From NCBI GenBank assembly GCA_958295785.1, contig OY282377.1:2680394-2744393 (forward strand): a stretch of 64,000 nucleotides of DNA, in the 5' to 3' direction. This DNA is from an uncultured Latescibacterota bacterium (lineage in GTDB: Bacteria > Latescibacterota > UBA2968). Position 1 is the stretch's first letter. Each line of letters opens with the position of its first letter. The notes under the pieces are model-generated. The model saw only the letters and a list, made by a program, of their open reading frames with translations, was not told where the DNA came from and searched no databases. Shown piece after piece: positions 1 to 64,000 of the stretch. The position numbers and the translations under genes are program-made.

Positions 1-2
1 CC

Positions 3-395
3 CTGCCCGAGCAGCGCGTTCATAAGGACAACCGCCAAACCCGTGCGCGACAACGCGGCGGATTGCAACTGAGCACTTATGCCTGGAATTTCGCGCCCTA
101 TTTGTCCTATCTCAAGCGGCGGATCGACCATCATATTTTTCCGCCGCGCGCATTTGATTTGGGGATGATCGAGGGCGCGACCCGCGTGAAATTTAGAATC
201 TGGCGCGATGGTCGGCTCGAAGGCCCGGAACTCATTGACTACGAGGGCAGTGACATGTTGCGCGAAACGAGTTTGAAAGCCGTTGAACTCTCTGCGCCGT
301 ATAGAGCACTGCCCCCCGATTTTCCCGATGAGTACCTCGAAATTGTGGGTACTTTTGAATATATCATTCTCGGCAAAGGACGAAGGCGACAATAA
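3..395 (+). CDS. TonB-family energy transducer, C-terminal part (5' truncated by window edge)
   Basis: The reading frame is open from the first bases, so the true start lies outside the window; the TTG at 63 is not a convincing start. The visible ~130 residues read as a TonB C-terminal domain: a strand-helix-strand pattern with 'GATRVKFRIWRDG', a helix with 'LKAVELSAPYRALPPDFP', and a final strand 'VGTFEYIIL'. In the family this periplasmic domain contacts the TonB box of outer-membrane receptors and passes on energy from ExbB/ExbD. The stop is 1 nt before the exbB-like ATG and exbD follows in overlap, so the three form one transcription unit. The N-terminal membrane anchor cannot be seen. 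Confidence 0.75.
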   Translation: MPEQRVHKDNRQTRARQRGGLQLSTYAWNFAPYLSYLKRRIDHHIFPPRAFDLGMIEGATRVKFRIWRDGRLEGPELIDYEGSDMLRETSLKAVELSAPYRALPPDFPDEYLEIVGTFEYIILGKGRRRQ

Positions 396-396
396 C

Positions 397-1026
397 ATGG
401 GTTGGGCACTGTTTGAACAGGGTGGATTGATGATGTATCCGCTGACCTTATGCTCGGTGTTGGCGTTGGGCATTGCGATAGAACGCGGGTTCGCGCTGCG
501 TCGGCGCGCCATTATTCGTCCCGAAATCGTCAGTGTGATCGACGGTATTCAAGGGCCGAAAGACATTGGCCTGGCACTCGCTGTCTGCCATCAATACAAA
601 GGCCCTTTTTCCCATGTGATGCGCGCGGGGCTGGACAATCGCCATCTGCCCTTCGAGGAGATTCGGGAGGGCATTCTGGATCAGGGCCGCCAGGAGATGG
701 GCGCGTTGCAAAAGGGGTTGGTGGTGCTGGAAACCGTGGCCGGGGTTTCGCCGCTTTTGGGACTTTTGGGCACGGTGTTGGGCATGATCAAGGTTTTTCA
801 ACGGGTTTCAGAAGTGGGTGTGGGGCAGGCCAACCTCTTGGCGGGGGGGATTTCCGAAGCGATTTTGACCACGGCTGCGGGCCTGTTTATCGCGATACCC
901 TCGCTCGTATTTTACAATTTGTACAGCAGCCGCGCAGAAAGCCTGATTTTGGAAATTGAAAAATACGCCAACACCCTGTTGAAAAAGCTGCGGGGGTTTC
1001 AAGGCCCCGGCAAGGCGGAAACCTAA
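397..1026 (+). CDS. MotA/TolQ/ExbB proton channel family protein
   Basis: A 209-residue inner-membrane protein with three predicted membrane segments (about 10-30, 115-135, 155-175). The family signature is the glycine/leucine-rich second segment ('GVSPLLGLLGTVLGMI') followed by 'GGISEAILTTAAGLFIAIPS', as in ExbB/TolQ. It would form the proton-conducting channel with the ExbD-like protein next door and energise the upstream TonB-like protein. The ATG at 397 was chosen because the TonB-like stop ends at 395 and a purine-rich GGACGAAGG-like site precedes it. A longer frame from 283 would run deep into the upstream gene. The stop overlaps the next start as TAATG. ExbB versus TolQ cannot be separated from sequence alone, but the TonB neighbour favours ExbB. 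Confidence 0.85.
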   Translation: MGWALFEQGGLMMYPLTLCSVLALGIAIERGFALRRRAIIRPEIVSVIDGIQGPKDIGLALAVCHQYKGPFSHVMRAGLDNRHLPFEEIREGILDQGRQEMGALQKGLVVLETVAGVSPLLGLLGTVLGMIKVFQRVSEVGVGQANLLAGGISEAILTTAAGLFIAIPSLVFYNLYSSRAESLILEIEKYANTLLKKLRGFQGPGKAET

Positions 1027-1436
1027 TGCGACTGCAAACGCCCTCCAAACGCCGCCCTGCCGTGAATGTGACCTCGTTGATCGACGTGCTGTTTTTGCTG
1101 CTGACGTTTTTCCTCGTCACCACGCAATTCGTAGATCAATCCGCGCTCAAAGTCGAACTGCCCGCAATGGCACACTCGGAAAAAACGCAGCATATCAGGC
1201 GTTATATTCTCAACCTGTCGGCAGACGGTCAGATGACGCTGGACGGTCGGGTCGTCAACCGAGAAAAATTGCGGGACTTGCTCGCGCGACAAGCGGCTGA
1301 TGTCGATGCGAGTGGGGGCCTTGTTTTGCGGGCAGACCGCCACTTGCCCTACGGCGATGTGATGTCGATTCTCGACCTCATCAGGGGAACGGGCATCAGA
1401 CGGATTACCAATGCCACAGCAGAACCGGGTGAATAA
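1026..1436 (+). CDS. ExbD/TolR family biopolymer transport protein
   Basis: A 136-residue protein with one N-terminal transmembrane helix (about 15-35) carrying the family aspartate (Asp20, in 'TSLIDVLFLLLTFF'), then a periplasmic domain. The Asp is the protonatable residue of ExbD/TolR in the ExbB/TolQ channel. The C-terminal part has the usual 'GGLVLRADRHLPYGDVMSILDLIRGTGI' character, in which a small domain senses periodic proton flow. The start codon overlaps the ExbB stop, so the two are translationally coupled. No clear terminator is seen before the sigma-factor gene 78 nt downstream. Confidence 0.85.
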   Translation: MRLQTPSKRRPAVNVTSLIDVLFLLLTFFLVTTQFVDQSALKVELPAMAHSEKTQHIRRYILNLSADGQMTLDGRVVNREKLRDLLARQAADVDASGGLVLRADRHLPYGDVMSILDLIRGTGIRRITNATAEPGE

Positions 1437-1514
1437 CTCGCTGTCCATCAATTTTACGGTATAAGTGGCAAGTTATCAAAAATGTCCGAATCACCAATTT
1501 AAGAGACAGGAACA

Positions 1515-2123
1515 ATGCGCGATTCCAAATCGTCCAATTTTTCAAATATCGAAGATCTCCAAATCGTTGCCCGAGTTTTGGAAGGCAACACCGGGGCATT
1601 TTCCGCACTGGTGCAGCGACACCACGAGCGCGTGTACCGCGCGGTTTACAGTCTCATCGGCGATCTCGACGAAGCCGACGATTTGGCACAAGAAGCATTT
1701 ATCAAGGCATTTCGCGCCCTCAGACGGTTTCGGGGGCAATCGCTTTTTTCCACATGGCTGCACCGCATCGCCATCAACTGTTGCTTGGACTACCTCAAGT
1801 CCAAGCATCGGCGCAGCTTTGTTTCGCTGGATGAATATCGAGAAAATTGGGACGCGCCCCGCATCTGGATGGGGCGGTCCGAAAATGCAGATGTGGGCGT
1901 TGAACGGCGGGAATTGCAAGAAATTCTCGAGCGCGCGTTGGATAATTTGTCCGAAGAATATCGCGTGACCTTTGTTTTGAGAGAAATCGAAGGGTTGACC
2001 TACGAAGAAATTGCCGAATTGCTCAATTGTTCCATCGGAACGGTTAAATCTCGCCTGTTTCGCGGGCGCGCAAAACTCCGCGAAATTTTGCAGGTGCAAT
2101 ACGACAACTGGATCGAGGCGTGA
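1515..2123 (+). CDS. ECF (RpoE-like) RNA polymerase sigma factor
   Basis: A 202-residue sigma-70 family protein with only regions 2 and 4. Region 2 (about 25-95) contains 'GDLDEADDLAQEAFIKAFRALRRFRG', the core-binding/-10 recognition helix. Region 4 (about 140-190) contains 'LTYEEIAELLNCSIGTVKSRLFRGR', the -35-binding helix-turn-helix. The linker is short, as in ECF factors. The next gene encodes a membrane anti-sigma factor and overlaps it, and beyond that lie a Spy-like protein and an RND efflux system. By context it probably controls an envelope-stress regulon that includes its own operon. An AGGA-type ribosome-binding site lies just upstream of the ATG. No ECF promoter was identified with confidence. 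Confidence 0.9.
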   Translation: MRDSKSSNFSNIEDLQIVARVLEGNTGAFSALVQRHHERVYRAVYSLIGDLDEADDLAQEAFIKAFRALRRFRGQSLFSTWLHRIAINCCLDYLKSKHRRSFVSLDEYRENWDAPRIWMGRSENADVGVERRELQEILERALDNLSEEYRVTFVLREIEGLTYEEIAELLNCSIGTVKSRLFRGRAKLREILQVQYDNWIEA

Positions 2124-2605
2124 ATATGGACGCAGACACCCCCGTTGACATCAACCGCGAATTGTTGTCGGCCTATCTCGATGACGCGCTGACAGAAGCA
2201 GATCGAAATAAGGTGGAAATGCTGTTGCACACGTCTGCAAGTGCGAGGCGCGAACTGGGCGAGATGGTGCAGGTGCGCCAATTGTTCGCCGCATGGTCCT
2301 CGCCTGTGCCAGACCGCTTTTTTGTGCGGCGTGTGGAAAGGCGCGTCGCAGAGGAAGTGGCGCGAAGGACAAACAGGTGGCACCGCGGACTTCAAAAATT
2401 TGCCACCGCAGCCATGGTGCTGATTTCGATAGGCTCTTTGGCATTTTTGACCCAGCGGTTGAACAGGGATGTCGAACCCGTCACGCTGGATTCTTTTTTG
2501 CAGGGTTCGCTCGACAGCGAGGTGCGCGAAGTTGCGAGTTTGACCGAAGATGATTTTTCCAAAGATCGCGTGTTCGATCTCGTCGTTTCCAGCACTGCGC
2601 GTTAG
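2120..2605 (+). CDS. Transmembrane anti-sigma factor
   Basis: A 161-residue protein. The N-terminal cytoplasmic part has the anti-sigma helical pattern ('RELLSAYLDDALTEADRNKVE', 'SARRELGEM') but no HxxxCxxC zinc motif, so it would be of the zinc-free anti-sigma type. One transmembrane helix lies at about 92-111, followed by a ~50-residue periplasmic tail that is short for a sensor. The GTG at 2120 overlaps the sigma stop (GTGA); an in-frame ATG at 2126 is an alternative. The overlap with the ECF gene is the strongest evidence for function: it would hold the sigma factor at the membrane until a periplasmic signal. Assignment rests on domain layout plus context. Confidence 0.75.
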   Translation: MNMDADTPVDINRELLSAYLDDALTEADRNKVEMLLHTSASARRELGEMVQVRQLFAAWSSPVPDRFFVRRVERRVAEEVARRTNRWHRGLQKFATAAMVLISIGSLAFLTQRLNRDVEPVTLDSFLQGSLDSEVREVASLTEDDFSKDRVFDLVVSSTAR

Positions 2606-2652
2606 CCCCTAATCCGCGTTCGACACTCGGATTGGTTTGAGAAGGTTTTGTT

Positions 2653-3024
2653 ATGTTTATTTCGCGTTTCCGGTTGATATGCCTGCTCGTTTTGTGTTTT
2701 TTGCTCGGCGCAGTGACAGGGACTGTGTACGAGGGTCTCGCGTCCGGGCATGCCGGCAAGCGACGGGGCCGTATGTCTGAAATGGTGGCAAAGCTCGACC
2801 TGTCAGAGGATCAAAAAGCGCGGCTGGACGGGATTCTGGAGAACGGGCGCAAATGTATGGTCGATATCAATACGGCCTACCGCGCGGAGTTTGGCAAAGT
2901 GAGAAACGCGACCAAGGCGCAAATTCAGGAAATTTTGACGCCAGAGCAACGCGAAGAGTTTGACGCGATAATCGCCGAACAAGTCGCTCGGCGGCGTCAT
3001 TCGCACAGACGCCTGGCGCCGTAA
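2653..3024 (+). CDS. Spy/CpxP-like periplasmic LTXXQ protein
   Basis: A 123-residue protein with an N-terminal hydrophobic anchor or signal segment (about 8-25) and a helical periplasmic part holding two LTxxQ-type elements, 'LSEDQKARLDGIL' (~50) and 'LTPEQREEFDAII' (~95). These are characteristic of the Spy/CpxP/ZraP group of ATP-independent periplasmic chaperones and metal or envelope-stress sensors. It lies between the sigma/anti-sigma pair and the RND efflux genes, which suggests it is an output or feedback component of the same stress response. The very basic tail (RRRHSHRR) is unusual and could bind metal or acidic surfaces. It may stay membrane-anchored, since no clear AxA cleavage site is seen. 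Confidence 0.65.
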   Translation: MFISRFRLICLLVLCFLLGAVTGTVYEGLASGHAGKRRGRMSEMVAKLDLSEDQKARLDGILENGRKCMVDINTAYRAEFGKVRNATKAQIQEILTPEQREEFDAIIAEQVARRRHSHRRLAP

Positions 3025-3108
3025 AAGGCGTAAAACGCAAGACGGGAGAGGAGGGTGGCCCTCTCACTTCTTCCCTCTGCCTTCTTACTTTTTTCATAAA
3101 GGAAACAG

Positions 3109-4911
3109 ATGATGCGATCAATGTTAAATCGTCGGTGGTTTGTTCTGATTTTTCTCGCGCTTTTCGCCTGTGGGGAAGAGGAAGCACAACAGGCAGAGGG
3201 ACGCGGTGGACGCGGCGGACGTGGCGGGCGCGGGGGTGGTGCTGCTGCACCGGTTAAAGTCGAGGCTGTAAAACGAGGGGATATTTCTTCTTATATCTTA
3301 AAAAATACGACCCTTGAAGCCGAGAGATGGGTCGATGTGCGGTCGCGCACAACCGGGCAGGTTATCGCGATTCTCAAGGAAGAAGGCGATCCGGTACGCG
3401 CGGGTAGCGTGCTCGCCCGGCTCGATGCCGACAATGCCCGAATCAATGTTGCACAGCGAGAAGTTGCCCACCGAGAAGCTCTCCAGCGGCATGAACGGGA
3501 AGACGCTTTGTTTCAGCGCAATTTGGGCAGCAAAGAGGCTTATGAAAGTGCCAAAACGCAACTCGAGTCCGCCAAAGCGCAACTCGAACAGGCCAAACTC
3601 ACATTGAGTTATACGGCGATTACAGCGCCCATTGCAGGCATTATGACCCTGAGAAATATCGAGGTGGGCAATGTCGTTACCAACAATCAGGTCGTGGCTT
3701 CTGTCGCCAAATTCGATCCCCTGCTCGCACGCATTCAGGTAACGGAAAAGGACTTTGGCAAAATTACAGTGGGGCAGACCGCGCGCATCACTGTCGAAGC
3801 TGCACCCAAAAGAGAATTTACGGGCACAGTGAAGATGATCAGTCCAGTGGTCGATCCCGAAAGTGGCACGGTGAAAGTGACCGTTGAGATACCCCGAGAA
3901 GATGAAAACCTGTTGCGTCCTGGGATGTTTGCCTCGGTTTATATCATCACGGAAACGCGAAAAAATACGCTGGTGATTCCCAAAAAAGCCCTCGTGCTCG
4001 AAGGGGAAGGCAATCAGGTTTTTGTTTTTGAAACCGATCCCGAGACCGGGCGCGGGCAGGCGCAGCGCAAGCGCATTGAAATCGGGTTCACAGACAGCGA
4101 CCGCTTAGAAATTCTTTCGGGCCTTTCGCACAATGAACAGGTCATCACCGTCGGACAAGAAGGATTGAGGCCCGGTTCTTCGGTACGCATCGTGGGAGAA
4201 GCCGCGCCTCCCGCATTTGCCGGGGGTCAAAGAGGTCAAGGCGGCGCGGGTGGGGGCGATCCCACAGAGCGCGTCAAACGAATGATCGAGCGCATTCCCG
4301 AAGTCAAAGCCGAATACGACAAGCGCGTGAAAAGCGATCCCCAACTCGCAACAGACATGGACAAACTCCGCGCTTTTATGGCCGAGATGCGCGAAAAGGG
4401 GTTGATCTCCGCGCAAGGCGGACAGGGGCGCGGGTTTGCAGGCGGCGGTCAGATGGGTGAAGGTGGACGCCGTGGTGGTCGTCAAGGTGGCGATGGCGGG
4501 GTTGCAGGCGGCGATGGGCAAAGCAGGCAAGGACGCGGTATGGCAGGCGATGCCGCCGGCGGTGGACAAGTAAGCGAAGGCGGACGCCGAGGACAGCGCG
4601 GTGGCGATGGCGGGGTTGCAGGCGGCGGACAAAGAGGCCGAGGCGATGCCGCCGGAAGCGAGCAGATGGGCGATGGCGGGCGGCGCGGCGGTGCCGGTGG
4701 GGGTCAAAGAGGTCAAGGCGGCACAGGGGGTGGCGATCCCACAGAGCGCGTCAAACGGATGATCGAGCGCGTTCCCGAAGTCAAAGCCGAATACGACAAG
4801 CGCGTGAAAAGCGATCCCCAACTCGCAACAGACATGGACAAACTCCGCGCTTTTGTAGCCGAGATGCGCGAAAAGGGATTGGTACCCGCGCGGGGCAGAC
4901 GAGGTAATTAA
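3109..4911 (+). CDS. RND efflux periplasmic adaptor lipoprotein with duplicated Gly-rich C-terminal extension
   Basis: A 600-residue membrane-fusion protein. The signal peptide ends in a lipobox ('LALFAC', Cys21), so it should be lipid-anchored; a Gly-Arg tract follows at once. Residues ~50-360 hold the adaptor body: lipoyl half-motifs, a coiled-coil hairpin ('AYESAKTQLESAKAQLEQAKLTLSYT'-type region), 'TAPIAGIMTLRNIEVGNVV', and beta-barrel and membrane-proximal domains. The last ~230 residues are atypical: two ~60-residue copies of a helical module (starting 'GDPTERVKRMIER') separated by Gly/Arg/Gln-rich repeats. The DNA of these modules is directly repeated (4222-4413 and 4699-4890). The stop abuts the pump gene start. 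It should link the inner-membrane RND pump to an outer-membrane channel; no TolC-like gene is in the window. An AAGGAAAC site precedes the ATG. Confidence 0.9.
   Translation: MMRSMLNRRWFVLIFLALFACGEEEAQQAEGRGGRGGRGGRGGGAAAPVKVEAVKRGDISSYILKNTTLEAERWVDVRSRTTGQVIAILKEEGDPVRAGSVLARLDADNARINVAQREVAHREALQRHEREDALFQRNLGSKEAYESAKTQLESAKAQLEQAKLTLSYTAITAPIAGIMTLRNIEVGNVVTNNQVVASVAKFDPLLARIQVTEKDFGKITVGQTARITVEAAPKREFTGTVKMISPVVDPESGTVKVTVEIPREDENLLRPGMFASVYIITETRKNTLVIPKKALVLEGEGNQVFVFETDPETGRGQAQRKRIEIGFTDSDRLEILSGLSHNEQVITVGQEGLRPGSSVRIVGEAAPPAFAGGQRGQGGAGGGDPTERVKRMIERIPEVKAEYDKRVKSDPQLATDMDKLRAFMAEMREKGLISAQGGQGRGFAGGGQMGEGGRRGGRQGGDGGVAGGDGQSRQGRGMAGDAAGGGQVSEGGRRGQRGGDGGVAGGGQRGRGDAAGSEQMGDGGRRGGAGGGQRGQGGTGGGDPTERVKRMIERVPEVKAEYDKRVKSDPQLATDMDKLRAFVAEMREKGLVPARGRRGN
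4222..4413 (+). repeat. Direct repeat copy 1 within the RND adaptor gene
   Basis: This ~192-bp segment recurs at 4699-4890 with only scattered substitutions, an offset of 477 bp. It encodes GQRGQGG-type residues followed by the 'PTERVKRMIER...KGL' helical module. The copies flank a Gly/Arg-rich linker that is itself made of short repeats. Confidence 0.9.
4699..4890 (+). repeat. Direct repeat copy 2 within the RND adaptor gene
   Basis: Second copy of the 4222-4413 module; it ends a few codons before the stop of the adaptor gene. The near identity of the two copies points to a recent in-frame duplication or gene conversion. Confidence 0.9.
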
Positions 4912-7900
4912 GTGAAGCTGATCGAATTTTCAACCCGGCGACGGGTAACGGTAACGATGTTTGTTGCGGCGGCCGTATTGTTTGGCATGGTGGCGTTTCA
5001 ACGCTTGGCAATCAACCTGCTGCCCGATATCACGTATCCCACCTTGACGGTGCGAACGGAGTACGCCGGCACGGCGCCCTCAGAGATGGAACGCTTGATC
5101 ACCGAGCCGATTGAAGGGGCCGTGGGCGTGGTCAACGGGGTGATCCGCGTCACCTCGGCCTCGCGCCCTAGCGTGTCGGATGTGGTGGTGGAATTTGCGT
5201 GGGGTACGGATATGGATTTTGCTTCGCTCGACATTCGAGAGAAGCTCGATCAAGTGCGCCTGCCGCAGGACGTGCGAAAACCCGTGTTGCTGCGGTTCGA
5301 CCCCTCGCTCGATCCGATCATGCGCGTCGGCCTCTACGGCGAAGAGAGCTTGATTTCGCTGCGCCTTTTGTCGGAAGAGGAAATTAAGCCCGAGTTGGAA
5401 AGCCTCGAAGGCGTGGCGTCTGTACGCATCAACGGCGGGTTGGAGGAAGAAATTCAAGTTGAAATTGACCAGCCCAAATTGGCTGCCTTGCGGATTCCCT
5501 TGGCGCAGGTCGTCAATCGCTTGGCGCAGGAAAACGTGAACCTGACGGGCGGCGAGCTCAAAGACGGCGAAGCGGAATACTTGGTTCGCACCTTAAATGA
5601 ATTTAAGACCATTGAAGAAATTCAGGATATTGTGGTGGGCCAGCGGCAAGGCGCGATTGTCACTCTGGCCGATGTGGGGGAAGTGCGTCGGGGGCACCGC
5701 GAACGCACGGTGATTACGCGCATTGATCGGCAAGAGAGCGTCGAACTGGCCATATACAAAGAGGGCGATGCCAACACGGTCACGGTTGCGCGCGCTGTCA
5801 AAGAGGCGATAGAAAAATTCCGCCAAACATCTGGCGATTTGTTGGGCACTGCGCGTATGGAGGTGGTGTCCGACCAATCGACATTTATTCAGGACTCGGT
5901 TTCCGAGGTGCTCAACACCGCGATTTTGGGCGGGTTTTTGGCGATTATCGTTCTCTACCTGTTTTTGCAAAGTCCCAAAAGCACGGGCATCATCAGCGTC
6001 TCCATTCCCATTTCGGTCGTTGCGACATTTTTTTTGATGTACGTGTCGGATGTGAGTCTCAATATTATGTCCCTAGGCGGGCTTGCCTTGGGCATTGGCA
6101 TGCTGGTTGACAACTCCATTGTCGTGCTCGAAAGTGTCCAGCGTTATCAAGACAAGGGGCTGGGGCCGCGCGAGGCCACCAATCGCGGCGGGTCTGAAGT
6201 GGGGCAGGCCGTGGTGGCTTCTACCATGACGACGATATGCGTATTTGTACCCATCGTCTTTGTCGAGGGCATTGCCGGGCAACTCTTTCGGGATCAGGCG
6301 CTGACCGTGACCTATTCGCTCGTCGCGTCCCTCCTCGTCGCCCTCACGGTCATTCCCATGTTGGCTTCGCTGGAATTTTCGTGGATGGGCGAATTTGCCG
6401 CTGTGGAACAGCGCAAAAAGGAAAGCGGGCACAAGGGCGGGGTGGAAGCACCGGCTCGCGCAATGGGGGTGTTCGGCGCGGTGATGGGATGGATTGGGCG
6501 CGGTATTCTCTCCTGTCTGGCGCCTCTGTTCTGGATTTTTGACCGGGTAATTGGGCGGGCTTATGTGATCTATCCGCACATTATCCGATGGGCACTCGGG
6601 CACCGCCTCGTCGTGATCGGGGTGGCTATCGCCCTTTTGGGGGGCACGGCGACTCTCGGCAAGCGATTGGGCAGTGAATTGATCCCTGAAATGAGCCAAG
6701 GCACCTTTGCGATTTCAGTCGAAATGCCGCTGGGCACGCCCCTTGCCGCGACCGCGCAAGCCATTCAAGCCATTGAGCGGATCGTTCGCAGCCAACCCGA
6801 AGTCCGCTTGGTTTACAGCATTGTCGGCACGCAATCGGCGTCTGGGGGCAGCGGCGGAGAAGAGCGGGAAAATGTGGGCGAGGTCAATGTCGTACTGCAC
6901 GAGGGCATCATTCGAGACCGCGAAATTGCCGTGATGGATCGCCTCCGCCATCACATTATGGAAATTCCCGCAGTGGATACCAAATTTACCCGCCCGTCCC
7001 TGTTTTCGTCTCGCACACCCATCGAAGTCGAAGTCGCCGGTTACAATTTGCAATCGCTGCAGATGATCGCCGGGGAAATGATGGCGCGCATGCAAACCAT
7101 TCCCGGCTTGACAGATATCAAAACCACGAGCGAAGGCGGCACGCCCGAAGTGCAAATTCGCTTTGACCGCAAGCGCGTGGCGCAGATGGGCACCACGATT
7201 AACGCCATTGGCGAGATCATCCGCAATCAGGTTCAAGGAGAGGTCGCCACGCAATTTACCCGCGGGGATCGGCGGGTCGATATTCGCGTTCGCGCCGAGG
7301 AAGAACACCGCAGCACAGTGGATGACCTACAGCGGTTGATCATCAGCCCCAACAATGCCCCCACGCCCGTGCCGTTGAGCGTGGTTGCCGATTTGCAAGT
7401 GGAGATGGGGCCTGCGGAAATCCGCAGAATTGATCAAGAGCGCGTGGCATTGATTTCGGCCAATTACGTGGGCCGAAGTCTAAGCGCTGTGGTCGCGGAC
7501 CTAGAACGCGAAATTGATCGCATTGATATACCTGCGGACTTTAGCATTAAAGTGGGGGGGCAAAATGAAGAGCAACAGCGGTCGTTTAAAAGCATGCAAC
7601 TGGCGATTGGGTTGGCAATTTTTCTCGTGTATCTCGTTATGGCGTCGCAGTTTGAATCGCTCGTCCACCCGTTTGTGATCATGTTTGCCATTCCCTTCGC
7701 ACTGGTAGGTGTTTTCGCGCTGCTCCTCATCACAGGGCAGACCATCAGCGTGGTCGTGCTCATCGGTTTGATTATGTTGGCGGGCATTGTCGTCAACAAT
7801 GCCATCGTGCTCATCGACTATATCAATACGCTGCGCCGCGATGAGGGCATGCCCAAAATGGAGGCCATTGCAGAAGCGGGCAAAGTGCGCCTGCGCCCCA

Positions 7901-8187
7901 TTTTGATGACCACATCGACAACCGTGCTCGGGTTGTTGCCCATGGCGATGGGCATTTTCAATTTTCAGCCCCTCGTAAAAAGCATCAAAGGCGCGTTGGA
8001 TGGCGTGTTGTCCGGGCAGGCATTCGCCGCGGTGATGACGGTGGTGGACATGATATTCCCAGTGGGACAGGGCGCGGAGATTCGCGCGCCGATGGCCATT
8101 ACCGTTATTGGCGGCCTGGTCGTCTCGACACTGGTGACCCTCGTTCTGATCCCAACGCTGTATTCCCTAACGGACCGCAAGGAGTAG
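4912..8187 (+). CDS. RND efflux transporter permease (AcrB/HAE1-type)
   Basis: A 1,091-residue inner-membrane proton antiporter. It has the RND layout: TM1, a large periplasmic porter domain starting 'PDITYPTLTVRTEYAGTAPSEME', TM2-6, a second porter domain, and TM8-12. The TM4 aspartate of the proton relay is visible in 'LGIGMLVDNSIVV' (residue ~400), and the matching late motif 'GIVVNNAIVLIDYIN' is present. It is slightly longer than AcrB (~1,050), with an extra ~40 residues between the last two TM helices. The GTG start directly follows the adaptor stop. It pairs with the upstream lipoprotein adaptor. Substrates cannot be predicted; the cluster's sigma/anti-sigma genes suggest envelope-damaging compounds. 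Confidence 0.93.
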   Translation: MKLIEFSTRRRVTVTMFVAAAVLFGMVAFQRLAINLLPDITYPTLTVRTEYAGTAPSEMERLITEPIEGAVGVVNGVIRVTSASRPSVSDVVVEFAWGTDMDFASLDIREKLDQVRLPQDVRKPVLLRFDPSLDPIMRVGLYGEESLISLRLLSEEEIKPELESLEGVASVRINGGLEEEIQVEIDQPKLAALRIPLAQVVNRLAQENVNLTGGELKDGEAEYLVRTLNEFKTIEEIQDIVVGQRQGAIVTLADVGEVRRGHRERTVITRIDRQESVELAIYKEGDANTVTVARAVKEAIEKFRQTSGDLLGTARMEVVSDQSTFIQDSVSEVLNTAILGGFLAIIVLYLFLQSPKSTGIISVSIPISVVATFFLMYVSDVSLNIMSLGGLALGIGMLVDNSIVVLESVQRYQDKGLGPREATNRGGSEVGQAVVASTMTTICVFVPIVFVEGIAGQLFRDQALTVTYSLVASLLVALTVIPMLASLEFSWMGEFAAVEQRKKESGHKGGVEAPARAMGVFGAVMGWIGRGILSCLAPLFWIFDRVIGRAYVIYPHIIRWALGHRLVVIGVAIALLGGTATLGKRLGSELIPEMSQGTFAISVEMPLGTPLAATAQAIQAIERIVRSQPEVRLVYSIVGTQSASGGSGGEERENVGEVNVVLHEGIIRDREIAVMDRLRHHIMEIPAVDTKFTRPSLFSSRTPIEVEVAGYNLQSLQMIAGEMMARMQTIPGLTDIKTTSEGGTPEVQIRFDRKRVAQMGTTINAIGEIIRNQVQGEVATQFTRGDRRVDIRVRAEEEHRSTVDDLQRLIISPNNAPTPVPLSVVADLQVEMGPAEIRRIDQERVALISANYVGRSLSAVVADLEREIDRIDIPADFSIKVGGQNEEQQRSFKSMQLAIGLAIFLVYLVMASQFESLVHPFVIMFAIPFALVGVFALLLITGQTISVVVLIGLIMLAGIVVNNAIVLIDYINTLRRDEGMPKMEAIAEAGKVRLRPILMTTSTTVLGLLPMAMGIFNFQPLVKSIKGALDGVLSGQAFAAVMTVVDMIFPVGQGAEIRAPMAITVIGGLVVSTLVTLVLIPTLYSLTDRKE

Positions 8188-8192
8188 CTACG

Positions 8193-9008
8193 GTGCCGCC
8201 CCAAAGTATTGACCCACACCAAAATGAGGCGTTTGCCGAATCGCTTCAGCGCCATTCGCTTTCAGAACTCGAAGATATTTACGCGCATCTGGACCGCGAC
8301 TTGTTTCCCGAGCGCTTTGAACGGGTCAGAGCCGAAATTGAAGCGCGCCTAAAAGACTTTGATTCACGAGCGGCGGACACGGGCACCGAGGCCGATTCAC
8401 CGGGGATTTTGAGACGCATCACGGCGAGTTTGATCGATTTCTCCATGCAGGTGCTCGTTCCTTTTTTGATTTTTTTTCTGATCAAAAACACCCTGTTTTC
8501 AAGCGCGCAAACCACGGGCGGCGGGGGTGGACGCGGCGGACGCGGTGGACGCGGACGCGGCGGAGGTCAATCGAGTGATCTCTGGTCGGACATCACGGGT
8601 TTTGTGGGCAGTGCGAAGAATCTCGCTGTCGGCTTGATTGAGGGAGATCCCGCAGCACAGAGCAGGGCAATGATAATTTGGAATGAGTTTGGCACCATTT
8701 TGGTCATTCTGCTCGTTTTCCGCGTTTTTATGACCCTGTCGGGTTGGGCGCGATCCGGATTTACGCCGGGGATGCGCGAATTGGGCATTCGGGTCGAGCG
8801 CGTGGGGGGCGGTTCTCCAACATGGGCGCAGGCGGTGGGCAGATTTGTGCTCCAGCCTTTGCTTTTTGTCGCCACATTGGGACTCAGCGGGTTTTGGATG
8901 CTGTGGGACCGCGACAGCCGAGCACTTCCCGACAAAATTCTCGGCACAAAGATCGTTCGCGTGTTGCGTACATGGGAAAAGACAGAAGCCGAGAGAAGAT
9001 TTGAATAG
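8193..9008 (+). CDS. RDD-family membrane protein with Gly-Arg-rich insert
   Basis: A 271-residue protein. An N-terminal ~70-residue soluble helical region ('LSELEDIYAHLDRDLFPERFE') precedes an RDD domain: the first TM begins with Arg and Asp ('RRITASLIDFSMQVLVPF'), a middle TM pair lies at ~165-185, and the end has the family-type 'RDSRALPDKILGTKIV'. A low-complexity GGRGGRGGRGRGGG tract interrupts the loop after TM1, resembling the Gly-Arg tract of the adaptor lipoprotein two genes upstream. The GTG start has an AAGGAG 9 nt upstream inside the pump stop region, so it belongs to the efflux operon. RDD proteins are poorly defined (some are proposed cation antiporters), and its role here is unknown. 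Confidence 0.75.
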   Translation: MPPQSIDPHQNEAFAESLQRHSLSELEDIYAHLDRDLFPERFERVRAEIEARLKDFDSRAADTGTEADSPGILRRITASLIDFSMQVLVPFLIFFLIKNTLFSSAQTTGGGGGRGGRGGRGRGGGQSSDLWSDITGFVGSAKNLAVGLIEGDPAAQSRAMIIWNEFGTILVILLVFRVFMTLSGWARSGFTPGMRELGIRVERVGGGSPTWAQAVGRFVLQPLLFVATLGLSGFWMLWDRDSRALPDKILGTKIVRVLRTWEKTEAERRFE

Positions 9009-9052
9009 CCGGGGAAAGGGCGCGCCCCTGGCCGAGTGCTGGCCGGTTTTTC
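9009..9052 (+). terminator. Weak candidate terminator after the efflux operon
   Basis: GC-rich self-complementary sequence (GGGCGCGCCC, then GGCC...GGCC) ends in a run of five T at about 9047-9051. The stem is short and ambiguous, so this is only a candidate end for the sigma/RND operon. Confidence 0.3.
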
Positions 9053-9133
9053 GACTATTTGTCAGTTATCCGAAACTTTTGATCATGTGCTTTCGTCTAA
9101 ACCCTCGAAATATTTGGAGCAAGGAGCGCGAGT

Positions 9134-9571
9134 ATGTACCGATGGATGTATAAAGGGTGTTGCGTTGTGCTGGCAACCGCGTTTTTTATCGGCAGTTTGG
9201 CACCTGTTGCCGAAGCGCGGTCTTTTTTTACCACTCGGCGCACATTTGGCGTTTTGTTTCTCGGTGGCAGTGCGTTTATGGCCAAGCGGGCCGTTGACCT
9301 CAAGCGCGATGCAGGTGACATTTACAACGCCTATAAGGTGGCGCCAAATGCTCGGGAGGCCGAGCGGCTTTTTAACCGCGCAAGTGATCGCGATGACAAG
9401 AGCCTGATGAGCGTTGGGTTTTCTGCAATTTTGTTGATCAGTGGTTTGCGTTTGCTCATGCACAGCGGCGTGGATGACAAAATGCCCAAACGCGATCGGC
9501 GAATCAAAATCGATCTCAACAGCGATATTCGCAAACGGTCTGTTGGGATTGCGTTGAAGAAGAAATTTTAA
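9134..9571 (+). CDS. Hypothetical membrane protein
   Basis: A 145-residue protein with a signal-like hydrophobic N-terminus (about 8-28, ending 'VAEARS'), a second hydrophobic stretch ('TFGVLFLGGSAFMA', ~38-50), a hydrophilic middle ('NAREAERLFNRASDRDDKS') and a third hydrophobic segment ('VGFSAILLISGLRLLM', ~93-110). The tail is basic. No family was recognised. The start is supported by an AAGGAG 10 nt upstream. It sits directly upstream of, and in the same orientation as, the giant FN3 lipoprotein gene, with a 38-nt gap to the preferred start, so the two are probably cotranscribed. A helper role in exporting or anchoring that lipoprotein is possible but is inference only. Confidence 0.6.
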   Translation: MYRWMYKGCCVVLATAFFIGSLAPVAEARSFFTTRRTFGVLFLGGSAFMAKRAVDLKRDAGDIYNAYKVAPNAREAERLFNRASDRDDKSLMSVGFSAILLISGLRLLMHSGVDDKMPKRDRRIKIDLNSDIRKRSVGIALKKKF

Positions 9572-9609
9572 TCGTCAATAAAATGCTGTTGGGTCACGAG
9601 GAGATGATT

Positions 9610-12600
9610 ATGAAGCACAGGTGGACGCACCGGCTGACAGTCGGCTTTTTGGGAATTGCGACAATTTTTTTTGTGATGTGGGGATGCGGACGCGAGCGCG
9701 TAAATCCAGTTGATTCAAATTTTGAGGGCAACGCGGCTTTGAATCCGCCGGGCAATATTCGCGCCCAAGGCGATATTTTGCGGATTACCTTGAACTGGAA
9801 CCCGGTGAACAGCGCCAGCCTCGCGGGATATGGCGTGTGGCGGTCAACATCGGCTACGGGAGACTTTGTTCGGTTGCGCGGCGAGGCATCTGCCGCCGAA
9901 GCGACGACAGCACGCACGACATTTGTGGATTCGACGCTCGATCTGAGTGTGTCGAAAATCTATTTTTACAAACTCACTACCGTAGATGTAGATGGGCAAG
10001 CGAGTGAATTTTCCGCTTATGTGAGTGCAGAGGCACTCGATGACGCACGCGCACCGGGCGCGCCGACAAATTTTGTCGCTATCACCGATGTCAATAACGC
10101 ACAGGTGACGCTGGGCTGGTCAGCCCCTGAGACAGATGAAGGCAATGCGGAATTGACCGGGCTTTCGGAATATAAAATTTTCAGGATCAAAGATTCGCAG
10201 GGCAGCCTCCAAGTGCAAGGGCCGCAGGAGGCACTGGTCGCACTCGTGACAGAGTTGGGCATCGATCTCGATAATTTGGGGCAATTGTCCGAAGAATTGG
10301 CAAATATTTTTGTTCAACTCGGTACCGTGCCGAGCGGCCAGACCTATTTTGTCGATACAGACAGGCTCGAAGTCGGTGTGCTTCACGTTTATTTGGTCAC
10401 GGCTGTCGATCCAGCGGGCAATACAGGGCGTGCGGCGATTGCTTTGGTAACCGTACAAAATCCGGGCGCGAGCCTGCCTGTGCCTGCTGACTTGCGCGCA
10501 ACGCAAAACGAACAGGCGCGTATCGTCATATCGTGGAATCCCGTGCCCAATCCCAATTTGCTGGGCTATCTGGTTTTGCGGTCGCAATCCACGCAAGGCC
10601 CTTTCTCCCCTGTGACAGACGATACGCTCTTTACCACGGGGCAGACGCAATACGTCGATTCCCTGGTCGTGGCCGACGAGGTGTATTTCTACAAAGTTCA
10701 AACCGTTGTGCAAGATCCGCAGCTCGGTGTGTTACACAGTGACACTTCTACTTTTATCGATGGGCGGGCCATTGTCGATGAAAGTCCTCCTGGCGCGCCC
10801 TCGGATCTGATTGTCAGCTTAGACGACGATCATTTTCAGCGCGTGACGCTCAACTGGACGGCCCCCACACAAGACAGAAATGGCGGCGATTTGACCGGCT
10901 TGGCTTCTTTCGAGATCTTCCGGTCGCGGGATAATAATACTTCCTTCGCGCTTTTAGCAACCGTATCGAGCGATCAGGTGCATTTTGTGGATATGTCCGT
11001 CGAATTGCTCACCACGTATTTTTATGCGATCCGGGCAATAGATTCGGCAGGCAATGCGGGGCCTCGTTCGGAGGCTGTGTCCGTGACGACGAAGGGGTTT
11101 GCCGTGCCGCGCAATGTGCGCGCCGAGGGTGGGGTTCAGAAGATCACGTTGGCGTGGAATGCCAATACCGAGCCGGAATTGACGGGGTATGAAATCCTGC
11201 GCTTTGCCGATCCCAAGGATGAAACGCCGGATCGGGTTTTCGATTCCGTGTTGACGACGTATGTGGATACGCCAGTTGTTGCGGGATATCCCTTTGTGTA
11301 TCGCGTGCGTGCGGTGGGTCTCTCCAATGTGAAGAGCGAATTGTCGGCCTTTGTCTCTGCCCAAGCCGAGGAACTCGTCCCGGTTTTGGCCGTGCCGCGC
11401 AATGTGCGCGCCGAGGGTGGGGTTCAGAAGATCACGTTGGCGTGGAATGCCAATACCGAGCCGGAATTGACGGGGTATCGCGTGCTGCGTTACACAGACC
11501 CTGCTCAGACAACGCCCGAAGAGACCTTTATGACTGTGCAGACGACGTATGTCGATTCGCCCTTGGTCTCGGGTCAGACGTTCGTGTATCGCGTGCAGGC
11601 GGTCGGTGTAAACAATGAAGAAAGCGAACTCTCGCAGTATGCCGCTGCAATGGTCTCGGTTGATGAAAGTCCTCCTGGCGCGCCCTCGGATCTGATTGTC
11701 AGCTTAGACGACGATCATTTTCAGCGCGTGACGCTCAACTGGACGGCCCCCACCCAAGACAGAAATGGCGGCGATTTGACCGGCTTGGCTTCTTTCGAGA
11801 TCTTCCGGTCGCGGGATAATAATACTTCCTTCGCGCTTTTAGCAACCGTATCGAGTGATCAGGTGCGTTTTGTGGATATGTCCGTTGAATTGCTCACCAC
11901 GTATTTTTATGCGATCCGGGCAATAGATTCGGCAGGCAATGCGGGGCCTCGTTCGGAGGCTGTGTCCGTGACGACGAAGGGGTTTGCCGTGCCGCGCAAT
12001 GTGCGCGCCGAGGGTGGGGTTCAGAAGATCACGTTGGCGTGGAATGCCAATACCGAGATTGAACTGACGGGGTATCGCGTGTTGCGTTACACAGACCCTG
12101 CTCAGACAACGCCCGAAGAGACTTTTATGACTGTGCAGACGACGTATGTCGATTCGCCCTTGGTCTCGGGGCAGACGTTCGTGTATCGCGTGCAGGCCAT
12201 TGGGGCAAACAACGAAGAAAGCGAACTCTCGCAGTATGCCGCTGCAATGGTCTCGGTTGATGAAAGTCCTCCTGGCGCGCCCTCGGATCTGATTGTCAGC
12301 TTAGACGACGATCATTTTCAGCGCGTGACGCTCAACTGGACGGCCCCCACCCAAGACAGAAATGGCGGCGATTTGACCGGCTTGGCTTCTTTCGAGATCT
12401 TCCGGTCGCGGGATAATAATACTTCCTTCGCGCTTTTAGCAACCGTATCGAGTGATCAGGTGCGTTTTGTGGATATGTCCGTTGAATTGCTCACCACGTA
12501 TTTTTATGCGATCCGGGCAATAGATTCGGCAGGCAATGCGGGGCCTCGTTCGGAGGCTGTGTCCGTGACGACGAAGGGGTTTGCCGCGCCGCGCAATGTG

Positions 12601-14949
12601 CGCGCCGAGGGTGGGGTTCAGAAGATCACGTTGGCGTGGAATGCCAATACCGAGCCGGAATTGACGGGGTATGAAATCCTGCGCTTTGCCGATCCCAAGG
12701 ATGAAACGCCGGATCGGGTTTTCGATTCCGTGTTGACGACGTATGTGGATACGCCAGTTGTTGCGGGACATCCCTTTGTGTATCGCGTGCGTGCGGTGGG
12801 TCCCTCCAATGTGAAGAGCGAATTGTCGGCCTTTGTCTCTGCCCAAGCCGAGGAACTCGTCCCGGTTTTGGCCGCGCCGCGCAATGTGCGCGCCGAGGGT
12901 GGGGTTCAAAAGATCACGTTGGCGTGGAATGCCAATACCGAGATTGAACTGACGGGGTATCGCGTGTTGCGTTACACAGACCCTGCTCAGACAACGCCCG
13001 AAGAGACTTTTATGACTGTGCAGACGACGTATGTCGATTCGCCCTTGGTCTCGGGGCAGACGTTCGTGTATCGCGTGCAGGCCATTGGGGCAAACAACGA
13101 AGAAAGCGAACTCTCGCAGTATGCCGCTGCAATGGTCTCGGTTGATGAAAGTCCTCCTGGCGCGCCCTCGGATCTGATTGTCAGCTTAGACGACGATCAT
13201 TTTCAGCGCGTGACGCTCAACTGGACGGCCCCCACACAAGACAGAAATGGCGGCGATTTGACCGGCTTGGCTTCTTTCGAGATCTTCCGGTCGCGGGATA
13301 ATAATACTTCCTTCGCGCTTTTAGCAACCGTATCGAGTGATCAGGTGCGTTTTGTGGATATGTCCGTTGAATTGCTCACCACGTATTTTTATGCGATCCG
13401 GGCAATAGATTCGGCAGGCAATGCGGGGCCTCGTTCGGAGGCTGTGTCCGTGACGACGAAGGGGTTTGCCGTGCCGCGCAATGTGCGCGCCGAGGGTGGG
13501 GTTCAAAAGATCACGTTGGCGTGGAATGCCAATACCGAGATTGAACTGACGGGGTATCGCGTGTTGCGTTACACAGACCCTGCTCAGACAACGCCCGAAG
13601 AGACTTTTATGACTGTGCAGACGACGTATGTCGATTCGCCCTTGGTCTCGGGGCAGACGTTCGTGTATCGCGTGCAGGCCATTGGGGCAAACAACGAAGA
13701 AAGCGAACTCTCGCAGTATGCCGCTGCAATGGTCTCGGTTGATGAAAGTCCTCCTGGCGCGCCCTCGGATCTGATTGTCAGCTTAGACGACGATCATTTT
13801 CAGCGCGTGACGCTCAACTGGACGGCCCCCACACAAGACAGAAATGGCGGCGATTTGACCGGCTTGGCTTCTTTCGAGATCTTCCGGTCGCGGGATAATA
13901 ATACTTCCTTCGCGCTTTTAGCAACCGTATCGAGTGATCAGGTGCGTTTTGTGGATATGTCCGTTGAATTGCTCACCACGTATTTTTATGCGATCCGGGC
14001 AATAGATTCGGCAGGCAATGCGGGGCCTCGTTCGGAGGCTGTGTCCGTGACGACGAAGGGGTTTGCCGCGCCGCGCAATGTGCGCGCAACCGGTGGTATT
14101 GGTCAGATAACGATTGGTTGGTTAGCCAATACCGAGATTGAACTGACGGGGTATCGCGTGCTGCGTTACACAGACCCCGCTGAGACGATGCCTGCCGAGA
14201 CCTTTCTCACCGTGCAGACGACGTATGTCGATTCGCCCTTGGCATCGGGTCAGACATTCGTGTATCGCGTGCAGGCCATTGGGGCAAATAACGAAGAAAG
14301 CGAACTCTCGCTGTATGCCTCAGCCGAAGTCCTGGTCGATGATGTTCCTCCCGCAACGCCCGGTAATTTTACCGCCATTCCGAGTGGTGGCACGGCGATT
14401 GAGTTGCGTTGGAACGCGCCCAAAACCGATGCCAATGACAATGAGTTGACCGGGCTTTCCGGTTATAGGATTTACCGTGGCACATCGGGTGCTAGCCCGA
14501 CTTTACTGGTCCGCGTGGATGCATCGAAACGCGAGTATGTTGATAGGGATGATGTGAAAGAAAATACGGCCTATGCCTATCAGATCACTGCCATTGACGG
14601 CAATGGCAATGAGAGTCCTCGGTCTGATCGCGTGACAGCGAGAACGGAAGCGGGTGTCGTGCCGCCTAGGAACTTGCGCGCCGTTTATGATAGCGATGCA
14701 CAAGCGGTCACTTTGAGATGGGTCGCGCCCCGTGTGTACGACAGTTTCTACGTTGAACGGGCAGTACTTTCCGCAGGCAGTGCTTCGAGTCAGAATTTGG
14801 CCTATCGAACGCTGGTTTCCGACCACGGCACCACTTCTTATGTAGATAGTGATGTTGCGAGTGGCACCACGTATGTTTACCGGGTTAGCGTATATTTCAA
14901 TGGACGAATTAGCGAGCCCACAGAAGCAGTCGTTATTCAAATTCCCTAG
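9610..14949 (+). CDS. Giant fibronectin type III repeat lipoprotein
   Basis: About 1,779 residues. The signal peptide ends in 'FVMWGC' (Cys26), a lipobox, so it is probably a surface or periplasmic lipoprotein. The rest is an array of ~17 FN3-like beta-sandwich domains (motifs such as 'VTLNWTAP', 'GYRVLRY', 'TYVDSPL', 'VYRVQA'). Three divergent N-terminal domains are followed by three interleaved domain types, A ('PPGAPSDLIVSLDDD'), B ('TGYEILRFADP') and C ('TGYRVLRYTDP'), in the order A-B-C-A-C-A-B-C-A-C-A-C, then two divergent C-terminal domains. The ATG at 9610 is preferred over 9583 because a GAGGAG lies 6 nt upstream and the signal peptide then starts properly. A strong terminator follows. 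Such arrays usually act in adhesion or as spacers; no catalytic domain is seen. Confidence 0.88.
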   Translation: MKHRWTHRLTVGFLGIATIFFVMWGCGRERVNPVDSNFEGNAALNPPGNIRAQGDILRITLNWNPVNSASLAGYGVWRSTSATGDFVRLRGEASAAEATTARTTFVDSTLDLSVSKIYFYKLTTVDVDGQASEFSAYVSAEALDDARAPGAPTNFVAITDVNNAQVTLGWSAPETDEGNAELTGLSEYKIFRIKDSQGSLQVQGPQEALVALVTELGIDLDNLGQLSEELANIFVQLGTVPSGQTYFVDTDRLEVGVLHVYLVTAVDPAGNTGRAAIALVTVQNPGASLPVPADLRATQNEQARIVISWNPVPNPNLLGYLVLRSQSTQGPFSPVTDDTLFTTGQTQYVDSLVVADEVYFYKVQTVVQDPQLGVLHSDTSTFIDGRAIVDESPPGAPSDLIVSLDDDHFQRVTLNWTAPTQDRNGGDLTGLASFEIFRSRDNNTSFALLATVSSDQVHFVDMSVELLTTYFYAIRAIDSAGNAGPRSEAVSVTTKGFAVPRNVRAEGGVQKITLAWNANTEPELTGYEILRFADPKDETPDRVFDSVLTTYVDTPVVAGYPFVYRVRAVGLSNVKSELSAFVSAQAEELVPVLAVPRNVRAEGGVQKITLAWNANTEPELTGYRVLRYTDPAQTTPEETFMTVQTTYVDSPLVSGQTFVYRVQAVGVNNEESELSQYAAAMVSVDESPPGAPSDLIVSLDDDHFQRVTLNWTAPTQDRNGGDLTGLASFEIFRSRDNNTSFALLATVSSDQVRFVDMSVELLTTYFYAIRAIDSAGNAGPRSEAVSVTTKGFAVPRNVRAEGGVQKITLAWNANTEIELTGYRVLRYTDPAQTTPEETFMTVQTTYVDSPLVSGQTFVYRVQAIGANNEESELSQYAAAMVSVDESPPGAPSDLIVSLDDDHFQRVTLNWTAPTQDRNGGDLTGLASFEIFRSRDNNTSFALLATVSSDQVRFVDMSVELLTTYFYAIRAIDSAGNAGPRSEAVSVTTKGFAAPRNVRAEGGVQKITLAWNANTEPELTGYEILRFADPKDETPDRVFDSVLTTYVDTPVVAGHPFVYRVRAVGPSNVKSELSAFVSAQAEELVPVLAAPRNVRAEGGVQKITLAWNANTEIELTGYRVLRYTDPAQTTPEETFMTVQTTYVDSPLVSGQTFVYRVQAIGANNEESELSQYAAAMVSVDESPPGAPSDLIVSLDDDHFQRVTLNWTAPTQDRNGGDLTGLASFEIFRSRDNNTSFALLATVSSDQVRFVDMSVELLTTYFYAIRAIDSAGNAGPRSEAVSVTTKGFAVPRNVRAEGGVQKITLAWNANTEIELTGYRVLRYTDPAQTTPEETFMTVQTTYVDSPLVSGQTFVYRVQAIGANNEESELSQYAAAMVSVDESPPGAPSDLIVSLDDDHFQRVTLNWTAPTQDRNGGDLTGLASFEIFRSRDNNTSFALLATVSSDQVRFVDMSVELLTTYFYAIRAIDSAGNAGPRSEAVSVTTKGFAAPRNVRATGGIGQITIGWLANTEIELTGYRVLRYTDPAETMPAETFLTVQTTYVDSPLASGQTFVYRVQAIGANNEESELSLYASAEVLVDDVPPATPGNFTAIPSGGTAIELRWNAPKTDANDNELTGLSGYRIYRGTSGASPTLLVRVDASKREYVDRDDVKENTAYAYQITAIDGNGNESPRSDRVTARTEAGVVPPRNLRAVYDSDAQAVTLRWVAPRVYDSFYVERAVLSAGSASSQNLAYRTLVSDHGTTSYVDSDVASGTTYVYRVSVYFNGRISEPTEAVVIQIP
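10777..12258 (+). repeat. Higher-order FN3 repeat unit 1 (1,482 bp)
   Basis: Made of an 885-bp A-B-C block (10777-11661) and a 597-bp A-C block (11662-12258). Each block starts with the same GATGAAAGTCCTCC sequence. The whole unit is repeated in tandem at 12259-13740 with very few differences. Confidence 0.9.
12259..13740 (+). repeat. Higher-order FN3 repeat unit 2 (1,482 bp)
   Basis: Second copy of the preceding unit with identical spacing: an 885-bp A-B-C block (12259-13143) and a 597-bp A-C block (13144-13740). Confidence 0.9.
13741..14337 (+). repeat. Partial FN3 repeat unit 3 (597-bp A-C block)
   Basis: A further A-C block starting with the same GATGAAAGTCC sequence. Its C domain has diverged (for example 'RATGGIGQITIGWLANTE'), marking the end of the homogenised array. 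Confidence 0.85.
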
Positions 14950-14970
14950 AGCCAGCAATGGGCAAAATCA

Positions 14971-15008
14971 GACGGCGTTCTTCAAAAGAAGGACGCCGTT
15001 TTTTTTTC
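14971..15008 (+). terminator. Rho-independent terminator after the FN3 lipoprotein
   Basis: GACGGCGTTCTTC pairs with the mirrored arm ending GGACGCCG(T), with a short A-rich loop, followed by a run of nine T. It lies 21 nt after the stop codon, a textbook intrinsic terminator. Confidence 0.9.
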
Positions 15009-15127
15009 GCATAAAAGGCGACGCATTGAAGCCAAATGTTGTTTTTCATGCGTCAGTTGCCAATGTCAAAATTTTCACAATAATTTTAACTGCCTGTTTT
15101 TCAACATATTACAAATTTCGTTAATTT

Positions 15128-15144
15128 TGGCACAGATTGTGCAT
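15128..15144 (+). promoter_or_regulatory. Candidate sigma-54 (-24/-12) promoter
   Basis: TGGCAC, five bases, then GTGCAT closely matches the sigma-54 consensus TGGCACG-N4-TTGCA. The invariant GG (15129-15130) and GC (15141-15142) are 12 nt apart and one near-consensus T is replaced by G. It lies 46 nt before the start codon of a gene that itself encodes a sigma-54 activator, which suggests autoregulation. Identified by eye only. Confidence 0.6.
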
Positions 15145-15189
15145 GATGTCTCTCGTAATACTGTTCACCAACCACACATTGGAGGTTTT

Positions 15190-16526
15190 ATGGGAGACGT
15201 GTTGATTGTCGATGGAAACCCGCAACGCGCAATGCAAGTGGCGCAACTGTTGAGAGAATTGGATGCCAAGGCGTGTATCGCAGGTTCTGTTGTGGACTGT
15301 CTGAAACACATTGATAAACAAAAGCCCGATCTCGCCTTGGTCGCTGAAACGCTTCTCGATGGCCAAGGCATGAAACTGCTTCCCGCGTTTGATGGCCTGT
15401 GCCCCGTCGCGATTGTGGGGGAAGCTATGGTGTCTGATAGCATTCTCGAGGCGTTGTCGGTGGGCGCGCGAGATTTTCTCGCCCATCCCATTGACCGGCA
15501 AACTTTGGATGTTCTGCTTTCCCAGTTGCGCGTTGAGGGCAAAATCGCGCTGCGTTCCTTGCCTCAATATCACAGGCACGAGTCCCCAACTGGGATGGTG
15601 ATTGGATCGTGCCCGAGCATGTTGTCCGCGCTCAAACGCGCGGGCCTGGCCGCGAAAACATCGGCCGCAATGCTGATTTGTGGGGAAAGTGGAACCGGAA
15701 AGGAGTTGATGGCGCGAGAAATCCATCGGGCTTCGGGACGGTCCGGGGCATTTGTCGCGCTCAATTGTGCGGCGGTGGCAGAAGGCGTTGCCGAAAGTGA
15801 ACTTTTCGGGCATGAGCGCGGCGCGTTTACCGGCGCCGTGACCCGTCGGGCCGGGTGTTTTGAACAGGCCGATGGGGGCACGCTTTTCCTCGACGAAATC
15901 GGCGAGGCTTCGCCCGCATTTCAGGCCAAGCTGTTGCGCGCCTTGGACCGCGGCGAATTTGTCAGGGTGGGCGGGCAATCGCCCGTGCGTACCCATGTGC
16001 GGGGGCGGCCACCAACGGCGACCTGAAAGCCCTGATCAAGCGCGATGCGTTTCGCCTGGACCTGTTTTACAGGCTCAGCGCCGTGACCATTTCCCTGCCG
16101 CCTTTGCGGGAGCACCGCGAAGATATTCCGCGCATTGTGCAAGCCATGCTCGCGCGCTTAAAGGGCGATGCGGGCGTGGAGGTGCAAGGCGTGTCTGAAG
16201 CGGCTGTCGAGTATCTCGTGGGATATGAATGGCCGGGCAATTTGAGGGAGATGCAACACGCCATCCACCGCGCGGCCATGGCCTGCCAAAAGGGGGTGAT
16301 TCGCCCCGAGCATCTCTACGATCTCAGGCCCAAACGCGCCAAGGCTTCAAACGGGATTGGGACGCTGAGTGAAATTGAGCAAGCGCATATCGAGCGCGTC
16401 ATGCTGGCAACGGGCGGCAATCAAGGGCGCGCCTGCGAGTTGCTCGGCGTATCGAGGCCGACCTTGCGGCGAAAGATACGCCGATACGCGCTTGAAAATG
16501 GAAAAAACGGGCGTGTTCAACCTTGA
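15190..16526 (+). pseudogene. Sigma-54-dependent activator with degenerate receiver, frameshifted
   Basis: Receiver-like domain (~1-115), AAA+ sigma-54 interaction domain (Walker A 'GESGTGKE', 'GAFTGA' loop, Walker B '[11 protein letters not shown]') and a C-terminal Fis-type helix-turn-helix ('GNQGRACELLGVSRPTLRRKIRRY'). The receiver has lost the key residues: Ala52 replaces the phosphorylated Asp, Glu78 the Thr/Ser and His99 the Lys, so phosphorylation is unlikely. The frame runs from 15190 to a stop at 16024-16026, but the expected continuation ('[20 protein letters not shown]', then 'LPPLREHREDIP') is in another frame from about 16006. One base is missing at or near the GGGGG run at 16001-16005. 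This is either a true frameshift or a homopolymer sequencing error. The ATG has GGAGG 4 nt upstream. Confidence 0.8.
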
Positions 16527-16614
16527 CGCGAGCGGGGGAACTGCTGATAATAAGCAGGTGTTCACAGGTGTTGCGATCTCATTTGAATTGATGGACAACG
16601 ACTCAGGAGGGGTT

Positions 16615-17778
16615 ATGGGTTTTCTCGTCGATCTTATTTGCACGCGAACCGGAAAGGCGTATCCAAAAGATCAGCTCTGGAATTTAAGTCCCGAAGCAAA
16701 CGCGCCCCTGTTTGCTCGATACGACCTCGACGCTGCTGCAAAGGCCATGCGCCGAGAAAAACTCGCGGGGCGCCCGCCGACGATGTGGCGTTATGCCGAA
16801 GTTTTGCCGGTCGAAGACGCGCAATTTCAGGTCAGCCTCGGCGAGGGGTTCACCCCCTTGTTGCAAGCCGCATCCCTAGGGCGAAAAATCGGCGTGCCGC
16901 ACTTGTACATCAAAGACGAAGGCTTAAATCCGACCGGGTCGTTTAAGGCGCGCGGCATGTCGGCGGCCATTTCGCGGGCCGCGGAATTGGGGGCTTCGGC
17001 TATTGCCATTCCATCGGCTGGCAATGCGGGGGGGGCGACCGCTGCTTATGCTGCGCGGGCGGGATTGCCGGCGCATATTTTTATGCCCAAAGACGTGCCA
17101 CGGGCCAACTATATCGAATGCAAAGTCTTGGGCGCGCATGTCGAATTGGTCGATGGGTTGATTTCGGATTGTGGAAAAATTGTGGCATCGCGCAAAGAAA
17201 CCGAGGGCTGGTTTGACATTTCCACGCTGAAAGAGCCATACCGCGTGGAAGGAAAAAAAACCATGGGCTATGAATTGGCCGAACAATTCGACTGGAAATT
17301 GCCAGATGTCGCGATTTATCCAACGGGCGGGGGCACGGGATTGATCGGCATGTGGAAGGCATTTGACGAAATGGAACGGATGGGGTGGATTGGGCCAGAA
17401 CGCCCTCGGATGATTTCCGTGCAAGCGGCGGGATGCGCGCCGATAGTTCGCGCCTATCGGGCGGGCGAGGCACAGGCCGAACCCTGGCGCGATGCCGAAA
17501 CCGTTGCGGCGGGCCTGCGCGTACCGGCTGCTGTCGGCGATTTTTTGATGCTCAAAGCCATTCGAGAAAGCGGCGGATGCGCGCTTTCCGTCACAGATGA
17601 AGAACTGATGGCAGCCACTTCGCAACTGGCCGCTGCCGTGGGTTCGTTTCCCGCTCCCGAAGGCGCGGCCACCCTCGCCGCGCTTGAAAAACTCATAGCG
17701 CGCAATCTAATTGACGAACGCGACCGCGTGGTGTTGTTCAATACCGGGACGGGGTTGAAATACATCGAACTTTTTTAG
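16615..17778 (+). CDS. thrC: Threonine synthase
   Basis: A 387-residue PLP fold-type II enzyme. Visible are an N-terminal 'LICTRTGKAYP' lead, the PLP-lysine motif 'NPTGSFKARG' (Lys111), the 'SAGNAGGATAAYAARAGLP' phosphate/substrate loop, and a C-terminal 'NTGTGLKYIELF' typical of threonine synthase. It would convert O-phospho-L-homoserine to threonine. The ATG at 16615 has AGGAGG 4 nt upstream; an upstream extension of the frame overlaps the activator gene and has no support. It stands alone between the sigma-54 activator and a terminator. A related threonine dehydratase or cysteate synthase role is less likely given the N- and C-terminal motifs. Confidence 0.82.
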   Translation: MGFLVDLICTRTGKAYPKDQLWNLSPEANAPLFARYDLDAAAKAMRREKLAGRPPTMWRYAEVLPVEDAQFQVSLGEGFTPLLQAASLGRKIGVPHLYIKDEGLNPTGSFKARGMSAAISRAAELGASAIAIPSAGNAGGATAAYAARAGLPAHIFMPKDVPRANYIECKVLGAHVELVDGLISDCGKIVASRKETEGWFDISTLKEPYRVEGKKTMGYELAEQFDWKLPDVAIYPTGGGTGLIGMWKAFDEMERMGWIGPERPRMISVQAAGCAPIVRAYRAGEAQAEPWRDAETVAAGLRVPAAVGDFLMLKAIRESGGCALSVTDEELMAATSQLAAAVGSFPAPEGAATLAALEKLIARNLIDERDRVVLFNTGTGLKYIELF

Positions 17779-17805
17779 TGATTGAACTGAGCGCGGTGGG
17801 CTATT

Positions 17806-17836
17806 CGGGCAGGAGTTTTCCTGCCCGTTTTTTTTT
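17806..17836 (+). terminator. Rho-independent terminator after thrC
   Basis: Perfect 9-bp stem (CGGGCAGGA / TCCTGCCCG) with a GTTT loop, followed by nine T. The T-run overlaps the stop codon of the convergent hpnE gene on the other strand. Confidence 0.9.
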
Positions 17837-19139
17837 ATGTGGAAAGAACGGCATCTGCGGCTGCGTACCCGCTTCTGACCGCGCTTTCAATGGTCGCTGG
17901 CAATCCGGTATCTGTCCAATCCCCTGCGAGAAACAGATGGGGGTGTGGGGTCTGGGTTTTGGGCGGTGTATAGGCAAGCGGCAAGGCGCGGGTTGCGGCG
18001 CGTTCTCGAATCGCGTTGGCGTGTAAAAGATTGGCGCGCTGGCTTTCGGGAAAGACCCGATGGAGTTCTTCGCAGGCCAGGGCGATGAGTTCGCGGTTCG
18101 ACTGGTGCATGAGGTGATGCGCCGCGCTTGCGACCACCGTGAGATGGCTCGCGCGGTCGCAGTCGCCGTAGATCGCGGCTTTGTCGAATACCCATTCCAT
18201 TGTCGTGCCGAGAAGCCCGCACATGGGTTCGCGCATGATGGGCCTGTCGAACCAGAGATTGACGGAAAGAATGGGCGAGGGTTCGTATTGACAAAGGGTG
18301 TGGTGGAGTTTGGCAAAGGGCTTGGCACAGAGCATTTTGGCGAGCGGCAGGGGCGGAACGGCCGCGATGCACGCCTCTGTTTTCAGCACCTTTGCCGAGC
18401 GCGTGTGGAGATGAATGCCGGTGCGAGCAGGCGCGATGGCGGTTATGGCTGTGCCGCAGTGGATTTCGCCCCCGCGTTTCAGGATGTGTTCCCGGGCGCG
18501 ATGGGCAAATAGGTTGCTCAATCCCCGGTTTGCGTATCCCAAGCACGCGCCATCGGGTTGCCAAAACGCTTCTCGCAACACGGCTTGGAGGTGGCAGGCG
18601 CGGGCGTTGTGCGGGCGTTGGTTGAGGGCGGCGAGACAGAGCGGGTCCCAAAAGGCCGCTCGCATGCGCGGTGTTTGGTCGCACTGGCCGAGCCAAGTAT
18701 GGACCGCGAGGCAGGGGTCGAGGGCTTTGTGCAATTCGGCATTGATTTTTCTCAGGGGCGGAATATCTGTCCAGCGAATGGCGCGGAATCGCAGAAAGCC
18801 GAGGAGCAGGTTCAAGGGCGCGGGCAAGGCGGAGGAAAAACGCAGGTTGCTCGCGCCGTGCGTGGTGTGGCGAAAGGCGATGTTGAATTGCGGTTGAAAC
18901 ACCACATCGTCGCGCGCGCCGATCCGCGTGAGAAAGTCGAGGGTTTCCCGATAGCATTTCATGAACAGGTGCTGCCCGTTGTCTAGGGTGTCGCCCGTGA
19001 TGGGGTCTGCAAATGAAAAGGCGCGCCCCCCCAGTTGCTGCCGCCGCTCCAAAAGCGCGACCGGGCAACCGGCGTCGCACAGGCGGACCGCGGCGGCAAG
19101 CCCGGCAAAGCCGCCCCCGATGATGGCGATGCGTTTCAC
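17835..19139 (-). CDS. hpnE: Squalene-associated FAD-dependent desaturase HpnE
   Basis: A 434-residue flavoprotein. The N-terminal dinucleotide-binding motif 'IAIIGGGFAGLAAA' (residues 4-17) is followed by an acidic-ended second strand ('ALLERRQQLGGRAFSF'). The C-terminal FAD motif 'HLFLAGDWTDTGLPATIESAVRSGYAAA' is typical of the phytoene desaturase/HpnE family. Together with HpnC and HpnD it makes squalene from farnesyl diphosphate in three steps, HpnE reducing hydroxysqualene to squalene. The GTG at 19139 overlaps the upstream hpnD stop (GTGA) and has AAGGAG 8 nt upstream; the longer frame into hpnD is spurious. No squalene-hopene cyclase is in the window. Confidence 0.88.
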   Translation of the reverse strand: MKRIAIIGGGFAGLAAAVRLCDAGCPVALLERRQQLGGRAFSFADPITGDTLDNGQHLFMKCYRETLDFLTRIGARDDVVFQPQFNIAFRHTTHGASNLRFSSALPAPLNLLLGFLRFRAIRWTDIPPLRKINAELHKALDPCLAVHTWLGQCDQTPRMRAAFWDPLCLAALNQRPHNARACHLQAVLREAFWQPDGACLGYANRGLSNLFAHRAREHILKRGGEIHCGTAITAIAPARTGIHLHTRSAKVLKTEACIAAVPPLPLAKMLCAKPFAKLHHTLCQYEPSPILSVNLWFDRPIMREPMCGLLGTTMEWVFDKAAIYGDCDRASHLTVVASAAHHLMHQSNRELIALACEELHRVFPESQRANLLHANAIRERAATRALPLAYTPPKTQTPHPHLFLAGDWTDTGLPATIESAVRSGYAAADAVLST

Positions 19140-19981
19140 CGCTGCGCTCCTTTGCCGAGCCAATAGCGCAACGCGATGCCGAATTTGTATGCGTTGTTGA
19201 GGCGAATGGGCGTGTGAAAAATGTCGTAGTTGGCGCGTTGGATCTTCACGAGGAGTTGGGCGTAAATTTTGCCCATGATCTGCGCGGAGAACATGGATGC
19301 GCGGTCTTCGGGCGGAAGGCGTTTGTCGGCGGTTTGATAGTAGGCCCACGCGCGTTGGCTTTGAAAGCGCATCAGTTCGACAAAGGATGCGTTGTGCTCT
19401 GCCCGTGCGAGGGCCTGTTCGGTATAGCCAAACCGCGCCATGTCTTCTTGCGGGAGGTAAATGCGATTTTGCTGCCAATCGGTATGCACGTCTCGCATGA
19501 TGTTGGTCAGTTGCAGCGCGAGGCCCAAGGCGGTCGCGTATTCCCGGGTTTGCGGGTTGGTATATCCAAAAATTTCAATGCAGATTAACCCCACGACAGA
19601 CGCGACCCGGTAGCAGTACGCACGCAATTCGTCAAACGTGGCGTAGCGATTTTTGGTCAAGTCCATCTCAACGCCTTCGATGAGGGCGAGAAAATGGGCT
19701 TTGGGGATGGGGAACTCGCGGAGTACAGCCTGTAGGTTTTGCGCGATGGGATGCGTGGCGTTGCCAGTGTAGCAGGCGTGGAGTTGTTCGCGCCAACGCT
19801 CGAGGCGGCATCTCGCTTCTTCTTGCGAGACAGCGTGATCGACGATGTCATCGGTGTGTCGGCTAAACGCATACGCCGAGAAAATGGCCTCGCGCTTCTT
19901 GCGCGGGAGGAACAGAAAGGCGTAGTAAAAATTGGTGCGCGCGCCTTTCACGATTTTGGCGATGTGTTTGTTGAGGTTCAT
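19136..19981 (-). CDS. hpnD: Presqualene diphosphate synthase HpnD
   Basis: A 281-residue all-helical trans-isoprenyl synthase of the squalene/phytoene synthase family. Both aspartate-rich Mg-binding motifs are present: 'RHTDDIVDHA' (Asp44, 45, 48) and 'NIMRDVHTD' (160-168), the latter followed by 'NRIYLPQEDMARFGY'. The role as HpnD rests on order and similarity: it lies between an HpnC-like and an HpnE-like gene and is the copy coupled to hpnE by a 4-nt overlap. It would condense two farnesyl diphosphates to presqualene diphosphate. Confidence 0.85.
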   Translation of the reverse strand: MNLNKHIAKIVKGARTNFYYAFLFLPRKKREAIFSAYAFSRHTDDIVDHAVSQEEARCRLERWREQLHACYTGNATHPIAQNLQAVLREFPIPKAHFLALIEGVEMDLTKNRYATFDELRAYCYRVASVVGLICIEIFGYTNPQTREYATALGLALQLTNIMRDVHTDWQQNRIYLPQEDMARFGYTEQALARAEHNASFVELMRFQSQRAWAYYQTADKRLPPEDRASMFSAQIMGKIYAQLLVKIQRANYDIFHTPIRLNNAYKFGIALRYWLGKGAQR

Positions 19982-20026
19982 TGGCGATCAACGGACGGAT
20001 TGAAGTTTGTCGTCGTTGGAGGTTGG

Positions 20027-20062
20027 GCGCGGACAGGCACAGGGGCCTGTCCCTACGGTTGA
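20027..20062. repeat. REP-like palindrome (variant)
   Basis: GGACAGGCAC...GGGGCCTGTCCCTACGG forms an imperfect palindrome between hpnC and hpnD. It matches the reverse complement of the element at 61287-61316 and is related in layout to the other GTAGGG elements in this window. Confidence 0.7.
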
Positions 20063-20112
20063 TGGGGACGGGGCATTGATCCTTGACCACTTGGTGGCCG
20101 TCCTCTCGCGTC

Positions 20113-21000
20113 TTACTTCTCGCTTGTCGTCATACTGAAAAACGTTTTGGACAACAGGGCGAACAAGTCGCGTTTTGTGATGGTGGGCCGGCGGCGAAAA
20201 ACATCGCACTCGTTGCGGCGAATTTTTTTGAGAATTTGCATGCCGCCCAGATAGGTCAATCGCAGTTCATAGCGCAATCGCCCTTGCACCGCATTCAGCA
20301 GGGGATACCCCGCTTGAAAGAGGGCGTGTGTGCGGTTGATGAGCGTGTCCATGAGGTTGCAAAATTGCGGGGTGACGCGCTGATCGCGCAGGTCTGAGAT
20401 GCCGATTCCAAATCGTTTGAGGTCGTCTTGGGGGATATAAATGCGGTCACGCGACAAGTCGATGGCGATGTCTTGCCAGAAGTTGGCGAGTTGAAGCGCG
20501 CTGCACAAGGCGTCTGAATATCGCGCGTAATGCTCGCCGCGATAGCCAAACAGATGCAGGATGAGCCGCCCGATGGGGTTGGCGGAAAAGGCGCAATACG
20601 CGAGCAAGTCCTCGTGCGTTTGGTGGCGATGGGTGGTGACATCCATGCGAAAGGCCGCGAGCAGGTCTCTGAGCCATTGCACGGGCAGGTCATGTGCGCG
20701 AATGGTTTCTGCCAGTGCCGTAAATATCGGGCCATCGGGACGGGAGAGACACGCATCGAGACGCGCTTCCCAATCCGCGAGGCGGGCGAGGCGTTCCCGC
20801 ACATTGAGGCCCGGTTCGTCGGCAAAGTCGTCTGCCGTGCGCGCAAACGCATAGATGCTGTACACATGCGGGCGCACGGATTTGGGGATGAGCACCGAGC
20901 CAACCGGAAAGTTTTCGTAGTGGGCGCGGGTGAGTGCTTCGCAATGGGCATACGCCTCTGCGATTGTGTCCGCACGGGTTTGGGGTGGGGGCTGAATCAT
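20113..21000 (-). CDS. hpnC: Hydroxysqualene synthase HpnC
   Basis: A 295-residue second squalene/phytoene synthase paralogue. Motifs are 'YAFARTADDFADE' (Asp57, 58, 61) and 'LANFWQDIAIDLSRDRIYIPQDD', with the 'NFWQD' form typical of HpnC rather than the 'NIMRD' of HpnD. It should convert presqualene diphosphate to hydroxysqualene. The ATG at 21000 is preferred to a TTG at 21036, though no strong ribosome-binding site is seen. The 131-nt gap to hpnD contains a REP-like palindrome, so hpnC is less tightly coupled than hpnD-hpnE. Confidence 0.83.
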   Translation of the reverse strand: MIQPPPQTRADTIAEAYAHCEALTRAHYENFPVGSVLIPKSVRPHVYSIYAFARTADDFADEPGLNVRERLARLADWEARLDACLSRPDGPIFTALAETIRAHDLPVQWLRDLLAAFRMDVTTHRHQTHEDLLAYCAFSANPIGRLILHLFGYRGEHYARYSDALCSALQLANFWQDIAIDLSRDRIYIPQDDLKRFGIGISDLRDQRVTPQFCNLMDTLINRTHALFQAGYPLLNAVQGRLRYELRLTYLGGMQILKKIRRNECDVFRRRPTITKRDLFALLSKTFFSMTTSEK

Positions 21001-21100
21001 AGCTTGCAAAATACGATAGGAGCGCGGGAAAATCAATCGGGATCGCGGATTAAGCAGATTACGCGGATGAAAGGCAAAGGCGAGAGGCGCGAATAGAAAC

Positions 21101-21131
21101 GTAGGGGCGATGCCTCTGTGCTCGCCCGAAA
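21101..21131. repeat. REP-like palindrome
   Basis: GTAGGGGCGATGCCTCTGTG followed by CTCGCCCGAAA. The flanking ATAGAAAC is shared with the reverse complement of the copy at 59717-59751. Confidence 0.75.
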
Positions 21132-21195
21132 ATCAGTGGTCAGGGGTTAGTGGTTAGTCCCTGACCATCCACCCACAAAAGCGAGACACGAGACC

Positions 21196-21227
21196 GTAGG
21201 GGCGATGCCCCCGTGCTCGCCCGAAAG
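21196..21227. repeat. REP-like palindrome
   Basis: GTAGGGGCGATGCCCCCGTG followed by CTCGCCCGAAAG; almost identical to the copy 95 bp upstream. Confidence 0.75.
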
Positions 21228-21236
21228 CAAAAACAA

Positions 21237-21270
21237 AAGCCCGAGTTCACTGCGAACCCGGGCTTGTTTT
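21237..21270. terminator. Terminator-like hairpin, orphan
   Basis: 12-position stem (AAGCCCGAGTTC / GAACCCGGGCTT, one mismatch) with an ACTGC loop and T-rich tails on both strands (GTTTTG on plus; A-rich on the plus side upstream). No gene ends beside it, so it may end an unseen small RNA or be insulating sequence. Confidence 0.5.
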
Positions 21271-21603
21271 GTGGTGAGTACCGATTTTATTTTTTGCACT
21301 CGTTCCTACGAAAATGATGGGAGCACATCTCCCCGTTGCGGGGCAAGTGTGAAGGAAATCCCTTCACTCCACATCGAATTGACGCTCCTTTCAACCCAAT
21401 TAAACGGGGGCAACACCGGCTTCAGGGCAGGCTCCGCCGCCCTTCAACAATCCTTATGCCCGTCAGGATATCGAGGTCCGGTTCAGGGAGTGCAGGCTTG
21501 CATTTTGTGGCATGCGTGTGTATCTTTGCCCGCGACAACAAGTGGTTAAACGGTCGGGATTCTCGAATCCCAAAATCCTTAAGGCCCGATCTCTGGAGGC
21601 ATT

Positions 21604-22818
21604 ATGTTTGAAGCGTTGGCAATGGCGCCTGCCGATCCCATTATGGGGTTGAACGACGCGTACAAAAAGGACGCGAATCCCAACAAGATAAACCTCGGCA
21701 TTGGCGTTTATCGAGATGGCGATAGCAAAACGCCAATTTTTGAATCTGTCAAAACAGTCGAAGAACGCTTGCTCGCAGAGGAAGATACCAAGAACTATTT
21801 GGATATCGATGGCGATGGGGCGTATAACCGGGCCGTGCAGGACCTGTTGTGGGGCGCAGATCACGAAATTGTGACCCGTGGTCGGGCAGGCACGGCGCAA
21901 ACCCCGGGCGGCACGGGGGCGTTGCGGATTGCGGGCGATTTTATCTCTCGGCACTTTCCCCATGCCCGCGTGTGGATCAGCGATCCCACATGGGCAAATC
22001 ATCCGAAAATTTTTGAATCGGCTGGCGTGCCGACATCGACCTATCGGTATTACGACCCCGCGTCTCATGGTCTCAATTTTGACGCATTCATCCATGGCCT
22101 CGCGCAAATTCCCGCGGGCGATGTGGTGTTGTTGCACGGGTGTTGTCACAACCCCACGGGGGTCGATCCCTCCGCCGAGCAATGGGCGCGCATCGCCGAT
22201 GTGATCGCCGAGCGCGGGATCATTCCCCTCGTGGATTTTGCCTATCGCGGCTTGGGCAACGGTCTCGCGGAAGATGCGGTTGGCCTTCGGGCATTGAGCC
22301 GGCCGGGTTGCGAGCTTTTGGTGGCGAGTTCTTTTTCCAAAAACTTTGGCCTCTACCGCGAGCGGGCGGGCGCGTTGACCCTGGTGTCGGAAAATGCAGC
22401 GGCGGTTGAAAAGGCGATGAGCCACATCAAAATCTGCATTCGCACGGGGTATTCCAACCCGCCATCGCACGGCGCACAAATTGTGCGAACTGTGCTCGCG
22501 GACCCTCAGTTGCGCGCCCAGTGGGAAGGCGAAGTCAAAGCCATGCGCGACCGCATCAACGGCATGCGGTGCGCGTTTGTGGATGCCCTCGAGGCGAGCG
22601 GGGTGCGGCGCGATTTTTCGTTTATTGCGCGGCAACGGGGCATGTTTTCGCTTACCGGGTTGACCCCGCAGCAAGTGGACGCCCTGCGCGAGCGGTTTTC
22701 GATCTATATGGTCGGTTCGGGGCGGATCAACGTGGCGGGCATCACGCGGGATAATGTGGGGTTGTTGTGCGAGGCGATAGCCGAGGTGTTGAAAGAGCGG
22801 AACGAGGTGCGGGTATGA
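21604..22818 (+). CDS. Aspartate/aromatic-amino-acid aminotransferase (class I)
   Basis: A 404-residue PLP fold-type I aminotransferase of the AspC/TyrB subgroup. Visible are 'NKINLGIGVYRD' near the N-terminus, 'TPGGTGALR', 'CCHNPTGVDP', the PLP lysine in 'SSFSKNFGLYRERAG' (Lys246), and an arginine-rich C-terminal substrate region ending in 'GSGRINVAGI'. It transfers the amino group between aspartate or aromatic amino acids and 2-oxoglutarate. The ATG has GGAGG 7 nt upstream. It overlaps the following SDR gene by ATGA, so the two are cotranscribed. Confidence 0.88.
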   Translation: MFEALAMAPADPIMGLNDAYKKDANPNKINLGIGVYRDGDSKTPIFESVKTVEERLLAEEDTKNYLDIDGDGAYNRAVQDLLWGADHEIVTRGRAGTAQTPGGTGALRIAGDFISRHFPHARVWISDPTWANHPKIFESAGVPTSTYRYYDPASHGLNFDAFIHGLAQIPAGDVVLLHGCCHNPTGVDPSAEQWARIADVIAERGIIPLVDFAYRGLGNGLAEDAVGLRALSRPGCELLVASSFSKNFGLYRERAGALTLVSENAAAVEKAMSHIKICIRTGYSNPPSHGAQIVRTVLADPQLRAQWEGEVKAMRDRINGMRCAFVDALEASGVRRDFSFIARQRGMFSLTGLTPQQVDALRERFSIYMVGSGRINVAGITRDNVGLLCEAIAEVLKERNEVRV

Positions 22819-23588
22819 GGCTCAAAGGCCGCGCGGCAATTGTCACCGGGGCGAGTTCCGGCATCGGGCGAGGCATTGCATTGGCTATGGCGCGAGAAGG
22901 CGCGCATGTGGTGGTGGCCGATATTCGGGAAAGGCCCAAACAGGGCAAGTACCACGAGACCGATTTGACCACTTCAACGGTCGAGGAATTGGAAAATCTG
23001 GGCGCGAAAGGGCTGTTTGTGCAAACCGATGTGGCGGATGATCGGGCATTGAATGATCTGATCGATCAAGCGGTTTCAGAATTTGGGGGCTTGGATATTT
23101 TGGTCAACAATGCGGGGATTGCGATTCCCGGAGGGATTGAAGAAACATCGATTGCCGACTATGACGCGATCATGGCCGTGAACCTCCGCGCATTGTACGT
23201 TGCGAGCAAATACGCCATGCCCCATCTGAAAACGCCATCGGGCAGAATCATTCACATTGCGTCTGTGCAGGCTTATGGCGGAGGTGGCGGCCCTGCGTAT
23301 GCCGCGTCAAAGGCGGGCGTGGTCAACCTGACGCGCGACACGGCTTTGGAACTCGCGCCTTTTGGGGCGACGGTGAATGCGATTTGCCCGGGCTACATCG
23401 AGACGCCCATTCAGGATTATCTCACGCCACAGGATATTGCGGACAGCCGCGCAAAGACCCCGTTGCCGCGCTTGGGCCTGCCCGAAGACATTGGCAAAGC
23501 CGCGGTGTTCTTCGCGTCGGATGACGCCGCGTGGATCACGGGCACAGCCCTGCCCGTGGATGGCGGGTGGATGGCGTCTATTTTTTGA
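22815..23588 (+). CDS. Short-chain dehydrogenase/reductase (SDR)
   Basis: A 257-residue classical SDR. The Rossmann motif 'VTGASSGIGRGIA' (~residues 10-22), 'NNAG' and the catalytic 'YAASK' (Tyr162, Lys166) with an upstream Ser in 'IASVQAY' are all present, as is the late 'CPGYIETP' region. The C-terminal 'TGTALPVDGGW' is typical of the fabG/glucose dehydrogenase-like group. The ATG at 22815 overlaps the aminotransferase stop. The substrate is unknown; coupling to an aminotransferase hints at oxo-acid or amino-alcohol metabolism, as inference only. Confidence 0.85.
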   Translation: MRLKGRAAIVTGASSGIGRGIALAMAREGAHVVVADIRERPKQGKYHETDLTTSTVEELENLGAKGLFVQTDVADDRALNDLIDQAVSEFGGLDILVNNAGIAIPGGIEETSIADYDAIMAVNLRALYVASKYAMPHLKTPSGRIIHIASVQAYGGGGGPAYAASKAGVVNLTRDTALELAPFGATVNAICPGYIETPIQDYLTPQDIADSRAKTPLPRLGLPEDIGKAAVFFASDDAAWITGTALPVDGGWMASIF

Positions 23589-23877
23589 TTCCGCAACTGA
23601 AGTTACGCACAGATCAGCCCATGCATTTTAAGGCGCGTTGACATTTGGATATTTTGTTTTTCCTGTGTATGTCAAAAATGACCCGCCAACAAGGGCCCAA
23701 AACTCTCGCCTTCGAGCCATTGCGACAACGCCCCACCCGAGGTCGCGCAAGCGATTTCAGATGGGGTCTTTTTTTTTCAAAATTCGGCCTTGATTTGAAT
23801 ATCGGTTTTGCGTAATTTTCGTAATTTTATCGGACCTATCGAGAAGTTCAACCCAATTTCCCACGAGGAGACTTGCC

Positions 23878-24369
23878 CTGACGGATTCCGAGAAGATCGC
23901 CGAACAGGATCAGCGGCTCATTGCCATCGAGAAAAATGGGACTGCGGTTAGCGACCGCGTCAAACAGAACGCGAAAGATATTCGCCGCGTAGAAGAGCAA
24001 ACCACAGAACGCTTCGAGCATCTGGTCAACCTGATGAACGCGGGCTTTACCCGCGTGGAAAACCACATTACCCGCGTAGAGACGACCTTGAAGGAGGATA
24101 TTGTCCGCGTTGAGACCAATATTGTCCGCGTGGAGACGACCCTGAAGAAGGATATTACCCGCGTGGAGACCAATATTGTCCGCGTAGAGACGACCTTGAA
24201 GGAGGATATTAACCGCGTGGAGACCAATTTGAAGAATGACATCAATCGCGTGGAGACCAATTTGAAGAATGATATTAACCGCGTGGAGGGGCAAACCATC
24301 AAATGGCTGTCTTTGGTCATCGCGGTTGCGGTTATCATTCTCGGTGTATTGACCTATATCAAAGGGTAA
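23878..24369 (+). CDS. Tail-anchored coiled-coil protein with 7- and 11-residue repeats (possible CTG start)
   Basis: The frame encodes an almost uninterrupted coiled coil: a non-repetitive first ~55 residues, then a block of RVET-based repeats alternating 11 residues ('RVETTLKEDIV', 'RVETNLKNDIN') and 7 residues ('RVETNIV'), then one hydrophobic C-terminal helix ('WLSLVIAVAVIILGVLTYI'). It is thus a membrane tail-anchored rod of unknown function. The only ATG (24034) would remove a third of the coil. A CTG at 23878 with GAGGAG 7 nt upstream gives 163 residues and is preferred. The DNA repeats are visible as repeated CGCGTGGAGAC units. The opposite-strand frame is a shadow. Confidence 0.65.
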   Translation: MTDSEKIAEQDQRLIAIEKNGTAVSDRVKQNAKDIRRVEEQTTERFEHLVNLMNAGFTRVENHITRVETTLKEDIVRVETNIVRVETTLKKDITRVETNIVRVETTLKEDINRVETNLKNDINRVETNLKNDINRVEGQTIKWLSLVIAVAVIILGVLTYIKG

Positions 24370-24425
24370 GCGCGGCGCCTTGATCATTTGAAAAGTGGGA
24401 TAGGCCGACCCGATCCGTTATCAAC

Positions 24426-24457
24426 AAGCCCCGATTCACAAACGAATCGGGGTTTTG
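24426..24457. terminator. Convergent (bidirectional) terminator
   Basis: 12-position stem around CCCCGATTC / GAATCGGGG with an ACAAAC loop and TTTTG after it. It lies between the coiled-coil gene (plus) and the dehydratase gene (minus) and can serve the plus strand well. Confidence 0.75.
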
Positions 24458-24464
24458 TCATGGC

Positions 24465-26153
24465 TCACAAAAAGTCCAAATCTGCGCCGAGGTGCGCGGG
24501 CAGAACGTGTTTGGCGTATAAGTGCCCCCAGCCGCGTTTGGGAATCGGCGGGGGAACAAAGGCTTCGCGGCGGCGCGCGCGTTCTGTTGCATCCACGAGC
24601 AAATCGAGGCGGCGTTCTGATGTGTTCAATTCGATCAGATCGCCATCGCGCACGAGTGCGAGCGGGCCGCCTGTCGCCGCTTCGGGAGAACAGTGCAACA
24701 CCACCGTGCCATAAGACGTGCCGCTCATGCGCGCATCGGAAACGCGCACCATATCTTTGACGCCTTTTTGCGCGAGATATTTGGGAATGGGCAAAGAGCC
24801 TGCCTCGGGGAATCCACCGCCCACAGGGCCGGCATTGCGGAGGACCATCACATGCTCGGGCGTCATTTTGAGGGCGGGGTCGTCGATGCGTGCGGCCGCG
24901 TCTTCGGGCGAGTCGAAAACAACAGCGGGGCCTCGGTGCGCGAGCAGGTCGGGAGACGCCGCCGCGACCTTGAGCACGCCGCCTTCTGGCGCGAGATCGC
25001 CGCGAATCACCGCGAGCGCGCCCGTTGGGCCGAGGGGGTCGTCCAGCGTGTGAATCGCGCTTTGCCACGCTTGGGGCGGTTGAACCGCGTTCAAATAATC
25101 GCCGAGCGTTTGCCCCGTGAGCGTGGGCACAAAGGGGTGCAAAAGGGGTTCGAGTGCTTTGAGCAGGGGGGGCACGCCGCCCGCTCGGTGAAAGTCCTCC
25201 ATATATCCCGCGCCTGCGGGTTTGCAATCCACGAGCAAGGGCACGCGCTGCGATACTTCGTGCATGTCTTCAAGGGTGAGCCGAGCACCCGCGCGCCGCG
25301 CTATCGCCAAGAGGTGAACAATCGCATTGGTCGAGCCGCCCAAGGCATTGAGCACGCTGAGGGCATTGAGAAATGACGCCCGCGTGAGTTGTTGCGATGG
25401 CCGGCATTTTGCGCGGGCCATCGCAACGGCTATGCGTCCCGAGCGCACGCCCACGCGCAGGCGGTCCCCGGTGCCCGAAAGCGGGGTCGCGCCCCCCGGA
25501 AGCATCAAACCGAGGGTTTCGACCACGCAGGCCATTGTAGAAGCGGTGCCCATCACCATACAGGTGCCGGGTGTGCTGCAAAGGGATTGGGTCACGCCTT
25601 CGAGTTGCGGCTCGGTGAGTTCGCCCGCGCGATAGCGCGCCCAATACCGGCGGCAGTCTGTACACGCGCCCAAGCGTTCGCCACGCCACGCGCCGGTTCG
25701 CATCGCGCCCGACACGACTTGCACCGCGGGGATATTTGCCGAAGCCGCGGCCATCACTTGCGCGGGCACGGTTTTGTCGCAACCTCCCATCAGCACCACC
25801 GCGTCCATCGGTTGGGCCGCGATGAGTTCTTCGGTCTCTATCGCCAGCAGGTTGCGAAAGAGCATGGTGGTGGGCGAAAAGAAAATTTCGTTCAGGGAAA
25901 GCGTGGGGAATACAAAGGGCAGGCCCCCAGCTTCAAACACCCCGCGCTTGACGGCTTCGATCAGGTCAGGCATGTGGGCGTGGCAGGGGTTGTAATCCGA
26001 GACCGTGGAGGCAATGCCAATGACGGGGCGCGCGACGTCTTCGCGATCATAGCCCGCGGCGGCGAGAAACGCGCGGCGCATGTATTTGCTAAATTCCGGG
26101 TCCGCGTAGCTGGTCGGGTTGCGATAGATTCCCGTGTCTGTGGGATGGGTCAT
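24465..26153 (-). CDS. IlvD/Edd family dehydratase (sugar-acid or dihydroxy-acid dehydratase)
   Basis: A 562-residue Fe-S dehydratase. Cluster cysteines lie in 'MGGCDKTVPAQVMAAAS', 'GACTDCRRYWARYRAGE' and 'STPGTCMVMGTASTMA'. The 'CDKTVPA' and 'GACTDCRxYW' forms are closer to aldonate dehydratases (arabinonate or xylonate type) than to classical IlvD, so valine/isoleucine synthesis is not assumed. The C-terminal 'VSDARMSGTSYGTVVLH' is a family hallmark. The ATG at 26153 starts 'MTHPTDTGIY'; a longer open frame into the neighbouring gene is spurious. It lies 8 nt after the phosphohexomutase stop, suggesting a carbohydrate operon. Confidence 0.85.
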   Translation of the reverse strand: MTHPTDTGIYRNPTSYADPEFSKYMRRAFLAAAGYDREDVARPVIGIASTVSDYNPCHAHMPDLIEAVKRGVFEAGGLPFVFPTLSLNEIFFSPTTMLFRNLLAIETEELIAAQPMDAVVLMGGCDKTVPAQVMAAASANIPAVQVVSGAMRTGAWRGERLGACTDCRRYWARYRAGELTEPQLEGVTQSLCSTPGTCMVMGTASTMACVVETLGLMLPGGATPLSGTGDRLRVGVRSGRIAVAMARAKCRPSQQLTRASFLNALSVLNALGGSTNAIVHLLAIARRAGARLTLEDMHEVSQRVPLLVDCKPAGAGYMEDFHRAGGVPPLLKALEPLLHPFVPTLTGQTLGDYLNAVQPPQAWQSAIHTLDDPLGPTGALAVIRGDLAPEGGVLKVAAASPDLLAHRGPAVVFDSPEDAAARIDDPALKMTPEHVMVLRNAGPVGGGFPEAGSLPIPKYLAQKGVKDMVRVSDARMSGTSYGTVVLHCSPEAATGGPLALVRDGDLIELNTSERRLDLLVDATERARRREAFVPPPIPKRGWGHLYAKHVLPAHLGADLDFL

Positions 26154-26161
26154 GGCGTCAC

Positions 26162-28000
26162 CTATAGAAGGGCGTGCTCTGCTGCGTGGAGCATGCCGTG
26201 GATGATTTCTGCGGCGAGGTGATCGACATTTTCGCGCGTTTGATTCAGGGCTTGCCGAGCCAAATCCGCGCGATCCGCCGAAGTTGCGGAAACGTAATAT
26301 TTGATCTTGGGTTCCGTGCCAGAAGGCCGCGCCGTCACCCGCGTATGTCCGCGTTCCGTAAAGGTGAATGCGAGGACATTGCCGGCAACGCCTTCGATGG
26401 TGCGCGTGTTGCCCGTTTGCAGGTGGCGCGCCGTGCGGGTCTGATGGTCGATCACTTCCACGACTGCGTGCCCGCCTATCGCGCGCGGCGGATTTTGGCG
26501 CAGGCCGTTCATGATCTGCGCGATCTCCTCGTTGCCCCGCGTGCCTGCGCGATGCGTGGATTTTTGCATCTCGCAAAAATAGCCGAACGCGCGATAAATC
26601 TCGTCGAGGTAATCGCGCACCGTGCGGTTTTGTCTTTTCAGTTGGGCCGCGCATTCTGCGAGCAAGACCGCGGCAATGGCCGCGTCTTTGTCTCGTGTAA
26701 AATCGCCCGCTAAGTACCCGTGGCTCTCTTCCGTGCCAAACACAAAAGTCTGATCGCCCGACAGATTGTCGATCACATCTGCGATATATTTGAAACCGAC
26801 GAGGAGGTTGTCCACCGGCGTCATGCCAAAATGCGCGGCAATCAGGCTGATGAGGTCTGTGGTGACAATGGTTTTGCACACGATGCCTTTGGTTGGCAAG
26901 GCGTTTTGATTTTTCAGCGCGTGGAGAAGATAATGACACAGAATCGCGCCGATCTGATTGCCGGTAAGGGCGAGTTCTGCCGGCCGGGCATGCCAGCCTT
27001 TTTGCGGATGGGGCAGGGCGCAACCGAGCCGGTCCGCGTCTGGGTCGCTGCCGAGGACAATATGGGCCTGGATTTGTTGGGCTGTTTCAATTGCCAGCGC
27101 GAACGCGCCGGGGGCTTCGGGATTGGCAATGCCGCCCGCCACGGTTGGGAAATTGCCATCCGGGATATTTTGCGCCTCAACGAGGTGGAGTTGGTCATAC
27201 CCGAGTTTTTGAAGCGCGGGCACAATGCTCGTCGCGCCAACGCCGTGTAGGGCCGTATAGACAATGCGGATGTCGCGGGCATCCGACAGGGCGACAGCGG
27301 CGAGTTTTTCAATATATTGCGCGTCGAGTTTTGCATCGAGCGTTTGGATCAGCCCGCGTGCAACCCCGATCTCATAGTCAATTTTGTCGAGGCGCGTCTT
27401 GTTGATGGTGTTGACTTCGGCGATGATGTTTTTATCGTGCGGCGGAACGACCTGCCCGCCATCTGTCCAGTACGCCTTAAAGCCATTGTCGGCGGGCGGG
27501 TTGTGGCTCGCGCTGATGACCACGCCTGCAACGGCGCCGGTTTGGCGGAGGGCAAAAGAGAGGTGAGGCGTTGCGCGAGGGCCGTCAAAGAGGCGTGCGA
27601 CAATGCCGTGCCCCGCGATGACCGAAGCGGTTTCTCGCGCGAAAAGGCCCGAGTTGTTGCGCGTGTCGTGCGCGATGACCACGCCCATTTCTCGGGCGTT
27701 TTCAATGCCCGATTTGAGAATGTATCGCGCCAAGCCCTGTGCGGCTTCGCCGATAGTCCGCAAATTGATTCGGTTGGGACCTGGCCCCATCTCGCCCCGA
27801 ATGCCGCCCGTGCCAAACTCGATGTGGGTGCGAAACGCATCTTCGAGTTCGTCTGTATCTTCTGTTTTTATGAGCCGTTGAATGTCGGACACAAAATCGG
27901 CAAATTCCGGGGCGGTCAGCCATTGCGAAAGTGCGCGAAATGCCGAGGTGGAAATCCGTTTTTCTGCGGCCCAGGTTTCGATCTGTCGATGTGCTGTCAT
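26162..28000 (-). CDS. Phosphoglucomutase/phosphomannomutase family protein
   Basis: A 612-residue alpha-D-phosphohexomutase. All four family signatures are seen: active-site serine loop 'VISASHNPPADNGFKAYW' (Ser165), metal loop 'GSDPDADRLG' (Asp319, 321, 323), sugar loop 'FGTEESHGYLAGD' and phosphate-binding 'RPSGTEPKIKYYVS'. Length fits the large PgcA/PGM2-like branch. The N-terminal 'EFGTGGIRGEMGPG' is also characteristic. It interconverts hexose 1- and 6-phosphates, feeding cell-wall and glycogen precursors; GalU is elsewhere in the window. The ATG at 28000 has GGAGAG upstream. Confidence 0.9.
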   Translation of the reverse strand: MTAHRQIETWAAEKRISTSAFRALSQWLTAPEFADFVSDIQRLIKTEDTDELEDAFRTHIEFGTGGIRGEMGPGPNRINLRTIGEAAQGLARYILKSGIENAREMGVVIAHDTRNNSGLFARETASVIAGHGIVARLFDGPRATPHLSFALRQTGAVAGVVISASHNPPADNGFKAYWTDGGQVVPPHDKNIIAEVNTINKTRLDKIDYEIGVARGLIQTLDAKLDAQYIEKLAAVALSDARDIRIVYTALHGVGATSIVPALQKLGYDQLHLVEAQNIPDGNFPTVAGGIANPEAPGAFALAIETAQQIQAHIVLGSDPDADRLGCALPHPQKGWHARPAELALTGNQIGAILCHYLLHALKNQNALPTKGIVCKTIVTTDLISLIAAHFGMTPVDNLLVGFKYIADVIDNLSGDQTFVFGTEESHGYLAGDFTRDKDAAIAAVLLAECAAQLKRQNRTVRDYLDEIYRAFGYFCEMQKSTHRAGTRGNEEIAQIMNGLRQNPPRAIGGHAVVEVIDHQTRTARHLQTGNTRTIEGVAGNVLAFTFTERGHTRVTARPSGTEPKIKYYVSATSADRADLARQALNQTRENVDHLAAEIIHGMLHAAEHALL

Positions 28001-28042
28001 AAGCTCTCCGTTTCTCGCATTTGCATCGCCGCCGTTTGTCAT

Positions 28043-28071
28043 ATATTGCAATCTACAGCCCATTGTGTCAA
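28043..28071 (-). promoter_or_regulatory. Candidate promoter for the phosphohexomutase operon
   Basis: On the minus strand a consensus -35 TTGACA (28066-28071) is followed at 17 bp by a weak -10 (CAATAT, or an overlapping TATATG slightly further). It lies ~45 nt upstream of the start codon. Confidence 0.4.
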
Positions 28072-28142
28072 GTGCAGAGGCAAGTTTGACTGTCTTTTTG
28101 CCCCATTTTGAAAGGGCCGAGAGGTTGTGCAAGGAGCGCGGG

Positions 28143-28889
28143 ATGTTCGCGGAAATCCTCATGGGTATTGGCTTGATTCTCTTCGCGGTGCTGGCGGGGG
28201 TTTTTGTTTTGCCCATCAGAATAGGCGCGGCGGGTTTTTACCGCGACGCAAGCTACCAAGTGTCGGGGTTTGCGCGGGGGTTGTGCGGGTTGTGCGGCGT
28301 TGTTTGCGAGTTCGATGAAACCGGGTTGCAATGGCGCGTGGTTTTGGGGCCTTGCACGGTGTGGCGTCCCAAAGCGAAGTCCAGGGCCTCGCCGCTGACA
28401 AGCGAATCCGATGAAGGGGATTCACCTGTGGATGTTTCCGCTGAACCCGAGCGGGATGGGCCAACACCAAAGGTAGAATCCGCTGCAAAATCTCCCGATG
28501 AGGCGTGGCACAAGCGGGCGCAACAATACCTAGGCTATGCCGCGGATGCACGCCCCATTTTGATGCGATTTGTGAAGCGGTTGTTGCGCGTGATTAAATT
28601 TCAGCACGCGGCAATGGATGTGGAGGTGGGTTTGGGCGACCCCGCGTACACAGGACGTCTTTTTGGCTATGTCGAGGCGGTCAAGCGCGTGCTTGGCAAA
28701 CGCATTCGCATTTCCCTGACGCCCAATTTTTTGCAACCGCACTTTGCTGGGGAGGGGTCTTTGCGACTCTCGATTTATCTCTATCGTTTGTTATGGGCTA
28801 CGCTCGCACTCGCCGTGCGCGGCGGGTGCTTGGCCGCGAAAATTTGGTGGGCAAAACGCAAAGTCAATCCGCTGACCGCCGACCACTGA
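28143..28889 (+). CDS. DUF2953-like membrane protein
   Basis: A 248-residue protein. An N-terminal TM (~5-22, 'GIGLILFAVLAGVFVLPIRIG') precedes a cysteine-bearing strand region, a low-complexity acidic linker (~85-120, 'SESDEGDSPVDVSAEPERDG'), and a C-terminal part with 'VEVGLGDPAYTGRLFGYVEAV', 'ISLTPNF' and a second hydrophobic helix. The GDPAxTG plus 'L.P.F' pattern is reminiscent of DUF2953, a family of unknown function including sporulation-associated YtfI. The ATG at 28143 has AAGGAG upstream; earlier in-frame starts fall in the intergenic region. It is divergent from the phosphohexomutase. Confidence 0.55.
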   Translation: MFAEILMGIGLILFAVLAGVFVLPIRIGAAGFYRDASYQVSGFARGLCGLCGVVCEFDETGLQWRVVLGPCTVWRPKAKSRASPLTSESDEGDSPVDVSAEPERDGPTPKVESAAKSPDEAWHKRAQQYLGYAADARPILMRFVKRLLRVIKFQHAAMDVEVGLGDPAYTGRLFGYVEAVKRVLGKRIRISLTPNFLQPHFAGEGSLRLSIYLYRLLWATLALAVRGGCLAAKIWWAKRKVNPLTADH

Positions 28890-28926
28890 TAGCTAAGAGA
28901 ACAATTGCGAATGAAGAGACCGACAG

Positions 28927-29697
28927 ATGGCCGACAAATTTGGAACGGACTTGGCCGCGGAACTGGGGGCGCGAATCCAGCAGATCTGCCCCGATTTTCC
29001 CGCAGAAGCCCTAATCGACGAGGTGGCCCACGCGCATGCCCCAGGCGGATGGGCCGGGCAGATGGCCGCGGCCCTGCATTCCCACCTGTCGCCCGACTAT
29101 TCCCAGGCCCTGGCGGTCTTGCTGGAGATTCTCGGCCCATCTGTGCCGCCCGAACAGTCCATGCCCGACGCGTACAAGCTGACGCCTGTGGCCTATTTCG
29201 TAGCCGAATACGGCCGGGATCACTTTGACGAATCTATGGCGGCTCTGCGCCAGATCGCCTCGCGCACGTACGCGGCGCAAGTGGCCTTGCGCGTTTTTCT
29301 GCATGACGGCCCGGACCGCTGTCTGAAAGTGTTACACACTTGGGTTCACGATCCCGATCCTCACATTCGCCTTTTGGTCAGCGGCGGCACGCGCCCCCGG
29401 TTGCGGTTGCGCGCCATGCCGGGTGTCACCCTCCTCACCTGCTTCATTGACGATCCCGTTCCCCTGTTAGACCTGCTCGCCCATCTCAAGAACGATCCCT
29501 CTTACGCAGTGCGCCGCTCGGTGGGCGGCAATTTGAGCGATATTCTCAAAGACAATCCCAACTTGGCTTATGCCACCCTAACGCACTGGGCACAGGACGC
29601 GACCCGGCAGACGCGCCAGATCATCCGCCGAGCCGTGCGCTTGGCCGTCAAAAAGGGCGACCCCCGTGCGCTGGCACTGGCGGAGGCTGTCAAGTGA
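28927..29697 (+). CDS. DNA alkylation repair protein (AlkC-like HEAT-repeat)
   Basis: A 256-residue all-helical protein. The C-terminal half matches the AlkC/AlkD-like HEAT-repeat pattern: 'DPDPHIRLLVSGGTRPRLRLRA', 'YAVRRSVGGNLSDILKDNP' and 'IIRRAVRLAVKKGDPRALALAE'. In the family such superhelical proteins cradle DNA and excise positively charged alkylated bases such as 3-methyladenine. No enzymatic residues can be assigned by eye. It follows the DUF2953-like gene by 37 nt and ends in a bidirectional terminator. Confidence 0.7.
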   Translation: MADKFGTDLAAELGARIQQICPDFPAEALIDEVAHAHAPGGWAGQMAAALHSHLSPDYSQALAVLLEILGPSVPPEQSMPDAYKLTPVAYFVAEYGRDHFDESMAALRQIASRTYAAQVALRVFLHDGPDRCLKVLHTWVHDPDPHIRLLVSGGTRPRLRLRAMPGVTLLTCFIDDPVPLLDLLAHLKNDPSYAVRRSVGGNLSDILKDNPNLAYATLTHWAQDATRQTRQIIRRAVRLAVKKGDPRALALAEAVK

Positions 29698-29712
29698 CTG
29701 CCGACAAAAAAT

Positions 29713-29742
29713 AAAAACCGCCCGTTGTTGCCGAGCGGTTTT
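29713..29742. terminator. Bidirectional terminator
   Basis: AAAACCGC and GCGGTTTT pair across a 13-nt loop. It ends the alkylation-repair gene on plus; on minus a long T-rich tail (complement of AAAAAATAAAAA) makes a good end for the GWxTD gene. Confidence 0.65.
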
Positions 29743-29808
29743 AGAAATGGGATTGCATTGTCATACACACCATGAGGCGACTTCGCCCCCTCTGCTCCAT
29801 ATTTCAGG

Positions 29809-32157
29809 TTACTCTGCAATGCGAAAGTAGGCGTATTTTCTATCGGTCTGTCCCGTCGTCTGTTTGTCCTTTGCCGATACGGTCAGTTGGTAAATCCCCG
29901 CAGGCACTTGCGCCACATCGATCTGCAAATACGTGAAATCCATCTCGCGATCCCCTTCGTAATCAGCGGTTACAGTGCGCGTTATATCGCCATCCGGAGA
30001 TCGGTTGATCTTCAACCCCTCAGCGGCGATGTGATGCACTTGTCCACCGCTTCGATAAACCTTTGTCTCGCCCCATATATCCCTATCGCCATCCTGCGAT
30101 GGCGCCATCTGTGAGCTTTGCGCTGATCCTTTACGCAGGTCAATCTGCGTTTTGCCCAAAGTATCGATTACGCTTTGAGACGCGAACAGGGTGGGCGATA
30201 GCGTATCCACCTCCGGCTTGCCAATGGAGTAGGCAATCTCATAGCGCGTTTTGCCAAAAGTGTCGCGTGTGAGACCGTACAGTTCCAAATAGATAAAGAC
30301 CGGTTCGGACTGCGAAAACGTGCGAACCGGATTGGGTGTGATGATCAAATCGTCCCGGCCTTCTGGGAACGCATGTCGCGCTTGAATGTCGCTGCCAACC
30401 AAGAGATCGCTCAGGTGAAAGGTCGCGCTGTCAGACACAAATTGTTCCCGATGGCGCGCTACGCCTATCGCCCCGGAGGTCTGATCCAACAATTCCACAG
30501 CTAGCAGATAGCTCCCCTGCGGGACAGACACCATGCGCGAGACCAGCAGATGATCGTTGCGATGCCTCGCGCCTGCGTTTTGTGCGGGCTTGGTCGGTGG
30601 CAAGGCGAAGGTTACGGATTTGCGGTAGTTATACACGTCCTGCCATTGCTCGTCGAACAAGAACACGCCATCCCAAAAACGCACTTTGCCCGTCTCGGCA
30701 TTCTCTTTGAATCGGTCTTTTGGGATCATATAGCTGAGTTCCACGCGCACGCTGTCGCGTTCTTCAAAGGCGGCGACCTGATAGGGCAGGGTGTATTTTC
30801 GGTTTAGATAGGGATCGACAAACCGCTGTGCTGTTTTGCGGAAGGTGTGATGCGAGGCTTCATCAATGACCGACGGTACGGATGGAAAACCGTGGGAAAA
30901 CATCCGCTCCATGTTGCTTCTGTCAGTCTGATCTCCTCCGTCTCGATACGAAATCCCGCCAGTCGCCGCACTCATGGCACTTGATTCAGATGGCATGCCG
31001 CCCCCTATCGCAAATCCACCTCCAAAACTCCAACGATCACCCCCATCGCCGCAATACACGATCTTGAAGGTTTCATAAAACCAAATTTCCCCTATCTGAG
31101 CACTCGCCCCGCAAGGGACACTATATCCTGATCGGCGACGTCTATATCTTCCGAATTTGATATAGGTCTTTCCCATGTCCGTCTGCCAGCCCTCCACATC
31201 AGCCGAAAATCGCCTGAACCGCAAATTGCTATAAGCCATGCGTCCAAAGTGTTCCATCTTTCTTTCGTTGAAATCAGACAAATAGAGCGGGTCTTGACTC
31301 TTCCAAAATACGTCACGCGCCAAGCCGTCATCAGACGCGGCCATCGCATAGCGCGGGACAGGAGCATCTGCTGGCTTGAGCAGATCAATGGATTCGAGCA
31401 ATTCGCGTTCCTCAAGACTCATCAAGTCATAAGCGCGTTGATAATATTCATGCGACTCGTTGTATTCGCCGATCTGATATTCAGCGAGACCGCAAAATAG
31501 CAACACATTTTTATCCGTTGGATAGTGCGCGTGGAGGTCTTGCATCAAGGCGTGAAAAGCCTCCCATTCCTCGTCTGCAAAATAAAGTACGCCCAATAAA
31601 TAATACGGTTTCTGATTCATTGCATCCAATTGGATACTTTTTCGCAGGATGCGCTCCGCTTCTCGTTCGGCTTCTTGGGCATATTCCCACAAAGCTGGAC
31701 GTTCATCTTTCAGTGCCAAAAAATCATACACCCAATACATACCCGCACCATCGAGAGCTTCCTCATTCTTCGGATGCTTTTGGTTCACATTCTCGTGTTG
31801 ATTCAGGGCCCGAAATCGAAACCCCTGTGCCCACCAGATTTTTCCGCGCATCAGACGATAGACCGCGTTGTTGGGGTCAAGCGCGATAGCCCGCTGAATC
31901 ATCCGCATGGCACGTTGCCGGCCATTCACAGTATTGATCTGTAAATACAACTTTGCCAATGCGTGGTACGCAGGTGCGTAGTCAGCATCACGCGAAAGAA
32001 TATCCTCAAATGCCTCAATGCTTTCCGCACGATTCACTTGGCCGATCTGATCCACTGCGGCCTGGAACTGCGCGTCAATTGTCGTATCACCTCTGACCGA
32101 TCCAAAATGAGAGAGAGAGATCAGCGCGATCAATCCGATGCGAATGAACAGGGTCAT
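29809..32157 (-). CDS. TPR/GWxTD-domain exported protein
   Basis: A 782-residue protein with a signal peptide (~1-23, 'SLSHFGSVRGD'). Residues ~30-250 are TPR-like helical pairs ('YAPAYHALAKLYLQI', 'PNNAVYRLMRGKIWWAQG', 'YYLLGVLYFADEEWEAF'). A GWxTD domain follows, with the motif 'GWQTDMGKTYIKFG' (Gly323-Asp327) and an upstream 'DPLYLSDFNERKMEHFGR'. The long C-terminal half is beta-rich and ends in a CARDB-like region ('VPAGIYQLTVSAKDK'). GWxTD proteins are common in Acidobacteria, Gemmatimonadota and Latescibacterota and have no established function. The ATG has AAAGGAG upstream. It is the last gene (in transcription order) of the minus-strand accessory island. Confidence 0.75.
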   Translation of the reverse strand: MTLFIRIGLIALISLSHFGSVRGDTTIDAQFQAAVDQIGQVNRAESIEAFEDILSRDADYAPAYHALAKLYLQINTVNGRQRAMRMIQRAIALDPNNAVYRLMRGKIWWAQGFRFRALNQHENVNQKHPKNEEALDGAGMYWVYDFLALKDERPALWEYAQEAEREAERILRKSIQLDAMNQKPYYLLGVLYFADEEWEAFHALMQDLHAHYPTDKNVLLFCGLAEYQIGEYNESHEYYQRAYDLMSLEERELLESIDLLKPADAPVPRYAMAASDDGLARDVFWKSQDPLYLSDFNERKMEHFGRMAYSNLRFRRFSADVEGWQTDMGKTYIKFGRYRRRRSGYSVPCGASAQIGEIWFYETFKIVYCGDGGDRWSFGGGFAIGGGMPSESSAMSAATGGISYRDGGDQTDRSNMERMFSHGFPSVPSVIDEASHHTFRKTAQRFVDPYLNRKYTLPYQVAAFEERDSVRVELSYMIPKDRFKENAETGKVRFWDGVFLFDEQWQDVYNYRKSVTFALPPTKPAQNAGARHRNDHLLVSRMVSVPQGSYLLAVELLDQTSGAIGVARHREQFVSDSATFHLSDLLVGSDIQARHAFPEGRDDLIITPNPVRTFSQSEPVFIYLELYGLTRDTFGKTRYEIAYSIGKPEVDTLSPTLFASQSVIDTLGKTQIDLRKGSAQSSQMAPSQDGDRDIWGETKVYRSGGQVHHIAAEGLKINRSPDGDITRTVTADYEGDREMDFTYLQIDVAQVPAGIYQLTVSAKDKQTTGQTDRKYAYFRIAE

Positions 32158-32188
32158 CGCGCACTCCTTTCGGTTGTGGCGTATATGA

Positions 32189-32225
32189 CAATCCCATGCA
32201 CGCCACTATCGGCGGCATGGGATTG
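32189..32225. repeat. Perfect 11-bp inverted repeat upstream of the GWxTD gene
   Basis: CAATCCCATGC and GCATGGGATTG are separated by 15 nt, between the small membrane protein stop and the GWxTD start. There is no T-run on minus, so it is more likely an operator or attenuator-type structure than a terminator. Confidence 0.6.
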
Positions 32226-32243
32226 AAACGGAATGATTGGGCA

Positions 32244-32783
32244 TTATCGCGGCGGCCACTTGGGACGCGCCTGAAGCGGTCGGGCGACAAATGAATGGTT
32301 GCTTGCGGTATGATCGTTGCCAGTCGAGCCAGAGCTGACCTTTTCAGATCCGATCAGGGTTGAGTTGTACACCGCTTGCTCCGGATACCCACGCGCAGAA
32401 CGCGATGCAAAAAGGGACATCTTCGCGGCTTTGGACAAAGGCCACATCCGGAGATTTGACGCCACCCGCGTTGTTTGCCCTCGATTGAGCCGCGTGCGAA
32501 ACTGCTGAAAGGTCTGGTCGAGGCGCATCGAAACAGCGGCACGCCTTTTCTCGCGCTGATCCCAGGCGCGTTTCGCGGAGAGAACGAAAATAACGCCGCC
32601 CGCAGCCCCCATCAGATAACCCATGTGTTCGCGCATGTTGCTCGGCGGATCGGCGAGATATGTCCGCCCATTGGCATCCACCAAAAATTGCCGGCCATCT
32701 CCTTTATAGTCCGAGTCGTGGACCTCAAGGCCACCCACGCAAAGTCCGGCGCCGATGAGCATTCCGAGAATAGATTCGATCAT
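32244..32783 (-). CDS. Small membrane protein, tandem paralogue 2
   Basis: A 179-residue protein of unknown family. It has two hydrophobic segments: the N-terminal 'MIESILGMLIGAGLCVGG' and 'MGYLMGAAGGVIFVLSAKRAW' (~58-78). A basic region follows ('DQREKRRAAVSMRLDQTFQQFRTRL'). The loop between the segments contains 'DANGRTYLADPP'. It is clearly homologous to the preceding gene. The start overlaps that gene's stop by ATGA and has GGAGG 7 nt upstream, implying coupled translation. The C-terminal 60 residues differ most between the copies. It may be a paired membrane complex, but no function is known. Confidence 0.6.
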   Translation of the reverse strand: MIESILGMLIGAGLCVGGLEVHDSDYKGDGRQFLVDANGRTYLADPPSNMREHMGYLMGAAGGVIFVLSAKRAWDQREKRRAAVSMRLDQTFQQFRTRLNRGQTTRVASNLRMWPLSKAAKMSLFASRSARGYPEQAVYNSTLIGSEKVSSGSTGNDHTASNHSFVARPLQARPKWPPR

Positions 32784-33301
32784 GGCGTAAGCCTCCACAG
32801 ATTTGGGGTTTGAGCTATGGTGCGTTTCGCATCTCTGTCAGAAATGAGGAGAGCGAGAGGGTCAAGCGCGACATTGATTCCCAAGGTACTACTTCCGGAA
32901 AGCGATGGATAAGGTGCGGCCTTCAAGGCTTTGGACAGGGGCCACCTCCGGGAATTTGACGCCATTCGCGTTGCTCGATCTCGATCAAGCCGCGTGCGAA
33001 ACTGCTGAAAGGTTTGGTCGAGGCGCATCGAAATAGCGGCACGCCTTTTCTCGCGCTGATCCCAGGCGCGTTTCGCGGAAAGTGCGAAAATAGCCGCACC
33101 CACGGGACCCATCAGGTAGCCCAGAGTTTCTCGGGTGGGATAGCCAAAACCCCTGCCATTGATAAGATATTTCTGCCCCTCGGGATCTACTACGGTGGTA
33201 TTGGTTCCTCTATAATCCTGTCTATAGTTCAAGTCATGAAGACTGAACCCGCCGATAAAAAGCCCGGCACCAACGAGCATTCCAAGAATAGATTCCATCA
33301 T
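32780..33301 (-). CDS. Small membrane protein, tandem paralogue 1
   Basis: A 173-residue protein paralogous to the next gene: 'MMESILGMLVGAGLFIGG', 'LGYLMGPVGAAIFALSAKRAWDQREKRRAA' and 'SMRLDQTFQQFRTRL'. The extramembrane loop differs ('DPEGQKYLINGRG'). The start at 33301 has GGAGG upstream and overlaps by ATGA the in-frame end of a third, truncated copy. The repeating unit is about 518 bp and includes the 5' overlap, which explains why each copy begins the same way. Function unknown. Confidence 0.6.
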   Translation of the reverse strand: MMESILGMLVGAGLFIGGFSLHDLNYRQDYRGTNTTVVDPEGQKYLINGRGFGYPTRETLGYLMGPVGAAIFALSAKRAWDQREKRRAAISMRLDQTFQQFRTRLDRDRATRMASNSRRWPLSKALKAAPYPSLSGSSTLGINVALDPLALLISDRDAKRTIAQTPNLWRLTP

Positions 33302-33440
33302 GGCGGAAACCTCCATAGATTTGGGGTTTGAGCTAGGGTGTGTTTCGCATCTCTGTCAGAAACGAGGAGAGCGGATGGGGCAAGCGCGACTTCGAGATGT
33401 AATAGCCGGTAGCACTTTGAAACCCCAGCGTATTGCGTTG
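33299..33440 (-). pseudogene. 3' remnant of a third copy of the small membrane protein
   Basis: On the minus strand the frame ending TGA at 33299-33301 reads 'VALAPSALLVSDRDAKHTLA' then 'QTPNLWRFPP', matching the C-terminus of paralogue 1 ('VALDPLALLISDRDAKRTIA', 'QTPNLWRLTP'). Similarity fades upstream of about 33430, where the repeat element begins. This implies that an original array of at least three was truncated by the rearrangement that brought in the element. Confidence 0.65.
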
Positions 33441-33856
33441 CCTCCTTTCTTTAACGTGTGTTTGCCTTTGTTGTTGCGAAAACAAAAAAACGTTACTGCT
33501 TTCGCCCTTTTTATATGCAAGATGTGTGCCAGAAATTTTTTAGGCAAAAAAAAGCACTTGAAAATGATGCAAGTGCTTGAGAAACAAAGAGATAAAATTT
33601 GGCGCGCATTAAATTTGCAAAAGCGACATTGAGGCCAAGTGCATTCAACAGGATACACCTATCATTGATTCTTTGACTAAAACAAACATAACTCACTGAT
33701 TCATAGAAAGTTAAACCAAAGTGCATACACAAGGACGCACCAAATACGTCGGGATACACCCCTTCAACGAGCCGATTATGTGACTAAAATAACACCTAAC
33801 CTCCTGATTTATAGAAAGATGGATAACGCACATACACGAGGACACCCCGTTCACAG
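33302..33856. other. Gene-free 555-bp region before the response regulator's 3' end
   Basis: Contains the remnant of a third small membrane protein (33299-33440), a minus-strand terminator (33544-33578) and copy L of the ~370-bp duplicated element (about 33497-33873). It is visibly richer in A and T than the surrounding genes. Open frames here are not credible genes. Confidence 0.7.
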
Positions 33857-33873
33857 CTATCTCACCGCCAAAC
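33497..33873. repeat. Duplicated ~370-bp element, left copy
   Basis: Nearly identical to about 43030-43399. It comprises the last codons of the response regulator, two degenerate tandem sub-repeats of ~107 bp (both with CTGATT(C/T)ATAGAAAG and GCATACAC-AGGAC sequences) and the GCACTTG terminator hairpin. It follows the response regulator's stop on the minus strand. Confidence 0.9.
33544..33578 (-). terminator. Rho-independent terminator after the response regulator
   Basis: Stem AAGCACTTG / CAAGTGCTT with a 9-nt loop; on minus it is followed by a T8 run. It is part of the duplicated element and related to the hairpins at 43079-43112 and 44573-44603. Confidence 0.8.
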
Positions 33874-35212
33874 GGGTGATCTTCTTCTGCAACCCACTGC
33901 GCGTCAGGCCCAATGCTTTTGCCGTCTGCGTGATATTGCCCGCGTATTTCTCGAGCGCGTCTCGAATCACCTGTTTTTCATAAGCTGCGACTCGCGCTTG
34001 CAAATGCCCTTCGGCTTTGACAGAAGCATGAGACGCCGCGCTCACTATGGATTCTGGTAAATCCGCGCGCTGAATCACCGCGCTGTCGGATAGGGCGACG
34101 ACCTGTTCCATCACATGCATCAATTCACGCACATTGCCCGGCCAAGAATGGGCACGCAACACAGAGAGCGCGTCGCGCGATAGGCCCGTTATCGCCTTGG
34201 CCTGAGCCTCGGCAAAGTGGGTCAAAAAGTGATGGGCGAGAAGATCGATGTCTTCTGGACGCTGGCGCAACGGCGGCAGGTGAATCTCAATCGTGTTGAT
34301 CCGATAAAACAAATCCTCCCGAAACGCGCCTTTTGCAATCAACGCCTTCAGATCCTGATTCGTCGCGCAGATGAGACGCATGTCGATCTCGACCTCGCGG
34401 TTGCTACCCACCTTGCGAATTTGGTGATCCTCCAACACGCGCAAAAATTTCACCTGAAGAGACATCGGCAGTTCCCCAATTTCATTGAGGAAAAACGTCC
34501 CCCCACGCGCATGTTCGATCAACCCCGTGCGATCTTGTTTCGCATCGGTGAACGCCCCTTTGACATGCCCGAACAACTCGCTTTCGACCAACGACTCGGG
34601 CATGCCCCCGCAGTTGAGCGCGAGAAATGGCATTTCGCGCCGCGCGCTGTGGGCGTGAATCCCGCGTGCCACCAATTCCTTCCCGGTCCCACTCTCCCCC
34701 GTGATCAGCACCTGGGCATCCAAATCGCTGACTTTTCGCATCAGGTCAAAAACCCGCGCCATCGCCGCGCTCTTGCCGATGATGTTCTCGAACCGAACTC
34801 GCGTTGCCAACACCTGCTTCAGCACCCGGTTTTCCACCTTCAACCGCCGCGCCTTCAATGCCTGCTCTATCGCGATCACGAGTGCTTCAAGTTCAAACGG
34901 CTTCTGGATAAAATCGGATGCCCCGGCCTTGAGCGCCGCGATGGCCTTGTCAATGGTGCCATAGCCGGTGATGACGAGCACCGCCGCATCCGGGTCGCGT
35001 GCCAAAATGCGTTTGAGCACCGCCATGCCATCCATGCCGGGCATCTTCAAATCCACAACGGTCACATCTGGGGCTTCCGCATCGAACTGCGCGAGGCCCT
35101 CCTGTCCCGATGCAGCGGTGACAACCGCATACCCCTCGGCGGTCAAAAACCCGTGACAACCGCGCAACAGATCGACCTCGTCATCTACCAATAGAATTTT
35201 CGTTTTGTCCAT
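33857..35212 (-). CDS. NtrC-family sigma-54-dependent response regulator
   Basis: A 451-residue protein. The intact receiver has the acidic pair Asp10/Asp11, phosphoacceptor Asp54 ('[11 protein letters not shown]'), Thr82 and Lys104. The AAA+ domain has Walker A 'GESGTGKEL', the sigma-54 loop in 'GAFTDA' form (219-224) instead of GAFTGA, and Walker B '[11 protein letters not shown]' with Asn243 where Asp is nearly invariant. A Fis-type helix-turn-helix ('[21 protein letters not shown]') closes it. Its likely partner is the kinase at 43384-44562: a 3' fragment of a kinase identical in type directly precedes it and supplies its GGAG ribosome-binding site. Targets may include the intervening exported-protein genes, but no -24/-12 promoter was found there by eye. 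Confidence 0.9.
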
Positions 35213-35215
35213 CGT

Positions 35216-35353
35216 TCACTCCATTTCATCTATGGGAAGGCAAATCCGAAACGCGCTACCATTGCCCGGTTGACTGCTCACCTCGAGGCGTCCCTCGTGC
35301 TTTTGAATCAACCCATAACTCACCGACAAACCCAAGCCCGTGCTTTGTCCACC
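35216..35353 (-). pseudogene. 3' fragment of a histidine kinase gene
   Basis: On minus this encodes 'GLSVSYGLIQKHEGRLEVSS' then '...FRICLPIDEME' and a stop, matching the last ~40 residues of the kinase at 43384-44562 (G2 box and C-terminal strand). Similarity stops near 35350, where a different sequence (the permease downstream region) begins. The fragment ends 4 nt before the response regulator start, as expected of a former HK-RR operon. Its own ending 'IDEME' probably represents the original kinase C-terminus. Confidence 0.85.
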
Positions 35354-35380
35354 TCTGAAATGTGCTGGCGCAAATGGGTA

Positions 35381-36265
35381 TTACTCATATCGGAGTGCCT
35401 GGACTGGATTTTGACGGATCACTTTGAGGATGTGTCCCAAAATGGTCAGTTGTGCAATGCCATACGTCAATGCGCCAACGAAGATAAAAACGCCGATGCC
35501 CAAGTCCATGTGGTAGGCAAAGGTGGTGGTCAACCACTCGTTCATGATCCAATAGGCCGCAGGCCAAGCGATGGCATTGGCGAGCAAAAGCAGTTTGGCA
35601 AAGTCTTTCGACAGCAGCCAGACCAAATACCTCTCGGAAGCCCCCAACACTTTGCGGACACCGATCTCTTTCGTGCGTTGCACAACCGCCAGCGAAGCCA
35701 ATCCGAACAGACCCAAACACGAGATGATGAGGAAAAACAAAGCCGAATGGCTGACGATCTCGCGCCATCGGTCTTCTTGTTCATACTGCCGGTGCAGATT
35801 GCGGTCCAAAAATGAAAATTGAAAGCGTCCGGACGGGACAATGGCTTTCCATGTTTCTTTGAGCATATCCAGTGTGTCGGATAGTTGATCGGAACGCATG
35901 TGGACGAAAAACGCCGGCCAATTATTGAATTGGCTCATCTGCAAGACCACGGGCTGAATCGGTTCGTACAGGGCATCGGTGTGAAAATCGCGCACGATGC
36001 CGATGATCACGGGGTCTTTTAGATTCGCGCCCTCAATTGAACCGAAGGCACCTGCTTCGCCATTGGGGAGCAGTCTTTGCTTCACCACGCGAAAGAGTTC
36101 GTCCTCGTTTTGGTGAAAGCCGTCAGACGCCCATTCGTGTTTGACAAACAAAGCCATCATGAGACAACACGCAAGCCCGAGTCCAAGCCCAAACAGGTTG
36201 ATGAAGGTGTAGAGCTTGTGCCGCATCAAATAGCGAATCGCAACGACAAAGTAATTTTTGACCAT
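35381..36265 (-). pseudogene. ABC transporter permease (FtsX/MacB-like) with internal deletion
   Basis: The 294 residues read as the two ends of a usually ~780-800-residue MacB-like permease. The first ~60 residues ('YFVVAIRYLMRHKLYTFINL', TM1, 'HEWASDGFHQNEDELFRVVK') are joined, after a short linker, to the last ~210 residues ('PVIIGIVRDFHTDALYEPIQ', then the FtsX domain 'LGLFGLASLAVVQRTKEIGV', 'RKVLGASERYLVWLLSKDF', ending 'NPVQALRYE'). The central periplasmic domain, middle TM helices and first FtsX domain are missing. The frame is intact and the start has AAGGAAAGG upstream, so a shortened protein may be made, but it is unlikely to transport. No ABC ATPase gene is nearby. Confidence 0.75.
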
Positions 36266-36289
36266 GACCTTTCCTTCCTTGAGCACTTG

Positions 36290-36532
36290 TTATGCAACAG
36301 CCATCTGATTTTTGATGTGCGCCTCATATTTGTTCTTCATCGCGCCTGCAATGTCCGTGTCTAATGTACATACTTTAGACTGCGGCTGGTACCTGAAACA
36401 CCCGCCCATGCACGTAGGCAAATTCTTGCAATATAGACATTCCTTATCCTGAAAAATAACGAGCATTCCCAAAATAGATTCCAGAGCTACGACCCTTTCA
36501 TTTTGAAATGCGACTGCGTGCGCCTCATTCAT
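36290..36532 (-). pseudogene. Orphan SPASM-domain fragment of a radical-SAM peptide maturase
   Basis: The 80 residues contain Cys32-x2-Cys35-x5-Cys41-x3-Cys45-x9-Cys55 ('ECLYCKNLPTCMGGC'), exactly the second half of the SPASM auxiliary cluster-binding motif (CX2CX5CX3C-gap-C), followed by a short helical tail. The radical-SAM core with CxxxCxxC is absent. The first six residues ('MNEAHA') come from the tandem-repeat junction shared with the exported paralogues, and 'LESILGMLV' matches the small membrane proteins at DNA level (24 of 26 bases identical to 33272-33297). It is thus a chimera. It precedes the truncated permease; radical-SAM/SPASM plus ABC permease combinations are typical of modified-peptide systems, so this may be a ruined one. 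Confidence 0.7.
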
Positions 36533-37445
36533 CGCTGAATCCTTGGTTCTTGCCCAAGTGCTCCAAGAAGGCTTCCACTTCACCTTCCACCTTACCCTGA
36601 ACCAGATTCAGTTCGTTTTTCAACGCGATGAAAGCGGTCTGATCTAAGTCCTTAGAAATGTGGAGCAATGCCGCATCCTTTTTGTCTTTGTTGACCCACC
36701 CCCATGTCTCGGCCATATCGAGAAAGGCTTCAAACTGCGCTTTGGGACTGGCATCCCCCAAACTGCCGGGCGCGAGCGTCTGACCCTTGAGGCCCTCTAC
36801 ATTAGGCGGATAAACCCCGAGTTCATCTATTGGTCCAATAGAGGAATTAACCGTTCGAGCACGACCTTGAGAGTAACAGATTGCAATGACAGGACCGAGT
36901 TTGCTCACGAGCGTCAAAGAAATAGATTCACCAGGAGGGATATGGCCTCCCAATGATCCCCAAAATGCCCATTTGGGTGAACCGGGCGGAGGCTCATTGG
37001 TAGAGTAGTAACGCCAGGGTTCAGGTGTTTCAGTGCGAAGAACCAAATTTCGATCTATATCTAACGCAAATACAACTAAGGGCTGAACGCTGTCTTTGCT
37101 GTTGACGAGGTGGTACGTATAGGTGTATTCGTCGTTTTCTTCATCATAGACCACCGTGCATGCCACGGTCACGTCAAGCCGATTAGAGGGTTCATAAAGC
37201 AAATCGACATACGTGCTGTCGGTCTGCCAATACCGATAGGTATAAAGCCCCGTTTTTGCATCATACGTCACCTCATGCTTTTTTTCAGCGAGATCATAGC
37301 CATCATGTCGCTTTGGATTCGGCACCTCGATGACTGTGGCACCGAGCTTGATCTCTCGGTGAATTTTGTTGAGTGGCTTGCGCTCTGCCATGCCTGAACC
37401 GGTTGCAAGCAGCATTACCAAGGTTGCAAAGATAATCGCTTTCAT
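36525..37445 (-). CDS. Exported protein, tandem paralogue 3 of 3
   Basis: A 306-residue protein of unknown family with a Sec signal peptide ('IIFATLVMLLATGSGMAERK', cleavage near AERK). The N-terminal and central parts are beta-rich ('YDAKTGLYTYRYWQTDSTYV', 'EYTYTYHLVNSKDSVQPLVV'), reminiscent of anchor or choice-of-anchor beta-sandwich proteins. A conserved alpha-helical tail ('FLDMAETWGWVNKDKKDAAL', 'ALKNELNLVQGKVEGEVEAF') resembles FIMAH-type C-terminal helices. Compared with the other copies it varies only in a block at ~125-225. The stop overlaps the start of the SPASM fragment. Function unknown; it is probably secreted or periplasmic. Confidence 0.7.
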   Translation of the reverse strand: MKAIIFATLVMLLATGSGMAERKPLNKIHREIKLGATVIEVPNPKRHDGYDLAEKKHEVTYDAKTGLYTYRYWQTDSTYVDLLYEPSNRLDVTVACTVVYDEENDEYTYTYHLVNSKDSVQPLVVFALDIDRNLVLRTETPEPWRYYSTNEPPPGSPKWAFWGSLGGHIPPGESISLTLVSKLGPVIAICYSQGRARTVNSSIGPIDELGVYPPNVEGLKGQTLAPGSLGDASPKAQFEAFLDMAETWGWVNKDKKDAALLHISKDLDQTAFIALKNELNLVQGKVEGEVEAFLEHLGKNQGFSDE

Positions 37446-37455
37446 TGCGTGCGCC

Positions 37456-38385
37456 TCATTCATCGCTGAATCCTTGGTTCTTGCCCAAGTGCTCCAAGAA
37501 GGCTTCCACTTCACCTTCCACCTTACCCTGAACCAGATTCAGTTCGTTTTTCAACGCGATGAAAGCGGTCTGATCCAAGTCCTTGGAAATGTGGAGCAAT
37601 GCCGCGTCTTTTTTGTCTTTGTTGACCCACCCCCATGTCTCGGCCATATCGAGAAAGGCTTCAAACTGTGCTTTGGGACTGGCATCCCCCAAACTGCCGG
37701 GCGCGAGCGTCTGACCCTTGAGGCCCTCTTTATTTGTTGAGGGAACTCCAAGCTCATCTATTTCTAAGTCAGGGTGGTCGGGATGAATAAAAGTTTGACC
37801 AGAACCTTTGGAGTAACAGGTTGCGATGACAGGACCGAGTTTGCTCGCGAGCGTCAAAGAAATAGATTCGCCAGGGAATATAGGACCATTTAATTCACCC
37901 CAAAATGCCCATTTGGGTGAACCGGGCGGAGGCTCACCTTTAGAAAAATAATACCATGTTGTAGGTGTTTCAGTGCGAAGGACCAAATTTCGATCTATAT
38001 CTAACGCAAATACAACTAAGGGCTGAACGCTGTCTTTGCTGTTGACGAGGTGGTACGTATAGGTGTATTCGTCGTTTTCTTCATCATAGACCACCGTGCA
38101 TGCCACGGTCACATCCAGTCGATTGAATGGCTCATAAAGCAAATCGACATACGTGCTGTCGGTCTGCCAATACCGATAGGTATAAAGCCCCGTTTTTGCA
38201 TCATACGTCACCTCATGCTTTTTTTCAGCGAGATCATAGCCATCATGTCGCTTTGGATTCGGCACCTCGATGACTGTGGCACCGAGCTTGATCTCTCGGT
38301 GAATTTTGTCGAGTGGCTTGCGCTCTGCCAGGCCTGAACCGGTCGCGAGTACCAGCATCAGGGTTGCAAAGATAATCGCTTTCAT
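37456..38385 (-). CDS. Exported protein, tandem paralogue 2 of 3
   Basis: A 309-residue protein nearly identical to its neighbours outside a central variable block (here 'TPTTWYYFSKGEPPPGSPKW', 'SGQTFIHPDHPDLEIDELGV'). Signal peptide 'IIFATLMLVLATGSGLAERK'. The start codon follows a GAGGCGCACGC sequence shared by paralogue 3 and by the chimeric SPASM fragment, so it forms part of the repeat junction. Concentrated variation in an otherwise conserved protein suggests a ligand-binding or surface-exposed patch. Confidence 0.7.
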   Translation of the reverse strand: MKAIIFATLMLVLATGSGLAERKPLDKIHREIKLGATVIEVPNPKRHDGYDLAEKKHEVTYDAKTGLYTYRYWQTDSTYVDLLYEPFNRLDVTVACTVVYDEENDEYTYTYHLVNSKDSVQPLVVFALDIDRNLVLRTETPTTWYYFSKGEPPPGSPKWAFWGELNGPIFPGESISLTLASKLGPVIATCYSKGSGQTFIHPDHPDLEIDELGVPSTNKEGLKGQTLAPGSLGDASPKAQFEAFLDMAETWGWVNKDKKDAALLHISKDLDQTAFIALKNELNLVQGKVEGEVEAFLEHLGKNQGFSDE

Positions 38386-38395
38386 TGCGTGCGCC

Positions 38396-39316
38396 TCATT
38401 CATCGCTGAATCCTTGGTTCTTGCCCAAGTGCTCTAAGAAGGCTTCCACTTCCCCTTCCACCTTACCCTGAACCAGATTCAGTTCGTTTTTCAATGCGAT
38501 GAAAGCGGTCTGATCCAAGTCCTTGGAAATGTGGAGCAATGCCGCATCCTTTTTGTCTTTGTTGACCCACCCCCATGTCTCGGCCATATCGAGAAAGGCT
38601 TCAAACTGTGCTTTGGGACTGGCATCCCCCAAACTGCCGGGCGCGAGCGTCTGACCTTTTAGACCCTCTACATTAGGCGGATAAACCCCAAGCCCATCTA
38701 TTGGTCCAATCGGAGACTTAACAGGTTGACCATAACCTTTGGAATAACAGGTTGCAATGACAGGACCGAGTTTGCTCACGAGCGTCAAAGAAATAGATTC
38801 ACCAGGAGGGATATGTCCTCCCAATGATCCCCAAAATGCCCATTTGGGTGAACCGGGCGGAGGCTCATTGGTAGAGTGGTAACGCCAGGGTTCAGGTGTT
38901 TCAGTGCGAATTGCTACACTGTAGTCTATATCTAAAGCGAATATCCATAAAGGCTGGACGCTGTCCTTACTGTTGACAAGGTGGTACGTATAGGTGTATT
39001 CGTCGTTTTCTTCATCATAGACCACCGTGCATGCCACGGTCACATCCAGTCGATTGAATGGCTCATAAAGCAAATCGACATACGTGCTGTCGGTCTGCCA
39101 ATACCGATAGGTATAAAGCCCCGTTTTTGCATCATACGTCACCTCATGCTTTTTTTCAGCGAGATCATAGCCATCATGCCGCTTTGGATTCGGCACCTCG
39201 ATGACTGTGGCACCGGGCTTGATCTCTCGGTGAATTTTGTCGAGTGGCTTGCGCTCTGCCATGCCCGAATCGGCTACAAGCAAGAGCATCAGGGTTGCAA
39301 ATATCATTGTCCTCAT
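38396..39316 (-). CDS. Exported protein, tandem paralogue 1 of 3
   Basis: A 306-residue protein and first of the array in transcription order. Its leader differs slightly ('MRTMIFATLMLLLVADSGMA') and it has its own GAAAGGAG ribosome-binding site, so it is the likely founder copy. The central region matches paralogue 3 more than paralogue 2 ('GSLGGHIPPGESISLTLVSK', 'IGPIDGLGVYPPNVEG'), showing mosaic exchange between copies. Unit length is 931-940 bp. Function unknown. Confidence 0.7.
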   Translation of the reverse strand: MRTMIFATLMLLLVADSGMAERKPLDKIHREIKPGATVIEVPNPKRHDGYDLAEKKHEVTYDAKTGLYTYRYWQTDSTYVDLLYEPFNRLDVTVACTVVYDEENDEYTYTYHLVNSKDSVQPLWIFALDIDYSVAIRTETPEPWRYHSTNEPPPGSPKWAFWGSLGGHIPPGESISLTLVSKLGPVIATCYSKGYGQPVKSPIGPIDGLGVYPPNVEGLKGQTLAPGSLGDASPKAQFEAFLDMAETWGWVNKDKKDAALLHISKDLDQTAFIALKNELNLVQGKVEGEVEAFLEHLGKNQGFSDE

Positions 39317-39360
39317 TGTGTGCTCCTTTCAAGTTGGGGTTTCATGAAAACAGCCCTTTC

Positions 39361-40445
39361 TCATTGTTGAAAGTGAAGGTGTGGCGCGTCTGAATCGACC
39401 TCATCATGAAAAGTACTTTCGAGAATCATTATTTTGTCTCTGAGAAAATTCCACTTCGGGTCATTCCTTCCACTCACTGTAGTTGGATAAATATCCACAT
39501 TTTTGCCTTCCCGATGTGCCTTATGAGGCCGTGCCCATGTTTCCATGTAATCATACAAACCGCCATATCTCAAAGAGCCGTCATTCACGGTGAGATTTTC
39601 ATTGTATTCTGTATAATAGAGTTTCGCAAGAGAATCTATGCGGGTCTTGGTGGTCGGGGTGACCCAGTGAATGTTTTCGGCGCGATGTCGGGTATTATGA
39701 CCCGTTAAAAACATACCCGTTCCACCCGTGATTTCTACCAAGCCATCGTGTCTGTTTTCAAAGGTCATGGGCAAGGATCCCGTTTCATTATCTCGCGGGT
39801 CTCGCCAATTAACGGTCACAACCGTTCTGCCCGCGGCTTCTGGGCCGCGATAGAAAAACCGAACACGCCATTGTCATTTGTGGTGCCGTCATCAACACTC
39901 GTGGCCCCCCGACACAGGACCTTACTGTTGTCGGGGGCGTGATGGTGTCCATAGTGGGGCGCGGTTTCTCTCGTCTTGGTAATTGAAGTGATCAGCAGAT
40001 CGTTAAAAATCGGTTTGGTCCAAACGATTAGATCGCGCTTGCGTATATTCGAAAACCCTCTCGGCGCACAATCAATCGTGGTTGATTGACCAGGCGCGAG
40101 TTCGAGATGTACTTCTAATGGCATAGCAGAAGCAGGGATTGATTCCCATAAATTTGCAGTGGGATCCCAACGATATGGATTCCCAAAAAGATCGACATGC
40201 CACCAAGGTGAGCCTACATGGTGGTAAATATCTTCATTGACCGGAGGGGCAGCCGCAACCACTTCAATTTCGGGCAACGTACCGCAATCAATAGCCCACG
40301 TTTGAGATGTGTAATTCCATACCCACCAACAACCAGATCCAATGGGCCTTCGGCGATGATAGCTCGCATCAATGCCTTGCGCGATGTCCGTGCCAAACAA
40401 CACGAGGCCGAGGCCAACGGACAAAATGTAGAGGTATTTTTTCAT
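39361..40445 (-). pseudogene. Exported LAS-type (M15/M74-like) metallopeptidase, frameshifted
   Basis: A signal peptide ('YILSVGLGLVLFGTDIAQG') begins the frame at 40445, which stops at 39816 after a meaningless tail. Shifting frame near the T5 run (minus strand; A5 at 39854-39858) restores 'FYRGPEAAGRTVVTVNWRDP', which leads into the second frame (39819-39361). That part carries 'HREGKNVDI' (His-x6-Asp) and a C-terminal 'HLHFQQ' (His-x-His), the zinc ligands of LAS peptidases such as MepA/VanY, plus 'DGSLRYGGLYDYMETWARPHK'. The whole would be a ~360-residue secreted cell-wall-type peptidase with an N-terminal beta domain. One extra base breaks it, either a real mutation or a homopolymer error. 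Confidence 0.65.
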
Positions 40446-40462
40446 TGCAAAACTCCTCGCGT

Positions 40463-42262
40463 TTAGGGGGCGGTTCTCGCTTGCATGGAAGGATTAGGCG
40501 GAAGATACGCCTGTAAAAGTTTCAGGTGCTCACGGACTCTTTTGTAGTCATACCATTCATCATGTGCGCGAACAAAGGTCAGGTGTAGATGCGCCAAAAC
40601 GGCTCTTTCGTCTCTATTTTGGGGATTGCCCAAAATTTTCTCAGCCTCTCGCAACTTTGCCATTGCCGTTCTGTTTTTTGCAATGTCTAAATAAACATGT
40701 GCCATACCAATGCGTGCAGTCACGGCATAAGCGGGTGTTTGGGCGAGTTCTGCCATTTTTTCGTAAAATCCCAACGCATCCTGCGCCATTTCGACTTCGC
40801 GGTAACTATTGCCGATTTGATTGAGAAAATTGAGATGTTCGTCAGAGCCGAGACTGAAATTTTCCGAATAACTCACAATCTCTTGTTTGGCGAGCCGGCT
40901 GTGATCCTCAAAAAATCGCTGGTCTTTGAGCAACAACAGCCGGTATTTGAGGCGGTTCTGCGCGGCCAGTTGTCCCATTCTATCCGTTCCAAATTGATCC
41001 ACAAGGCGCGTGGCATAGCGAATCCCCGTTTCGAGCGTTTGATCGACGGGCAACTGTGCCCTGTGCCGCACTTTGTACAGAGCACTCAGGAACCGAAAAT
41101 AAAATGCGTGGTCTCGCGTCTCGTTTGCAACTTGCAAAGCTTCCTCAAGGCGAAGTAGAGCGACAGTGTCGGGCAGTTTGAGCGTCGTTCTCGCAAAACC
41201 GCGTTTATATCCCGTCAGGTACAGCGATGCCCATTCCAGAATATAGGGATCATCAAATTTCTGAATCGCTCGAAATCTATTCAAGAATATCCGATAATGA
41301 CCTTCTTGAACCGCCAATATGCCGGCAAGCCCACCCGTCCAAATCGCGGTCTTTGGATTGGGTTTATCGGCCTGTGTCGCTGCATGGTACTTTGCGAGGA
41401 TTGTCGCTGTGTCGATGGCGTGTCTCTTCGTCAAGTCGAGTCTATCAAATGCAGCGTCTCCCAACAGGGTGATCACAAATTGTCCCTGATTATTGAACCC
41501 CGATTTCGCGGGCAGTTGCGTACCTTTTGGTGGCAGGGCTTGCTTGGCAGACGGATGACGCCTCGGGATATTTTCAGGTTGAGCGGACGGGTGGATCATC
41601 TGAGAAAGCACAATGGAAGGCGAAATTTTTTTGTCGAGAGACAGCTTGTGTTCCTGTATCCCCGCATCATCGTGATCCAAAACAGACACATTCAACAACA
41701 GGCGCGAACCTTTTTCAAAAGCATGGGATTGCACGATCTGACGCGGCACTTTTGCTTCGACGATGTACCCCAATGCCGTGTGTGAAATGGCTGCTTCAAC
41801 GCCGATGGCTTTGTCCAGATAAGGCACGCTGACCTTCTGGCCTGCAATCTCCAATAGACTTTCGACGACCACCGCGCCAGCAACTCGCTGGGTAATCTCG
41901 AGAAAGCCCCCGTCAAATTCTATCCAGACCGCATCATCCCACCATCTTTGTCCAAAGACCGACCGTTCAAAAACCACCTTATCATCTGTGACTATAATGG
42001 CGAAGTAAATATGCTCCGCGTCTGTAAACACCTGCAAAGTTGCAGACAGGTCTCGATCTGCGGTTGGCGTTCCCGATTTGTTATGGGGCAGTGATCGCCA
42101 GTATTCGAGTTTCTGAACGGGCAATTTATAGACTTGCCAGTCCTCCAAACTGCCATCTACCAATATGCCCGCGGAACCCTTCAAGAGCACACTTTGATAC
42201 GCCATGCTCTTTGTCGGTGCGACAATCACCAGCCACATCATCAGATAGATTACATGTTTCAT
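40463..42262 (-). CDS. Exported protein with CBM9-like N-terminal domain and TPR-like C-terminus
   Basis: A 599-residue protein. The signal peptide (~1-21, 'VAPTKSMAYQ') is followed by a family-9 carbohydrate-binding/DOMON-like beta-sandwich: 'ILVDGSLEDW' (33-42), 'DLSATLQVFTDAEHIYFAIIVTDD' and 'DDAVWIEFDG', the classical pattern of CBM9. Residues ~250-590 are helical repeats ('HLNFLNQIGNSYREVEMAQD', 'YAVTARIGMAHVYLDIAKNR') resembling TPRs. It is a probable periplasmic or surface scaffold; the CBM9 part may bind carbohydrate or heme-like ligands. It follows the FlgD-sorted protein gene in the same orientation. Confidence 0.7.
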   Translation of the reverse strand: MKHVIYLMMWLVIVAPTKSMAYQSVLLKGSAGILVDGSLEDWQVYKLPVQKLEYWRSLPHNKSGTPTADRDLSATLQVFTDAEHIYFAIIVTDDKVVFERSVFGQRWWDDAVWIEFDGGFLEITQRVAGAVVVESLLEIAGQKVSVPYLDKAIGVEAAISHTALGYIVEAKVPRQIVQSHAFEKGSRLLLNVSVLDHDDAGIQEHKLSLDKKISPSIVLSQMIHPSAQPENIPRRHPSAKQALPPKGTQLPAKSGFNNQGQFVITLLGDAAFDRLDLTKRHAIDTATILAKYHAATQADKPNPKTAIWTGGLAGILAVQEGHYRIFLNRFRAIQKFDDPYILEWASLYLTGYKRGFARTTLKLPDTVALLRLEEALQVANETRDHAFYFRFLSALYKVRHRAQLPVDQTLETGIRYATRLVDQFGTDRMGQLAAQNRLKYRLLLLKDQRFFEDHSRLAKQEIVSYSENFSLGSDEHLNFLNQIGNSYREVEMAQDALGFYEKMAELAQTPAYAVTARIGMAHVYLDIAKNRTAMAKLREAEKILGNPQNRDERAVLAHLHLTFVRAHDEWYDYKRVREHLKLLQAYLPPNPSMQARTAP

Positions 42263-42299
42263 AGCTGTAAGCCTCCATTTGAAAGAGAAAGGGAGTCCT

Positions 42300-42950
42300 T
42301 CATTTGAGAAGCATCATCCTTCTCGTCTGGGCAAAATCGCCAAATGTCAGATGATATATGTAGATGCCACTTGAAACTTTTTGCCCGTAATCGTCGGTGC
42401 CATCCCAACGCACCACATATTCTCCCGAAGATTGGTATTCTTGAACAAGCGTGCGGATTTTTTGTCCTATGATATTGTAAATCATAAGTTTGATCTCTTG
42501 CTTTTCGTTTCCAGCAAGGCGATAATAAATGGTCGTCTCGGGGTTGAAGGGGTTGGGATGGTTGGGAAGGAGTTCGGTTTTGGTGATTGGGCGGACTTCA
42601 ATGGTTGCAGGAAGCGCGACATACCAACGATGGCCCGTGTCACCGATCAAGATGAGCGGCAAGGAGACAACAGTGCCTCCATGGCCTGGATCGACGTTGA
42701 TCTGAAGTGGCAGTTCAAGTGTTCCTGACGTAAAATCCACGGGAATGACCGTTTCCCCAACGCGCACCCCGTTGGGAAATTTCTCAGCATCGGGTATCAC
42801 CTTGAGCGACTTAACCACAGTTCCCGACTCATTGGCGAGTCCAAACGCGATGACATTTTCACCTGCATATAGGCGCAGAGAATGGGTATCCTGAGCAGGT
42901 ACCTCGATCCAGAACAGACTGATTACGAGAAAAAATAAAAGTTTCTTCAT
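42300..42950 (-). CDS. Secreted protein with FlgD-like C-terminal sorting domain
   Basis: A 216-residue protein. The signal peptide (~1-19, ending 'VPAQ') precedes a beta-rich domain of ~100 residues ('LRLYAGENVIAFGLANESG'), then the C-terminal FlgD Ig-like/type IX-like sorting domain: 'HPNPFNPETT' (131-140), 'IYNIIGQKIRTLVQ', 'VRWDGTDDYGQKVSSGIYIY', and the terminal 'ARRMMLLK'-type motif (here 'TRRMMLLK'). In FCB bacteria such tails direct outer-membrane export and anchoring. The ATG at 42950 has AAGGAGAG upstream. It is the first gene in the island after the duplicated element. Confidence 0.8.
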   Translation of the reverse strand: MKKLLFFLVISLFWIEVPAQDTHSLRLYAGENVIAFGLANESGTVVKSLKVIPDAEKFPNGVRVGETVIPVDFTSGTLELPLQINVDPGHGGTVVSLPLILIGDTGHRWYVALPATIEVRPITKTELLPNHPNPFNPETTIYYRLAGNEKQEIKLMIYNIIGQKIRTLVQEYQSSGEYVVRWDGTDDYGQKVSSGIYIYHLTFGDFAQTRRMMLLK

Positions 42951-43383
42951 GACGTCTCTCCTTGTCAAAGTCAACGGATGCCGCGTTGCCATGTTACCCG
43001 CCATCAATGCGAAAATTTCGGGTCGTTGCGGTTTTCGCCCTTATTTATTCGCAAGATGTGTGCCAGAATTTTTTTAGCACAAAAAAAGCACTTGAAAATG
43101 ATTCAAGTGCTTGAAAAACAAAAAGATAAAATTTGACGCGCATTAAATTTGCAAAAGCGACATTGAGGCGCAAGTGCATTCAACAGGATACACCTATCGT
43201 TGATTATTTGACGAAAACAAACATAACCCACTGATTCATAGAAAGTTAAACCAAAGTGCATACACAAGGACGCACCAAATACGTCGGGATACACCCCTTC
43301 AACGAGCCGATTATGCGACTAAAATAACACCTAACCTCCTGATTTATAGAAAGATGGATAACGCACATACACAGGCCCCCCGT
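42951..43383. other. Gene-free region holding the right copy of the duplicated element
   Basis: Between the histidine kinase stop and the FlgD-sorted protein start. It holds the right copy of the ~370-bp element and a minus-strand terminator (43079-43112). The 80 bp next to the FlgD-sorted gene is unique. It is clearly A+T rich compared with its neighbours. Confidence 0.7.
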
Positions 43384-43399
43384 TCACAGCTGTCTCACC
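43030..43399. repeat. Duplicated ~370-bp element, right copy
   Basis: Nearly identical to 33497-33873, including the ~107-bp sub-repeats and hairpin. At 43390-43399 the element begins inside the last codons of the kinase: the sequence encoding response regulator 'AVR-stop' is fused to the kinase coding sequence. Confidence 0.9.
43079..43112 (-). terminator. Rho-independent terminator after the histidine kinase
   Basis: Perfect 11-bp stem (AAGCACTTGAA / TTCAAGTGCTT) with an AATGA loop; on minus it is followed by a long T-run. Confidence 0.85.
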
Positions 43400-44562
43400 G
43401 CGTCATCTATGGGAAGGCAAATCCGAAACGCGCTGCCTTTGCCCGGTTGACTGCTCACCTCGAGGCGCCCCTCGTGCTTTTGAATCAACCCATAACTCAC
43501 CGACAAACCCAAGCCCGTGCCTTTGCCCACATCCTTGGTGGTAAAAAAGGGATCGAACACATGAGCGAGATCCGCCTCGGGGATGCCCTCGCCCGTATCC
43601 TCCACGCGGATCACCACCCAAGCGCGATCTGATGCGTCCGGCTCATGTGCCGTTGAAACCGTCAAAATACCGCCTTTGGGCATCGCGTCTATCGCATTGT
43701 CGAACAAATTTATCAGCACCTGCTCAATGCCGATGGGATCGACCCACAACTTGGGCAATCCGGCTTTCAATTTGGCGCGATACACAATGGCGCGGTCTTT
43801 CAGTGCATTTTTGACCAGCCTCGCGGCACGGCGCACCGTCTCGTTGATATCGACCAATCGGGGCTTAAAAGGCGATTGGCGGGAGAAGGACAGCAACTCG
43901 GAGATGATGTGGGCAATTTTATTGTTTTGCCGTTGAATGGTCGCTATCGCCTCGATCATAGCCGCTGACACGGGCTGATTTTTCACCTCGCGCATCATAT
44001 TGGTCAGATGTACCCCAATAATGCTCACCGGATTGTTCACCTCGTGGGCGATCCCACTGACCAAATGGCCGAGTGTTGCCTCCTTGGAGGCCTGTATCAA
44101 TTGCTGCTCCAACAGCAACTGCTCGGTCATGTCGCGCACGATGCCCGTGAACAATCGCTTGTCTTTTAAGACCACATCGCCGACTGCCAAATCCATGGGA
44201 AATTCCGTTCCATCTTTCCGCAGGCCATTTACCTTCCGCCCGTAGCCTATAATTCGGGGCGTGCCCGTTTCCAAATACCGGGCAATATAGCCATCGTGTT
44301 GGCTACAATGGGGTTCGGGCATCAGCATGGTCACATTGTTGCCGATCACTTCCTCGGCGCGATAGCCGAAAACGCGCTCGGCTGCGGCATTGAATGATTG
44401 GACAATCCCATGGCTGTCAATGGTAATGATCGCGTCAACCGTGGTTTCCAAAATCGCCTTGTACTGGCTTGCCGTCTCTTTCAACGCGCTACATTCTGCT
44501 TCCAATTCAGCAACGCGCCGCCGCAGTTGGACGGGTTCTCTTTGGGCGTTTTGATCTTTCAT
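43384..44562 (-). CDS. PAS-domain sensor histidine kinase
   Basis: A 392-residue soluble kinase: an N-terminal coiled-coil (~10-35), a PAS domain (~35-150, 'GIVQSFNAAAERVFGY', 'RKDGTEFPMDLAV'), a HisKA domain with H-box 'GIAHEVNNPVS' (His173), and a HATPase domain with 'NLFDNAIDAM', 'VEDTGEGIP', 'FTTKDVGKGTGLGLSVSYGL'. There is no transmembrane segment, so it would sense cytosolic cues, as NtrB does. The C-terminus ends 'PIDDAVRQL', whereas the duplicated fragment at 35216 ends 'PIDEME': the last residues derive from a fused response regulator end. No regulator lies beside it; the presumed partner is at 33857-35212. The ATG at 44562 is preferred to a TTG at 44574. Confidence 0.88.
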   Translation of the reverse strand: MKDQNAQREPVQLRRRVAELEAECSALKETASQYKAILETTVDAIITIDSHGIVQSFNAAAERVFGYRAEEVIGNNVTMLMPEPHCSQHDGYIARYLETGTPRIIGYGRKVNGLRKDGTEFPMDLAVGDVVLKDKRLFTGIVRDMTEQLLLEQQLIQASKEATLGHLVSGIAHEVNNPVSIIGVHLTNMMREVKNQPVSAAMIEAIATIQRQNNKIAHIISELLSFSRQSPFKPRLVDINETVRRAARLVKNALKDRAIVYRAKLKAGLPKLWVDPIGIEQVLINLFDNAIDAMPKGGILTVSTAHEPDASDRAWVVIRVEDTGEGIPEADLAHVFDPFFTTKDVGKGTGLGLSVSYGLIQKHEGRLEVSSQPGKGSAFRICLPIDDAVRQL

Positions 44563-44572
44563 CCTATCTCTC

Positions 44573-44603
44573 AAAAAAAATGCACTTGAATGCGTTCAAG
44601 TGC
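44573..44603 (-). terminator. Rho-independent terminator after mreC
   Basis: 9-bp stem GCACTTGAA / TTCAAGTGC, TGCG loop; on minus, T8 follows. It shares its stem sequence with the terminators of the split two-component genes. Confidence 0.85.
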
Positions 44604-44642
44604 TCAAATAACAGCGGTGGAACAAATAGGCAAGCCGATTGC

Positions 44643-45449
44643 TCACTCTCCTATTTTTGAACGGATCGTCAGCACAAAGACCTCTTCTAAATTGTGAAAA
44701 TTCACGAAGGGCGCGAGAATAACCTCTCGAAACAACCCCTGCGCTTCATCCCCTATCTCGACAACCTGCCCCACGTAAAGCCCTTTTGGAAACAGATCGC
44801 CCAAACCGGACGACACCACCAGATCGCCAACTTCTATATCGCCCCGAAGCGGCACATTTTTCAAATATAACGTGCCATCTTCAAAAGACACGATGCCGCT
44901 CGTCCGGCTTTCTCGCTGCACCACCGCGCTGACCCTGCAATTGCGGTCCGTGAGCAACTGCACAATGGACGTGTGACCGTGCGCCTCCAAAACGCGCCCC
45001 ACCAACCCATCCGCAGTCAAGACCGGCATGCGGGCTTGTATGCCCTCGTTTCGCCCAACATCGATCAACGCCGTACTGGACACCCGGGCGGGGTTGCGTG
45101 CGATCACCCGCGCAATGCAGTAGGATTCTGCGGTCTCTTGTTGCGACCTGAAATGCAGCAGCGCGTGGAGGCGTGTATTTTCGAGGCGGGCTTCTCTGAG
45201 TTCGAGCAACTCTAGGGAAAGGCGCAAATTCTGATCGCGCAACACCTCATTTTCGTAGCGCAGGGACAAAAGCTCCATCGGCCATGCAAAAACCCGGTGC
45301 CCCACAGATGTCAACCCAAACGCGACGCTATTTGCAAATCGCATCTGCACTGCCGAATCGAACAACATCGAGACCAGCGACACAAAAATCGCAATGCCCA
45401 GCACGACTTGTTCGCGGCGATCACTTAGAAAACCGTAAAATCGTTGCAT
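44643..45449 (-). CDS. mreC: Rod shape-determining protein MreC
   Basis: A 268-residue protein: an N-terminal cytosolic bit, one TM (~12-32), a coiled coil (~55-95, 'LRYENEVLRDQNLRLSLELL'), and the MreC beta-barrel pair with 'RVIARNPARVSSTALIDVGR', 'GIQARMPVLTADGLVGRVLE' and 'GDLVVSSGLGDLFPKGLYVG', all family signatures. It organises elongasome peptidoglycan enzymes from the periplasm. The ATG at 45449 lies 1 nt after the mreB stop. mreD is not seen downstream; a terminator follows instead, which is unusual. Confidence 0.92.
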   Translation of the reverse strand: MQRFYGFLSDRREQVVLGIAIFVSLVSMLFDSAVQMRFANSVAFGLTSVGHRVFAWPMELLSLRYENEVLRDQNLRLSLELLELREARLENTRLHALLHFRSQQETAESYCIARVIARNPARVSSTALIDVGRNEGIQARMPVLTADGLVGRVLEAHGHTSIVQLLTDRNCRVSAVVQRESRTSGIVSFEDGTLYLKNVPLRGDIEVGDLVVSSGLGDLFPKGLYVGQVVEIGDEAQGLFREVILAPFVNFHNLEEVFVLTIRSKIGE

Positions 45450-45450
45450 G

Positions 45451-46470
45451 TTATTCCAAAACGTTCTTGTAGTTGTTGAGGTCTGCGAGCACCATCCCAG
45501 TGCCTCGCACCACACAGGTCAGCGGATCGTCGGCCACGATCACGGGCAAGTCCGTCTCTTTGATCAACCGCTGATCCAGCCCTCGCAACAGCGCGCCCCC
45601 GCCGGTCAAAATGATGCCGTGGTCGAGAATATCGGCGGCCAGTTCGGGCGGTGTCTGCTCGAGTGTTTGCCGCACCGCATTGATGATCGCGCTCACGGAC
45701 TCGGCCAATGCTTCGCTGATTTCTTTTGAATCCACGACAATGGTTCGGGGAATGGCTTGCAATTGCTCCAAACCGCGGCAGGTGTGTTGCAATTCTTCTT
45801 CGAGCACGCAGGCCGCGCCAACCGCGCACTTGATTTGCTCTGCGCTGCGGCTTCCCACCAGCAAATTGTGTTGGCGTTTGAGAAATTGCACGATGACTTC
45901 CGTCATTTCATCGCCCGCGATTTTGATCGATTTGGATGTCACAATGCCGGACAGGGCAATCACGGCGATCTCGGTTGTTCCCCCGCCAATATCCACGATC
46001 ATCGATCCCAACGCCTCTGCCACGGGCAGCCCAACGCCGATGGCAGCGGCCATGGGTTCTTTGATCAAATAGACTTCGCGGGCGCCTGCTCTATCGGCGG
46101 CTTCTCTGACCGCGCGCATCTCTACGGGCGTGATGCCCGAGGGCACGCAAATCACCACGCGCGGCCTGACCAGCAATTTGTTCTTTTGCACTTTGGAAAT
46201 AAAAAAGCGCAGCATTTCCTCGGTCACATCAAAATCGGCGATAACGCCATCGCGCAGGGGGCGCACCACCTCTATATCTGGTTTTTCGCGCCCGAGCATT
46301 TCTTTGGCTTGCGTGCCTATCGCCAGCGGCTTGCGCGACTGACGCTCGAGGGCGACAATGGAAGGTTCATTGATCAGAATGCCCTGACCTTTGACATAAA
46401 CCAGTGTATTGGCGGTTCCCAAATCAATGCCGATATCATTTGAAAACCAACTCGAAAACCAAAAAGCCAT
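45451..46470 (-). CDS. mreB: Rod shape-determining protein MreB
   Basis: A 339-residue bacterial actin. Motifs are phosphate 1 'DIGIDLGTANTLVYVKG', phosphate 2 'GSMIVDIGGGTTEIAVIALS', adenosine 'HGIILTGGGALLRGLD', and an N-terminal amphipathic helix ('MAFWFSSWFS') for membrane binding. It polymerises under the membrane to position cell-wall synthesis. The ATG at 46470 has GGGAG upstream. A consensus-like promoter precedes it, and mreC is cotranscribed. Confidence 0.95.
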   Translation of the reverse strand: MAFWFSSWFSNDIGIDLGTANTLVYVKGQGILINEPSIVALERQSRKPLAIGTQAKEMLGREKPDIEVVRPLRDGVIADFDVTEEMLRFFISKVQKNKLLVRPRVVICVPSGITPVEMRAVREAADRAGAREVYLIKEPMAAAIGVGLPVAEALGSMIVDIGGGTTEIAVIALSGIVTSKSIKIAGDEMTEVIVQFLKRQHNLLVGSRSAEQIKCAVGAACVLEEELQHTCRGLEQLQAIPRTIVVDSKEISEALAESVSAIINAVRQTLEQTPPELAADILDHGIILTGGGALLRGLDQRLIKETDLPVIVADDPLTCVVRGTGMVLADLNNYKNVLE

Positions 46471-46598
46471 AGACAATATCTCCCACCGGAAGCCGTGAAA
46501 CTGCGAACGCGCAGTCCGGCAAAATTGGGTAAAAAATGGGTTGTGCGAGTTCGGGATAGAAAATAAAAAAAAATAAACCGCCTCGGTAATCCGGCTGA

Positions 46599-46627
46599 AT
46601 GATACGTGTTTGAGCCGATAAAGTCAA
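46599..46627 (-). promoter_or_regulatory. Sigma-70-type promoter for mreBC
   Basis: On the minus strand TTGACT (46622-46627), a 17-bp spacer and TATCAT (46599-46604) closely match the -35/-10 consensus. It lies ~130 nt upstream of the mreB start, in the region divergent from galU. Confidence 0.7.
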
Positions 46628-46737
46628 GCAACGCGAAACCGCGTGTGACGGGAAAATACCCTTGACATTTTCTTTTGGCAGTCTGAAATTTGTCATCCAA
46701 TCTCTTTGAGAAATTGAATGACATTCTGGAGGTCGCG

Positions 46738-47622
46738 TTGAAAATTCGGAAAGCAGTCATCTCAGCGGCGGGGCACGGCAGTCGCATGTTGCCCGCGACC
46801 AAGGCCCTGCCCAAAGAAATGATGCCCATTGTCGATAAACCCGCGATTCAGTACATCATCGAGGAGCTCGTCGATTCGGGCATTGAAGACATTTTGATCA
46901 TCACGGGGCGAGGGAAACGCGCCATTGAAGATCACTTTGATCGCAACATCGAGATCAAACAAGCATTGCACGAGCGCGCAGATTGGAAAATGCTCGAAAC
47001 CCTAGAGCGCATCGAACAATTGGCCGACATCCACTACGTGCGGCAAAAAGACCAGTTGGGCACCGGGCACGCAGTTCTCAAAGCCCGCAAACACGTCGGC
47101 AACGAACCCTTCGCCGTTCTCTACGGCGACGACCTCGTGGTTTCAGAACACCCCTGCATTGGACAAATGATCGATCACTACAACCGGTACAGCAGTTCGA
47201 TCCTCGCGGTCAAAGAAGTGCCGCAAGCGCGCATCAGCAGTTATGGCGTGATTCAAGCCAAGCGCATCAACGATGTGTATCTCGTTAAGGGACTCGTTGA
47301 AAAACCCGCTCCGGGAAGCGAGCCATCCAATCTCGCAACCCTTGGACGCTATATTTTTGAACCCGAAATTTTCGACTTCCTCGAACAGATCGAGCCGGCC
47401 GAAAATGGCGAATACCAACTCACAGACGCCATTGAACTGATGATCCAATCCCGTGCGGTGTACGCCTGCGCCATCGAAGGCGAGTGGCACACGGTAGGCG
47501 ACCTCCTGTCCTACCTCAAAACCACGGTGGCCTTTTCCCTCAAGCATCCGACCATTGCCAAAGATTTTCTCACCCACCTCGAAGAACTCGTTCCCCTGCT
47601 GGCAAAAAACGCAGACGAATAG
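46738..47622 (+). CDS. galU: UTP-glucose-1-phosphate uridylyltransferase
   Basis: A 294-residue nucleotidyltransferase. The N-terminal signature 'ISAAGHGSRMLPATKALPKE', 'VDKPAIQYIIEE', the 'YGDDLV' metal motif, 'KGLVEKPAP' and the GalU-typical 'LGRYIFEPEIFDFLE' are all present. It makes UDP-glucose from UTP and glucose 1-phosphate. Chosen start: TTG 46738 ('MKIRKAVISAAG'), with GGAGG 5 nt upstream; earlier starts lack a ribosome-binding site. A TTGACA (46662-46667) lies upstream, but its -10 is poor. The phosphohexomutase at 26-28 kb would supply substrate. Confidence 0.93.
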   Translation: MKIRKAVISAAGHGSRMLPATKALPKEMMPIVDKPAIQYIIEELVDSGIEDILIITGRGKRAIEDHFDRNIEIKQALHERADWKMLETLERIEQLADIHYVRQKDQLGTGHAVLKARKHVGNEPFAVLYGDDLVVSEHPCIGQMIDHYNRYSSSILAVKEVPQARISSYGVIQAKRINDVYLVKGLVEKPAPGSEPSNLATLGRYIFEPEIFDFLEQIEPAENGEYQLTDAIELMIQSRAVYACAIEGEWHTVGDLLSYLKTTVAFSLKHPTIAKDFLTHLEELVPLLAKNADE

Positions 47623-47716
47623 ACGAATAGACCCTACAACCCCCTAAAGGCGCGAGAAGGCCACCCAACCGCCCTAAAACCTACGACCTTCTATTCATCG
47701 ATTCACTGATTACTCG

Positions 47717-48208
47717 CTACGCAGTTGTACCCCGTCCGCAGATTCGCCCCTCCATCTCGCGCACGAGTTCGGGCCAGTGCGCCACGATCCTTTTCTCTTC
47801 TGCCGCGAGGGTTTGCAGATCGGCTTCAGACAACTTGCCCGCCTTGAGACAGGCATCGACCTCCTCGCGGTCCAACACCGCAACCCCGCCATCAGAATCG
47901 ATCCAGATATCCAACAGCAGATCCAGGTAATCCACCCTGTTTTCTTTCACGCGCACATCGCGGCACACATGAAACAAATGCCCCTTCAGATCGCCTGAAG
48001 GAGCACACATGCGCCACAAAACGCGCCCGACCCCTGTTTGGTAAAAAGCCAGCGTTTGAGATCCCGCAGGCAAGAGGGTATCAGCGACTTCCCATGCGCG
48101 GTTCGACACATAAGACAACGCCACCCAATCTGCGCCGCGTGCGACCAAATCGCACATATATTCTTCATCGGGCTTGTTGAGGTGGCGTTTCAATTCGCAG
48201 AACAACAC
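47717..48208 (-). CDS. DUF402-family protein
   Basis: A 163-residue protein with the DUF402 barrel pattern: 'AFYQTGVGRVLWRM', 'GDLKGHLFHVCRDVRVKENR', 'VDYLDLLLDIWIDSDGGVAV', 'LDREEVDACLKAGKLSEADL'. Members include FomD-like nucleotide/phosphate-ester hydrolases that use a metal bound by such acidic residues; the substrate here is unknown. The GTG at 48208 is needed to keep the N-terminal strand ('CELKRHLNKPDEEYMCDL'). It lies 10 nt after a 51-residue membrane protein gene, with which it is probably cotranscribed. Confidence 0.75.
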   Translation of the reverse strand: MLFCELKRHLNKPDEEYMCDLVARGADWVALSYVSNRAWEVADTLLPAGSQTLAFYQTGVGRVLWRMCAPSGDLKGHLFHVCRDVRVKENRVDYLDLLLDIWIDSDGGVAVLDREEVDACLKAGKLSEADLQTLAAEEKRIVAHWPELVREMEGRICGRGTTA

Positions 48209-48218
48209 GGCGGTAGTC

Positions 48219-48374
48219 CTATACGATGAGGTAGCAGATCAGCATGGTCAAACTCGCCACGAGCCAACATACCCACTGCACGGACCAGCCGCGCTTTCCG
48301 CCCAGGCCAGAAGATATGGACTGCCCGAGATAACAAACCGTAAAAATGATAAACATCGCAATGCCCCACAGCAT
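48219..48374 (-). CDS. Small membrane protein (51 residues)
   Basis: A short frame starting at an ATG with AAAGGAA 6 nt upstream. It encodes two hydrophobic helices ('WGIAMFIIFTVCYLG', 'WVCWLVASLTMLICYLIV') joined by a basic hinge ('GGKRGW'). The ribosome-binding site, clean hydrophobic hairpin and tight spacing to the DUF402 gene argue that it is real. No family was recognised. Confidence 0.6.
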   Translation of the reverse strand: MLWGIAMFIIFTVCYLGQSISSGLGGKRGWSVQWVCWLVASLTMLICYLIV

Positions 48375-48456
48375 AAAAGTTCCTTTCATCAGAATACGCG
48401 ATAAATAGACGACCCCCGCCTGACCCGGCTACTTTGCCAATTCGCCAATCCGCTTT

Positions 48457-49503
48457 TCATCTCAGCACGACCACCTCTTCGCGTTCTGCCGAGAGCCTGA
48501 TGGCGTCGATTACGCGCATGGCCTCCAGACATTCTTCGGGTTTCACCAGCAATTCTTCTCCACGCACGAGTGCGGCCCCCACATTGTCGTAATACGTGCG
48601 GTACCGGCCGAACGCGGGCGACACGGTTTGCGCCACGGTTTGCCCGCGGTCGTCGCGCACGCGCAGGTGATAGCGCGCTGGATCTTCCGGTACCGGCACG
48701 CCAAAAACGCCCGCCTTCATCGCCGCTTCCTGAGGATCTATCCCGTACTTTCTGAAACTGCCGAGCGAACCGCGCACATGATAGCGCGGCTTGGCATACA
48801 TCCACGCGCTACCCAATTCCATGAAAAAGCGCACCCCGTTTGCAAATTTCAAATGGATCAGAGCCAGGGCTTCGACATCGGCTTTGTCTTTGGGATAGCG
48901 GTATTGCAAATCTGCAAAAACGGTTTCAAGCGTGGGGCCGTAAAGTCTGAGGGCCTGATCGACCAGATGCGCGCCCCAGTCGAGGACGCGCCCGCCGCCG
49001 TATTTTTTCCACGCCCGCCATCCGCTGTGCGGCCCACTAAATGTCGTGATATTGGACTCGATGGTGTAAATATCGCCCAATACGCCCGATTCGAGCAGGC
49101 GTTGCAAGGTCAAAAAATCGCCATCCCACCGCCGATTTTGATACACACTCAAGAGCACCTGATTGCGTTTGGACGCTTCGATCATCGCCCGGGCTTCGGC
49201 CTCATTTAAGCACATGATCTTGTCCGTGACGAGGTGTTTGCCCGCATCCATCGCCCGAATGCCCATCGGCGCGTGCGTGTCGTGCGGCGTGGCTAACACA
49301 ACGAGATCGACATTGCCATCATCCAACAGCGCGTCAGACGTGCCATAAGTCTGGACCGAGGGAAAATCGGCCTTTGCGGCTTGGCGTTTCTCCAATGACC
49401 GCGAACAGATCGCATACAACTCAAGGTCGGGCGCCATGTCGATCAGCGGCGCGTGAAAGACTTTGCCGCCCAAGCCATACCCCACCAGACCAACGCGAAT
49501 CAT
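48457..49503 (-). CDS. Gfo/Idh/MocA family oxidoreductase
   Basis: A 348-residue NAD(P)-dependent oxidoreductase. The N-terminal Rossmann fold has 'VGLVGYGLGGKVFHAPLI'; 'ATPHDTHAPMGIRAMDAGKH' and 'DKIMCLNEAEA' correspond to the usual 'EKP' segment (here Asp-Lys, conserving the catalytic Lys). The C-terminal sheet domain has 'GGRVLDWGAHLVDQALRLYG', with the expected Asp/His. The substrate is a sugar or inositol-like polyol, unassigned. The ATG at 49503 was chosen because the glycine motif then lies at residue ~8. Confidence 0.87.
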   Translation of the reverse strand: MIRVGLVGYGLGGKVFHAPLIDMAPDLELYAICSRSLEKRQAAKADFPSVQTYGTSDALLDDGNVDLVVLATPHDTHAPMGIRAMDAGKHLVTDKIMCLNEAEARAMIEASKRNQVLLSVYQNRRWDGDFLTLQRLLESGVLGDIYTIESNITTFSGPHSGWRAWKKYGGGRVLDWGAHLVDQALRLYGPTLETVFADLQYRYPKDKADVEALALIHLKFANGVRFFMELGSAWMYAKPRYHVRGSLGSFRKYGIDPQEAAMKAGVFGVPVPEDPARYHLRVRDDRGQTVAQTVSPAFGRYRTYYDNVGAALVRGEELLVKPEECLEAMRVIDAIRLSAEREEVVVLR

Positions 49504-49515
49504 GAGGTGCCCTCC

Positions 49516-49554
49516 AAAAAAGAAAAGGCCACCTACCAGAGGTAAGCGGCCTTG
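49516..49554 (-). terminator. Rho-independent terminator after the cohesin-like protein gene
   Basis: Stem AAGGCC...GGCCTT with an imperfect inner extension and AGA loop; on minus, TTTTCTTTTTT follows. It sits between the FlgD-sorted protein gene and the oxidoreductase. Confidence 0.75.
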
Positions 49555-49572
49555 CAAACTTCAAACGCGCCA

Positions 49573-50379
49573 TTACTTCAGCAACATCATGCGGCGCACC
49601 TGCGTGAAATTGGTTGCGGACAAGCGGTAAACATAAATCCCGCTGGCGACCTGCTTGCCGTATTCATCCATGCCATCCCAAACAACCGAGTGAAAACCCG
49701 CATCCATCGATTCTCGAACCAAAGTGCGAACTTCCTGCCCGAGCAGGTTGTAGATCACCAACTGGACATCGCCGGCTTCGGGCAACCGATAGTCAATGGA
49801 GGTGGAAGGGTTAAAGGGGTTGGGGACGTTTTGCGCGAGGGCGTAATCTGTGGGCACGGGCTTGAGATTGCCAATTTCGATATTGGTAATCGCATCAATA
49901 CCACCCGACAAATCGACCATCACGCCGTCGAGAATCTGAAAATCAGCCGAAATTGGCGTGTGTGTGGTGTTAAAGGTGAACTCGACCAAACTGCCATCGC
50001 CGCTTGCGGCCTGCCCATCGACCTTCATCGATCCAACAGCCACTTGCCCTGGCGTCTTGGTAGATGAGAGAAACAGCGCGGGTTGTCCACTGCCCGTGTT
50101 GAGCAGATTTTGATCGACTTCACGCGCTTCGACAAACTCGTACTTGGCCTGATCGTACTGCAACACAAAGCCATAGCCCTTCAACTTTTGGGCGTGATTG
50201 ATGGCGACCTGCAACTTCAGCACGCCATCTTCGGCGACAATACTCTGCGAGCGTTTCAGCACGAGATTGGCCAGGCTATTTTCCCCGCCCGTAAAGTTCA
50301 GCCCCTGTGTGAGGGGACCGGCAATGGCCGAGCCAACCAGACTCAGCCCCAGACCTACAGCAACCATCATACGCTTCAT
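49573..50379 (-). CDS. Secreted cohesin-like protein with FlgD-type sorting domain
   Basis: A 268-residue protein. The signal peptide (~1-20, 'SLVGSAIAG') is followed by a cohesin-like beta-sandwich (~40-170: 'LKLQVAINHAQKLKGYGFVL', 'QYDQAKYEFVE', 'GDGSLVEFTFNT'), then the C-terminal FlgD Ig-like sorting domain with 'PNPFNP' (186-191), 'IYNLLGQEVRTLVRE', 'VVWDGMDEYGKQVASGIYVY' and terminal 'VRRMMLLK'. It is the second protein in the window with this tail, so the organism must have a matching export route. The AGGAGGAG ribosome-binding site is excellent. Confidence 0.82.
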   Translation of the reverse strand: MKRMMVAVGLGLSLVGSAIAGPLTQGLNFTGGENSLANLVLKRSQSIVAEDGVLKLQVAINHAQKLKGYGFVLQYDQAKYEFVEAREVDQNLLNTGSGQPALFLSSTKTPGQVAVGSMKVDGQAASGDGSLVEFTFNTTHTPISADFQILDGVMVDLSGGIDAITNIEIGNLKPVPTDYALAQNVPNPFNPSTSIDYRLPEAGDVQLVIYNLLGQEVRTLVRESMDAGFHSVVWDGMDEYGKQVASGIYVYRLSATNFTQVRRMMLLK

Positions 50380-50476
50380 AATTCTCCTCCTGTGGAAAAG
50401 TGTTGGGTTCTGGTTTCAGTACAATTTACTGCCTCTTTGTGTGTATGTCAACCGCATTTTTGCCCAATATTTACAT

Positions 50477-51979
50477 TTATTTTAAGTGCGCTTCAATGGC
50501 CTGCACGAGAGCGGAAACAGACGCCGATGATGCGGCGAGTTCGACAACCACATCAAAGCCCTGTGCGACTGCGGTTCGCGCCGTGATGGGGCCAATGCAC
50601 GCTGCGGGCAAGCGTTCTCGCCCCGCCTGTTGCAGGGGTTCCCCGAGCAACTCCATCAGATTCAAGACGGTGGAAGAACTCGTAAATGCGATCAAGTCAA
50701 TGGCATCCCGTTCGAGATGCTGCAAAAATTCGGCGGGCAAACACTTGGGCGTCACCGTTTTGTACACGCCCACTTCGCGGACATCGCCACCCCGCTGTCG
50801 AATCCCTTGGGCGAGCACATCGCGGGATTTCTCGGGCCGGGGCAACAAAAATCGCTGTGACGAGAGATCGCCCTCAAAAGCTCTGATCAAGCCTTCTGAG
50901 GTGCGGTCCACAGCTTCGATATCCACACCGAGATGCCATGCGCGCACCCGATCTGAGGTTGCCGCGCCAATGGTCGCAATTTTTATTTGCCCCAAGGCAC
51001 GCATATCGCGGCCCTGTTGCAACAAACGCCCGAAAAAGCGATCGGTTGCATTTGCACTCGTCAAAACGAGCCAATCGAATGCGTGAACACCTGCGATGGC
51101 CTTATCGACGGCGCGCCAATTTTCGGGTTCGGCAAATGCGATCGTCGGCACTTCCAACACCCACGCGCCCAAGGCTTGGAGCCGGTGGACCAATTCGCTC
51201 GCCTGCACACGCGCTCTGGTCACGGCAATCCGCCGTCCAAACAGGGGTTTGGACACGAACCAATCCAAGTCCATCGCCGCGACTTTTCCCACGACAATCA
51301 CCGCGGGATTGGTCATTTCGACCGCGCCCATCTCCCCCAATGTGGTTCTCACAGTGCGTTGCGAAGGCAAAGACCCCCACTGAATGGCCGCGACAGGTGT
51401 GTCGCGTGGTCGCCCCCCCGCGATGAGGCGGCGGGCAATTTCACCGCGTTTTCGCGTGCCCATCAAAATGAGGAGCGTGCCTCCCACTTTTGCCAAGCCC
51501 TCCCAATCGACTTTCCCATGGCCTTCGAGCGCGGCGGTCGTCCCGGTGACAATCGTCACATGGGGGGATATGCCCCTGTGCGTCACGGGAATGCCGGCAT
51601 AGGCGGGTGCGGCAATTGCACTCGTAACGCCCGGCGCGATCTCAAACGGAATGTCGCACGCTTTCAACACCTCGGCTTCCTCGCCCCCGCGCCCAAACAC
51701 CATGGGATCGCCCCCTTTTAAGCGTGTGACGCGCAACCCCTTTTTGGCGCGGTCAACCATGATCTGGTTGATTTCATCTTGTTGCACGCGCTGAAATCCC
51801 GGGCGTTTTTCCACGTTGATGCACTCGCAATGCGGAGATGCTTCCCTCAATAATGCGGGATTTGCCAACCCGTCATACAGGATCACATCCGCTTCCCGAA
51901 TGAGGCGCAGGCCCTTCACGGTGAGCAATTCCACATCGCCCGGCCCGGCGCCGACGAGATATACGCATCCGGTTTGCAT
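50477..51979 (-). CDS. Fused uroporphyrinogen-III C-methyltransferase / uroporphyrinogen-III synthase
   Basis: 500 residues in two modules. Residues ~1-245 are a SUMT (CobA) methylase: 'VYLVGAGPGDVELLTVKGLR', 'KRLKGGDPMVFGRGGEEAE'-type loop, and 'GIPVTHRG'. Residues ~255-500 are HemD: 'GRRIAVTRARVQASELVHRL', 'DWLVLTSANATDRFFG', 'IGPITARTA'. The fusion both makes uroporphyrinogen III and methylates it to precorrin-2, feeding siroheme or cobalamin. It is last in the operon, 123 nt after hemC. Confidence 0.9.
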   Translation of the reverse strand: MQTGCVYLVGAGPGDVELLTVKGLRLIREADVILYDGLANPALLREASPHCECINVEKRPGFQRVQQDEINQIMVDRAKKGLRVTRLKGGDPMVFGRGGEEAEVLKACDIPFEIAPGVTSAIAAPAYAGIPVTHRGISPHVTIVTGTTAALEGHGKVDWEGLAKVGGTLLILMGTRKRGEIARRLIAGGRPRDTPVAAIQWGSLPSQRTVRTTLGEMGAVEMTNPAVIVVGKVAAMDLDWFVSKPLFGRRIAVTRARVQASELVHRLQALGAWVLEVPTIAFAEPENWRAVDKAIAGVHAFDWLVLTSANATDRFFGRLLQQGRDMRALGQIKIATIGAATSDRVRAWHLGVDIEAVDRTSEGLIRAFEGDLSSQRFLLPRPEKSRDVLAQGIRQRGGDVREVGVYKTVTPKCLPAEFLQHLERDAIDLIAFTSSSTVLNLMELLGEPLQQAGRERLPAACIGPITARTAVAQGFDVVVELAASSASVSALVQAIEAHLK

Positions 51980-52102
51980 GAATCAGCTCTCAGTGGGCAC
52001 ATTGAGGAGTGAGAAGTGAGTATCCGCAGATGACGCAGAGAACGCAGAGCGGATGATAGACGAGCGCAGGGGCGCGGTCCCCGTGGATATGTTCCAACGC
52101 AT

Positions 52103-53032
52103 TCAAAATCTATCGCCGTATTGTTCCAATGCCAAAATTTCTGCCGCGCCCTGTAAGAGCAACCCCTGTGCAACGCGCAGACCCAAGTATTCGGGGGCGT
52201 CTGTGGCACTTGCCATCTGCGCCAGAATGGCCTGACTGCCATCGGGCGATGCAACCACGCCCGACAATTGCAAATGCGATCCATCCAAAACCGCCAAGCC
52301 GCCGATGGGAATGCGGCATCCCCCGCCCAAGGCCGCCAGCATGGCGCGTTCAGCCGCGACAGCCCGTTGCGTTTCTGCGTGATTCAAAACAGCGATCAGC
52401 TCTGAAATCTCGCGATCCCCTTCGCGTATTTCTATGCCTAGCGCGGCTTGGCCGGGCGCGGGCAAACACAGGGCCGGATCGATAAACTCGGTGATGCAAT
52501 GTCCCAATCCCAAGCGCTTCAAACCCGCCGCGGCGAGAATGATGCCATCCAAATTTTCCGTTTCGAGCTTTTTTAGGCGCGTATCCACATTGCCGCGCAT
52601 TTCCACAAAATGCAGATCTGGGCGCGCATGGCGCAGTTGTGCTTGCCGCCGCAAACTGCTCGTTGCGAGCACCGCGCCTTTTGGCAACTCCCAAAATCCC
52701 CCCTCGTGTTTGCCGACCAAAACATCGCGCACATCCTCGCGCGCGCTTATCGCGCCCAAGGCCAATCCGTCTGGCAGGCGCGTGGGCAAATCTTTCAAGC
52801 TGTGAACCGCCAGATCGATGCGGCCCGACAACAGCGCGTGCTCGATCTCTTTGGTCCACACCTCTTTGCCGCCGATCTGAGACAGCGGGGTTTCAGACAG
52901 GCGATCCCCCTGCGTTTTAATGACCGCAATCTCGACTTTGAGCATGGGATGCGCGCCTTTTAGCTTGCGCTTTGCCCAATTGCCCTGCCACAAGGCCAGC
53001 GCACTTCCCCTGCTGCCAATCACCACGTGCAT
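52103..53032 (-). CDS. hemC: Porphobilinogen deaminase (hydroxymethylbilane synthase)
   Basis: A 309-residue enzyme. 'GSRGSALALWQ' at the N-terminus, 'AVHSLKDLPTRLPDGL', 'SSLRRQAQL', and the cofactor cysteine Cys239 in 'LGGGCRIPIG' identify HemC. The dipyrromethane cofactor binds that Cys. It joins four porphobilinogens into hydroxymethylbilane. The ATG overlaps the hemA stop by one base, so it is translationally coupled. Confidence 0.94.
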   Translation of the reverse strand: MHVVIGSRGSALALWQGNWAKRKLKGAHPMLKVEIAVIKTQGDRLSETPLSQIGGKEVWTKEIEHALLSGRIDLAVHSLKDLPTRLPDGLALGAISAREDVRDVLVGKHEGGFWELPKGAVLATSSLRRQAQLRHARPDLHFVEMRGNVDTRLKKLETENLDGIILAAAGLKRLGLGHCITEFIDPALCLPAPGQAALGIEIREGDREISELIAVLNHAETQRAVAAERAMLAALGGGCRIPIGGLAVLDGSHLQLSGVVASPDGSQAILAQMASATDAPEYLGLRVAQGLLLQGAAEILALEQYGDRF

Positions 53033-54330
53033 TAGTCTCGCACCTCCTCGACCTCTTTTTGCGTGTGCTCCTCGACGGCGAGATCGAACAAATAGGACAA
53101 CGCCGCCACATACGCGCCGCCATCTTCTTCCTCGGCCGCCGCCTTGAGGCGCACCACCGGTTTGTGCAACACTTTGTTCATGAACCGCCGCATCAAATTG
53201 GCAACTTGTGTGCGTTGGTTGTCTGAAAATTCAGGCAACTTGGCATGGGCGAGTTCGGCGTCCATAAACGCTTGAAAACACCGCCGCAAGGCCACGATAG
53301 CGGGCACGACCTCGAGGGAATTGACCCACGCGGAAAAAGCCATCACCTCTTCGTCCAAAATCGCGCTGACTTTTTTGGCCTCAACTTTTCGCCGTTCCAA
53401 ATTCGCGCCGACAACCGACTCCAAATCGTCGAGGTCGTAGAGAAACACATTGTAGAGATCGCCCACTGCCGGATCGATATCGCGCGGCACGGCAATGTCG
53501 ATCAAAAACACCGAGCGGTTTTTGCGCTTCTGCATCGCCGAGGCCACATGGTGGCGTTCCAAAACATAAGTCTCCGCGCTCGTCGAACTGATAATGACAT
53601 CTGCGCGGTGCAAATTGTCCATCCCCTCGTCCCATGAAATGGCCCGCCCGCCCACGCGCATCGCCAAATCCTGCGCCCGCGCTAGGGTGCGGCTCGCCAC
53701 CAGCAAAGACTTCACCCCATTATCCGCGAGGTGTCGCGCGGTCAATTCGCTCATCTCGCCCGCGCCGAGCACCAGGGCCGTTTGCCCGTTGAGGTCGCCG
53801 AAAATTTTCTTTGCCAGTTCCACCGCCGCAAAACTGATAGAAACCGCGCCCGTTGCGATCTCGGTCTCTGTGCGCGCTCGCTTTGACGCCTCGGTCGCTG
53901 CGCGAAACAGGCGGTTGAGCACGGTTTTGCTCGTTCCCACAGACAGCGCGGCGGCCCCGGCCTCTTTCACCTGCGCGGCGATTTGCGGCTCGCCCATCAC
54001 CATTGAATCCAGCCCAGACGCCACCCCAAACAGATGGCGTGCGGCTTTGACATCGCGATAGACAAAAACGTGCCGGCCCAACGCCTCGGCGTCCAAGCCA
54101 CTGCGGTCGCGCCATTCGGCGAGCACGGCCTGGCGGGCCGCCTGAATATCCCGCGTCACGCAATAGACTTCCGACCGATTGCAAGTGGATAAAACCGCGC
54201 ATTCGGCGAGCGCGACCACCTTGGAAAAGCGGCGCAAAACCCCTTCCAAGGCATGGGGCAACACGGCCACGCCCTCTCGAATATCGACGGGTGCCGTGCG
54301 GTGGCTCAGTCCAATGACGACGAGAGACAT
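53032..54330 (-). CDS. hemA: Glutamyl-tRNA reductase
   Basis: A 432-residue NADPH enzyme. The catalytic Cys50 lies in 'AVLSTCNRSEVY'. The tRNA/substrate region begins 'LSHRTAPVDIRE', the nucleotide-binding domain has 'LVLGAGEMSELTARHLAD', and a C-terminal dimerisation helix bundle is present. It reduces Glu-tRNA(Glu) to glutamate-1-semialdehyde, the first step of tetrapyrrole synthesis in the C5 pathway. It starts inside the last 25 nt of the upstream sirC-like gene. Confidence 0.94.
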   Translation of the reverse strand: MSLVVIGLSHRTAPVDIREGVAVLPHALEGVLRRFSKVVALAECAVLSTCNRSEVYCVTRDIQAARQAVLAEWRDRSGLDAEALGRHVFVYRDVKAARHLFGVASGLDSMVMGEPQIAAQVKEAGAAALSVGTSKTVLNRLFRAATEASKRARTETEIATGAVSISFAAVELAKKIFGDLNGQTALVLGAGEMSELTARHLADNGVKSLLVASRTLARAQDLAMRVGGRAISWDEGMDNLHRADVIISSTSAETYVLERHHVASAMQKRKNRSVFLIDIAVPRDIDPAVGDLYNVFLYDLDDLESVVGANLERRKVEAKKVSAILDEEVMAFSAWVNSLEVVPAIVALRRCFQAFMDAELAHAKLPEFSDNQRTQVANLMRRFMNKVLHKPVVRLKAAAEEEDGGAYVAALSYLFDLAVEEHTQKEVEEVRD

Positions 54331-54944
54331 GCTTCGATCCGCTCCTCAATTTCAGCCCATTGACCCCGTCGCACCATAGTCAGGATATCGGGCGTGACCA
54401 ACTGTTGCCAAAACTTTTCTCGACACTTTGGCGCGTCGGGAAATCGCGCGTAAATTTTGGGTCGCAAATCGCACAGCAAATCCAACAACCGCGCGTGGCC
54501 TTCTTCCAAATAAGTTTCCAATTCGCGGCGCAACAGCTTTGTGTATGCGGGGCTTTTGCCATCGGTCGAAATCGCCAGTTGCAAGCCGCCGCGCCGCACG
54601 ACTGCGGGCACGGTAAAATCGCTGTCTGTATGCGAATCCGCGCCGCAAAACAAAACCCCTCGGCGATGCGCTGCCACCTGCACGGCCCGATTCACACAGG
54701 CGTTGTCGGTCGCGGCAATCGCGAGAAAGCAGCCATCCAAATCCCTCGGCGCAAATGCCCGTTGACACAAATGAATCGCGCCTGCCTCGGCCAGATTCAC
54801 AATGCCCGGTGTCGCGTTCATTCCCACGACCTTCACGCACGCATTCGCATCGCGCAAGCCGCGCACCCTGCGCTCGGCAACCCTGCCCGCGCCGACCGCG
54901 ACGCACGGCTTGTCATCCAAGTTCAAAAACACGGGATAGCGCAT
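54306..54944 (-). CDS. Precorrin-2 dehydrogenase / sirohydrochlorin ferrochelatase-like (SirC)
   Basis: A 212-residue protein: an N-terminal Rossmann domain ('YPVFLNLDDKPCVAVGAGRV', 'AERRVRGL'), 'DLDGCFLAIAATDNACVNRA' and a helical C-terminal domain ('TDGKSPAYTKLLRRELETYL'), as in the CysG N-terminal half or SirC/Met8. It oxidises precorrin-2 to sirohydrochlorin and may insert iron. With the cobA-hemD fusion it completes a siroheme branch. The ATG at 54944 lies 2 nt after the hemX/ccsA-like stop. Confidence 0.85.
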   Translation of the reverse strand: MRYPVFLNLDDKPCVAVGAGRVAERRVRGLRDANACVKVVGMNATPGIVNLAEAGAIHLCQRAFAPRDLDGCFLAIAATDNACVNRAVQVAAHRRGVLFCGADSHTDSDFTVPAVVRRGGLQLAISTDGKSPAYTKLLRRELETYLEEGHARLLDLLCDLRPKIYARFPDAPKCREKFWQQLVTPDILTMVRRGQWAEIEERIEACLSSSLD

Positions 54945-54946
54945 GT

Positions 54947-55771
54947 TCAAGGCCCTACATTGTGGGGACCAGAAAAAAGAACGCCCACCACGGGAAAAGC
55001 CAAAACCACGAGCACAAACCCGATGATGGACAGAAAAGCCGCCCGCTTGCCCTGCCACCCGCCCAACCACCGCGCAGCGAGATTGCCCGCGTAGATGACC
55101 CACGCGATCAGGACGGGCAAAAACACCGGCTCGCGCCAAATCGAAACCTGCGAAAATTGCTGAAACGCCCAAATCGAACTGGCAATACTCCCGCACGTCA
55201 AAAAGACAAACCCAAAGGTGGCGGCGCGATTGGTGATCTGATTCAACACTTCGAGCGAAGGCAATCGGGCGTAAAAAAAACCAAAATGCTTGGCCTGTAT
55301 TTCGCCCAAAAGCATCAGGTACATGATGCCCCCAACGCAGGAAATCGCAAATGCCGTATAGGCGAGGAGATAGGCCAAAACGTGGAGCTTGAACCACCCA
55401 CCGCTGTATCCCGTGCTCTGAATATGCTCAATGCCGAGCAATTTGGTCAGGGTCAACAGGTGCAAGACCACCACAATGGGCACGATGAGCGCGCCCAAAG
55501 ATCGGTCTCGGCTGCTCATCTCGAGATAGACGTAAACGACCACGACCAGCCACGCGCACAGCGAGGGCAAAACTTGACTGGTCAAGGGCACGCCGCCAGC
55601 GGACCATGCAATCGCCCCCAACAGCGTCGTGTGCAGGCCCCACCCGCCCCACAGCCCCCATGTGCTCGTGCCGCGCCATCGCGCTTTGGGCCGATGAAAG
55701 TGCAACGCGTACCCCAGCGCACTGGCGATATACGCGCATCCGGTTGCAATGAGTAAAATGTCGTAAATCAT
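54947..55771 (-). CDS. CcsA/HemX-like cytochrome c assembly membrane protein
   Basis: A 274-residue protein with about eight TM helices. Family features are an N-terminal 'YDILLIATGCAYIASALGYA', central 'FKLHVLAYLLAYTAFAISCV' with a conserved His, and aromatic-rich segments typical of CcsA/CcmC/HemX. In hemA operons this position is usually HemX, a negative regulator of HemA level; in cytochrome c maturation it handles heme. No WWD-type motif is clearly visible, so HemX is favoured. The ATG at 55771 starts the first TM; the longer open frame upstream has no ribosome-binding site. Confidence 0.75.
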   Translation of the reverse strand: MIYDILLIATGCAYIASALGYALHFHRPKARWRGTSTWGLWGGWGLHTTLLGAIAWSAGGVPLTSQVLPSLCAWLVVVVYVYLEMSSRDRSLGALIVPIVVVLHLLTLTKLLGIEHIQSTGYSGGWFKLHVLAYLLAYTAFAISCVGGIMYLMLLGEIQAKHFGFFYARLPSLEVLNQITNRAATFGFVFLTCGSIASSIWAFQQFSQVSIWREPVFLPVLIAWVIYAGNLAARWLGGWQGKRAAFLSIIGFVLVVLAFPVVGVLFSGPHNVGP

Positions 55772-56262
55772 GAGATCAGTGGTTATACCAAATTGATTTT
55801 CTATTGGCCTGATGCGATGCGATATGTTGCCAGCAAATGATTCCCTGTCATTCAGAGAACCCATGGCAACCAGCCATCCCCAAAGACCCTCCGATAAAGC
55901 CATCACGCACAGCGCGCAAGGCCGTCTCGCAACCCACATCCATTTTGCAACTTCCTTCGCAGGCCGGCGCATGTCGTGCTGTTACAAAAGCGATTTGCGC
56001 TGTGCCAGCCTCTCGGCGTTTGAGAGCGGCATTTTTTGCTTCCTTTTTTTTGCTGTTGAAAAAAAGGAGGTCGCCGCACGCCGTAGGCACAGGCGTAGCC
56101 AACGCATCGAAGGCAACCCACAAGGAATCATGCCTATACTTTTACTGTCGAGGCCGCCTTGACCATCCATCTCGATCAGCCCGATCACCGTGTACTGGAT
56201 CACAGCGCGGCAACCGAACCGCTTTTGCACCTATGCACTGAGTGAGAGAAAAACTACAAAAC
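55772..56262. other. 491-bp gap without a recognisable gene
   Basis: Lies between anmK and the hemX-like gene. Several frames of 80-115 residues exist on both strands, but none has a credible ribosome-binding site plus start or resembles a family. A homopurine stretch (GAAAAAAAGGAGG near 56058) is conspicuous. It may be a decayed gene or the leader of the tetrapyrrole operon. Confidence 0.4.
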
Positions 56263-57429
56263 TCAGCGCGGGGAATCAACTTTTATCCGCAAATGTCGCC
56301 CCGGCGCAATCGCGCCCAAGACCACTTGTTTGGACGCGCCCGTCACGCTCGGCACATTGCCGGGGCGGCTCTGAATGGTCTGACAAGCCAGAATCGCAAA
56401 TGCAATGGCTTCTTTGGCCTCCGATGGCATGCCGAGATCGTCCAATCGCCGCAGCGCAACGCGGCCCAGTGCCCGATCCAACAGGGCCATCGCGACCGGA
56501 TTTTTCGTTCCGCCCCCGCTTGCGATCACGTCGCGGATTTCACACCGGGGCAAAACGAATCGCTCGAGTCCGCGCACGATGCTTTCCACGGTCCACTGCG
56601 TTGCCGTACGCACGAGGTCTTCTCGGTTTCCGCCCCAATCGAGAATTTTGCGAACCACAGCCCGCCCAAACTCCTCTCGTCCCGTTGACTTGGGGGGAGG
56701 CAAATCAAAAAAGGGATGCGCCATCAGTTCGTCCAACAGCCCCTTGCAAACCCGGCCTTTGGCCGCGACCGCGCCATCTCGGTCACAGGTCGAGGTCCCA
56801 TTTGTGAGTGCTTGAACGACCCCGTCGATCACCATATTGCCAGGCCCGGTATCGAACGCAAATACGTCTGATATATCGCACCCCGCGGGCAACACATTGA
56901 CATTGGCAATGCCGCCGATGTTGAGCATGACACGCCCCGCATTTTCAGACCGAAACAACAGATAATCCACCAGCGGCACGAGCGGCGCGCCCTGCCCGCC
57001 TGCGGCCATATCGCGCGACCGAAAATCCGACACGGTCGCAATGCCCGTGCGCTCTGCAATGATCGACGCATTGCCGATTTGCAGGGTTGAGCGCACCTGT
57101 TTACCGGCACTTTTGCCGGGCGCGGGCAGATGGTGAATCGTTTGTCCGTGCGATCCGATCACATCGACATCTTTCGCGCTGACACCGGCCTGTTCGCACA
57201 CGCGCAGGGCAGCGTCTGCAAACCATTCCCCCAACGCGGCGTCCATTCGACAGATCGCATCCACGCGCCCATCTTCGCAAAGCGACAAAATCTCCCGCCT
57301 GACAGGCGCGGGAAAAGGCACTTCGCAATACCCGAGCAAAGACACGCGCCCATCGGATTGGTCGAACTCCACGAGCGCGGCATCCACGCCATCGGCAGAC
57401 GTGCCAGACATGAGCCCGATTGCTTTCAT
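56263..57429 (-). CDS. anmK: Anhydro-N-acetylmuramic acid kinase
   Basis: A 388-residue ASKHA-fold kinase. 'KAIGLMSGTSADGVDAAL' at the N-terminus, 'GSHGQTIHHLP', 'LQIGNASIIAERTGI', 'FDTGPGNMVID' and 'VIASGGGTKNP' are all AnmK signatures. It phosphorylates and opens 1,6-anhydro-MurNAc in peptidoglycan recycling. The ATG at 57429 has GGAGAG upstream. It ends a minus-strand run of housekeeping genes. Confidence 0.94.
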   Translation of the reverse strand: MKAIGLMSGTSADGVDAALVEFDQSDGRVSLLGYCEVPFPAPVRREILSLCEDGRVDAICRMDAALGEWFADAALRVCEQAGVSAKDVDVIGSHGQTIHHLPAPGKSAGKQVRSTLQIGNASIIAERTGIATVSDFRSRDMAAGGQGAPLVPLVDYLLFRSENAGRVMLNIGGIANVNVLPAGCDISDVFAFDTGPGNMVIDGVVQALTNGTSTCDRDGAVAAKGRVCKGLLDELMAHPFFDLPPPKSTGREEFGRAVVRKILDWGGNREDLVRTATQWTVESIVRGLERFVLPRCEIRDVIASGGGTKNPVAMALLDRALGRVALRRLDDLGMPSEAKEAIAFAILACQTIQSRPGNVPSVTGASKQVVLGAIAPGRHLRIKVDSPR

Positions 57430-57439
57430 GGCCTCTCTC

Positions 57440-57470
57440 CGGGCGGGCACAGAGGCGCCGCTCCTAACGA
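57440..57470. repeat. REP-like palindrome
   Basis: CGGGCGGGCACAGAGGCGCC followed by GCTCCTAACGA; the reverse complement fits the GTAGGGGCG...CGCCCG family with a few changes. Located between anmK and the glycosyltransferase. Confidence 0.6.
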
Positions 57471-57477
57471 TATTCCC

Positions 57478-58536
57478 TCACGCGCCCAAGTCGCGGAGGG
57501 TTTTTGAGCCGCGAATAAAATGGCGATAAACCACGGACCCCCGAAACAACTTGCGTTCGATCTCGCTGTCGCCCACGCGCCTCATCCGCTGGGTCTCGCG
57601 CCTGCGCCGCAGGATATTGACCGGATGCAACAACACCCACAACAAGCCGGCTATCGCCGCGACAGGGTGTTTCCAATTGCCCTTCAGCAACAACAACACA
57701 TTTGCCAGTTCCATGCCCATGCGAATGGGCATTTTGTACAACAGGCGCGACAGGGAAAAATTTTTCAGCAGCATCACGAGTTGATTGCGGTGATTAAAAT
57801 ACGCTTTTTTGTAACTGTCTGCACCCAGCGTAAAGCCGTTGTAGTGATATAGAACAGAATCCGGCACGTACACGAGGCGATAGCCCGCCAAGTGAAATCG
57901 CCAGCACAAATCGACCTCTTCCATGTGCATGAAAAAGCCCTCGTCCATCAGACCCGTTTGCTCGAGACACGCCATTCGCAAAAACATCGCGCCCCCCACG
58001 GCCCAAAAAATATCGCGGGGATGGTCGTATTGCCCCACATCCTCTTCGACAAACTCAAAAATGCGCCCTTGGCAAAACGTAAATCCCCACCTGTCCATCA
58101 GCCCGCCCGCGGCCCCGCCGTAATCGAACATCTCGCGGTCGCGCAATGACCGCACCTTGGGCTGGCAGGCCCCAATAGTGGGATTGGATTCCATAGCGGC
58201 GATCAGCGGCGGCCCCCACCCCTCGCCCACTTCCACATCCGAATTGAGCAACATCGCGTACGTGCCCCGCGCCACCGCCAACCCCCGGTTGCACCCGGCG
58301 CCCATCCCCTTGCTCGGCGCGCCATTCCCCCCGCCCGTCTTCACGACGCGAATCTCCGGAAAGTTCTCTCGCGCCCGCGCCAAGCTGCCATCGGGATAGG
58401 GCTGATCATCTGCGACAATGACTTCAAAAGAAATGTCTGACGTGCGTTCATACACAAACGTCAGACACTCAGAGAGAATATCGCCCAAATAATGCGGTAT
58501 GATGATCGAGACCAGCGGTTTGTTTTTCTCGTCCAT
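57478..58536 (-). CDS. Glycosyltransferase family 2 protein
   Basis: A 352-residue GT-A enzyme: 'VSIIIPHYLGDILSECL', 'FEVIVADDQPYPDGSL', 'GAGCNRGLAVARGTYAMLLN', the DxD-type 'SDVEVG', 'FWAVGGAMFLRM' and 'GFFMHMEEVDLCWRFHLAGY' (acceptor-binding ED motif), closely resembling rhamnosyl/wall-associated GT2 enzymes. Two hydrophobic C-terminal segments suggest membrane association. It likely builds surface polysaccharide; donor unknown. The ATG at 58536 lies 5 nt after the dehydrogenase stop. Confidence 0.88.
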   Translation of the reverse strand: MDEKNKPLVSIIIPHYLGDILSECLTFVYERTSDISFEVIVADDQPYPDGSLARARENFPEIRVVKTGGGNGAPSKGMGAGCNRGLAVARGTYAMLLNSDVEVGEGWGPPLIAAMESNPTIGACQPKVRSLRDREMFDYGGAAGGLMDRWGFTFCQGRIFEFVEEDVGQYDHPRDIFWAVGGAMFLRMACLEQTGLMDEGFFMHMEEVDLCWRFHLAGYRLVYVPDSVLYHYNGFTLGADSYKKAYFNHRNQLVMLLKNFSLSRLLYKMPIRMGMELANVLLLLKGNWKHPVAAIAGLLWVLLHPVNILRRRRETQRMRRVGDSEIERKLFRGSVVYRHFIRGSKTLRDLGA

Positions 58537-58541
58537 ATCCC

Positions 58542-59618
58542 TCACCAGGCCACCTCGACGCCGAGTTCTTCGGCTGTTTTTTCCAAACTTTCCACATGCG
58601 TTTTGTGTAGCGGAATCCCGGTCTTTTCCCAGGCCGCCTTCTTCAACCACTCGATCTCGCCCGGCACGTAAATGCGATCTATGCCTTTGCGCGGGCGAGA
58701 TGCGCGGATCGTCTGAATCATCCGATCCACTTCCCGTTTGAAATCCGACACATCGCAAAATGTTTCAATTTTGATCGCTTGAAAAAAGTGGCTGGCCTGT
58801 CGTTGCCCTTGAAGTTCTTCTCCTCGATTCACAGTGGCCAAACCAAAAGGCAGAATGCCGCTCAACACATCCATCACGACATTGAGGCCCGATCCCTTCG
58901 CGCCGCCGGGCGCCACCAAGGCGTGTGCGCGGTGCGGATCGTCCGTCATCTGCCCATCTCTGTCCAACACCCACGCGCCTTCTAACTTTCGCCCGTACAA
59001 GCGTGCGGTTGCCACCCGCCCCCAGGCCGAGCGGCCCGTGGCCATATCCAGAACAATGGGATATTCCCGATCCGCCGGGATGGCATAAGCCAGTGCGTGA
59101 TTGCCCAACAGGCGGTCAACACCCCCATAAGGCGCCACCCCCCTGCTGCTGCTGGACACGCAAAACCCGATCATATCGCGGGCCAATGCCATGGTCGCAT
59201 AACAGGCCGCCGCGCCGTAGTGCCGGCTGTTCACAACCGTCGTCGCGGCGATTCCCAGTTCGTCCGCTTTTGCGATAGCCAGTTGCATCGCCCGATGAGA
59301 AGGCAGATGCCCCAACCCGCCATCGCCATCTATAGTCGCCCACGCAGGCCCTTCGCGCACAATGCGGATTTCGGGTTTTGGATTTGTGTGCCCGCTTTGA
59401 AGGCGTTTTGCGTATCCCGGCACATGCCGCGTGCCGTGCGAGTGAACCCCGCGTATGTCGGTCTCAACTTGCAACTCGGCCATCAGCCGCGCATCTGCCT
59501 TCGGCACGCCAACCGCTTCGTAAAGCCGCCGCGCTGTTTTCTTCAACTCGCCAACGCCAATCAACCGCTCCTGCTCCCCTGCCTCTGTTGGCACAATGCC
59601 GTTCACGAGTTCGTGCAT
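58542..59618 (-). CDS. Malate/L-lactate/ureidoglycolate dehydrogenase family protein
   Basis: A 358-residue type-2 malate/L-lactate dehydrogenase (LDH2/MDHC) fold: 'DIRGVHSHGTRHVPGYAKRL', 'GDGGLGHLPSHRAMQLAI', 'VVNSRHYGAAACYATMAL', 'GVAPYGGVDRLLGNHALAYA', 'VAPGGAKGSGLNVVMDVLSG' and 'RKGIDRIYVPGEIE'. The 'SHG' histidine is the family's catalytic base. It oxidises a 2-hydroxy acid with NAD(P). The exact substrate is open. The ATG at 59618 has GGAG 8 nt upstream. Confidence 0.88.
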   Translation of the reverse strand: MHELVNGIVPTEAGEQERLIGVGELKKTARRLYEAVGVPKADARLMAELQVETDIRGVHSHGTRHVPGYAKRLQSGHTNPKPEIRIVREGPAWATIDGDGGLGHLPSHRAMQLAIAKADELGIAATTVVNSRHYGAAACYATMALARDMIGFCVSSSSRGVAPYGGVDRLLGNHALAYAIPADREYPIVLDMATGRSAWGRVATARLYGRKLEGAWVLDRDGQMTDDPHRAHALVAPGGAKGSGLNVVMDVLSGILPFGLATVNRGEELQGQRQASHFFQAIKIETFCDVSDFKREVDRMIQTIRASRPRKGIDRIYVPGEIEWLKKAAWEKTGIPLHKTHVESLEKTAEELGVEVAW

Positions 59619-59716
59619 AAAAATCTCCGTTAGATGTAATACCAAATATGATCCCGCCCCAGTTCCTCCTCGCAACGGGGAGGATAGATGTTCTGCCGCC
59701 TTGTATCTTGCATTTT

Positions 59717-59751
59717 CGGGCGGGCACAGGGGCACCGCCCCTACGTTTCTA
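59717..59751. repeat. REP-like palindrome
   Basis: CGGGCGGGCACAGGGGCACC followed by GCCCCTACGTTTCTAT; on minus it matches the copy at 21101-21131 including the flanking ATAGAAAC. Confidence 0.75.
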
Positions 59752-59808
59752 TCCTCGTCTCTTTTTTCGTAGGGGCCGTCTTCCTTCTCCTGTATTACGT
59801 CTTACCCA

Positions 59809-61239
59809 CTAACTAACTCCCCCCACGGTCATACTCTTTTCGACCAACATCGTCGGCACGCCCATTGAAACCGGCACGCCCTGACCGTTTTTGCCGCACG
59901 TCCAACTGCCGCTGTCCAACTCGGCGTCGCCGGCGGCCATGACCACGTTTTTGAGGGCTTCGGGCCCGTTGCCAATGATATTGACATCTTTGATGGGCGC
60001 GGTGATTTTGCCGCCTTCGATGAGCCAGCCATTTTTGATGTAAAACGTGAAGTCGCCCGCGCCGATTTGCACCTGCCCGTTGGTGAACGTCTCGGCGATG
60101 ATGCCGTAGTTGACCGCGGTGATGATCTCGTCGCGGGTGTGCGGCCCGTCGAGCATATACGTGGATCGCATGCGCGGCATTGGAACGTGGCGAAACCCCT
60201 CGCGGCGGCCCGATCCCGTAGGCGAAACCCCGTAGTGTTTGGCCGAGATGCGGTCGTGCAAATAGCTTTTTAAGACGCCGTTTTCAATGAGGGTCGTACA
60301 CGCGGTGGACTGGCCTTCGTCGTCTATATTGAGCGCGCCCCGGTCGTTTTCCTGCAAGCCGTCATCCACGATAGTCACAAAATCTGGGGCGACTTTCTCG
60401 TTCATCATCGCGGCGTAGATAGACGTGCCTTTGCGGTTGAAGTCCGCTTCAAGGCCGTGCCCAATGGCTTCGTGGAGCAAGATGCCCGACGCACCTGCGG
60501 CCAAGACCACGGGCATCTCGCCTGCGGGCGGGCGCCGCGCCTCAAAGAGGATCATCGTCCGATCAACGGCTTTTTGGCACACGGCGTTGATGTGTTCTTC
60601 GGTGAAATACCCGATGCCCTCGCGCCGAGAAACAGACGCGCCATTGCTTTGCCGCACGCCGTTTTTGTTGGCTGTCACCGAGCAATAAAGCGTGGCCATG
60701 GGTCGCCGGTCCGCGCTGAAAACCCCATCGCTGGTGACAATGAGCACGCGCTCGTCTCTGTCCATCCAGCCCACAGACACTTTTTCGACCGCGGGTTCCA
60801 TCGCGCGAATCGCGGTTTCTGCCCGTTGCACCAAGGGCAATCGCTCCGCGATATCGACCTCGTCCCAGTCGCGGTCAATGGCGTAGCAGTTGTCCGGTTC
60901 TCTGTACCGCATGTTTTGCGGCGGCACGTTTTTCGCGCCTTCTGCAATGGCAGCCGCGGTTCGCGCCGCCGCATAGATCGCGCCTGGCTGCAAACTTTCG
61001 GAAAACGCATAGCCCACCTGATCCCCGATCACTGCGCGAATGCCCACGCCTTGATCGACGCCCGTGTTGGCTCGGGAAATGATTCCGTCTTCCAAACTGA
61101 GGGAGGTGGAACGCACATGCTGAAAATACAGATCGGCAAATTCAGCCCCTTTGCCCATCGCTTCGGACAATGCCTGCGCGGCCACGGTTTCATCCACGCC
61201 AAACAATGTGGCAAACGGATGGGTTTCAAGATCGATCAT
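59809..61239 (-). CDS. tldD: Metalloprotease TldD
   Basis: A 476-residue protein: an N-terminal 'YFQHVRSTSLSLEDGIISR', 'GVGIRAVIGDQVGYAFSE', the zinc motif 'LLHEAIGHGLEAD' (HExxxH), and 'AGDFTFYIKNGWLIEGG' and 'GVPTMLVEKSMTVGG' near the end. TldD with TldE processes small peptides such as microcin B17 and the CcdA antitoxin in E. coli, and is a general peptide protease. No tldE/pmbA is adjacent. The ATG at 61239 has GGAGG upstream. Confidence 0.94.
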   Translation of the reverse strand: MIDLETHPFATLFGVDETVAAQALSEAMGKGAEFADLYFQHVRSTSLSLEDGIISRANTGVDQGVGIRAVIGDQVGYAFSESLQPGAIYAAARTAAAIAEGAKNVPPQNMRYREPDNCYAIDRDWDEVDIAERLPLVQRAETAIRAMEPAVEKVSVGWMDRDERVLIVTSDGVFSADRRPMATLYCSVTANKNGVRQSNGASVSRREGIGYFTEEHINAVCQKAVDRTMILFEARRPPAGEMPVVLAAGASGILLHEAIGHGLEADFNRKGTSIYAAMMNEKVAPDFVTIVDDGLQENDRGALNIDDEGQSTACTTLIENGVLKSYLHDRISAKHYGVSPTGSGRREGFRHVPMPRMRSTYMLDGPHTRDEIITAVNYGIIAETFTNGQVQIGAGDFTFYIKNGWLIEGGKITAPIKDVNIIGNGPEALKNVVMAAGDAELDSGSWTCGKNGQGVPVSMGVPTMLVEKSMTVGGVS

Positions 61240-61286
61240 TGTGAACCTCCTCAAGCAGTGGTCAGTGGTCGCCCAGCCCCATCACC

Positions 61287-61316
61287 CGTAGGGACAGGCC
61301 CCCGTGCCTGTCCTCG
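61287..61316. repeat. REP-like palindrome (variant)
   Basis: CGTAGGGACAGGCCCCCGTG followed by CCTGTCCTCG. Reverse complement of the 20027-20062 element. Confidence 0.7.
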
Positions 61317-61342
61317 TACCCAGCGGTGGATTCGAGCGGCCC

Positions 61343-62161
61343 CTACACGCCTTTTGTGGCGAAACCCGCCTTTTGCCTGTCATCTGCGCCCATCTGCGGA
61401 TCCAGATCGACAACCACCGGCGCGTGGTCAGAGATGGTCATGCCGCCCGTGCGGTCAATGTGGGCGGATTGCACGCACTTGGCGGCAGCGGCATTGCCCA
61501 GCAGGTAGTCGATGCGCCAGCCGCGATCCAATGCGCGGGCTTGTCCCCGGTTGGACCACCACGAATAGGGGCCTTGTATATCGCCGTATTGTTCGCGGGT
61601 AAAATCGCGCCAGCCCGAGGCGATGAGCCTGCCCATCCACGCGCGTTCACAGGGCAAAAAGCCCGAGTTTTTTTCATTGCTCTTGGCGTAAAAAATGTCG
61701 CGTTCGGTATGCGCGATGTTGAAATCCCCGCCTATGATGATGGGGGCGCGGGTTGCGACCAAGCCATCGGCCCATGCGCGAAAGCGATCCAGCCAGCGTT
61801 CTTTGATTGCTTGGCGGTGATCGCCCGATGAGCCCGAGGGCAAGTACGCGCTGATGAACTGCATGCCCTGTGTGCTGACGCGGAGGACGCGGCCTTCGGG
61901 GTCCGGGCAGGTCGCGCCGCGTTCTTCTTCAGTGAGGGGCGTGCGCGACCATACCGCTGTGCCGGCATAGCCCTTGCGCGTGGCCGGATGCCAGATCACC
62001 TGCCACCCTTTGGGGTTGCGATAGCACTCGGGCAACTGCTCGGGCAAAACGCGAATTTCTTGCAAGAGCATCACATCCGGGTTCAAAATTGCGATGTGAT
62101 CGAGAAAGCCCTTGCGAAGCGCAGCCCGCAGGCCATTGACATTCCATGTGACAATTCGCAT
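61343..62161 (-). CDS. xth: Exodeoxyribonuclease III family protein
   Basis: A 272-residue EEP-fold nuclease: 'MRIVTWNVNGLRAALRKGF', 'ILNPDVMLLQEI' (catalytic Glu), 'YAGTAVWSR', 'IIGGDFNIAHTERD' (catalytic Asp/Asn), 'RIDYLLGN' and 'SDHAPVVVDL' (Asp-His pair). It cleaves DNA 5' to abasic sites and has 3'-5' exonuclease activity. The ATG at 62161 starts the signature strand; the longer open frame is spurious. It lies 2 nt after the upstream AAA-ATPase-like gene. Confidence 0.93.
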   Translation of the reverse strand: MRIVTWNVNGLRAALRKGFLDHIAILNPDVMLLQEIRVLPEQLPECYRNPKGWQVIWHPATRKGYAGTAVWSRTPLTEEERGATCPDPEGRVLRVSTQGMQFISAYLPSGSSGDHRQAIKERWLDRFRAWADGLVATRAPIIIGGDFNIAHTERDIFYAKSNEKNSGFLPCERAWMGRLIASGWRDFTREQYGDIQGPYSWWSNRGQARALDRGWRIDYLLGNAAAAKCVQSAHIDRTGGMTISDHAPVVVDLDPQMGADDRQKAGFATKGV

Positions 62162-62163
62162 GC

Positions 62164-63918
62164 CTACTCCACGCGGTCGCCCACGGCTTCGTACGCCACC
62201 ATTTCCCAGCCGTGAAACACGATAGCCAAGCCGATGAATTGCACCGATGGGTATTGGCGCGCCAAGCGGTCGTCCAAGAGATATTGCCGCACCTGCGCGG
62301 TCGCCTCCCGAAGCGTTGCCGAGACCCGGGTTGCGGGGTCGCTCCGCTTGAGATACTTGAGTTCGATCACATATCCATAAGGTATATCGGGATATTGGGC
62401 GATGAGCGGCTCGAGGCAGAGATCCGCATAGCCCTTGTTGAGTTCGCGCTCGGTGTGAAACGCAAAGTGCGGCGCCACACCCAGATACGCCGAGAGGAAT
62501 CCCTGGATCATTTTCTCGCCTTCGAGACAGTCGCGCACGCTCGTCTGCGCGGCGATGGTATCGCGCAAGAACGCCAGTACGGGCTTCCAAGCCCCCTCGT
62601 AGGCCATTTCGACCGTGAGGTTGACAAAGGTGACCAGGTTGAGAGAAAACGTCCCCACATCCCGGTATGCGTCTCGCAAGTATCCGTACATCAGGCGCCG
62701 AACCGTTTGATTGGGAATGCCCAACCGAGGCACGCCGCGCGACACATCCCGAATGCTGAGGAGGCCGAAGTAGTACAACAAGGAGAGGAAATTCTCGGGC
62801 TGATCCAATTGCTCTAGGGGAAAACTGGTTGCGATATTGCTGGACGCGACTTCCTCGCCGATGATGTCTCGCAACAGGTCAAAGTTGCCGTTGAGTTGCC
62901 GGTTGACTACCAACAGATGGCGCAACTTGCCGTAGTCAATGCGGACGTTGGTGTCGATCAATTCGTCTGGAATAGGCTTGTTCGGCAGGGCGTGATCCAA
63001 AAAATAGAGCACCATGTCCGTGTTGTAGAGATCGACCTCAACCTCCTCTGCGAACCGATAGCCATTGTACCACTCCCGCATGATGCCCAGCGCGGTTTCT
63101 ATATCCCGATTGAACGCGCCGCACGCACGGTACATCTCCAGCAGGCTTCGCACCTCCGGCTCGGTAAAACCGAGCATCTCGTTGAACGCAGGCTGGAGGC
63201 TGATGTTCTTGCCAATGTTGAACCCGCTCGTGACATCGTCCATCGTGATCGGCGATACCCCTGTGATGAACAAACGCTCCAGCCCGCCCCCGCTGCGCCC
63301 AGTCCCGGCTTTGAGCGCGGCGAAAAAGTTGCGGTAAAAACCCCCGCCATACGTGAAGGACTCATACGCCTCAACCCCGCGATACGCCAGCACGGTATTG
63401 GCGAAATTGTCGTATTCGTCAATGAGCATGTACAAGGGGATGCCGCGGTCGCGGGCATAGGCGAACAGCGCGGCGAGTTGGGTGTGGATAGAGGGTTGCG
63501 AGAGGATGCGTTGGGTCGCCTCGGAGGGAAACAGATCGCGATTCCGTTCCAGCGCGTGGCGAAGTTCCAAGTGACAATAGGCTTCAAATTCTCGCTCTAA
63601 GGTCTCCAGCGCGTCGTTGAACGCCGAAAAATCAAAGCGCAAAATGACGTAGCGGTGGCGGTTTTCCGTGGGGTGCCGACCGATGTCCGTGCCGCCGAAG
63701 AGCGCCTCAAATTCATCGGCCCTAGTGCGGTCGTAATAGTTCTCCAACACGGATACCCAGCAGGATTTGCCAAAGCGACGCGGGCGAATCAGAAAGGCAT
63801 AGCGTTCGTCTTCCAACGCGCGGAGAAAGCGGGTCTTGTCAACATAGAGGCGGCTCTCCAAGCGGATAGCCCTAAAATCGGCCCAGCCGTAGGGAATGCG
63901 GGGATAGGATAGGGACAT
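62164..63918 (-). CDS. AAA-ATPase-like protein with PD-(D/E)XK nuclease-like C-terminus
   Basis: A 584-residue protein of the AAA-ATPase_like/PDDEXK_9 architecture. The N-terminal 'IPYGWADFRAIRLESRLYVD', Walker A-like 'RPRRFGKS' (45-52), Walker B 'LYMLIDEYDN' and sensor-like 'FITGVSPITMDD' precede a C-terminal nuclease-like block 'KGYADLCLEP' and 'YVIELKYLK' (Asp...Glu-x-Lys). This family is abundant and multicopy in many anaerobes and FCB bacteria; mobile or defence roles are suspected, but the function is unknown. The ATG has GAGAGG upstream. It is 2 nt from xth. Confidence 0.85.
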   Translation of the reverse strand: MSLSYPRIPYGWADFRAIRLESRLYVDKTRFLRALEDERYAFLIRPRRFGKSCWVSVLENYYDRTRADEFEALFGGTDIGRHPTENRHRYVILRFDFSAFNDALETLEREFEAYCHLELRHALERNRDLFPSEATQRILSQPSIHTQLAALFAYARDRGIPLYMLIDEYDNFANTVLAYRGVEAYESFTYGGGFYRNFFAALKAGTGRSGGGLERLFITGVSPITMDDVTSGFNIGKNISLQPAFNEMLGFTEPEVRSLLEMYRACGAFNRDIETALGIMREWYNGYRFAEEVEVDLYNTDMVLYFLDHALPNKPIPDELIDTNVRIDYGKLRHLLVVNRQLNGNFDLLRDIIGEEVASSNIATSFPLEQLDQPENFLSLLYYFGLLSIRDVSRGVPRLGIPNQTVRRLMYGYLRDAYRDVGTFSLNLVTFVNLTVEMAYEGAWKPVLAFLRDTIAAQTSVRDCLEGEKMIQGFLSAYLGVAPHFAFHTERELNKGYADLCLEPLIAQYPDIPYGYVIELKYLKRSDPATRVSATLREATAQVRQYLLDDRLARQYPSVQFIGLAIVFHGWEMVAYEAVGDRVE

Positions 63919-63933
63919 GGCGACCTCTCGTGA

Positions 63934-64000
63934 TTAAATATCCGCAAACGCAATGACTTTGAGATTTGCAACCGACTGAATCATCGAAAAATGGCGGTCG
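63934..64000 (-). CDS. 3' end of an unidentified gene (possibly PIN-domain), truncated by window edge
   Basis: On minus the frame ending at the TAA at 63934-63936 reads 'DRHFSMIQSVANLKVIAFAD' plus one residue. The acidic-aromatic 'DRHF' followed by a short strand is how VapC-like PIN-domain toxins often end, but only ~22 residues are visible and the call is weak. The stop lies 15 nt before the AAA-ATPase-like start. Confidence 0.35.
   Translation of the reverse strand, partial: DRHFSMIQSVANLKVIAFADI

Follow-up and report, generated by a model that had tools for sequence, protein, structure and literature searches.

A short SPASM-containing ORF in a Latescibacterota genome as the probable remnant of a radical-SAM maturase gene

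In the 64,000-nucleotide stretch of Latescibacterota DNA analyzed here (the window), an ORF of 81 codons on the reverse strand (36290..36532) carries part of a SPASM domain. Comparison with a relative in which the corresponding genes are complete suggests that this ORF is what survives, dead or dying, of a radical-SAM/SPASM maturase gene, with a history of cassette decay around it, a reading to which we assign a probability of about 0.9. The remnant is real, if fairly ordinary, and the comparative evidence for it is unusually clear. Intact and broken copies within one genus show the piecemeal loss of a regulated, putative peptide-modification cassette, and they point to an intact, uncharacterised radical-SAM–permease operon in the related genome G004. 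For annotation they carry a warning: a short ORF with SPASM sequence need not encode a small protein and can instead be what is left of a longer gene.

Sequence and probable origin of the SPASM remnant

The ORF (36532-36290, approximately 80 residues) reads MNEAHAVAFQNERVVALESILGMLVIFQDKECLYCKNLPTCMGGCFRYQPQSKVCTLDTDIAGAMKNKYEAHIKNQMAVA, and its ATG overlaps the stop codon of the last gene of an exported-protein array (ATGA). The cysteines are spaced C-x2-C-x5-C-x3-C-x9-C, a motif that occurred once in a six-frame translation of the whole window and in 0 of 40 shuffled windows. The full SPASM motif, CX9-15GX4C-Xn-CX2CX5CX3C-Xn-C, contains seven cysteines (PMC5715301), five of which are present in the ORF; these make up the second half only (CX2CX5CX3C-X9-C), and the first half is missing. 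NCBIfam TIGR04085 (SPASM) was matched at positions 56-79 of 93 (E 2.1e-4), confirming the original prediction that the ORF represents the second half of SPASM, and the end of the maturase model TIGR04280 was matched with E 1.5e-4; neither match reaches its curated cut-off. No match to the ORF was found in Pfam, including Radical_SAM, or in PADLOC, and the CX3CX2C radical-SAM core is absent from its 81 residues, in keeping with the earlier proposal that the core had been lost. Lacking both this core and the first half of SPASM, the remnant enzyme cannot work.

A scan of a collection of 84,980 species returned one relative, on the Latescibacterota MAG contig JAJEDY010000087.1 (L006), which belongs to G004, a genome of the same genus as the window genome. 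There, a complete radical-SAM/SPASM gene (6807-8174) encodes 455 aa, and its residues 399-448 match positions 36457-36308 of the window, with 44 of 50 residues identical (E 6.5e-28; identity 86-88%). All five second-half cysteines are retained in this part without frameshift or stop, and, as is established for anSME, they include ligands of the second auxiliary cluster. The homology to the full-length enzyme is the decisive evidence for the probable origin of the remnant. The first ~25 codons of the ORF are foreign: it opens on the final codons of an array unit and continues through a 26-bp patch of another gene before the SPASM sequence is reached. The patch (36458..36483, reverse strand) agrees at 24 of 26 positions with the beginning of gene 33316-32780 (ESILGMLV); the source of the 57 nt 5' of the SPASM part was thus traced in part, for these 26 bp.

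The array itself comprises three tandem exported proteins of ~306-315 aa (36525..39316, reverse strand), which are 86-90% alike and whose units also overlap by ATGA. It had been proposed that this array was left behind by the eroded cassette, a claim that found no support. G004 has no such array, and the single homologue (65%), in G005 (L045 3271-4185), lies in a different context with no radical-SAM gene nearby. We therefore regard the array as a neighbor and not as part of the ancestral cassette, and we rejected it as a candidate for the product of the cassette on the same grounds.

The intact cassette of G004 and the shortened window permease

The radical-SAM protein of G004 matched PF04055 (Radical_SAM) with E 2.3e-17 and contains the CX3CX2C motif as CNFRCVYC. 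Both SPASM halves are present, the first as C...C with Ala at the usual Gly and the second as CLDCKNLPTCMGGC-X9-C. The gene is followed after 145 bp by an intact MacB/FtsX-type permease of 796 aa in which MacB_PCD and FtsX domains each occur twice. Upstream of the pair, genes for a PAS histidine kinase and for a regulator of the NtrC type are present, and a match to a sigma-54 promoter, TGGCACGCATCTTGCT, precedes the radical-SAM gene by about 70 bp. This arrangement and the promoter match suggest sigma-54 control of the radical-SAM–permease operon.

The order of radical-SAM gene and permease in G004 is the same as that of remnant and truncated permease in the window. The window permease (35381..36265, reverse strand) carries an in-frame internal deletion of about 500 residues, corresponding to ~77-578 of the intact protein, so the description of an adjacent FtsX/MacB-type permease without its middle proved correct. 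Its N-terminal piece (36265-36043) contains the first TM region, and the other piece (36037-35381) corresponds to residues ~579-796, that is, the end of the second periplasmic domain and the C-terminal FtsX domain. These pieces showed 86% and 78% DNA identity, respectively, to the two ends of the G004 permease, and the domain search recovered one FtsX domain and a PCD fragment as a weak match only. The finding of both genes intact and in the same order in G004 bears out the prediction that a radical-SAM/SPASM gene once stood before an intact permease. A point against this reading is that the surroundings are unlike: in the window genome, the epimerase that neighbors the cassette in G004 is found at a distance of 2.6 Mb.

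The wider prediction of an eroded maturation and export cassette, for which relatives were to show a full radical-SAM/SPASM gene, a small precursor, and an intact permease plus ATPase, held for the enzyme and the permease; the other components were not recognised beside them. No convincing small (Cys-rich) ORF was found from -6 to +9 kb of the G004 radical-SAM gene, and a 52-aa peptide from a distant homologue's locus (G046), used as a query, gave no match in G004 (best E 0.18). No ABC ATPase was recognised among the ORFs adjoining the permease in G004 or the window by reading of sequences and hits, with part of these ORFs profile-scanned, and no membrane-fusion partner was seen beside the G004 permease. 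It is possible that a precursor or ATPase is encoded elsewhere in the genome. Genomes of the genus contain 8-29 strong matches to duplicated MacB/FtsX permeases each, often in tandem, with the fewest in the window genome; because the permease is one of so many paralogues, its assignment as the exporter of the radical-SAM product is a guess.

Proposed duplication and decay, and alternative explanations

To the left of the truncated permease, an NtrC-type sigma-54 response regulator is intact (33857..35212, reverse strand; receiver, sigma-54 activator, and HTH_8 domains; 63% to the G004 orthologue). Between the two lies the 3' remnant of a second histidine-kinase copy (35226..35355, reverse strand), which shares 95.4% identity with 43403-43533 across 131 bp; the rest of this copy is deleted, and the truncated permease is fused in front of what remains. 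The other copy, an intact PAS histidine kinase (43384..44574, reverse strand), has its last codons fused to the end of a deleted regulator. A sigma-54-like promoter, TGGCACACATCTTGCG (43050..43065, reverse strand), follows it within 43024-43401, a segment 93.7% identical to 33491-33868. From the kinase region of copy 1, the order is FlgD-type, CBM9-type, and array genes, radical-SAM remnant, truncated permease, and copy 2. The kinase–regulator–promoter module thus appears to have been duplicated in tandem, with the regulator of copy 1 and the kinase of copy 2 subsequently lost. The sigma-54-type promoter match of copy 2, TGGCACACATCTTGCA (33516..33531, reverse strand), now precedes the genes at 33316-32244. 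These two tandem genes (window 32244-33316) encode proteins of ~180 aa that start with ESILGML, are 59% alike, and have no family match.

We propose that in an ancestor of the genus a kinase/NtrC pair and a sigma-54 promoter controlled one operon of a radical-SAM/SPASM gene and a duplicated MacB/FtsX-type permease. Through radical chemistry, the enzyme would have altered a ribosomally made peptide or protein; the permease would have resided in the inner membrane, perhaps exporting what the enzyme produced. In the window lineage, the module would have been duplicated and trimmed as above, the radical-SAM gene would have lost all but its last ~50 codons, which became fused behind the exported-protein array, and the permease would have lost its middle. 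A role in RiPP maturation, suggested by the maturase families that the intact enzyme resembles and by its distant homologues, remains putative, as does the export role of the permease.

It is conceivable, but in our estimate improbable, that both fragments are still used, as a small Fe-S protein and a one-unit mini-permease expressed from the array operon. Both frames are open, the cysteines are intact, the starts are plausible with ATGA coupling, and AAGGAAGGTC stands before the ATG. In pairwise comparison with G004, dN/dS was low, at 0.09 and 0.18 for the two permease ends, and the SPASM remnant showed about 7.5 nonsynonymous versus 22.5 synonymous changes. However, the young age of the duplication accounts for the open frames and low ratios: the dead kinase copy is ~5% diverged from the live one, compared with a dS of about 1.35 between the window kinase and regulator and those of G004, which suggests that the rearrangement was recent relative to the species split and that little decay is to be expected yet. 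The rearrangement could be older than it looks if gene conversion has acted on the two kinase copies. The ratios mostly reflect the period before the break and, with a single intact orthologue, cannot date it. Moreover, the fragments occur in one genome only, the permease is without most of its periplasmic core and all later TM helices of unit 1, and unrelated sequence makes up the opening third of the small ORF.

Two close relatives show decay of this cassette as well. G001 and G010 retain the opposite end, namely the sigma-54 promoter and the first 25 radical-SAM codons joined to foreign sequence, and G010 additionally retains the last 105 bp of the permease. With 96.5% identity across 346 bp, these scars represent one event; the window scar keeps the other end and represents a separate event. 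By parsimony, the cassette was probably present early in the genus and lost at least twice. A MITE-like element of ~120-130 bp with terminal inverted repeats GCTGTTGCCGAATT lies at the G001/G010 scar (L043 11272-11391, L042 9148-9271). An assembly or sequencing artefact, in which repeated kinase, promoter, and array copies were misjoined, would suit a region so rich in near-identical repeats, but we consider it very unlikely, since the repeat copies differ by 5-10% and are distinguishable, the genome is one contig, and the decay in G001 and G010 is independent. A free-standing small SPASM-like family without any loss can practically be dismissed: the 80-aa ORF is self-contained and carries the motif, but among 64 genomes of the phylum, where such a family was looked for as the refuting case, the 81-aa query found only itself and the full-length enzyme of G004 with the permease adjoining in the same order.

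Comparison with known systems

The G004 enzyme resembles radical-SAM/SPASM RiPP maturases, aligning over nearly its full length with TIGR04463 (E 1.5e-56), Clo7bot TIGR04334, and CefB NF038107; the geopeptide maturase family TIGR04280 is also among its matches, far below cut-off. It scored far below the cut-offs of all named maturase families (best 192 versus 525 bits), and its best PDB match was the radical SAM protein 5wgg. Unlike in RiPP maturase systems, no Cys-rich precursor lies beside the G004 gene, and the window enzyme is broken, with the second SPASM half only. A distant homologue in G046 stands beside a 52-aa ORF with four cysteines, with subtilase-like and ABC-exporter-like neighbors recognised by sequence reading only, and in G113 several Cys-rich short ORFs lie beside its two radical-SAM genes. 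The G004 permease aligned over its full extent with TIGR03434 (E 4.9e-81), the model for ADOP-type duplicated MacB/FtsX permeases, and in part with NF038008 (E 1.7e-28), the model for DarB-type permeases, both below cut-off. Unlike in these systems, no ATPase or membrane-fusion partner was seen beside it, and the window copy is without ~500 residues. The literature on Latescibacterota radical-SAM RiPPs, ADOP permeases, FlmE, and geopeptides yielded nothing directly relevant.

As in sigma-54/NtrC two-component operons, the cargo gene comes directly after a histidine kinase, an NtrC regulator, and a promoter match of the -24/-12 type. Unlike in typical operons of this kind, the cargo varies by species (radical-SAM–permease, Sel1-repeat protein, or array block), and in the window the regulator pair is split by cargo. 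The same module with other cargo was found in G001, G003, G007, G009, and G010, and it adjoins ATP synthase genes in G004, G007, and G010. A doubtful extension is that the module is a switchable slot in Latescibacterota in which cargo is gained, duplicated, and eroded, and that the radical-SAM–permease pair is a new type of peptide modification with its substrate encoded elsewhere.

An association like that in G004 recurs in other families of the phylum, where geopeptide-like radical-SAM/SPASM genes scoring 309-353 bits against TIGR04280 (cut-off 400) directly adjoin NtrC-type regulators and/or sensor-kinase-like genes (L079 421-5522, L081 156-5289, L082 29-3156). Elsewhere in the window, the long gene at 9583-14949 contains large internal repeats (10774-14351) that are 90-95% identical.
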